Position numbers and translations under genes: made by a program. Positions 1 to 41,136 of a stretch of DNA of 41,136 nucleotides are shown one piece after another. The notes beneath the pieces were generated by a model. That model was not told where the DNA came from. It worked only from the letters and a program-made list of their open reading frames with translations, and did no database searches. This DNA comes from Fibrobacterota bacterium (GTDB lineage: Bacteria; Fibrobacterota; Fibrobacteria; UBA11236): contig JAQBPN010000090.1 of NCBI GenBank assembly GCA_028287505.1, positions 1 to 41,136 of the forward strand, read 5' to 3'. The first letter of the stretch is position 1. Every line of letters starts with the position of its first letter.

Positions 1-89
1 TCCAACCACTCTGGAAGAAATCCCGGGATCAGGCGGAGGCCAATCAGGCCCTCCCGCCATGTCGTATTCCGCGGAAAAGCAAGGTTCTT

Positions 90-1709
90 ATGATCAGCGC
101 AAACCAAGTCTCCCTGGCCCACGGCAAACGCGTCCTCTTCAAGGAAGTGGACATCAAGTTCACCCCCGGCAATTGTTACGGCATCATCGGCGCCAACGGC
201 GCCGGCAAATCCACCTTCCTCAAAATCCTCTCGGGCGAGATCGAGCCGGATTCCGGAAGCGTGCATATCGATCCGGGAATCCGCATGGGCGTGCTCAACC
301 AGAACCAGTTCGCCTTCGACGACTTCACCGTTTTGCAGACCGTCATCATGGGGCACAAGTTCCTGTACGATGTGATCCGGGAAAAGGACGCCATCTACGC
401 CAAGCCGGATTTCTCGGAAGCGGACGGCGTGCGGGCCTCGGAACTGGAAGGCGAGTTCGCCGATCTCAACGGGTGGAATGCCGAGTCCGAAGCGGCCACC
501 ATGCTCAGCGGCCTGGGCGTGCGGGAAGACAAGCATGCCCTGCTCATGAAGGAACTGACGGGCGGCGAGAAGGTGCGCGTGCTCCTGTGCCAGGCCCTTT
601 TCGGCAACCCGGGCATCCTGTTGCTCGATGAGCCCACGAACAATCTCGACATCGATTCCGTGGTCTGGCTGGAGGAGTTCCTCTATCAGTTCGAGAACAC
701 GGTGATCGTCGTGAGCCATGATCGCCATTTCCTGGACAAGGTCTGCACCCACGTGTGCGACATCGATTTCCAGAAAATCTCGACCTACACCGGCAATTAC
801 ACCTTCTGGTATGAATCCAGCCAATTGGCGCTGTCCCAGAAGCGCGATCAGAACAAGAAAAAAGAAGACAAGATCAAGGATCTGCAGACCTTCATCCAGC
901 GCTTCTCCGCCAACGCGTCGAAATCCAAGCAGGCCACTTCGCGGCGCAAGCTGATGGATAAGATCACCCTGGACGACATCCGGCCTTCCACCCGGCAGTA
1001 CCCGTTCATCGTTTTCAAGTCGGAGAAGGAAGCCGGCAAGATCATCCTCGAGATCGAGGGCCTTTCCAAATCCATCGAAGGCAAACCCCTGTTCCGCGGC
1101 TTCGAGCTGAACGTGCGCGCCGGGGACAAGATCGCCTTCGTGGGCCGGGACGATACCCCGGCCTCCACCCTGTTCAAGATCCTGATGGAAGAGATCAAGG
1201 CCGATCACGGCAACTTCCGCTGGGGCGGGTCCACCTCGCGCGCCTTTTTCCCCCGGGACAACGCGAAGTATTTCGAGACCGACATGAACCTGGTGGACTG
1301 GCTGCGCCAATATTCCAAAGAGAAGGAAAAGGACGATCAGTTCATCCGCGGCTGGCTGGGCAAGATGCTGTTCTCCGGCGAAGAGTCCCTGAAGAGCGCC
1401 AACGTGCTCTCGGGCGGCGAGAAAGTGCGCTGCATGCTGGCGCGCATGATGCTGTTGCAGGCCAACGTGCTGGTGCTGGACGAGCCCACCGGCCATCTGG
1501 ATCTGGAAGCCATCACCGCCCTCAACAACGGCCTCAAGGAATTCACGGGCACGGCCTTGTTCGCCTCGCAGGATCACCAGTTCGTCCAGACCATCGCCAA
1601 TCGCATCATCGAATTGACGCCCAAGGGCTTCATCGACAGGGCCATGACCTACGATGAGTACATGGCCAACGATGACGTGAAGAGGCTCCGCGAAAAGCTG
1701 TATGCCTGA
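90..1709 (+). CDS. ybiT: ABC-F family ATPase, YbiT/YkpA type
   Basis: This 539-residue protein has two ABC ATPase domains in one chain and no membrane segments, the layout of ABC-F proteins, which bind ribosomes and act in translation rather than transport. Domain 1 is intact: Walker A GANGAGKS (residues 34-41), signature LTGGE (156-160), Walker B with DE at 180-181 and switch His210. A charged linker (about 240-310) resembles the P-site tRNA interaction motif region. Domain 2 keeps signature LSGGE (440-444) and Walker B DE (464-465), but its Walker A reads GRDDTPAST (352-360) with no lysine, and the switch histidine is Gln (SQD, 493-495). One composite ATP site is therefore probably inactive. 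The C-terminal RIIELTPKGFIDRAMTYDEY stretch is typical of the YbiT/YkpA branch. The start is supported by AAGG at 81-84, five bases upstream. It appears monocistronic. Confidence 0.93.
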   Translation: MISANQVSLAHGKRVLFKEVDIKFTPGNCYGIIGANGAGKSTFLKILSGEIEPDSGSVHIDPGIRMGVLNQNQFAFDDFTVLQTVIMGHKFLYDVIREKDAIYAKPDFSEADGVRASELEGEFADLNGWNAESEAATMLSGLGVREDKHALLMKELTGGEKVRVLLCQALFGNPGILLLDEPTNNLDIDSVVWLEEFLYQFENTVIVVSHDRHFLDKVCTHVCDIDFQKISTYTGNYTFWYESSQLALSQKRDQNKKKEDKIKDLQTFIQRFSANASKSKQATSRRKLMDKITLDDIRPSTRQYPFIVFKSEKEAGKIILEIEGLSKSIEGKPLFRGFELNVRAGDKIAFVGRDDTPASTLFKILMEEIKADHGNFRWGGSTSRAFFPRDNAKYFETDMNLVDWLRQYSKEKEKDDQFIRGWLGKMLFSGEESLKSANVLSGGEKVRCMLARMMLLQANVLVLDEPTGHLDLEAITALNNGLKEFTGTALFASQDHQFVQTIANRIIELTPKGFIDRAMTYDEYMANDDVKRLREKLYA

Positions 1710-1713
1710 AGGC

Positions 1714-1764
1714 CCGCTCTCCGCGGGAGAGCGGTAAGCGGACCCGTTCTCCGGCGGAGAGCGG
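1714..1764. repeat. Tandem pair of near-identical hairpins
   Basis: Two palindromes lie 30 bases apart just after the ABC-F stop codon. The first (1714-1734) has perfect 9-base arms CCGCTCTCC/GGAGAGCGG around a 3-base loop. The second (1744-1764) has the same right arm and one G:T wobble. Neither is followed by a T-run, so they look more like small REP/BIME-type palindromic repeats than an intrinsic terminator, although they could still protect or terminate the upstream transcript. Confidence 0.7.
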
Positions 1765-1817
1765 AAATCCCCTTCCCATGCGATCGTCCCGCCTCCCGGC
1801 GGGGTTAAGCTTGTCCC

Positions 1818-3368
1818 ATGGGACACCCAATCGATCGAAACAGCCGCTCTTACCGCGCCACCGCTTTCCGCGCTTTCACGCATTCATTCCCACCGCGCAG
1901 ACACGCCCTCCTCGCGGCTCTGTTCCTCGGCGCGCTCCCGGCTTTCGCGGCGGCGGCGGGGTTCAACTATTGGGATCCGGAGGATACGGCCAAGGCGCCC
2001 AAGTCCCTTTCGGCCACGGGCCTGTATGCGAACATCAAGACCGGCAAGCTGATCGACAACGCCCATCCCTTCGAGGTCAATACGCCCCTGTGGAGCGACG
2101 ACGCGCATAAGCGGCGCTGGGTGGTGCTCAAGACCGGCCGGTCCATCGCATTCGACGAGAAGGACGACTATTGGGGCTACCCGGACAGCACCGTCTTCGT
2201 CAAGCAATTCGCCCTGGACTCGGTGCCCGGGGACACTACCTCGCGCAGGTTGTGGGAAACGCGTCTGATGGTGAACAAGCGGGTGGTGACGGACTCGGCC
2301 GCCGGGACCAGGATGGACAAGTGGTTCGGGTTCAGCTACAAGTGGAACGAGGCGCAGACGGACGCGAAACTGGTGGGTTTCTCCGACGTGAACGATTCCA
2401 TGCGCACCTATCCCGAAGGCAGGGGCAAGCCCGTCAAGATGAAGAAGTGGGTCTTTCCGGCCGGCCATTGCGACCGCTGCCATGTCAGCAATGCCAGTGG
2501 CGAGCTGCATAGCCGTTCCGTGCTCGGTTTCTTCACCGCCCAATTGAACCGGCCGTCCTCCGCCAATGCGACCGTCAACCAGCTGGAGGATCTGTTCTCC
2601 AAGGGCGTGCTGAAAGGAACCAAGCCCCCGGACTGGACGCTTTCGCCCCGCTGGCGCGCCATCGACGACAGCGCCGCCAGCGTGAACGTGCGGGCGCGAT
2701 CCTATATCGCGGCCAACTGCTCCGGTTGCCATGGCCGGCGGGGCAACGCCAACTTCGCCGCGGAACATTGCGTGCTCAACTACGACTATCACCTCATGAA
2801 CGATTCCCTTTTCGAGTTCCGCCATCACAGCACCGGCGGCTACGGCACGGAAGACAGCTTGCCCAGGTTCTATCCCAGGACGGACAGGGACAACAATCCC
2901 AACGGGCTCGACAGTTTCGAGATCCGGACGGAACTGGTGGTCCCGGGGTATCCGCAGAAATCCGCCATCCTGGCGCGCCAGACGGCCCGGAACGTCGCCC
3001 CCGGCGACTTCGACCCCACCCGGAACCAGATGCCTCCCCTGGGCACCTTCGAAGTCAACGGGCCCGCGGTGGCTCTTCTCGCGAAGTGGATCAAGACCAT
3101 GCCGCCCATGCCCGCGCCGGGTTGGGAAGGAACCGCGTCCCTGGCCGGCATGAACCGGGCTTCGCGGGCGCCCACGCTCCAGGGCCGTATCCTGAGGGTA
3201 TCCGATGCAAGCGGGACCGGCGCGCCCGTAAGCATGAGCGGCATAGACGGCAGGGCGGTGGCTTTGCGGCGGCAGGGAACGGGCGTCTATGCCGTTCCCG
3301 CGGAGGCGCCGCGGGGAGTCTATTTCATCCGCGTGGGCGGAGCGCGGTTCCGGGTCAACCTATTGTAA
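1818..3368 (+). CDS. Exported diheme cytochrome c-like protein (SO2930-like)
   Basis: The product has 516 residues. After a long basic N-terminus comes a hydrophobic segment ending AFAAAA (about residues 29-47), a plausible signal peptide, so the protein should be outside the cytoplasm. Two c-type heme motifs are present: CDRCH (218-222) and CSGCH (301-305). The segment before heme 1 (NTPLWSDD, WETRLMV, FSYKWNEAQTDA) and the NQLEDL segment after it resemble diheme cytochromes of the SO2930 type, whose electron partners are poorly known. Late Met residues in QMPPLG could be axial ligands. The last ~60 residues end in RGVYFIRVGG, reminiscent of a type IX secretion sorting domain; this part is a guess. 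The start is uncertain because no good ribosome-binding site lies at normal spacing before the ATG. It ends convergently with the LEA2 lipoprotein gene. Confidence 0.8.
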   Translation: MGHPIDRNSRSYRATAFRAFTHSFPPRRHALLAALFLGALPAFAAAAGFNYWDPEDTAKAPKSLSATGLYANIKTGKLIDNAHPFEVNTPLWSDDAHKRRWVVLKTGRSIAFDEKDDYWGYPDSTVFVKQFALDSVPGDTTSRRLWETRLMVNKRVVTDSAAGTRMDKWFGFSYKWNEAQTDAKLVGFSDVNDSMRTYPEGRGKPVKMKKWVFPAGHCDRCHVSNASGELHSRSVLGFFTAQLNRPSSANATVNQLEDLFSKGVLKGTKPPDWTLSPRWRAIDDSAASVNVRARSYIAANCSGCHGRRGNANFAAEHCVLNYDYHLMNDSLFEFRHHSTGGYGTEDSLPRFYPRTDRDNNPNGLDSFEIRTELVVPGYPQKSAILARQTARNVAPGDFDPTRNQMPPLGTFEVNGPAVALLAKWIKTMPPMPAPGWEGTASLAGMNRASRAPTLQGRILRVSDASGTGAPVSMSGIDGRAVALRRQGTGVYAVPAEAPRGVYFIRVGGARFRVNLL

Positions 3369-3413
3369 CCCGCAGGTTACGACCGCCCGATCGGTGAGGA
3401 TCCGATTGGCCGG

Positions 3414-3974
3414 CTAGAACAGCTTGCGCAGGGCGCCCTTGACGGCCCGCTTGGCTTTGTCCGCGGAATCCTCGGGGATGGGGACCTCTTCCGTGCGGCT
3501 GACCTTCAGGGAGAATTGGAAAAGCGCGCCTTCCTCCACCTCGTTGTATACCGTGGGCTTTCCGGAAATCACCGCATCGATGCGCACGGGAATGGTCTTG
3601 CGGTTGAGCAGCAGGCGTTGCGCCACCGGTCCCGCCACGGCGAAGATTTCCCGATAGACGACGGAGGCGGGAACCACTATCCGGGTGGTGTCCCCGGGCT
3701 TGAGTTCCACGGCTATGTCTCCACCGTTGAGGAAGCGCTTGTCTTCGTAGAACAGTTCGTAGGACACGGAGACGTTCTTGAGGCCGATGGTGTTGGGATT
3801 GAAGGAGGCCAGGGTGAACTCCAGATCCGTCTGGCGATCGGAGGCGCCCAGGAACCGGCAGGCCACGTATGAGAAGGAAGGCGTTTTGATTTTGGTGGAG
3901 CGGACGATCCGGAAAAACGCGCAACCGGACAGGGCCAAAGCGGTCAGGGTAATAGCCAGGGATTTTCTTGTCAT
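3414..3974 (-). CDS. LEA type 2 (Water-stress/LEA14-like) lipoprotein
   Basis: The 186-residue product begins MTRKSLAITLTALALSGCAF. This is a lipoprotein signal with lipobox LSGC, so the mature protein should be lipid-anchored in the envelope. The following region (SFSYVACRFLG..., LEFTLASFNPNTIGLKNVSVSYELFYEDK..., VPVRIDAVISG) matches the LEA2/WHy beta-sandwich, including the NPN signature after a hydrophobic strand. Function in bacteria is not established; envelope or desiccation stress roles are suggested for the family. I choose the ATG at 3974 because GGAGG stands six bases before it; an in-frame ATG at 3986 overlaps that ribosome-binding site and is unlikely. Its start faces away from the lhr gene's end, which lies 66 bases further right on the same strand, so read-through from lhr is possible. 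Confidence 0.8.
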   Translation of the reverse strand: MTRKSLAITLTALALSGCAFFRIVRSTKIKTPSFSYVACRFLGASDRQTDLEFTLASFNPNTIGLKNVSVSYELFYEDKRFLNGGDIAVELKPGDTTRIVVPASVVYREIFAVAGPVAQRLLLNRKTIPVRIDAVISGKPTVYNEVEEGALFQFSLKVSRTEEVPIPEDSADKAKRAVKGALRKLF

Positions 3975-4040
3975 GACGGCCTCCACGGGATTGGACGCAG
4001 GGATGATGGGGAAAGCGCTACCGAAACGTAGAAATTCCCT

Positions 4041-7000
4041 CTAATATCTCTTTCGCAGGGTTACGGTCTTGATGCCCTTTTCGAACCCCGCATCCAACAA
4101 ATCGTCCATGTAGGGGCTGCCCTGCACGGGTTCCCCGTTCACGGTCTCCACCTCCAGGGATTTGACCGGCAGGAAGGACCTATCCACCAGGCCGCGCAAG
4201 GCGCCCAGGTAACCGGGAAGGTACTTGTCCCGGGGCGGAACGCGGATGGCCAGATCGCGGCCCAGGCGGCGCGAAACCAGCGCCAGATCCGCGCCATGGA
4301 AGACCAGATGGGTGGAGCCCAGGCGCGGCGGGAGGGCGTAGGGCAGCCCTTCCAATCCCAGGGCGCACGGCGAAGCGGGGTCGATCGCGGACATCCAATA
4401 GACGGCGTCCGCGGGCAGGCCGGCTTCCACCATGCGCAGGGCCTGGGGGGAAATGAATTGCAGGCCCGGGATGCCCGCGAAGAAATGCCCGGAAAGCACT
4501 TCCCCGGAAAGCTCCAGCAGGCGCAAGGATCGGAACAGGGAGGACCATTGCAGGGCGGGCAGCTCATGGCCGAGCAACTCGCGGAAGAGCAGACCGTAGC
4601 GGCGCAACGCCTGGCGGACGCGATCCTTGGACAACTCCTCCTGCTCCAGCGCGTCGCTTTCGGCCGGCGTCCGGTCCAACACCTGCCAGGTACCGGCCAG
4701 GGGCCGGGAAGCCTTCCACCGCTGGAAGCGCCGGCGCTGCGAGGGGCCGCCGGCCTCCGCGGTTGCGGTCGGGAGCGAAGTCTTGAATCCGGTCTCGATG
4801 CCTTTCCGCACGGCGGCGAAGGTGTCGTTGCTGATGCGCCCCCGCCAGGCCAGCTCCCAGAGGGCTTCGCTGATCCTGTCGGAGGGGAGCGGGCAGCGCG
4901 CGGCGATGGCCTGGAAGTCCAAACGGCCGGGGGCCGCCGCTTTCATGAGATCGAGCACCTGACGCTGATCGGGGGAGAGCGGCGCGTCCTCTCCGGATGG
5001 CTGCAGGAACAGTTCCATGTCTTCCGGAAAAGCGAAGCCCAGCTTTTCCCGGCCCGCGCCGAACCACAGCAGATCGCTGTCCCGGAACAGTTCGTCCAGG
5101 CGCGAAGGCAGATACGGCATCGCGCGCGCGGGCAGGATATCGGTTTCCCAGGCGGACGCGGCGGCGGGGTAACCGAAGAGTTTCTCCAGGGCGGATTGCA
5201 TGCCTTCCACGTCCCGGGAAGGGGAGGCGAGTCCTTGCCAGGCCGCCAGGAACAGAGGGAGGCGCTCGGCGGGCAGGGTCTGGAAAGCGGGACGCGAGCG
5301 CCGGCGCATCAGGCGCAGAAGGATTTCCAGATTGGCCGCGTCGCAGATCTCCGTGCCGGATGCGTTTTCGCTCAACGCGTCCAGCACCACCCGATCGCCT
5401 TCCGCCAGTTCCTGGAAGGCTTCCTCCACCTTGGAGAAGACCGGCCCGAACAGACGGCGGGAAAACTCCAGGGGCAAAGGACCGTAGGCCCGCAGCCATT
5501 GGGAGAGCACCGGGGCCAGGGCGGTCCCCTCCGGTTCATCTTCCTCTCCGGCCTCATTCCCATACCCTGGAACCTCCGACAACGATCCGATCGGTTCGGA
5601 CGGCCGTGGGCCCTTGGACCGGGCCAGGGAGAACCGGGTCAGGTGGTCCAAGGCTTCCTTCGGGGCCGAGCCTTCGGGCAAAGGAGCGGCGGGTACCTCG
5701 GCGACTCCGGACCCGGGGGCCGCAGCGGCGCCGTTATTGCCCGGGCCTTTGATGTGGAACGCGCCGAACAAGCGCACGTCCCCGATCACGTATCCCAAAG
5801 CGGCCAGCACCCGCGGCAAGGTTTCCACGGCGGCCACCGCCGCCGTTTCCGCGCCCGGCAGCGCCACCCCCAGCAATCGCGATCCCAGGTGGCGGAAATG
5901 ATTCGCCCGCGCATCGCCTTCCGCGGGCATCCCGCAGTGCGGCAGCAGTTCGCGCCATTCGTGCCAGGGGATCAGCAGACGTTCCTTCACCCATTCCACC
6001 AGTTCTCCCGCGTCCTGAGGCGCGTAGCCGGGAGCCAGGCGTTGGGCCTTGGCCTCGAAGTCGCGGATCACCTCGCTCGGGATCCGGGGGCGCAGGGGCG
6101 CGGAGAATGCGATTTCGCGGAGCAGGTCTTCCCTTCCTCGCGCGGGACCCTCCACGGGCTTGTCCTGCTCGTACATGTACTTGTTGGTCTGCTTCCACAT
6201 CAGGCTGCCCGCGAACGGGGACGGCTCCGCGGTGCGGGTTTCCGTGACGCGGATGGTTCCCGCATGGACTTCCTGCAGCATGGACTTGAGGGCGGGCAGA
6301 TCGAATTCGTCGCGCAGGCACTCGCGCCAGGTTTCCAGAACCACGGGAAAGTCGGCGAAGCCGGAGACGGCCTGCAACAGGTTTTGCGAACGCAGACGGT
6401 TCAACCAGAGCGGTACGCGGGAACGCACGGTGGAACGGGGCAGCAGCAGGGCGCGGGCGGCGTTCTCGCGGAAATGGGCGGCGAAGTAGCCCGTGCTTTC
6501 CAGCCGCTTCCGCAACAGGGCCTCCAGATTGTCGGCGTGGACCAGATCGAGGAGTCCGGACGGGGATTCCCCGGAAGGCAGGCGCACCAAGAGGCAATCG
6601 TCCCCGGTGATGATTTGCAGGGGCAGGCCCGTGCGTTCTTCATAGGCGGCGGCCATGGCGTAGGCCCAGGGCCGGTTGAGGCGGCCGCCCCAGACGGAAT
6701 GGAGGATGATCTGCCGGTCGCCATCCTGGCCTCCCGCGCCCACGGCCTCGCCGGCATCCTCAATCAAAAGGTGATGGCGATGGGGCAGGGCGGACCGGGT
6801 GGTTTCCTTCTGCTTGCGGAGGTACCCGATCAGGATGGCCGCGCTCGGCGCTTCCAGCCCGCGCTCGCGGACCAGCTCCGCGGCCAGGGCGGGATCGTCC
6901 AAACGCGCATCCGCCGCTTCCAGGAATTCGCCCAGCCGCAGGGAAAAATGGAATCCGCGATCACGCTCTTCCGCCCGCCAGAAAGGGGCCATCTGCGCAT

Positions 7001-8729
7001 CGTGCCCGGCCTGGGTCACTTCCACCTCGTTGGCCGTAATGCGGACGATCCTCCAGCTCTGGCTGCCCAGGGCGAAGATGTCCCCTTCGCGCCGTTCCCA
7101 GACGAATTCCTCGTCCAGCTCGCCGATCTTGGATCGGGAATCCGCGTGGCGCATGGTGAACAGGCCGCGATCGGGAATGGTCCCTCCGGAAAGGCCCGCC
7201 AGCAGGACGGCTCCCTTGCCCGCGGTGATGCGTCCGTCCACGGCGTCGATGGAAAGCCGGGGCCTGAGCTCGCGGACGCGCGAGTCGGCGAAGCGGCCGG
7301 CGAGCATTTCCATCACCAGATCGAAATGACTGCGGGGCAGGTTGCGGTAGGGATGGCTGGTGCGCAGGAAGGCGTAGAGGCGATCCAGGGTCCAGTCCTC
7401 GGAAGCGGCCATGGACACGATGATCTGGGCGAGCAGATCCAGAGGCCCTTCCACGATGTGCGTTTCTTCCAGATCGCCCGCCAGGACGCATTTCACCGCC
7501 ACCGCCGCGTCCAGCAAATCCTTCCCGTGGGACGCGAAGAGCAGGCCGCTGCTGACCTGGCCCACGCCGTGGCCGGCCCGGCCGATCTTCTGCAGGGCGG
7601 AAGCGATCGAGAACGGCGTCTGCACCAGGATCACCTGATCGAGCGCGCCCACGTCGATGCCCAGTTCCAGGGAATTGGTCGCCACGATGGCGGGCAGGGT
7701 GCCTTCCTTCATGCGCGTCTCCACCACGTTGCGTATCTCCCGGGACAGGGAACCGTGATGGGCGTAGGCGATCGGTTTTTCCTCGCCGTCGTTGAGCAGC
7801 CGGGCCATGCGTTCCGACAGGCGGCGGCTGTTGGTGAAGATGAGGGTGGATCGCGCCCGGGCCATCAGCCCTCTGATCTCGGCGGCGATGACGGTCCAGA
7901 TGTCCCGCTCCGCGGCTCCGGGTCGCGGCGCCGCGCCGGATCTGTCCTCCGGCAGCCGGCCGAAGCTCTGCGCGGGGCCTTGGGAATCGACCGGGTAGCG
8001 TACCTGCAAGGCATAGCGCTTAGGCGCCCGCGAGGCCAGCAATTCCACGGGCCGGGGCACGTATCCGGTTTCCCCCAGGGTGTACCCGGCCACCCAGGCC
8101 GCCACCGTTTCCAGGGGGCGCACCGTGGCCGACAGGGCGATGCGCTGGAATTCCCCCGCCAGCGGAACCAGCCTATCGACCGCGGTGATGAGATGGGTAC
8201 CGCGCTTGGTCCCGGCCACGGCGTGGATCTCGTCCAGGATCACCACTTCCAGATTCTTGAGGGAATCCCTGCCCGCTTTGGAAAGCAGCATCAGGTTGAG
8301 GCTCTCGGGAGTCGTGATCAGGATCTCGGGCGGATGCTTGAGCATGCGCCGCCGTTCCGTGGCCGGCGTGTCCCCGCTGCGAACCAGCACGCGCAGTTCC
8401 GGGAAGGGAAGATCCGCTTCGGCGAAACGGCCGCGGATGGCCTCCAGGGGCGAAAGCAGATTCCTCTGGATATCGTTGTTGAGGGCTTTCAGAGGCGAAA
8501 CGTAGAGGATGCGGGTGGCGCCGGGAGCCCAGGCTCCGGTGGCGAACCGATCCAGGGCCCACAAAAAAGCGGTGAGGGTTTTGCCGCTGCCCGTGGGCGC
8601 GGTAAGCAGCACATGCCTGTTTTCGGCGATGCGCGGCCATGCCTGCGATTGGATGTCGGTTGGCGTTCCGACTTTCGCGCGGAACCAGGCCTGGATGAGG
8701 GGATGGAAGAGGTTCAACGGGTCAGTCAT
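4041..8729 (-). CDS. lhr: Lhr-family ATP-dependent helicase
   Basis: This is a 1562-residue superfamily 2 helicase close in length to E. coli Lhr (about 1540). The helicase core shows Walker A APTGSGKT (44-51), motif Ib TTPESL (139-144), Walker B DEIH (166-169), motif III SAT (200-202) and motif VI QKIGRAGHG. After this come the Lhr core winged-helix region and a large C-terminal Lhr-specific region, joined by a low-complexity acidic/Pro/Ala linker at about residues 1000-1075. Lhr proteins unwind DNA-RNA and DNA duplexes 3'-5' and are linked to DNA repair; long forms carry the Lhr-C extension seen here. The gene is divergent from the acyl-CoA dehydrogenase across an AT-rich spacer. No clear ribosome-binding site precedes the ATG. 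Strong GC3 bias produces a very long open frame on the opposite strand, which I regard as a shadow. Confidence 0.95.
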   Translation of the reverse strand: MTDPLNLFHPLIQAWFRAKVGTPTDIQSQAWPRIAENRHVLLTAPTGSGKTLTAFLWALDRFATGAWAPGATRILYVSPLKALNNDIQRNLLSPLEAIRGRFAEADLPFPELRVLVRSGDTPATERRRMLKHPPEILITTPESLNLMLLSKAGRDSLKNLEVVILDEIHAVAGTKRGTHLITAVDRLVPLAGEFQRIALSATVRPLETVAAWVAGYTLGETGYVPRPVELLASRAPKRYALQVRYPVDSQGPAQSFGRLPEDRSGAAPRPGAAERDIWTVIAAEIRGLMARARSTLIFTNSRRLSERMARLLNDGEEKPIAYAHHGSLSREIRNVVETRMKEGTLPAIVATNSLELGIDVGALDQVILVQTPFSIASALQKIGRAGHGVGQVSSGLLFASHGKDLLDAAVAVKCVLAGDLEETHIVEGPLDLLAQIIVSMAASEDWTLDRLYAFLRTSHPYRNLPRSHFDLVMEMLAGRFADSRVRELRPRLSIDAVDGRITAGKGAVLLAGLSGGTIPDRGLFTMRHADSRSKIGELDEEFVWERREGDIFALGSQSWRIVRITANEVEVTQAGHDAQMAPFWRAEERDRGFHFSLRLGEFLEAADARLDDPALAAELVRERGLEAPSAAILIGYLRKQKETTRSALPHRHHLLIEDAGEAVGAGGQDGDRQIILHSVWGGRLNRPWAYAMAAAYEERTGLPLQIITGDDCLLVRLPSGESPSGLLDLVHADNLEALLRKRLESTGYFAAHFRENAARALLLPRSTVRSRVPLWLNRLRSQNLLQAVSGFADFPVVLETWRECLRDEFDLPALKSMLQEVHAGTIRVTETRTAEPSPFAGSLMWKQTNKYMYEQDKPVEGPARGREDLLREIAFSAPLRPRIPSEVIRDFEAKAQRLAPGYAPQDAGELVEWVKERLLIPWHEWRELLPHCGMPAEGDARANHFRHLGSRLLGVALPGAETAAVAAVETLPRVLAALGYVIGDVRLFGAFHIKGPGNNGAAAAPGSGVAEVPAAPLPEGSAPKEALDHLTRFSLARSKGPRPSEPIGSLSEVPGYGNEAGEEDEPEGTALAPVLSQWLRAYGPLPLEFSRRLFGPVFSKVEEAFQELAEGDRVVLDALSENASGTEICDAANLEILLRLMRRRSRPAFQTLPAERLPLFLAAWQGLASPSRDVEGMQSALEKLFGYPAAASAWETDILPARAMPYLPSRLDELFRDSDLLWFGAGREKLGFAFPEDMELFLQPSGEDAPLSPDQRQVLDLMKAAAPGRLDFQAIAARCPLPSDRISEALWELAWRGRISNDTFAAVRKGIETGFKTSLPTATAEAGGPSQRRRFQRWKASRPLAGTWQVLDRTPAESDALEQEELSKDRVRQALRRYGLLFRELLGHELPALQWSSLFRSLRLLELSGEVLSGHFFAGIPGLQFISPQALRMVEAGLPADAVYWMSAIDPASPCALGLEGLPYALPPRLGSTHLVFHGADLALVSRRLGRDLAIRVPPRDKYLPGYLGALRGLVDRSFLPVKSLEVETVNGEPVQGSPYMDDLLDAGFEKGIKTVTLRKRY

Positions 8730-8860
8730 GGAGAGTCGCCCGGGTAAAGTTCAAAAGTCAAAGTGCAAAATGAAAAATTCGGAAGGGGAGAAATACAAAA
8801 TAAAGATATAACGCGAAACCTGCTATTACATCGACCTCATGGAAAAGTTAGTTTAATGGC
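8730..8860. other. AT-rich divergent intergenic spacer
   Basis: This 131-base gap separates the divergently transcribed lhr and acyl-CoA dehydrogenase genes and must hold both promoters. Its middle (about 8748-8815) is A-rich and markedly different from the GC-rich genes either side, with phrase-like runs such as AAAGTCAAAGTGC. TATAAC-like hexamers occur on the plus strand near 8806-8812, but I cannot pair any of them with a convincing -35 element. No ribosome-binding site is obvious for either gene. Confidence 0.5.
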
Positions 8861-10567
8861 ATGGAGGAATTTTTCCAGCAGGGCCCCGTCCTCGGAAATC
8901 CTTTCGCGGCGGATCCGCTGTTGCAGGCTTTTCTGCGCTGGCGTTTGCCCAGCGATCTCCAGGAAACCCTTGCTCCCGGACTCCTCGCCTTCGGCCAACG
9001 CATCGTCGACGAGGTCCATGACCTTGGCCCGCAGGCCGAGTCCCATCTTCCCCGCCTGATTCCATACAGCCCCTGGGGCGAGCGCATCGATCAAATCGAA
9101 GTGAGCGGCGCCTGGCAGCGCCTGCAGGATATCGCGGCCCGGGAAGGCCTGGTGTCCATCGGCTATGAGCGCGCGGAAGGCTCCTTTTCGCGTCTGCACC
9201 AGTTCTCGCGTCTCTACATGTTCCACCCGGATGCGGCATGGTTCACCTGCCCCCTGGCCATGACCGACGGCGCGGCGCGCGCCCTGGAATTGCACGGCGA
9301 TGAAAGCCTGAAGGACAGGGCCTTGGGGCATCTGCTGTCGCGAAACCCCGCCGAGTTCTGGACCGCGGGCCAATGGATGACGGAACGGACGGGCGGTTCC
9401 GACGTGGGCCGCTCGGAGACCACCGCCAGGAAACACGGCGCCGAATACCTGCTCCATGGCAGCAAATGGTTCACTTCCGCCACCACGTCTCCGGTGGCAT
9501 TGACCCTGGCCCGCATCGAAGGCGCCCCCGCGGGAAGCTCCGGACTGAGCCTGTTCTTCGTGGAACTGTTCGACGATTCCGGGCGGCTGCGCAACATCCG
9601 CATCAACCGCCTCAAGGACAAGCTGGGCACGCATGCCCTGCCCACGGCGGAACTCTCCCTGGAGGGCACGCCCGCCCGCCTGGTGGGCGACAAAGCCCAT
9701 GGCGTGCGCAAGATCTCATCCCTGTTCAACCTCACCCGCATCCACAACTCCATCTATGCGGTCTCCTACATGCGCCGGGCCCTGGCCCTGGCCAAGGACT
9801 ACGCCTCCAGGCGCAAGGCCTTCGGGAAAAACCTTTCCGATCTGCCCGCCCACGTGGAAACCCTTTCGGAAATGCAGGTGGAATGGGAAGGCTGTTTCCA
9901 CCTCACCTTCCATCTGACCTTGCTGTTGGGCCGCGAGGAAACCGGCGAGTCGGCGGAAGGGGAATCCGCCTTGCTGCGTCTGCTCACTCCCGTGGCCAAG
10001 CTCTTCACCGCCAAGCGCGCCGTGGCCATGGTCGCGGAAGCCATGGAATCCTTCGGCGGGGCGGGTTACGTGGAGGATACGGGCATACCGGTCCTGGTGC
10101 GCGATACCCTGGTCCTGCCCATCTGGGAAGGCACCACCAACGTGCTGTCCCTGGACGTGCTCCGCGCCATGGAGAAGGAAGGCGCGTTCGAACCTTTCGT
10201 CCAGGACGTGGCCGCCCGCCTGCGCAAGATCAAGGGGGAGGCCCTTTCGGAAAGCGTGCGGCGCGTGCGCAAGGCCCTGGAGACTTTGCAGGAAGCCCGC
10301 AAGCGCATGGACGGTTCCGAATCCGATTACGCCGAGGCCATCGCCCGGCCTTTCGCTTTCGGTCTGGCGCGCACTTATATCGGCTCCCTGCTTCTGGAGT
10401 TCGCGTCCTGGATGGGCGGCGAGGGGTCGCCCGCCGTTTCCGATCCCGGCCTTCTCCGATCCGCGGAAGTGGCCCATCGCTGGTGCCGGGAAACCCTGTT
10501 CTCCCTGCCGGACGCGGACGCGGCCCATCGCCGGGCCTCTTCGGAAATCCTGGGCGAAAAGCCCTGA
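8861..10567 (+). CDS. AidB-like acyl-CoA dehydrogenase
   Basis: The 568-residue protein belongs to the acyl-CoA dehydrogenase superfamily, FAD enzymes that oxidise acyl-CoA thioesters. The segment MTERTGGSDVGRSET (173-187) is the flavin/substrate signature in its AidB/ACDH-11-like form, followed by GSKWFTSA (200-207). A helical C-terminal domain follows with RKAFGKNLSDLPAH, a GGAGYVEDTGIP motif and IWEGTTNVLSLDVLRAM. The length matches AidB (about 540) better than ordinary short-chain dehydrogenases (about 380). The extra C-terminal 100 residues are helical and charged. Substrate cannot be read from the sequence; AidB relatives act on long branched acyl-CoAs or bind DNA during alkylation stress. 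No adjacent fatty-acid oxidation gene supports a pathway. The start ATG at 8861 has a weak upstream Shine-Dalgarno context. Confidence 0.9.
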   Translation: MEEFFQQGPVLGNPFAADPLLQAFLRWRLPSDLQETLAPGLLAFGQRIVDEVHDLGPQAESHLPRLIPYSPWGERIDQIEVSGAWQRLQDIAAREGLVSIGYERAEGSFSRLHQFSRLYMFHPDAAWFTCPLAMTDGAARALELHGDESLKDRALGHLLSRNPAEFWTAGQWMTERTGGSDVGRSETTARKHGAEYLLHGSKWFTSATTSPVALTLARIEGAPAGSSGLSLFFVELFDDSGRLRNIRINRLKDKLGTHALPTAELSLEGTPARLVGDKAHGVRKISSLFNLTRIHNSIYAVSYMRRALALAKDYASRRKAFGKNLSDLPAHVETLSEMQVEWEGCFHLTFHLTLLLGREETGESAEGESALLRLLTPVAKLFTAKRAVAMVAEAMESFGGAGYVEDTGIPVLVRDTLVLPIWEGTTNVLSLDVLRAMEKEGAFEPFVQDVAARLRKIKGEALSESVRRVRKALETLQEARKRMDGSESDYAEAIARPFAFGLARTYIGSLLLEFASWMGGEGSPAVSDPGLLRSAEVAHRWCRETLFSLPDADAAHRRASSEILGEKP

Positions 10568-10623
10568 TCCGCCTTCCCTGCCTGTTTACGGACCGCTGCG
10601 TTTCCGCGCGGATGCGGGTTCGC

Positions 10624-10653
10624 TTGCATGCCGCAGCGAATGAGTAATAGAAT
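10624..10653 (+). promoter_or_regulatory. Possible sigma70-type promoter for the solute-binding protein/kinase pair
   Basis: TTGCAT (10624-10629) and TAGAAT (10648-10653) are separated by 18 bases. The -10 matches consensus at five of six positions, but the -35 matches only weakly. The element sits about 50 bases upstream of the chosen start codon of the secreted binding protein. Confidence 0.35.
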
Positions 10654-10702
10654 TCTCCAGCATACTTGAGATTTCCCCCGGGTTTTGTCTGAAGGGGTTT
10701 GC

Positions 10703-11623
10703 ATGGTCCCCGGTCCTTTCCTGCTTTGTCCGATGCTGTTCGTATCCCTGTTCCTTTTTGGATCCTGGGGATCCGCAGTGGCGATGGCCGGGGATACCAT
10801 GACGTATCGGTACCATCCGCCGGAATCCAATCAGGATCAGCGCTATGTCTATCAATGGGAGATCCTGAGGACGGCCCTGGAAAAGACCAAGGCCAAATAC
10901 GGGCCCTACGAAATGAAGGCCTCGGAATTCATGACGGAGGCGCGCCAGGCCCATGAACTGAAGAACGCCACCGGCAAGCTGACCGTCATGTACCTCAGCA
11001 CCACCCCGGATTTCGAAAAGAATCTCGTGGCCGTGCATATCCCCGTCGACAAGAACCTGGGCGGCTATTGCATTTTCCTGATCCGGAAGGAAAGCCAGGA
11101 GCGGTTCCGCGCCGTCAAAAGCCTGGAGGACCTCCGTAGATTCTCCTACGGGCTGGGACTGGGATGGATCGACGTGGACATCCTGAAATCCAACGGCTTC
11201 AAGGTCGTTACGGGATCCAACTACGAAGGACTGTTCGAGATGCTGATCGGAAACCGCTTCGACGTGTTCCTGAGGGCCGCGGTGGAAATCACCGGGGAAT
11301 ACGATGACCGCAAGGACAGGATGCCGGATTTGCATATCGAGGAGAACCTGGTCTTCTACTATCCCCTGCCTATGTACTTCTGGTTTCCCAAGACCCAAGA
11401 AGGCAGGCGTTTGGCCGCGCGCGCGGAGGAAGGCATGAGGAGCATGATCAAGGACGGGACCTACGACAGGATTTTCGATAAGTACCAGAGCGGGAAAATC
11501 ACCCGCCTGAATCTCAAGGGCCGCACTCTTTTCAAGATCGACAATCCCTTCCTGGGGCCCGAGACGCCGTTCGCGGAAAAAAAGCTCTGGTTCGACCCCT
11601 CCACGTACAAAGCCGGACCATGA
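10703..11623 (+). CDS. Periplasmic solute-binding protein, type 2 (SBP_bac_3-like)
   Basis: The 306-residue product has an N-terminal hydrophobic signal (MVPGPFLLCPMLFVSLFLFGSW..., cleavage probably near AMAGD). The body is like extracellular solute-binding family 3 proteins: a YVYQWEILRTALEKT opening helix, a KSLEDLRRFSYGLGLGW segment (typically a hinge and binding-loop region), and a closing helix MIKDGTYDRIFDKY that is characteristic of the family. No ABC permease or ATPase lies nearby. The gene is instead followed 15 bases later by a sensor kinase, so it probably serves as a ligand-binding subunit or detached sensor domain rather than a transporter part. I choose the ATG at 10703 because GAAGGGG lies five bases upstream; an in-frame TTG at 10685 is less likely. 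The ligand cannot be predicted. Confidence 0.8.
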   Translation: MVPGPFLLCPMLFVSLFLFGSWGSAVAMAGDTMTYRYHPPESNQDQRYVYQWEILRTALEKTKAKYGPYEMKASEFMTEARQAHELKNATGKLTVMYLSTTPDFEKNLVAVHIPVDKNLGGYCIFLIRKESQERFRAVKSLEDLRRFSYGLGLGWIDVDILKSNGFKVVTGSNYEGLFEMLIGNRFDVFLRAAVEITGEYDDRKDRMPDLHIEENLVFYYPLPMYFWFPKTQEGRRLAARAEEGMRSMIKDGTYDRIFDKYQSGKITRLNLKGRTLFKIDNPFLGPETPFAEKKLWFDPSTYKAGP

Positions 11624-11638
11624 TCGGGGATCTTCGCC

Positions 11639-13555
11639 ATGCTCGTGCGTAAACTCTCCGTCGCCTTCATGGTCAGCGTGGCGCTCTTGACCGTCACCAC
11701 CCTCCTCTCGGGTTCCTACGTCGCCATCAACTATCTCAACGACCGGGATCGGGAACTTGCGGCCCTGCGCGCCGAGTTGGTCCAGGCCGCCAACCAGACC
11801 GCCATCAGCATGGCGCTGCCGCTGTGGAATTTCGACCGGCCCCAGATGGAGAAAGTGGCCGAGAGCCGGTTGCAGGACAGCTCGATAACCCGCATGGTGA
11901 TCCAGGCCGCGGACGGGGCGGTCCTCATCGACATGAAAAAAGGGGCGGAAGCGGAATCCGGAAAGCCCCCTCCCGGTTCGGAAACCCTGGTGGAAAAGGA
12001 ATCCGTGACCTTCGCGGATCAGCGGCTCGCCACAGTGACCGTTTACGCCACCACCCGGTTGGTCGTGGCCAGACTGAAGGAGCACTTGCTCTGGACCATC
12101 GTCTACATCCTGGTGCTCGATGCGGCGTTGGTCTTGAGCCTCTATTTCCTGCTCAGGTTGTGGGTGTTCAGGCCCCTGCGCGAGGTGGAAGCCTATGCCG
12201 CCACGGTCAGCGCGGGCGGCCGGGCCGGCGAGGTGCGCAGGTTCCGCGGAGAGCTGGAAAGCCTGCGCTCTTCGGTCGAACAGATGATCGGCCAGGTGCA
12301 GGGCCGATACAACCAGCTGCAGATGGAAATCGTCGAACGGGAAAAGGCGGAAGAGGAGCTGCGCCGGGTGAGCGAACGGCTCTCCCTGGCCACGCGCGCG
12401 GGCGGCGTCGGCGTCTGGGATTGGGACATCAGGCTCAACGTCATCACTTGGGACGATCAGATGTTCGTACTTAACGGAGTGGATAAGGGGCGGTTCTCCG
12501 GGACCTACGAGGCCTGGCAGGCGGGTCTGCTGGTGGAGGACGCGAAACGGGCGGACGAAGAGGTGCAAATGGCCCTGCGCGGGGAGAAGGATTTCGACAC
12601 CGAATTCCGCATTCTCCGGCCCGACGGGTCCATCCGCAACATTCGCGCGCTCGCGAGCGTGAAGCGGGACGGGTCGGGGAAGCCTCTGCGCATGATCGGC
12701 ACCAACTGGGACATCACCGAGGCCAGGCTGGCCCAGGAACGCGCGCGCGCGCAGCAACAGCAACTGGTCCAATCGGACAAAATCAACTCCCTGGGGATGA
12801 TGGTCTCCGGCGTGGCCCATGAGATCAACAATCCCAACAATCTCATCATGTTGAATGCGGACGTCATCGAGACCTTCTACCGCTTTCTCTCGCCGGTCCT
12901 GCGGAAGCACGCCGCCGCCAACCCGGAGTGGACGGTGGCCAACATCCCATACGACAAGATGGAAGGCAAGATGGAAACCCTGATCAGCGGGATAGCCGGA
13001 GGAGCCAGGCGGATCAAGCGCATCGTCGACAACCTCAAGGATTTCGCGCGGCTGGACGCGGGCGAATTGATCGAGAGCGTGCCGCTGGAAAAGGTGGTGG
13101 AGGCCTCCGTGGGAATCGTGGAGAACCTCATCAAGAAATCCACGAATCATTTCAGCATCCTGCACAAGGAAGCGGAACCGCTTCCGCGCATCAAGGGGAA
13201 TTTCCAGAAGCTGGAACAGGTGATCATCAACCTCATCACCAACTCCTGCCAGGCTCTGGAAGATCGATCCAGGGCCATCCGCATCTCTACATGGTTCGAG
13301 CCGGACGGGAACCGCGTGGTCCTGTGCGTGGAGGACGAAGGCAAGGGCGTCCCCAAGGAGCTGCTGGGGAAGGTGGCGGATCCCTTCTTCACCACCAAGC
13401 GCGACACCGGCGGCACGGGGTTGGGGCTGTCGGTCTCTTACGGTATCATTCAGGAGCACAAAGGGGAAATCCGGTTCGATTCCGAACCCAGCCGCGGCAC
13501 GACCATCGAGATCAGGATTCCTGCCCAAGCCGGCGGATCCCGCAAAACGGGTTAA
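11639..13555 (+). CDS. Membrane sensor histidine kinase with PAS domain
   Basis: The 638-residue kinase has transmembrane segment 1 at about residues 8-30, a periplasmic sensor of about 115 residues with the PLWNFDR motif (61-67) seen in many such sensors, and transmembrane segment 2 at about 150-176. A HAMP-like/coiled-coil region follows (about 178-250), then a PAS domain (about 250-362). The dimerisation domain carries H-box HEINNPNN with phospho-acceptor His394. The ATPase domain shows the N-box NLITNSCQAL, G1 DEGKGVP, F-box DPFFTTK and G2 GGTGLGLS. There is no receiver domain and no response regulator gene alongside, so the partner is elsewhere. The 15-base spacing to the upstream binding-protein gene suggests one transcript and a joint sensing system. 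A GGGG tract about seven bases upstream supports the ATG. Confidence 0.93.
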   Translation: MLVRKLSVAFMVSVALLTVTTLLSGSYVAINYLNDRDRELAALRAELVQAANQTAISMALPLWNFDRPQMEKVAESRLQDSSITRMVIQAADGAVLIDMKKGAEAESGKPPPGSETLVEKESVTFADQRLATVTVYATTRLVVARLKEHLLWTIVYILVLDAALVLSLYFLLRLWVFRPLREVEAYAATVSAGGRAGEVRRFRGELESLRSSVEQMIGQVQGRYNQLQMEIVEREKAEEELRRVSERLSLATRAGGVGVWDWDIRLNVITWDDQMFVLNGVDKGRFSGTYEAWQAGLLVEDAKRADEEVQMALRGEKDFDTEFRILRPDGSIRNIRALASVKRDGSGKPLRMIGTNWDITEARLAQERARAQQQQLVQSDKINSLGMMVSGVAHEINNPNNLIMLNADVIETFYRFLSPVLRKHAAANPEWTVANIPYDKMEGKMETLISGIAGGARRIKRIVDNLKDFARLDAGELIESVPLEKVVEASVGIVENLIKKSTNHFSILHKEAEPLPRIKGNFQKLEQVIINLITNSCQALEDRSRAIRISTWFEPDGNRVVLCVEDEGKGVPKELLGKVADPFFTTKRDTGGTGLGLSVSYGIIQEHKGEIRFDSEPSRGTTIEIRIPAQAGGSRKTG

Positions 13556-13591
13556 TTCGTCATTGCGGTCAACCGTCACACCCGCCGTTCC

Positions 13592-13618
13592 AAAAGCTTC
13601 AGCTTTTCTTATTCTTTT
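13592..13618 (+). terminator. Weak candidate terminator after the kinase gene
   Basis: A small hairpin with arms AAAAGC and GCTTTT around TTCA (13592-13607) is followed by a pyrimidine/T-rich stretch. The stem has only two G:C pairs, so its strength as an intrinsic terminator is doubtful. Confidence 0.3.
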
Positions 13619-13623
13619 CGCCT

Positions 13624-13899
13624 ATGCCGGACGATTGGGTAGCCTGTCCCCATTGCGGGGAACGCATCAAGCGCGACGCGAAGTCGTGCAAGCATTGCGG
13701 ATCCGACGACCGCACCGGCTGGTCCGAGGATACCTATATGGACGGCATCGATTTACCGGAAGCGGGCGACTACGACGACGGCCTGGAACGGGAAGGCTTC
13801 CGCAAGCCGGCCAGGGCGCCGGGCCGCTTGGTATCCGCGATCGTTTCCGCGGCTTTGATCCTGATCTTCGCGCTTTGGCTGCTGCGCGGCTTTTTCTAA
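13624..13899 (+). CDS. Small zinc-ribbon membrane protein
   Basis: This 91-residue protein begins MPDDWVACPHCGERIKRDAK and has two CxxC knuckles (CPHCG and CKHCG) spaced 12 residues apart, forming a zinc ribbon. A conserved-looking acidic segment follows (TGWSEDTYMDGIDLPE), then one C-terminal transmembrane helix (ALILIFALWLLRGFF). I recall a widespread uncharacterised family with the same zinc-ribbon plus DGIDLP segment plus single helix; no function is assigned. No ribosome-binding site is visible before the ATG, but the reading frame starts exactly at the family-like N-terminus. The much longer open frame that contains it, starting inside the kinase gene, is an artefact. The DUF3592 gene follows 25 bases later and may be cotranscribed. 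Confidence 0.8.
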   Translation: MPDDWVACPHCGERIKRDAKSCKHCGSDDRTGWSEDTYMDGIDLPEAGDYDDGLEREGFRKPARAPGRLVSAIVSAALILIFALWLLRGFF

Positions 13900-13924
13900 G
13901 GCTCCCTTTGCGGACAAGGATCCC

Positions 13925-14632
13925 ATGAAGGCATTCAAAATCATCGGGACGTGCATGCTTCTGGTGGGATTCGGTTGCCTGGTCGGGCTCATGTTCTCGA
14001 TCGCCGATACCCGCGCGTTCCTGGCGGGCTCCCTGGCGGCTCAAGGCGAGATCATCGATCTCGTAAGGGATTCGGATCGCGACAACCCGGACGGCCGCAG
14101 CACCAGCCTTTTCCCGGTCATCCGTTTCCCGGATCGAAGCGGGAAGGCCGTCGTCTTCAAATCCTCCACTTCCGCTTCCAGGGGCGCGGAGGTGGGCCAA
14201 CGCGTCCAGGTTCGGTATGCGGCCGAAAACCCGCGGCATGCGGTTTGGGCGGACTCCGTGGGCGATGCGTGGGGGCTCTCGATTTTCCTATCCCTGTTCG
14301 GATTGATTATCGGGGGCATGGGCGCGCTCTTTTATCGGCTCGGCATCCGGGACGATCTGAACGAGAAGAGGGCCCGGTTCTATTCGAAAGAGATCCGGGC
14401 GAAGGTAAAGGAAGTCGTACTGGACACGTCCACTGTCTTGAACGGACGCTCACCGTACCGGATCACGGCGCAATGGCTGAATCCGGAAACCAACGAGGTG
14501 CACGTTTTCAAGAGCAAGAACCTCTGGTTCGATCCTTCGGAATTTCTCAAGGACGAAGTGCTGGTGAAGGCGGATGCCCGCAACCTGAAGAAGTATTGGA
14601 TGGATGTTTCGTTCTTGCCCAAGCAGGCTTGA
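13925..14632 (+). CDS. DUF3592-type membrane protein
   Basis: The 235-residue protein has transmembrane helices at about residues 5-30 and 118-140. Between them lies a beta-rich extracytoplasmic-type region (AQGEIIDLVRDSD..., LFPVIRFPDRSGKAVVFKSS..., GQRVQVRYAAENPRHAVWAD) that matches the DUF3592 pattern, including the GxxVxVxYxPxxP-like segment. A second, similar beta domain follows helix 2 (KVKEVVLDTSTVLNGRSPYRITAQW...VHVFKSKNLWFDP). No biochemical role is known for this family. It sits 25 bases after the zinc-ribbon gene and ends 13 bases from the convergent lipoprotein gene. The start ATG has GGATCC-type sequence upstream but no strong Shine-Dalgarno. Confidence 0.8.
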   Translation: MKAFKIIGTCMLLVGFGCLVGLMFSIADTRAFLAGSLAAQGEIIDLVRDSDRDNPDGRSTSLFPVIRFPDRSGKAVVFKSSTSASRGAEVGQRVQVRYAAENPRHAVWADSVGDAWGLSIFLSLFGLIIGGMGALFYRLGIRDDLNEKRARFYSKEIRAKVKEVVLDTSTVLNGRSPYRITAQWLNPETNEVHVFKSKNLWFDPSEFLKDEVLVKADARNLKKYWMDVSFLPKQA

Positions 14633-14645
14633 GGCGGGAAGGAAA

Positions 14646-15125
14646 TCAGGGCAATCGCGAGCGGGAGGCCTGGGAGGTGTCGGCGGGGGATTTGTCGCCC
14701 GGGGCCGAGGCCCTGGGAAGCCGTTGTCCGTAAGTGGTGAAGTTCCGCATACGCACTTCCAGGGGATCGCTGCACTCCTCTCCCACGCAGACTTCATATT
14801 CCCCCGGCGGCAGGATCAGGCGATAGGATCCTTGGGCGTCCAAGGCCTGCTTCACGGTTTCGCCCGTGCCCAGGTTGCGGATGCGGATGGTGCTCCGGTA
14901 CGGCTCTTCGATGAAGCGCTGGTTCTGCTTTTTGCAGGAATCCTTCTCGGCCTGGGTGACCAGCGGCCCGCAATCGATCATGGTTTCCGGAGGGCCGTAG
15001 GTGGTGAAGGTTCCGAAGAGGCCTTGTTCCGGCTTTTTCATGTTCATGGAACCGGCGCATGCGCAGAACAGGCAGGCGGCGGCCAAGGAAATCCAGGCGG
15101 ACAGGATACGAAGCGGCTTCAACAT
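14646..15125 (-). CDS. Small predicted lipoprotein, last gene of the pilB block
   Basis: I place the start at the ATG at 15125, giving 159 residues beginning MLKPLRILSAWISLAAACLF, because this yields a clean lipoprotein-like signal ending in CAC-AGS; the longer upstream open frame overlaps the TonB-like gene and lacks a sensible N-terminus. The mature part contains a short beta domain (STIRIRNLGTGETVKQAL..., GSYRLILPPGEYEVCVGEECSDPLEVRM) like carboxypeptidase-regulatory or PEGA-type folds. The motif FTTYG occurs twice, near both ends of the mature protein. Cysteines in EVCVGEEC and DCGP...DSCKK may form disulfides. It lies 26 bases after the TonB-like gene on the same strand, suggesting one operon. 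Function unknown. Confidence 0.65.
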   Translation of the reverse strand: MLKPLRILSAWISLAAACLFCACAGSMNMKKPEQGLFGTFTTYGPPETMIDCGPLVTQAEKDSCKKQNQRFIEEPYRSTIRIRNLGTGETVKQALDAQGSYRLILPPGEYEVCVGEECSDPLEVRMRNFTTYGQRLPRASAPGDKSPADTSQASRSRLP

Positions 15126-15151
15126 CGCCGGGATATGGCCGGAGAGCGGGA

Positions 15152-16966
15152 TCAACGTCCCTGCAGGGGAAAGAGGAACGGGACGGTGATGAACTTGGGA
15201 CGCGTTTCGGGAAAGGCGCGCAGGCGCCAATCCAACACTTTGCGCAGGAGTTCCTGGTCGAAAGCCTCGACCCCGGTGGTGCTGCTGACGACGGAACCGT
15301 CGAGGACCTTGCCGCTCGGATCGACGTTCAGCCCAATCACCACTTCCCCGGAAAGGCCGGGAAAGCCCAGGGCGTAGCGGCCGTATATCTCCTGGAGATT
15401 GTCCGCGTCGATATTGGTGGCGGCCTGCACGGAAGCCCGGAGGATGATCTCGCCCAGATTGGACGCTTTGGGAAGCGACGTGGCATAGGCGGGGGCTTCC
15501 ACGGGAGACGCCGTTGGCGGCTTTACGGTGCGGGGCTGGACCGCGGCGCGCCGTTGGGCGGCGGCCTCCGGTCCGGGTGCGGCCGGATTTCGCGCGGACA
15601 CGGCCTGGCGGGCGGGTTTGGGCGGCAAGGGATTGGCGGGGACCGCAGCCTGCGCGGACGGGCGCTGGACGGTGGCGGGAGCGATCGGGGACCGGGTAGC
15701 CGCAGTGTTACTGGCGGGCCGGGCCGGAGCGGCGCTGGACGGCCGGACGGGTGCGGGCGCCGCGGTCACGGCTTTGGCGGGCTTGGCCGCGGGTCCGGGA
15801 AGCGATTGCGCGGACATTCTCGGCCGCAGGAAAGGCACCCGGTTTTCCAATCCATCGAACAGGCCGGCCTGCGTCGCCGCAAAGAGGCCCAGGCCCAGCA
15901 CGCCGATGGCGATAATCACCACCGCCGCGATGGCGAAGTGGAGAGCGGAACGTTCCGGAAGGTCGTGCGGCACCGCCCTGGGCGCGGCTTCTTCGGAGAC
16001 TTCCGCTACCTTGCGCAACTGGGCCACCTTGCGCGTGAGCGCCTGTTCCCGGGTCATGGGCGGCGGGATCTGGTCCATCCGGATTTCCCCGGACGGATAA
16101 GGCTGGTCGGCTTGCGGGACCTTGGCCTGTAGCGCCGCTTGGACCTCTTTGGCGATGCGGGCGGCATCCTGCTGATGGGATGCCTGTTGCGCCGTGGTTT
16201 GCTGCGCCGCCTGCCGGGCCAGGGCCTGCTCCCGCATGGTCGGCTGGGCCGGAGCATCCATGGACAGGAATTGATCGGCGGGCACGGAAATGGTGGCCAT
16301 GGGATCGAGGGGGGGCGGAGCCGGTTTGCCCTTCGCTTCCGAAGTGAACGTCCCGTTGGGAGACTGGGCCAGAGTGGCCTCGCCTTCCACGATGATGGTC
16401 TTCTGCATTTCCGCCAGCCGGTACAGGCTGGGGGAACTGTCCCTGCGGATGCGGATGCGCGCGGAAGGACCGGTCAGATCGGCGTCGGCCTTGAGCAGGC
16501 GGGCGCGGGCATTGGCCATCCATTGTTCCAGGCGTTCGCGCTGGGAGGCTTCTTCCTTGTCGTTTTCCAGTTTGGCTTTTTTCTCGGATTCGGCTTCCGC
16601 TTCCATCTTGGCGCGGATGCGGGAGAAGTCGTCCTCGAGAGAGTCGGTCTGGCCGGGTTCCAGCCACTGGGCCTTGCCGTATACCGTGTTTTCGATGGAG
16701 GCGTCGCCGCGCGCGGCCATTTCCAAAGTGGGCGGGTTGGGCTGTTCCGGAGCCGCCGGCGATGTTTCCGGGGTTGCCTCATGGGCTTTGGCCAAGGCTT
16801 CGGACTCTTCCCGCGGGAGGATTTCCGAACGGGCTCCCGGCATAGGCTCCGCTTCGGGGGGATGGGCCGGGAACTCCGGGTCGATCAAATCCATGGGGAC
16901 GGGGGCGGAAAGATTGTTCCAGTCCAGGTTTTCCTCGCGGGAGGCTTCCGAGGTTTTTTCCGCCAT
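15152..16966 (-). CDS. TonB-like / AgmX-PglI C-terminal domain protein with large cytoplasmic region
   Basis: The 604-residue protein has a single transmembrane helix in the middle (about 343-364). Before it is a 340-residue predicted cytoplasmic region, acidic and Gln/Ala-rich with coiled-coil character (about 110-165). After it is an Ala/Pro-rich periplasmic linker (about 380-500) and then a C-terminal domain (about 505-604) with GLSGEVVIGLNVDPSGKV..., VEAFDQELLRKVLDWRL and FPLQ, matching TonB C-terminal/AgmX-PglI domains. Classic TonB has almost nothing on the cytoplasmic side, and no ExbB/ExbD genes are nearby. Position nine bases after pilB suggests a role linked to the pilus motor or envelope spanning, as for AgmX/PglI in gliding bacteria; this is inference. 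AGGAA five bases upstream supports the start. Confidence 0.82.
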   Translation of the reverse strand: MAEKTSEASREENLDWNNLSAPVPMDLIDPEFPAHPPEAEPMPGARSEILPREESEALAKAHEATPETSPAAPEQPNPPTLEMAARGDASIENTVYGKAQWLEPGQTDSLEDDFSRIRAKMEAEAESEKKAKLENDKEEASQRERLEQWMANARARLLKADADLTGPSARIRIRRDSSPSLYRLAEMQKTIIVEGEATLAQSPNGTFTSEAKGKPAPPPLDPMATISVPADQFLSMDAPAQPTMREQALARQAAQQTTAQQASHQQDAARIAKEVQAALQAKVPQADQPYPSGEIRMDQIPPPMTREQALTRKVAQLRKVAEVSEEAAPRAVPHDLPERSALHFAIAAVVIIAIGVLGLGLFAATQAGLFDGLENRVPFLRPRMSAQSLPGPAAKPAKAVTAAPAPVRPSSAAPARPASNTAATRSPIAPATVQRPSAQAAVPANPLPPKPARQAVSARNPAAPGPEAAAQRRAAVQPRTVKPPTASPVEAPAYATSLPKASNLGEIILRASVQAATNIDADNLQEIYGRYALGFPGLSGEVVIGLNVDPSGKVLDGSVVSSTTGVEAFDQELLRKVLDWRLRAFPETRPKFITVPFLFPLQGR

Positions 16967-16975
16967 GGCCGTTCC

Positions 16976-24609: not shown

Positions 24610-25193
24610 CAGCCTTTCTTGACCCGGAAGGTATCGAGATGGATTTTTATGGAAGCGCCTCTCCGTCCCGATATCGGGGCGACCACCGGCCCTTTTCCTG
24701 ATTTGGGCGTCGTCGCGGTCACTGGGGTTTCCTTGGCGTTCTGGGTAACCTCGAAGGATGTGAGGGCCATGACCCTGCGGCTGTTTTCCAACTTGGAGCA
24801 GAATTCCCCGAAGCTGAAGAAATCCCCTTCCAGTTCAATGTCATATCCATTGGTGGTGACCCTGCCCTGAGTGGTCGGAAGGCCGGGGCGCACGGAGACC
24901 AGTCGCATCTTCAAATCCGTGACGCAGGAGGTCAGGAAATCGAACAGGATGGACTCTTGGGATACCGTATCCTTTTGGCCGGCGAAATCCATATTGCGGT
25001 AGACGAGATCGCGCACGTGGTTCAGGTTTTCAGAAACGATCTTTGCCGTGGCAAGTTGATTGGACGTGACGATGCGCTGTTTTTCCAATTCCTTGAAGCG
25101 GGGAACGAATCGCGAAGTATACATGATATCGGCGGGAATCACGCATACGGCGACAACGGCCATGGCTGCCAGCAGGGATTCACTCGATTTCAT
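24609..25193 (-). CDS. pilO: PilO-like pilus assembly protein
   Basis: I start at the ATG at 25193 (MKSSESLLAAMAVVAVC...), which forms a four-base ATGA overlap with the pilN-like stop and has GGAAAG seven bases upstream; this gives 194 residues. The protein has one N-terminal transmembrane helix (about 5-23). A coiled-coil helix follows (FKELEKQRIVTSNQLATAKIVSENLNHV), then a ferredoxin-like domain with YDIELEGDFFSFGEFCSKLENSRRVMALTSFEV, the typical PilO/GspM pattern. PilO pairs with PilN in the inner-membrane alignment complex. The C-terminus carries a Thr/Pro/Lys-rich insertion before the last strand. Confidence 0.85.
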   Translation of the reverse strand: MKSSESLLAAMAVVAVCVIPADIMYTSRFVPRFKELEKQRIVTSNQLATAKIVSENLNHVRDLVYRNMDFAGQKDTVSQESILFDFLTSCVTDLKMRLVSVRPGLPTTQGRVTTNGYDIELEGDFFSFGEFCSKLENSRRVMALTSFEVTQNAKETPVTATTPKSGKGPVVAPISGRRGASIKIHLDTFRVKKG

Positions 25194-25783
25194 TGGGATA
25201 CTTTCCATTTCGAAGTGAACGCGGAGAAATCGAATGCGACGCGCGTCCCGTCTTCCTTGCGATCGGCCATATTCAGCTGAAGTTTGGTAAAGGTATTGGA
25301 AAACGTAGTATCGCTCCGGAGCCGATTGAGATATTGATCGAGAACCAACAATTGATCCTGCTGAGGGTTCGCATATCCGTATCCGGTCACCTTGAGGAGG
25401 TTGTTGTTGTATGTGAAGCCGGTAATCCAGTAGTTTTCAGGCAGATGCTTGGCCATTGACGCCAGCTTCTTGGTCCAGAGGCCCCCCTTGCCCTGAAGAT
25501 CGTTCAGAAGCTCGATGTCCGACTTGTCCACGATCAACCGTGCGGCCGTATATTTCTGGTACTCCTGTTGCAGCCTATGGACCTTGTCTTTCTCAATCGT
25601 CAGCACATGTTCCATTTGCGCGATGGTCAGGCCGGAATAGAGGAGGGAGAGGACGAAGAATCCGAAACAGCCGAGCCCCAGGATGACCGCGAGGCGTTGC
25701 TGGCGCTCAGATTTTACTTCCCGTTCGCGCAGATCGCGGATCAGATTAAGACGATAGAGGCTCAGGCCCGATTTGGCGATCAT
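25190..25783 (-). CDS. pilN: PilN-like pilus assembly protein
   Basis: The 197-residue protein has the PilN layout. A short cytoplasmic N-terminus contains LYRLNLIRDLRERE, like the PilM-binding INLLP-type motif. One transmembrane helix follows (about 31-54, LAVILGLGCFGFFVLSLLYSGL), then a coiled coil (MEHVLTIEKDKVHRLQQEYQKY) and a ferredoxin-like domain starting at WTKKLASMAKHLPENYWITGFTYNNNLLKVTGYG. It would bind PilM in the cytoplasm and PilO in the periplasm. The gene overlaps both neighbours by four bases (ATGA junctions), consistent with coupled translation of the complex. Confidence 0.9.
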   Translation of the reverse strand: MIAKSGLSLYRLNLIRDLREREVKSERQQRLAVILGLGCFGFFVLSLLYSGLTIAQMEHVLTIEKDKVHRLQQEYQKYTAARLIVDKSDIELLNDLQGKGGLWTKKLASMAKHLPENYWITGFTYNNNLLKVTGYGYANPQQDQLLVLDQYLNRLRSDTTFSNTFTKLQLNMADRKEDGTRVAFDFSAFTSKWKVSQ

Positions 25784-26730
25784 AGTTCGCCTCTCAAGGC
25801 CAAGGCCACGGCCAGGTCGAACCGGCCTGGAACTGGTTCGCGAATGGAACCCATCTTTCCAGCCAAATCCATCTTATTGATGGGAAGCCCGGTAATGTTG
25901 CTGATCCGATTCGTAAGAAGCTCCTGATCGAGGTATTCACCCAGCAAAAGTATTTCCTGGAATCCGGAAATCTGCTCATTCTTTTCATAAAAGATCAGGG
26001 AGCGGGAAATCTCATCGGCCAAAGAGCGGATGCGTTTATCGCGGTCCCCGGCCGAGGCATTCGGCCCGAAAACGTCTTCCGCCGCGAAATAGACGTTGCG
26101 GTTGAAGAATGACGTGTGCTCGCTATCGATCACGATGGTGGAAACCTGCGGACCCACATGCAAAGCCACCAAGGGATGATCCCCTTCCCGGCCTCCTTTC
26201 CAGGCCCAAAGCGCATTCGCAACCGCCACTGGAAGCACATCCACGGCAACGGCCCTGAGGCCCGCCTTTTCCAACAGTTTCAGGTGACGGCTGAGCAGGG
26301 AGTTCGAGGCCAGCGCCACCATTACTTGCACGAGCCCGCCGCTCGATCCGGCATCTTCATCCAATACTTCATAATCCAGTGTGGATGTAGCCACTTCGAA
26401 ATGGACGGTTTTTCTGAGCTCGAGGCGCAGGGCCTGTTCCATTTCCTCAGCCCCGAGTTTCCTGAAGGGGATCTGGGTGGCGAACACCTGCTTGCCGGCG
26501 AGGCAGGCGATTACCGAATCGCGGGATCCGATATTCAGCAGCCCTTTGATCCGGCGGAAGCCGTCCAGAAGACCGCGGTCTTCCGAGAAATCGCCCTTGA
26601 GTTCCTCCATGCGATCCACGGTATAACCCCCGCGGCCATCGGAAGACAGCCGCGCGGATCGGATCGCTTGGTGATCGTGCTCAATGCCGATTGTGAATCC
26701 GGGTTTGGATGTCTGTATGGTGCGCTTCAT
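25780..26730 (-). CDS. pilM: PilM-like cytoplasmic pilus assembly protein
   Basis: From the ATG at 26730 the protein is 316 residues, beginning MKRTIQTSKPGFTIGIEHDH. The open frame extends upstream to 26883, but that part overlaps the PilX-like gene and has no PilM-like character. The remaining sequence follows the PilM/FtsA actin-like fold: an early GIEHDHQAIRSARL strand pair, the CLAGKQVFATQIPFRKLGAEEMEQALRLELRKTVHFE segment typical of PilM, VALASNSLLSRHLKLLEKAGLRAVAVDVLPVA, a nucleotide-type VALHVGPQVSTIVI, and EILLLGEYLDQELLTNRI. PilM binds PilN's N-terminus on the cytoplasmic face. No strong ribosome-binding site is visible. It lies 49 bases downstream of the PilX-like gene. Confidence 0.88.
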   Translation of the reverse strand: MKRTIQTSKPGFTIGIEHDHQAIRSARLSSDGRGGYTVDRMEELKGDFSEDRGLLDGFRRIKGLLNIGSRDSVIACLAGKQVFATQIPFRKLGAEEMEQALRLELRKTVHFEVATSTLDYEVLDEDAGSSGGLVQVMVALASNSLLSRHLKLLEKAGLRAVAVDVLPVAVANALWAWKGGREGDHPLVALHVGPQVSTIVIDSEHTSFFNRNVYFAAEDVFGPNASAGDRDKRIRSLADEISRSLIFYEKNEQISGFQEILLLGEYLDQELLTNRISNITGLPINKMDLAGKMGSIREPVPGRFDLAVALALRGEL

Positions 26731-26779
26731 GGCGATCCAGTCGGGGATGGTAAGAATTTTGTTTTCGGGACGTCGGTTT

Positions 26780-27262
26780 TCATGGAGATCGCCAATTTGT
26801 GAGGGACACGATGGGAGCGCCATCGACGGCAAGGGGACCGGCGGCATCCACATCCCAGGAGTATTGAACGGTTTCGCTTCCATGGACTGCGCGGGAGATT
26901 ACGGTTTTGGGGGCACTGGGAGCGATAGCCGGAGCATTGTCAACGACGGTGACGGTGACCAAGGAGCCATTTTCAAAAGCGGCGTTGGTAAACAGGATCT
27001 GGCTGCTTCCGAGCCAACCCTGATTCGTTCCGATGAAATTAACACCTTTCTTGCGCAACCATCCAACCCCCATCATCAACCCGGATTCCGCGTCATTAGC
27101 ACACCCCATGCGACGGTAGGTATTGTCTTCATCATTCCGGGAATTGCCGCCGACGAGCATAAGGCTGGCCGCGGCCATGGACATGATTATGGAAAGGCCC
27201 AGTACGGCGACCAGGACGGAGCCTTTCTGGCTTACCACGGACGGCTGACGGCATTGCGGCAT
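26780..27262 (-). CDS. PilX-like minor pilin
   Basis: The 160-residue product has a hydrophobic N-terminal helix preceded by QKG (QKGSVLVAVLGLSIIMSMAAASLMLVG), the PilX/GspK pattern. Its residue 5 after the glycine is Ala rather than Glu, as is usual for that pilin type. The rest (NDEDNTYRRMGCANDAESGLMMGVGWLRKKG...) resembles PilX proteins, where AxxxAExG follows the helix. PilX-like proteins form part of the pilus tip priming complex. The first ATG overlaps the PilW-like gene by 31 bases; a GTG at 27238 would give a shorter leader and is an alternative. It follows the PilV- and PilW-like genes in the common minor-pilin order. Confidence 0.8.
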   Translation of the reverse strand: MPQCRQPSVVSQKGSVLVAVLGLSIIMSMAAASLMLVGGNSRNDEDNTYRRMGCANDAESGLMMGVGWLRKKGVNFIGTNQGWLGSSQILFTNAAFENGSLVTVTVVDNAPAIAPSAPKTVISRAVHGSETVQYSWDVDAAGPLAVDGAPIVSLTNWRSP

Positions 27263-27831
27263 ACGACCGATTCGGTTTGTACTGGCAGGGAGTCCCGGAC
27301 ACCGGCCACTCGCATGTCATAGTGGAGATTGAAGCTGACGGCCTGGCTTTTGTCCGTAATTTCGAAAATCCCACCGGATTTCAGGTTGTAGGGATTCGTA
27401 TTGATAGTGACCTTGACCGTATCCGATCCGACAATGAACGGTTTCCAATCGGGGTCCCCAGGAAGACGCTCCTGCAACCGGCCGATGGGGTTGCCTACGG
27501 AAAGTCTAACCACCCGGTAACCTTTGATCATTGCTTTGGCGGCATTGCAAAAAACCACTCCGTCCAAATTCAGTTGATCGATCGGATCCCCTACGGGGCA
27601 TCCCCCTACTCCTGCTTCCGAGGTTGAATAGACATAAGTAGCGCTGACGGCGGTCTGGTGGATTTCCTCGGAAACCACATCCGCGATTTGCGACAGGCGC
27701 ATCTGGGTGGAATTGGAGGACAATTGCGAGTTGTTGACTCTGAGAAGCGTGATGACCACCCCGGGAATGATCACGGAAATTATTCCCGCGACCATGGCTT
27801 CGATCAGGGTGAATCCTCTTTGGGCCTTCAT
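27232..27831 (-). CDS. PilW-like prepilin
   Basis: The 199-residue protein begins MKAQRG-FTLIEAMVAGIIS, a short class III signal peptide with cleavage after Gly6, Phe at +1 and Glu at +5, processed by a prepilin peptidase that is not encoded here. The size and the LSSNSTQMRLSQIADVVSEEIHQTA helix followed by a beta-rich domain (YRVVRLSVGNPIGRL..., GIFEITDKSQAVSFNLHYDM) suit PilW/GspJ-type minor pilins. It contains cysteines in GGCPVG, VFCNAA and VVCRNA that may form disulfides. It overlaps the PilV-like stop by four bases. Confidence 0.85.
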   Translation of the reverse strand: MKAQRGFTLIEAMVAGIISVIIPGVVITLLRVNNSQLSSNSTQMRLSQIADVVSEEIHQTAVSATYVYSTSEAGVGGCPVGDPIDQLNLDGVVFCNAAKAMIKGYRVVRLSVGNPIGRLQERLPGDPDWKPFIVGSDTVKVTINTNPYNLKSGGIFEITDKSQAVSFNLHYDMRVAGVRDSLPVQTESVVCRNAVSRPW

Positions 27832-28265
27832 TTTACCCTCGTAATCCGCTTGCTTATGGTGACGTTTTGGTTTTGGCCGTTCTCGCTCCAGGCAACCTTG
27901 GAGTCGAGACTTTGGTACTCGACGTCCACTCCCAGAATATTGACCGTGTGGAGTCCCGCGGTGACCGTTCTATTGGCGGGAACGGCGACCAGCCCAGGCC
28001 CATCGTCCAAATTGATGGGCGCGTCCATTTCTCCCACGGGGTACCTGATGAAGTGATGGGCGAGATCTTCGAGTTCCTCCTGCGCGATGACGCGGGCCTG
28101 GCGGTTATGTTCATTGATCGATCGTAGCAGAGAGGAATTTATGATCATGGCGGAGACGGCCGAAACAGTCAGCCCCAATATGATAGAAGCGACGAGGACC
28201 TCCACCAAGGTAAAGCCGGCTTCCCCGAAGCTTGCTTTTGGGGGGAAATGCGTGCGTTCGGGCAT
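27828..28265 (-). CDS. PilV-like prepilin
   Basis: The 145-residue protein has a 17-residue leader ending GEAG followed by FTLVEVLVASIILGL, a class III prepilin signal with Glu+5. The post-helix sequence (SSLLRSINEHNRQARVIAQEELEDLAHHF) matches the PilV/GspI type, in which AxxxAxxxLE motifs precede a small beta domain (TVTAGLHTVNILGVDVEYQSL...VTISKRITRV). It would be part of the minor pilin complex. The gene lies 16 bases after the upstream prepilin gene and overlaps the PilW-like gene by four bases. AAGGGAA lies upstream of the start, at somewhat long spacing. Confidence 0.85.
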   Translation of the reverse strand: MPERTHFPPKASFGEAGFTLVEVLVASIILGLTVSAVSAMIINSSLLRSINEHNRQARVIAQEELEDLAHHFIRYPVGEMDAPINLDDGPGLVAVPANRTVTAGLHTVNILGVDVEYQSLDSKVAWSENGQNQNVTISKRITRVK

Positions 28266-28281
28266 TGTCGGATGGATTCCC

Positions 28282-28659
28282 TTAGAATTTTGCCGCGGCC
28301 ATGGCCGTGTCGCCAGGATTGGACTGTTCGGTGACGATCACGTAAACCTGATCCTCGGAAATTTTCACGTCGAATTGGGTGGCATTGGGCAGGACCAGGG
28401 CAGCGTTCAGGGTTGCCGTGGTCGGTGCTGCTCCGGTCCTTCTCTTGATGGAACTCGCGGTAATGGCGGCCGTCTGGGCCAAAGCAAGGGCCGCCTGCCT
28501 TTTTTGGCTTTTGATGTAACTCGAATAAACGGGGATCGCAACCGCTGCCAGGATGGCCACGATTATCGAAACAACCAATACCTCGACCAGGACGAAACCC
28601 GTCCGAGCTTCCCGGGAAGCACCGCTCCCCGGGCTCATGTCAGGCCTATTCCAGGGCAT
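28282..28659 (-). CDS. Type IV prepilin, minor or alternative major pilin
   Basis: The 125-residue product has a leader ending ARTG followed by FVLVEVLVVSIIVAILAAVA, a class III signal with Val at +2 where Thr is usual, and Glu+5. The post-helix part (IPVYSSYIKSQKRQAALALAQTAAITASSIKRR) is that of PilE/GspG-type pilins with the Pro kink IPVY, ending in a small beta domain. It lacks cysteines. Two starts are possible: 28659 (21-residue leader) and 28638 (14-residue leader, with AGG seven bases upstream). It follows the major pilin candidate by five bases, so it was probably produced by duplication or is a cotranscribed partner subunit. Confidence 0.85.
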   Translation of the reverse strand: MPWNRPDMSPGSGASREARTGFVLVEVLVVSIIVAILAAVAIPVYSSYIKSQKRQAALALAQTAAITASSIKRRTGAAPTTATLNAALVLPNATQFDVKISEDQVYVIVTEQSNPGDTAMAAAKF

Positions 28660-28664
28660 GGTGG

Positions 28665-29081
28665 CTAGTAATTGTATTTCTGCTCTGTACCACCGGAAAG
28701 GTGTTTCGCGGTAACCGTACCGTTGGTTTTGAGTTTGGAGATCGTGAATTGGATTCCGCTAGGCAATTGCAGGGAACTGGCGGTAATGTCCGTACCGGAA
28801 GAGTCCACCAGGCACTTCGCGGTGATCGCTACGTCGCCTACCGTCGGCGAGCCCTCGGACAACCCAGTGCCTTCCACTTTCCCCGATTGGTTGACGCAGG
28901 AACCCATGAACGAAGCGACGGACCCGGCTGCATTCGCGGCCGCGTTGGTCCTGGAGCTGGTCACATAGCTGGTATACATGGGTACCGCCACCGCGGCCAG
29001 TGCGGCCACGATAATAGCCACCACGATGACTTCGACCAGGGTGAAACCCTGTTGGTTTTTTTTGTTTTTAATCTGATTCAT
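28665..29081 (-). CDS. pilA: Type IV prepilin, probable major pilin
   Basis: The 138-residue protein begins with a 12-residue Lys/Asn/Gln-rich leader ending QQG, then FTLVEVIVVAIIVAALAAVAVP, a textbook class III signal with Phe+1 and Glu+5. The globular part has two cysteines (Cys62 and Cys90) that could close a loop, and a beta-rich C-terminus ending KHLSGGTEQKYNY. It has the best ribosome-binding site of the pilus operon (AGGAG, 29089-29093, seven bases before the ATG), and a 77-base gap precedes it. Both suggest higher expression than its neighbours and hence the major pilin. It is followed closely by a second prepilin gene. Confidence 0.88.
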   Translation of the reverse strand: MNQIKNKKNQQGFTLVEVIVVAIIVAALAAVAVPMYTSYVTSSRTNAAANAAGSVASFMGSCVNQSGKVEGTGLSEGSPTVGDVAITAKCLVDSSGTDITASSLQLPSGIQFTISKLKTNGTVTAKHLSGGTEQKYNY

Positions 29082-29158
29082 TTTCTTTCTCCTGAAATAG
29101 AATTGAATAGTGATTCACCGACCTGCACACGAAAGCTCTTAATATGCTGCTCCACACT
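29082..29158 (-). promoter_or_regulatory. pilA: Leader region of the major pilin gene with strong ribosome-binding site
   Basis: This 77-base gap is the only sizeable one inside the assembly block from pilC to pilQ. It contains AGGAG at 29089-29093 at ideal spacing and is AT-richer than the surrounding genes. An internal promoter is plausible, but I find no sigma70 or sigma54 pair that is convincing. Confidence 0.4.
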
Positions 29159-30397
29159 TCATTGGATGTATTTTCCAATCATGAAAATCGGGAGGTAAAG
29201 CGAGAAAAGGATGCCGCCCACGATGCTGCCCAGCGATACGATGAGGACAGGCTCGATGATGGACGATAAGGAATCCACGACGCTGCGGACTTCCCGCTCA
29301 TAGAATTCGGCCGCCTTGGCCAACAGTTCATCCACGCGGCCGCTGGACTCGCCCGTGGCCACCAACTGGATCACCAGCACGGGGAAAAGCCCGCTGGCCT
29401 CCAGCGACTCGCTGAGCAGATCGCCTTTCCTGAGGCTGGCGAAAATCCCCTCCAGGCTTTTTCCAAAATAGCGATTGTTTACGGTAGCGCCGGCGATTTC
29501 CGTGGCCTTGAGGATGGGCGTACCCGCTCCCATCAGCAGCGACATGGTGCGGCAATAGGTCGCCCAAATGTTCTTCTGCAAGATGCCACCGAACACGGGA
29601 ACGCGGAGGACGTTTTTCTGGAAAGCGACCTTGAACTCATCCCGGGTCATTAGGTATTTGAAAAGAATGAAAAGCAAAACGGCGGAGACGAAACAAAGAA
29701 CCGTATTCTGCCGGACAACGTGGGAAATCAATATCAGCATCCGGGTCGGGGGAGGCAAGACCGCATTCATGCTTCCGTAAATGGATTCAAACGTGGGAAC
29801 CAGCTTCCACATGATGCCCAGCATCATGACACCCACGAACCCGCCGATGAAAATGGGATAGCGCATGGCGGTCTTGATCTTCCCGCGCATGATTTCCACG
29901 CTCTCCATGTAATCGGCCAGGCCGTCAAGCACCTTGTCGAGGGCGCCCGCTACTTCTCCCGAATTCACCACCGCCACATACATGGGGCTGAATGCGCCCG
30001 GATGCCTGGCAATGGCATCGGACAAGGTGAACCCGGTGGCGATATCGTCCGCAATCTGCTGGATGATTTTCTTGAACACCGGCTTTTCGCCCTTGGTAAG
30101 CTGATCCAGGGCCTTGGACAAGGGCACACCCTGACCGACCATGGTCGATAATTGCCGCGTGAAAAACACAACGTTCCGGTAGGGGACCTTGTTGCGGGAG
30201 TTCTTTACACTCTCACGGAAGAACTCGGAAATCGATTTGCTCGGACGGATCTCATCGGCGCTCAATTCCTTGACCATGATGGGAAGGAAATCCTTTTGGG
30301 TCAGGCGCTCGAGCACCTCATCGGCGGTCACGCCGTCCATGGTGCCCAACAGCACCCGGTCCTCCCGGTCCCTGACTTTGTAGCTGAATTTTGCCAT
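29159..30397 (-). CDS. pilC: PilC/GspF inner-membrane platform protein
   Basis: The 412-residue protein is the polytopic core on which PilB acts. It starts MAKFSYKVRDREDRVLLGTMDG, the usual PilC/GspF opening. It contains two homologous T2SSF domains (about 70-195 and 272-395), seen in FTRQLSTMVGQGVPLSKALDQL and again in YCRTMSLLMGAGTPILKATEI, each followed by GFTLSDAI/GDLLSESL-type motifs. Transmembrane helices lie at about 168-190, 220-242 and 375-405. Length is standard. It begins nine bases after the predicted outer-membrane protein gene, linking that gene and the Ig-repeat lipoprotein to the pilus operon. Confidence 0.95.
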   Translation of the reverse strand: MAKFSYKVRDREDRVLLGTMDGVTADEVLERLTQKDFLPIMVKELSADEIRPSKSISEFFRESVKNSRNKVPYRNVVFFTRQLSTMVGQGVPLSKALDQLTKGEKPVFKKIIQQIADDIATGFTLSDAIARHPGAFSPMYVAVVNSGEVAGALDKVLDGLADYMESVEIMRGKIKTAMRYPIFIGGFVGVMMLGIMWKLVPTFESIYGSMNAVLPPPTRMLILISHVVRQNTVLCFVSAVLLFILFKYLMTRDEFKVAFQKNVLRVPVFGGILQKNIWATYCRTMSLLMGAGTPILKATEIAGATVNNRYFGKSLEGIFASLRKGDLLSESLEASGLFPVLVIQLVATGESSGRVDELLAKAAEFYEREVRSVVDSLSSIIEPVLIVSLGSIVGGILFSLYLPIFMIGKYIQ

Positions 30398-30406
30398 GGT
30401 TCTTCG

Positions 30407-31228
30407 CTACTCTATCTCGTCGGCCATTTTCTTCAATCTTTCCTTCATGCGGGAAAAATCGGGAAAATATTTCGAGGAATCCCGGGGGGCTTCGCTCTTG
30501 GTGTTCCATCCCAGCAGGGCCCCGAAGGAGACGCCTACCTGTGCCTCGCGGGGACCGTTCGCCCAATCGGCATCCAATCCCGGGGATACGTCCAGATCCA
30601 CGGTGAGGAAGGCCCGTTCCTTGGGCGACTTCACGGTGCAGCCCAGATAGCCGCGGAAGGCCTCCTGGTTGGAAAATGGCTTTTCGACCCCGCCCGGACC
30701 CTGCATGGTGCCGTCGATGAAGTGCGCGCGCAACCCCGCTTCGATGTCGAAGAATCCGGAGGGCGAAACGACGGCCCCCAGGAACGGATTGGAGATGAAG
30801 CCGGAATAGCGGAAGCCATGGGAATCTTCGCTGTTCAGGTAAAGGGCGCGGGCGCCGGCGGTGACGCGCACCATGTCCGCCGCGAAATAAGGCGAGGACA
30901 GGATAAGGCCGAAGTTGGGAGAGAATCCGAACTCGCCCTGGAAGGCCACGGAGCGATTGGTCTCCACCACCAGGCGATCCAGGCCTACGCCCGCTTCCAA
31001 GGCCACGTAGGGGATGGGCGCATAAGCCAGGGTCAGGGTGTGGATGGTCTCATGGGACGGGACGTCCGCGCTGGTGATGTTCTGGCCGCGGAAGGAGAGT
31101 CCGTATTGCAGGCCCAGGCTCCGGGAATCCATATCCTCGATGGGAAAGGCGGCTTGCGGGGCCTGGGCCAAGGCCGACAGGCATACGAGCGTTGCGAGGG
31201 CTGCCTTCATGGGGTACCGGGTTTCCAT
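30407..31228 (-). CDS. Predicted outer-membrane beta-barrel or exported protein of the pilus operon
   Basis: The 273-residue product has a signal peptide (KAALATLVCLSALAQAPQAAF) followed by many alternating strands with aromatic ends (LGLQYGLSFRGQ, HTLTLAYAPIPYVALEAGVG, GEFGFSPNFGLILSSPYFAADM, VTAGARALYL, FDIEAGLRAHF, AFLTVDLDVSPGLDADW, QVGVSFGALLGW). This suggests a small outer-membrane beta-barrel of about ten strands, although the last ~35 residues form a charged tail (RDSSKYFPDFSRMKERLKKM). I do not recognise a named family. The start at 31228 has AGGAA five bases upstream; a second ATG at 31210 is possible. It lies eight bases from the Ig-repeat gene and nine from pilC, so all three are probably cotranscribed. 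Confidence 0.7.
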   Translation of the reverse strand: METRYPMKAALATLVCLSALAQAPQAAFPIEDMDSRSLGLQYGLSFRGQNITSADVPSHETIHTLTLAYAPIPYVALEAGVGLDRLVVETNRSVAFQGEFGFSPNFGLILSSPYFAADMVRVTAGARALYLNSEDSHGFRYSGFISNPFLGAVVSPSGFFDIEAGLRAHFIDGTMQGPGGVEKPFSNQEAFRGYLGCTVKSPKERAFLTVDLDVSPGLDADWANGPREAQVGVSFGALLGWNTKSEAPRDSSKYFPDFSRMKERLKKMADEIE

Positions 31229-31236
31229 TCGGGTTC

Positions 31237-34200
31237 CTACTTGATCTGGGGCAGCAGGTATCGCTCCCCATCCCTGTCGCGGATGCCGTTGGCTTCCGCG
31301 TTGACGTTCACGTACAATCGGCGCGCGAGTTGGCGGGGATATCTGAGGCGCGCATGGGCGACGCCGTTCTTGGTCACGGCGGAAACCTCGATCGCCACCG
31401 CGAATTCATTATCCCGGAATTGGAGGGACGGGAAGAAATCCCGCACTTCCCAGGCCGAATAGGGATAGTCTCCGCTGGCCGGTTCGTCGCAGACGCCAAT
31501 GGCGCCGCGATCGACGAGGATCTCGCTGCGGTTCCGGAATCCGTCCGCATTTAGATCCGCGAATATCGTTTTGCCCGCGACGACGGCGGTATCGTTTTCG
31601 CCGACGCCGGGATCGCATACCCCATTGCCGTTGAAGTCGAACCAGGTGTCGTGGATGGCGGGATTCCAATCGAAGTTCCCGTCCCCGTTGCGATCTTCAC
31701 CGCGCCGGAGGATGGACGGATCCCCGTCCAAATCGAGATCGATCCCGGCATCGAGTTTGAGATTGTTGTTGATGTCTTCGAAGGGAATGTCACGCCCCAC
31801 GGTGCGGTAGATCGGCTTAACCGAGGTGTTGCTTGTGCCGAGGCCGTCCCAATGATCGAGAACCCGCAGGCCGACCGCCAATCCGGTCACGACCGCGCTG
31901 AAATGCACTTCGGTGCCATCGGCCACGGCGTTGCCGTTGATGTCCTGCACCACGGCGCCCTGGAAGAACTCGAAGGTGGTTTCATCGACGATTCCGCCAC
32001 CGCCCACGGGCACGGAATCGTCTTCCGGCCTGGACACCGTCACCAGATACGCGGTCCCGGAAATGGTCAGCTTTGAGGTATCCGCCAGGTTGCCCACGGA
32101 AGCAACCACCAGCGTGCCGCGGTAACTGCTCGCGATGCTGCCGGACTGCAATTGGCTCAATGCGACTCCGGCCTGGGTCTGTACCACCGGTTTGGTGATG
32201 CTTTCGCCGCCGCCCGGACCCTTGAGGATGCGGAAATTCACATTCTCGCCGGAAACCAGATTGCCTTGCGCATCCGCCACTTCGGCGCGCAACGAGGCTA
32301 CGCCTCCATTGATTCCGATGTTGTCCGCGGTGATGGTGAGCTTGATGGATTTGGCTGCGGTCGCGTTGAAGTCCACGTGGATCTGGGCGGTGCCGGCGGG
32401 GGCATTGGCCTGTATGGTGGCCGTGCCGGAAAAGGCCGCGCTTTTCAGGTAGGTGGTCGCCCTGCCCGTGCCATCCGTCGTGGGCGAGGCGTTGGTGATG
32501 ATTCCGGCATTGGTCGCGAAAGAGATGACCGCTCCGGACACGGGCGCACCGGACCCGTTCACATAGGTGGCGGTCACCAGGGTGGAATCGCCGCCGCCCA
32601 CGGCCAGGCTCGCTTTGGCAACCGCCAGGCTCAGGGAGTTGTTGCTGAAGACGAGTTCCAGGGAGTCTGAGGTGTTGAGCGCCGATGCCTTGGCGATCAC
32701 TTTCCCGGACGCGGAAGCGGTGACCCTGACCAGGGCCTTGCCGTTGGGGTTGAGCACGGTGGAATAGGAGGCGTTGCCGTTATCGAAGGCCCCGGGCCCC
32801 GTCAACGTGAACTCCACCGGATCCCCGCCGATGGCATTTCCGGATGCGTCCTTGAGAAACGCTTCTATGTTGGCCAGCTCGCCGACCTTGAGCTCCGTCT
32901 GGCTGGCGGCCAATTGCAGGGTGACGCCGCTGAAGAGGACTTCCGTGGTGGCGGAAAGGTTCCGGCCCACCGCGGTGGCCACCACCTTGCAGACGCCGTT
33001 GACCGGGGCGCTGCGCAGAACGACGGTGGCGCGGCCGGCGCTGTCCACGGTGGCGGTCTGTCCGATGATGCCCAGGTCGCTCGTGAACTTGACCACATCG
33101 CCCGTGGCCGGGTTGTTGTTCTCGTTGGTGAGGATGACGGAGATGACGGAGAAGTCCGAGTTGTCGGCGCGGAGCTGGGAGCGCGAGGAGAAGATGCGCA
33201 TGTTGCGGATGCTGCCCACGGTGTTCTCGCCCTTGGTGGGAAGCACGCTCCAGAAGTCCACGTAGTTGCTGTCCTGGGCGCCCAGGGCCTTGGCCGTGAT
33301 GGTCACGCGCTTCTGGGTGCCGCTGGTCACGGCGGTCCGGAAGACGCCTTCCCCGTCGGTGGTGCCTTGGCCGGGATTGCCGTTGAAGATGACGGTGGCG
33401 TCGGGGACCGGATTGCCCGCGCCGTCGATGATTTTGATGAGCACGGGAACGGTGCGGTTGAGGAGCGCGTCCGTGAGGGAGGGGACCACGTCGATTTGCA
33501 GGCCTGCCAGGGTGACGGTGGTGAAGACGGACAGGGAAGAATCCTCCACGGTCATGGAGGCGGTGATGCGGGCGTCGACGTTGATGGGAACGGCGCGATA
33601 GGTGGCGGTGGCTTCGCCCCGGGAGTTGGTGGTGTCCGACGAGGTGATGATTCCCTGGTTGGCGGTAAAGCGGACCGGCCGGCCGGCCAGCGGGTTGTTG
33701 AACTTGTCGAAAGCCACCACGCGCACGGTGGTCTCATCGGAGTTGCTGGCCTTCAGCGTGGATTGATCGACGAAGATGCGCAGGTTGCCGACGGCGGCCT
33801 TGGAAATGATGGACGAGGTGGGCAGATCCTTCAGGAAGACGACCTTGGCGCTGTCCGTAGCGCCCAGGGCGGAAGCATTGATCACGATGGATTGTTCGCT
33901 GGCGCTCGTCATGGTGGCGGTGGCGGATCCGGAAGCGTTGGTGCGCAATGAGGATTGCAGGCCTCCCTTGAGGGTCACCTGCACATCGGGAAGGGCCCGG
34001 CCCTGGGCGTCGCGCACGCGGATGGACACGGGAACCGTATCCCGCAGTACGGCTTCCCCGGCCAGGGGCTTGACCTCGATCTGGATCCCGGCGAGGGTGA
34101 TGGTCGTGCTGGCCTTGCGGGTGGAATCCCCTTGCGGGTAGGACGCGGTAATGACGGCATCGGCGTTCTGGGCGAAACCCTGGAACACGGCCTCGACGAC

Positions 34201-35175
34201 GCCGTTTTCGTCCGTGGTATCGGCGGGGGTGATGATGCCTAAGTTGGCGGAGAAGGATACGCGCTTGCCGGCCACGGGATTATGGCTGTCGTCGTAGAGG
34301 ATGGCCTTTATCCTGGAGGTTTCCCCGGCGGCGGCGGCCATGCGGGAAGGGTCGGCGAAGATGAGCAAGGTGCGCGAACGGGAGCCGGGAGGCGTGGTCC
34401 AGAATCCGATGGTGACGTCCGCGGCCGCGCCCAGGGCGGAGGCGGAGATTTTCACCTGTTGTTCCTTGTCGCTTTTCACGCTGGTGCGGAAGAGTCCCGC
34501 GCCGTCGGTGACGCCTTCGGAAGCGGAGGCGCCCTGGAGCTTGACGGCAGCCGCGGCCACGGGTTCGCCCTCTCCGTCCGTGACGGATATGGTGAGCGGC
34601 ACGTTCTGGTCGATCAAGGTATCCGGGGAAAGAGGAGTGATGCTGACCGTGAGGCCCTGCAACTGGATGGAAGTTCCCACTATCGCCGTGGAATCGCCCA
34701 CGTCGGCGGAAGCCAGGATCCGGACCTCCCCGTTGCGGGGCACGCCGGCATAGGTGGCCGTGGCCGTGCCTTCGGCATCGGTGGTGTCGTTGGCGGTGAT
34801 GGTGCCCAGGGAGGCGGCGAAGCGGACCAGCCGGTTCTTCAGGGAGTTGTGGTTGACATCGAACACCTGGACGGTGACGATGGAGCGGGCTTTGTTGCCG
34901 GCCTTGATGATTTGCGGGGTGGCGTAGATGCGCATGTTGCTGGCTACGGAATCCCGAACCCAGCCGCCGGTGGTGGTGGTGTCCAATCCTCCGGTGGCGG
35001 TGACGGGGCCGATGGGTGCCTCGCCCAGATTCCGATCGGTCACGTTGCAGGAAAGCAGAAAAGCGGAGAGACAGACTCCCAGGACGGCGAACGTCGCGAT
35101 GAAACGAGCGCCTCCGGACGGGAAGCGCCCTGAACGTAGAATTGGGAATATCCCGTCACCCTTGATTTGCCGCAT
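31237..35175 (-). CDS. Giant Ig-like (Big-1/invasin-type) repeat lipoprotein heading the pilus operon
   Basis: The 1312-residue protein has a lipoprotein-type signal ending FLLSC (Cys43), then a Thr/Gly-rich spacer. About five composite repeats of 190-200 residues follow (starting near MRIYATPQ, LLIFADPS, LRIFVDQS, MRIFSSRS and SLSLAVAK), each made of two Ig-like folds. The first half carries the group 1 hallmark of the type VxFxAxLGxIT followed by DTTDxxGxAxATY. The C-terminal ~300 residues differ and hold several calcium-type motifs (DINNNLKLDAG, DRNGDGNFDW, DFNGNGVCD, DLNADGFRNRSE). Such domains usually extend adhesins away from the cell. It is the first gene of the block that continues into pilC and the pilins, so it may be a pilus-linked or surface adhesin; this link is inference. 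A GAGG lies three bases upstream of the ATG. Confidence 0.88.
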   Translation of the reverse strand: MRQIKGDGIFPILRSGRFPSGGARFIATFAVLGVCLSAFLLSCNVTDRNLGEAPIGPVTATGGLDTTTTGGWVRDSVASNMRIYATPQIIKAGNKARSIVTVQVFDVNHNSLKNRLVRFAASLGTITANDTTDAEGTATATYAGVPRNGEVRILASADVGDSTAIVGTSIQLQGLTVSITPLSPDTLIDQNVPLTISVTDGEGEPVAAAAVKLQGASASEGVTDGAGLFRTSVKSDKEQQVKISASALGAAADVTIGFWTTPPGSRSRTLLIFADPSRMAAAAGETSRIKAILYDDSHNPVAGKRVSFSANLGIITPADTTDENGVVEAVFQGFAQNADAVITASYPQGDSTRKASTTITLAGIQIEVKPLAGEAVLRDTVPVSIRVRDAQGRALPDVQVTLKGGLQSSLRTNASGSATATMTSASEQSIVINASALGATDSAKVVFLKDLPTSSIISKAAVGNLRIFVDQSTLKASNSDETTVRVVAFDKFNNPLAGRPVRFTANQGIITSSDTTNSRGEATATYRAVPINVDARITASMTVEDSSLSVFTTVTLAGLQIDVVPSLTDALLNRTVPVLIKIIDGAGNPVPDATVIFNGNPGQGTTDGEGVFRTAVTSGTQKRVTITAKALGAQDSNYVDFWSVLPTKGENTVGSIRNMRIFSSRSQLRADNSDFSVISVILTNENNNPATGDVVKFTSDLGIIGQTATVDSAGRATVVLRSAPVNGVCKVVATAVGRNLSATTEVLFSGVTLQLAASQTELKVGELANIEAFLKDASGNAIGGDPVEFTLTGPGAFDNGNASYSTVLNPNGKALVRVTASASGKVIAKASALNTSDSLELVFSNNSLSLAVAKASLAVGGGDSTLVTATYVNGSGAPVSGAVISFATNAGIITNASPTTDGTGRATTYLKSAAFSGTATIQANAPAGTAQIHVDFNATAAKSIKLTITADNIGINGGVASLRAEVADAQGNLVSGENVNFRILKGPGGGESITKPVVQTQAGVALSQLQSGSIASSYRGTLVVASVGNLADTSKLTISGTAYLVTVSRPEDDSVPVGGGGIVDETTFEFFQGAVVQDINGNAVADGTEVHFSAVVTGLAVGLRVLDHWDGLGTSNTSVKPIYRTVGRDIPFEDINNNLKLDAGIDLDLDGDPSILRRGEDRNGDGNFDWNPAIHDTWFDFNGNGVCDPGVGENDTAVVAGKTIFADLNADGFRNRSEILVDRGAIGVCDEPASGDYPYSAWEVRDFFPSLQFRDNEFAVAIEVSAVTKNGVAHARLRYPRQLARRLYVNVNAEANGIRDRDGERYLLPQIK

Positions 35176-35611
35176 TTGCCTCTAGGTTCTTGTCAGATGG
35201 TTTCCGTGCCCTTCGAAGGTTCGAAAGAGCAATCCGTAGGCCGTCCCGCCGGGAAGATGGAACTGCCAAAAAGTAGTAAACAGGCCTCAATCGTCGAGTA
35301 AACGGGCTCTTTAACCCCTTGAAAATCCTCATCTTCAGGAGCCCTGCCCCGAAATACGGGCCAGGGAGTGTAAATTTTTTCGACAAGTCAATCGGTTTTC
35401 CGACACCTGGCCGGGAAAACCCTGAAAGGCCGTGGGGCGCTCCCGGGCCGGGATGGGCGGTTCCGGGGCCGGTTTGGAGGCGGTAACGGGCGCCCGGCAG
35501 GGGAGGCTGCGCCCGCAGAACCGGCGGTTCCCGTATCACGCAAGTTACCCATGCGCCGGTAATAGGCGTTTCCGCGGCCGGCATTTGCATTTATTTTAGG
35601 ACGGGATCACA
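35176..35611. other. Divergent intergenic region between the Ig-repeat and TamB-like genes
   Basis: No gene is supported in this 436-base stretch. It must contain the promoter of the pilus operon (minus strand) and of the TamB-like gene (plus strand). An AT patch at 35371-35384 includes, on the minus strand, TTGACT and TACACT, but their spacing (13 bases) is too short for a standard promoter. A perfect 10-base palindrome CCTTCGAAGG lies at 35210-35219 within the presumed leader of the pilus operon. The right half is very GC-rich, with short inverted repeats such as GGGCGC/GCGCCC. I found no match to a riboswitch I know. Confidence 0.5.
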
Positions 35612-38600
35612 ATGCGCAAGTGGATTAAACGGGTTTTTGCCGCATTGGGGGTCTTCATCCTCCTGCTTTTCCTGGCTGTCTATTTCGGAGGCCGCTGGGC
35701 GGTCCAGCATTATCTCGCCAAGGATCTGGCCGTGGGCCAGGGCAAGGTGCGCCTGGTTTCCCCCCTGTTCCGCTGGAGCCTGGACCTGAGCGCGGACTCG
35801 GTGATTTACGCCAGTCCCACCCTGGACGTGGCCGCCGGCCGCACTCTGGTTTCCGCGAATCTGTTCAAGAGCCTGCTGCATTTCTCTCCTTCGGTCAGTT
35901 TGGATGTGGACACCCTGGCCCTGGCCGTCACGCCCGGCCCGGATACCGTCAAACCCAAACGGGATTCCCTGCCCTTTCCGGAATTCCGCATTCCCGCCGC
36001 GGTCCAGGTGCGGGCCGGCCGCATCCTGGTCTCCGATACCGCCGGCCGGTTGGTCCGCTGCGACGGCGTGGTATTGGAAACGCGAGGGCCCCAAGAGGTA
36101 ACGCTTTCCATCCGCGAGGCGGAAGCGCGGCAACTGGGCGCGCTCACGCAATCGCTGGCCGTATCCGCGGCGTGGGACGATTCCACCCGGGTGCTGGCCC
36201 GCCTGGCCTGGAAGTGCGCGGCCGACACGCTTTCCGTACTGGCCCGGCTGCCCAAGGCGAACATGCTGCGGGCCGCCGCGGAGTTGCGCGCCCATGTGGC
36301 CGCTTCCGCGCCCTATGCCAAAGCATTGAAATTGCCTCCCACCCTGCCCCGGGCGGAAGGGCTGGACGCGGAGTTCCGCGCCGACCTGGAGGGAGGCATC
36401 CGCCTGGACGGCGGTTTCCAGGCGCGCGTATCGGGATTTTCCGATTCGCTTCCCTTGAAGATGGGTCCGCAGAAGGTGGCCGTGCACGTGGGATTCAGGG
36501 ACACCGCCGGCGTCTGGTCGGTGACCAGCCGCGGGGATCGCGGCGAGGACGTGGATCTCAAAGGTACCTTGTTCGTTACCCGGAAGGATTCCCTCGCCAA
36601 TCCGGCCTGGCTGGCCGGCCATGCGGGGATCACCGCCCAGGGGCATCTGCGCGGCTTCACCGTGGTGGCGGCCGGCAAACGGGGAACGGCGGATCTGGAA
36701 GTTGCGGATCTGCGCGCTTCGGGCGAATCCGTGAAGGCGGACATCGCCACCGGGGACGGTTCCCGCATCCTGGCGGACCTGCGCATGGGGTCCTCGGCGC
36801 GCCCGGCCGCGAAGGGCGCCGGATCCGGCGCCTTGGCCAAGCGGAAGCCCAAGGGTAACAGGCAGGGTACCCAGCCCGCCTTGCCGGATTGGAACGGCGT
36901 TTTCTCCGCGCAAATCGCGCCGGGGGAAAGATGGATGGCGGCCTTTACGGATACCAACGTGGTTTTCCGGAAAGCCATGGTGACCGGCCGCATCGCCGGC
37001 GGGGAGGCGACGGCGGTGCTGGATGCCGCAGGCCTCAAGGCCTATGGAGTGATGGCCGACTCGTTGCACCTGGTCAACCGTTACGGCAAGGCCGGGTACG
37101 TCCTGGAGCCTTCCCGTCTGGTCTGGCGCGGTGTCGATTGGGATCTTTCCGGAAGCGTGGAATTGCGTAAGCCCGGCCGGCCGATGTCCCTCCGCCTGGG
37201 GAACCCGCGTTTCGGGTCCGTGGAAGCGGCCATGCCGCATCCGGATCTGATGGAAGCGCATATCCGGGATTTGGCCCTGGAGCAATTGCCCTATAAGGGA
37301 CTCGACACCCTCAAGGCGAATCAACCCCGGGTGACCGCCGATTTCCGGTGGGACAAGCGCCAGCGTACCGGCGTCGTCGACCTCAAGGTGGACGGGCGCT
37401 ACAAGAACCAGCCTCTCCAGGCCAGGGTGCGCGCGGAATGGGACGCCCAGACCCTGGTGGTGAAGGAAACCCGCGCCTCCCTGGCGGGCAATGAAATCAC
37501 CGCCTCGGCTACGGTACGCCTGCGCGGACGCCAATTCTATGAATTGGCCAAGGTGGAAAAATCGGATGTCGAGGAAGCGAGCGTGGGCGCGGATCGATTC
37601 GATCTGGCCAAGGCGCTGGCCGTGGCCCTTCCGCAGCCGCCCATCAAGTCGGGCGTTGCCATGGGAAGGCTGAGCTATCGCGCGGATGGGGGATTCGCGG
37701 GAACCTATAGGCTGGAGAACATCCATCTGAACTCGGAAGAGGAGAACTTCTCGATCAAGGAGCTGGCCATCACGGGCAAGGGGGACACCCTGTTGGTCCG
37801 CGCGATCACCGTTTCCGATCAGGAGGCCCTGTTCCGGGATTCGGTCACCGTGGCCGTGACGGGCGTACTGGCCAAGACACAGACCTTGAGCATGAAGGCC
37901 CGGGCCGGACAGGACATCTTCCTGGACTTCAACGGGACCGTCAAGGATTTCAAGGATCTGGAAGGGCGGCTGGGCGTGCGCGGGAACGTGGCGCTGCCGC
38001 AATCCTCCGGCGAGTTGCGCAATGTGCGCGTGCGCGCCGGCATCGGCATGCCTTTCCGGGACGGCCTCAAGGGGATGCGTCTGGAGGCGGACACCTTGGG
38101 GGGTGAGTATGTGGTGGCGGGCCTGGATACGCAGACTTTTTCCGCGCCGGTGAAGATGCTGAACGGCAAGATCACCATTCCCAACCTGACCGTCAAGGCA
38201 GGGCGCGGCGGGGAACTTCATGGCCGCATCGAGTTCGACCCCGCCTCCAAGCGCATGCTGGCGGACATTTCCGGAACCAGCCTGGCCGCGCAGCTGGGCG
38301 GGGACAAGGTGGTGTTGCGGGAACTGCGCGTGCAGGCGCAGTCGGATTCCACCCTGATGACCTTGCAGGTGGGGGTGGGGTCGGGCTCGGCCGAGCACAT
38401 CAAGTCGCCCATGCGCGCCACCGCGGATTTTTCGCGCCTGGCGGTTTTCTACCGCGCTCCCCTGGGCAAATCCCGGATCGATGTGGGAACGGGATCGCAG
38501 ATCCCGTTCTTGCGGGTGAGCGCGGTGCTGGACAGTTCCCTGCTGCGCTATCGCATGCGCAGCCTGGAGTCGCTCACCGGCATCTTCAAAAAAGAAGGCG

Positions 38601-39634
38601 GTAAACGCCGGTCCGCGGTGCGGCGCGTAAAGCCCGTCCAAGTGCAGATCAATCTGGAGACGGCCGGCCGGGGCAACAGCATCGAAACCGACGTGTTACG
38701 GGTATCCTACGTGGGAAACGTGGCCATGGTCGGCACCTATCCCTATTCGTTGATGCGCGGGCGGATCTCCTCGCACGAAGGCGGCCTGGGCCTCAAGAAA
38801 CAGGCCTATACCATCAAGCGCATGGAAGTGAAATGGCTGAACGCCCCGTTGGAGGAAGGTGAGTTGGAGTTGGATGCGGAAAAACGCCTGGCGCGCACGT
38901 GCGAGGTGGACGTCAAGGATTCCTGCTCCATCAAAATGACCTTGACCGGGCAGTTGAACGACGTCAAGTTCGCCTATGACAGCGATTGCCGCGGCGGTTA
39001 CGGAACCGGGAGCGCCGATGTCGCCGCCTTGATCTATTCCGTGCGCCGGGGCTGCTATTCCCCGGGATCCAGCAGCGGGGTGGGGGGAATGACCTATCAG
39101 GAGCAGGCTTTGGGTCTGCTGGAGCCGTTGGCCAGCAACTACCTGAGCCAAGCCGCGGAAAAGCTGTCCGGCAAGTGGATCGCCAGCGCGCAGGTGAGCG
39201 GCCTGGGGGCCTTGGCCCAGGACAGGCGGGCCGCGCAAGATACCGGTTTGTCGACCCGGGACGCCCTGGGGGTGGAAATCCTCAGCAAGGAGTTCTGGCG
39301 GCTCCGGCTCCGGGCCAAATCCGCCTATACCCTTCAGAAGGCCGATAACTTCAATCCCTGGACCTACCGGGTGGGAGTGGAGTGGCAGCCGCCGATTTTC
39401 CGCATGGTCGATGATCCCAAATGGAAGAACCGCATCAAGAACAAGATCACCCTGGACGCCTCCGTGTTCACCGATCCTTCCCGGGATCCCACCGGCCAGC
39501 AGGATCCCCTGCTGAAGAGACTGGGATTCAACTACAACTACGATTGGTGGGGCTACTGGTGGACCAGGCCCGCCCCCAATCCCGACACCCTGCAGGGCGT
39601 GCGCAAGGTTTCCCTAGGGGATTCCGCCCGATGA
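35612..39634 (+). CDS. tamB: TamB-like AsmA-superfamily envelope protein
   Basis: The 1340-residue protein has a single N-terminal transmembrane anchor (about 8-28, VFAALGVFILLLFLAVYFGG). A very long, beta-strand-rich body of repeating short strands follows, as in AsmA/TamB proteins that form a lipid-conducting groove across the periplasm. The C-terminal ~250 residues (YDSDCRGGYGTGSADVAALI..., LEPLASNYLSQAAEKLSG..., EFWRLRLRAKSAYTLQ, YRVGVEWQPPIFRM) resemble the TamB C-terminal domain that contacts an Omp85 partner. The pair CDS with BamA/TamA-like downstream, overlapping by four bases, strongly supports this. Its length is close to E. coli TamB (1259). The start has GGGAT five bases upstream. 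A Lys/Gly/Ala-rich low-complexity segment near residues 400-428 may be a flexible insert. Confidence 0.88.
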   Translation: MRKWIKRVFAALGVFILLLFLAVYFGGRWAVQHYLAKDLAVGQGKVRLVSPLFRWSLDLSADSVIYASPTLDVAAGRTLVSANLFKSLLHFSPSVSLDVDTLALAVTPGPDTVKPKRDSLPFPEFRIPAAVQVRAGRILVSDTAGRLVRCDGVVLETRGPQEVTLSIREAEARQLGALTQSLAVSAAWDDSTRVLARLAWKCAADTLSVLARLPKANMLRAAAELRAHVAASAPYAKALKLPPTLPRAEGLDAEFRADLEGGIRLDGGFQARVSGFSDSLPLKMGPQKVAVHVGFRDTAGVWSVTSRGDRGEDVDLKGTLFVTRKDSLANPAWLAGHAGITAQGHLRGFTVVAAGKRGTADLEVADLRASGESVKADIATGDGSRILADLRMGSSARPAAKGAGSGALAKRKPKGNRQGTQPALPDWNGVFSAQIAPGERWMAAFTDTNVVFRKAMVTGRIAGGEATAVLDAAGLKAYGVMADSLHLVNRYGKAGYVLEPSRLVWRGVDWDLSGSVELRKPGRPMSLRLGNPRFGSVEAAMPHPDLMEAHIRDLALEQLPYKGLDTLKANQPRVTADFRWDKRQRTGVVDLKVDGRYKNQPLQARVRAEWDAQTLVVKETRASLAGNEITASATVRLRGRQFYELAKVEKSDVEEASVGADRFDLAKALAVALPQPPIKSGVAMGRLSYRADGGFAGTYRLENIHLNSEEENFSIKELAITGKGDTLLVRAITVSDQEALFRDSVTVAVTGVLAKTQTLSMKARAGQDIFLDFNGTVKDFKDLEGRLGVRGNVALPQSSGELRNVRVRAGIGMPFRDGLKGMRLEADTLGGEYVVAGLDTQTFSAPVKMLNGKITIPNLTVKAGRGGELHGRIEFDPASKRMLADISGTSLAAQLGGDKVVLRELRVQAQSDSTLMTLQVGVGSGSAEHIKSPMRATADFSRLAVFYRAPLGKSRIDVGTGSQIPFLRVSAVLDSSLLRYRMRSLESLTGIFKKEGGKRRSAVRRVKPVQVQINLETAGRGNSIETDVLRVSYVGNVAMVGTYPYSLMRGRISSHEGGLGLKKQAYTIKRMEVKWLNAPLEEGELELDAEKRLARTCEVDVKDSCSIKMTLTGQLNDVKFAYDSDCRGGYGTGSADVAALIYSVRRGCYSPGSSSGVGGMTYQEQALGLLEPLASNYLSQAAEKLSGKWIASAQVSGLGALAQDRRAAQDTGLSTRDALGVEILSKEFWRLRLRAKSAYTLQKADNFNPWTYRVGVEWQPPIFRMVDDPKWKNRIKNKITLDASVFTDPSRDPTGQQDPLLKRLGFNYNYDWWGYWWTRPAPNPDTLQGVRKVSLGDSAR

Positions 39635-41004
39635 AACGTCTCCTCCTGATCCTGGCGCTCCTATTCTCCTCGGCCCGGTCCGACATCAACATCGTCGTGC
39701 AGGGCTATTCCGGACTCTCCAAACGGAAGCTTCTCGAGGTCATCTCTCCGGAACCCGAAGAGTACGACCAGGACGGTCTGCGATCCTGGCGCGAGGACGC
39801 GGAGTTCTACCTGGCGGATTCGTACCGCGCATCCGGCTACTTCGAGGTCCAGATCAAATCGGAACTGAAAAAACGCGGAGCGGATCCCAAGGACTGGGAC
39901 GCGACATTCACCATCAACGAAGGGCCGCGCTACATTTTCGATTCGGTGCGGGTGGTAGGGGCGGATTTGAATCAGCGCGAGTCCGCGGCCGCGGATAGCG
40001 GAAAGCAGACCAAGGGGGCCGCCGGAGCGCCCACCTTGCCGGTGACGGTCGATTCGGGAGCCGCCCTCCCCGATACCTCGGCCCGGCCGCCTCCGGGCCC
40101 CGCCGTCGATCCGGGGGATCTGGCGGCTCGGCCCGGCAAACCCTTCAGGGATGACGCCATGCTGGTGGATCGGCGCTTCCTGCTGCGCCGTTTCGGCAAT
40201 GCCGGCTTCGTGAGGGTGGAAGTGGACGACAAGGTGGACGTGCGGCCCAATACCAAAACCGTAGCGGTGGATTATCTGGTCGATCCGGGGCGGCCCGTCA
40301 TTTTCGACACGGTATTGATCCGTAACACGCGGGCTCCCCCCATGGATACCATGGCCGGCATCACCAAGGAGGGTATGTTGGCCTCCCTGGTCCGCTACGA
40401 TCGCGGCGATACGGTGCGCGCCTCCTCCAACGACAAGCTCGTGGAAAAGCTCCAGTACACGGGCGCCTTCAACTACGTGCGCATCAAGGACAGCCTGATG
40501 GCGGACAGCTCCGGCCGCAGCGCGCTTTTCCTCTATACGGAGGAGCATGTGCCGGGCAACCTGCGCGGCTCCATCTTCTATGAGACCCAATACGGGCCCG
40601 GCGTTTCCGTGGACGCGCGCCACAGCAACGTGGCGGGCAGTCTCAACGAATTGCGCACCGGATTCTCGATCGCCAAGGACCGCCAGACCTTGTACGGCGG
40701 ATACGGCTCCCCCCTCACCCTGGGGTATTTGATCCGGTTCGACGACGACATCACCTTCGATTGGTTCCAGGACAAACCCATCCACGACAGCCTGGGATTC
40801 TTCCGGGGCGATTTCCGCTGGGCCAATTCCTCCCGCCTCACCTGGCCTTGGTCCTATTGGCTGCGCTTGGTGGGCGATGCGGAGTTGGAGGCGACCAGCC
40901 GGATCATCACCTTGGACTCCTTGGAACGCGATCTCAGCCTCAACTTCATCCAAACGGCTTTCCTGACTTTCGTGAACCAGCCGATCCTGCGACATCGCGG
41001 CTGA
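39631..41004 (+). CDS. Omp85 (BamA/TamA) family protein, C-terminally truncated
   Basis: From the ATG at 39631 (ATGA overlap with tamB) the frame encodes 457 residues with a signal peptide (MKRLLLILALLFSSARS). POTRA-like domains follow (about 20-110, 175-270 and 270-355; for example FTINEGPRYIFDSVRVVG and DYLVDPGRPVIFDTVLIRNT), then the first strands of the Omp85 barrel (GNLRGSIFYETQYGPGVSVDARHSNVAGSL...). A low-complexity Ala/Pro/Gly-rich insert at about 112-168 interrupts the POTRA region. The barrel should need about 200 more residues, but the frame stops after FVNQPILRHRG. The sequence beyond is unrelated, so I treat the gene as broken by a contig misjoin or rearrangement near 40985-41004. 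With TamB it would form an outer-membrane assembly or lipid-transport unit. Confidence 0.85.
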   Translation: MKRLLLILALLFSSARSDINIVVQGYSGLSKRKLLEVISPEPEEYDQDGLRSWREDAEFYLADSYRASGYFEVQIKSELKKRGADPKDWDATFTINEGPRYIFDSVRVVGADLNQRESAAADSGKQTKGAAGAPTLPVTVDSGAALPDTSARPPPGPAVDPGDLAARPGKPFRDDAMLVDRRFLLRRFGNAGFVRVEVDDKVDVRPNTKTVAVDYLVDPGRPVIFDTVLIRNTRAPPMDTMAGITKEGMLASLVRYDRGDTVRASSNDKLVEKLQYTGAFNYVRIKDSLMADSSGRSALFLYTEEHVPGNLRGSIFYETQYGPGVSVDARHSNVAGSLNELRTGFSIAKDRQTLYGGYGSPLTLGYLIRFDDDITFDWFQDKPIHDSLGFFRGDFRWANSSRLTWPWSYWLRLVGDAELEATSRIITLDSLERDLSLNFIQTAFLTFVNQPILRHRG

Positions 41005-41136
41005 AGCGGACGACGAGCGATGTCGGCTGGAGCTCCTCGTCGAGGATCGGCAGCAACGTCGCGAGGTGGGGCAGCCACGCCGCGGTGTACAGCTTGAGCA
41101 CGTACGTGTCGGAGTAGCGGTCGAGGACGAGACCGG
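40985..41136 (-). CDS. Fragment of RlmI/RlmK-type class I SAM-dependent rRNA methyltransferase
   Basis: Reading the minus strand from 41134 gives an open frame GLVLDRYSDTYVLKLYTAAW, then LPHLATLLPILDEELQPTSLVVRFSRDV, before it runs into the Omp85 sequence. The GLVLDRYxDxYVxxL segment followed by a helix and a strand ending VVRFSR is the pattern just after the PUA domain in RlmI-type 23S rRNA cytosine methyltransferases. The fragment is open at the window edge (5' partial) and cut at its 3' end. Codon use (GTC, CTC, GAC, ACG) and composition differ from the preceding 41 kb and look actinobacterial-like. The exact left boundary is uncertain by some 15 bases. Confidence 0.6.

Follow-up and report, generated by a model that had tools for sequence, protein, structure and literature searches.

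Genes at the right end of the contig

The window, i.e. the whole stretch of DNA analysed here (41,136 bp, positions 1-41136), is the complete contig C57 of the draft genome G000 (6.07 Mb in 130 contigs, estimated to be 98.7% complete with 1.88% contamination), and position 41136 is the contig end. The last part of the window holds a TamB-like gene, a TamA-like Omp85 gene and a short antisense slice of a methyltransferase gene (Table 1). The TamB-like gene was recognised by its match to the Pfam family (E = 4e-5, 23.5 bits, cut-off 22.4).

Table 1. Coordinates of the features at the right end of the window.
Feature	Position	Strand	Remarks
TamB-like gene, 1340 aa, intact	35612..39634	+	Adjoins the TamA-like gene, upstream; Pfam PF04357 TamB
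TamA-like Omp85 gene (N-terminus, POTRA region, first barrel part)	39631..40985	+	Interrupted at 40985
C57/C10 overlap, last ~137 bases before the junction	40846..40985	+	95.6% identical to C10 (minus strand, ending 25030)
Chimeric junction, host tamA-like gene / actinobacterial DNA	40985..40986	.	No bases common at the join
Foreign tail, RlmI-like 23S rRNA methyltransferase slice, ~50 aa	40986..41136	-	151 bases; match to JAOBWQ010000351.1
Terminal 127-mer	41010..41136	-	JAOBWQ010000351.1 (RYN_42) ends in the identical 127-mer

The TamA-like gene is genuine host-genome sequence up to position 40985. The part in the window includes a POTRA match (E = 5.3e-9), and its product was 79% identical at the amino acid level to that of congener G004 over the compared part. 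Past 40985, the reading frame stays open for six foreign codons and is closed by a TGA at 41002-41004. The preliminary description of this DNA had the Omp85 frame breaking inside its barrel, and this was borne out at the DNA level, where homology to the congeners (G001-G005) and to host contig C10 ends at or just before 40985.

The window fragment gave distant matches to BamA and TamA profiles. Against the NCBIfam equivalog for TamA (NF047950), it scored 27.2 bits and a full-length congener 29.8 bits, neither reaching the curated cut-off of 625, and the cut-off of the NCBIfam BamA equivalog was missed too, also by the full-length congener. Because the gene falls below the NF047950 cut-off and has a TamB-like neighbour, we call it TamA-like rather than assigning it to TamA. 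The architecture of the Omp85 superfamily is present, with POTRA in the window part; both G004 and the part on C10 show the Omp85 barrel. Features held in common with TamA and the Omp85 superfamily (PF01103, PF07244) are the POTRA region, the TamB-like gene directly upstream and, in the congeners, an Omp85 barrel with a C-terminal Phe, whereas the barrel on C57 is limited to its first part. The host genome encodes a second, complete Omp85 protein of 623 aa with POTRA and Omp85 barrel (C117, about 19941-21809; L067 442-2310), for which the best NCBIfam match was BamA. As a separate complete gene, it was rejected as the continuation of the gene in C57.

The junction and the terminal 151 bases

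Homology switched source at a single base, from tamA-like sequence up to 40985 to actinobacterial identity from 40986. Microhomology was looked for at 40985/40986 and none was found; beyond the join, the true continuation of the gene starts with GGATCC and the foreign piece with CCTGCG, and the bases preceding the join differ too.

At the DNA level, the tail was identical at 150 of 151 positions to the last 151 bases of JAOBWQ010000351.1, a contig of metagenome bin RYN_42 (Ilumatobacteraceae, actinobacterial), with the terminal base common to both contigs and the match collapsing at 40985. The minus strand (41134-40985) encodes 50 aa that correspond to about positions 112-165 of the NCBIfam model NF033380 (E = 2.2e-14), in agreement with the antisense RlmI-type fragment of the preliminary description; its length, put there at ~140 bases, is 151 when measured on DNA. 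A translated search, which had been proposed as a check, placed the tail in the actinobacterial metagenome contig: the 50 aa were 100% identical to the end of JAOBWQ010000351.1, and the next-best protein matches were from RYN_39 (Acidimicrobiales, 94%) and another actinobacterial bin (84%). A search of solved structures with the 50-aa tail gave no match, and a literature search returned no publication on the RYN bins. The different codon use ascribed to the tail was only weakly visible: its G+C content was 67.5%, against 62.4% for the tamA part and 61.6% for the whole window.

In three actinobacterial loci (L032, L033 and L034), the methyltransferase frame reads without interruption across the point of the junction, and the actinobacterial contigs are therefore the native context of this gene. 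The idea that both genes are incomplete at one point holds at the junction, where the methyltransferase is cut at 40986, but the methyltransferase is also cut by the contig end at 41136. The source gene has a PUA-like N-terminal domain and a SAM-dependent methyltransferase domain in L033, and the SAM domain in L032; the 50-aa tail itself contains neither. Compared with RlmI-like 23S rRNA (cytosine-C5) methyltransferases (NF033380, NF053718, PRK15128), the tail thus resembles one segment of NF033380, but differs in being a slice without the SAM-binding domain and from another organism. No second copy of the tail was detected in the host genome (best other match E = 0.23). A paralogous or relocated host methyltransferase was rejected as its source, since there is no such copy and the host encodes its methyltransferases of this family on C45 and C113.

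We also compared the contig ends. Counted from the end, C57 and JAOBWQ010000351.1 share 127 exact bases, differ at one base (41009), match over a further 23 bases and then cease to match. The exact run is as long as the overlap at the left end of C57, where window bases 1-127 (plus strand) are identical to the final 127 bases of host contig C103 (59729-59855; C103 is 59855 long). A de Bruijn assembler run with k = 127 outputs contigs that overlap at their ends by exactly k. That C57 overlaps other contigs by exactly 127 bases at either end therefore points to an assembly graph with k = 127, and the overlap with the actinobacterial contig indicates that C57 and JAOBWQ010000351.1 came from one such graph, in which their terminal 127-mer is probably a single vertex. 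Judging from this overlap, the two contigs were probably produced in one assembly run. C57 has the same base at 41009 as the sister contigs L033 and L034, which suggests strain variation in the actinobacterium; such variation would account for a fork of the graph at this base. At the other end of the window, C103 may come before C57 in the genome, or the 127 bases may be a repeat common to both.

Probable continuation of the TamA-like gene on C10

The preliminary description had suggested looking for the missing half of the barrel on another contig, and it probably lies on C10 of the same genome, at the end of which an open Omp85 frame reaches a stop codon. The overlap between C57 and C10 (Table 1) includes an identical run of ~55 bases, and it is likely a true overlap through which the gene continues. 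When C57 and C10 were joined inside the overlap, an uninterrupted frame of 657 aa resulted, with a C-terminus (...FWLDLAQAF) like that of the intact congeners. Moreover, placed in this order, C57 and C10 are collinear with a single G004 contig (C17, 50662-110993), and identity to G004 was 78.8% for the window before the overlap and 78.4% for C10 after the junction point.

The outer ~585 bases of C10 (about 25170-25754, minus strand, at the end of L011) were 65.4% identical to the window, and 78.6% identical to congener G005 versus 63.7% to G004. We infer that this segment originated in a related strain or species and reached C10 through either chimeric assembly or real allelic mosaicism. Since the overlap is 95.6% rather than 100% identical and the end of C10 has diverged, continuation of the TamA-like gene on C10 is probable, not proved. 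Alternatively, C10 as a whole may be the corresponding locus of a related strain or species that was binned together with the host, in which case the bin would lack the true 3' half of the gene in C57. Such an origin would fit the G005-like first ~585 bases and the estimated bin contamination of 1.88%. However, from ~40846 C10 matches the window at the level given above and then becomes G004-like to the degree expected for the species, and within the 98.7% complete genome neither the 3' gene part on C10 nor the orthologous YihY-like gene that follows it occurs a second time. We consider this alternative unlikely, and retain the continuation of the gene on C10 as the probable one.

Contig C130, which has a YihY-like gene 76% identical to that of C10, was rejected as the lost neighbourhood of C57; its gene has different surroundings, with no tamA-like gene among them, and this paralog has a separate G004 counterpart on C34. 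With the end of C10, a second contig end within this TamA-like gene is either chimeric or an allelic mosaic.

Interpretation of the contig end

The right end of C57 is best explained as a chimeric contig end, i.e. an artefact of library preparation or short-read metagenome assembly (probability approximately 0.97). The misjoin put forward in the preliminary description is supported by the source of the tail, the continuation on C10, the gene order in the congeners and the 127-base overlaps. Both source loci are continuous elsewhere, the methyltransferase in L032, L033 and L034 and the TamA-like gene probably on C10 as well as in four of the five congeners (G001-G004), where it is intact; in G005 it is cut by a contig end. 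The same gene order in a related genome had been named as evidence against a misjoin, and the C57 junction is missing from the congeners.

Bases 40986-41136 derive from the methyltransferase gene of the Ilumatobacteraceae bin RYN_42 or of a sister strain, and this actinobacterium was most likely present in the same metagenome as the host. In a k = 127 graph, the path of C57 would cross one chimeric join into 23 actinobacterial bases, pass to the polymorphic base 41009 and end at the 127-mer shared with the actinobacterial contig. The join may have started as a chimeric read or fragment (from ligation or PCR in the library) that was carried into the graph. The join has no common bases, which favours a chimeric fragment or read over the collapse of a repeat. 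We accordingly lean towards a chimeric molecule formed during library preparation, with the assembler following real reads, over an error of the assembler or scaffolder; collapse in the graph would need a shared k-mer, and the junction lacks even microhomology, although the low-k rounds of a multi-k assembler together with a bridging third sequence could give the same join. In the organism, the host TamA-like gene very probably remains whole and continues on C10.

A real rearrangement or horizontal transfer would mean that actinobacterial DNA was inserted in the organism and disrupted the TamA-like gene. The evidence for such an insertion is the contig itself and nothing beyond it; because C57 stops 151 bases past the junction, an insertion keeps a small probability. 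Against it, the tail is nearly identical to a contig from an actinobacterial bin and ends on the same base, the terminal 127-mer in common matches the left-end overlap of C57 in length, the gene probably continues on C10 without an insertion, and the congeners carry intact copies, that of G005 being cut by the contig end only. We regard an insertion as very improbable, and a recent one in part of the population, alongside intact TamA-like copies, as slightly less probable still.

Chimeric contigs are described as a known problem in metagenome-derived genomes, and a frequency of at least 0.5% of cyanobacterial assemblies is cited in the same source (PMC10978663). The chimeric contigs discussed there resemble C57 in that DNA of two unrelated organisms is present in one contig, with the join in C57 located at its extreme end; relative to that account, nothing essential differs, and for C57 the partner contig and the shared 127-mer were identified. 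The consequences concern quality control only: C57 should be cut at 40985, removing the last 151 bases, and annotating its TamA-like gene as truncated should be avoided. Contigs binned in different phyla but ending in the same k-mer are a simple fingerprint by which further chimeric ends can be found.

The TamA-like locus seems to break assemblies, perhaps through strain variation in the barrel. In congener G005, too, a contig stops inside the barrel of the same gene (L015, G005:C81, contig end 118812).
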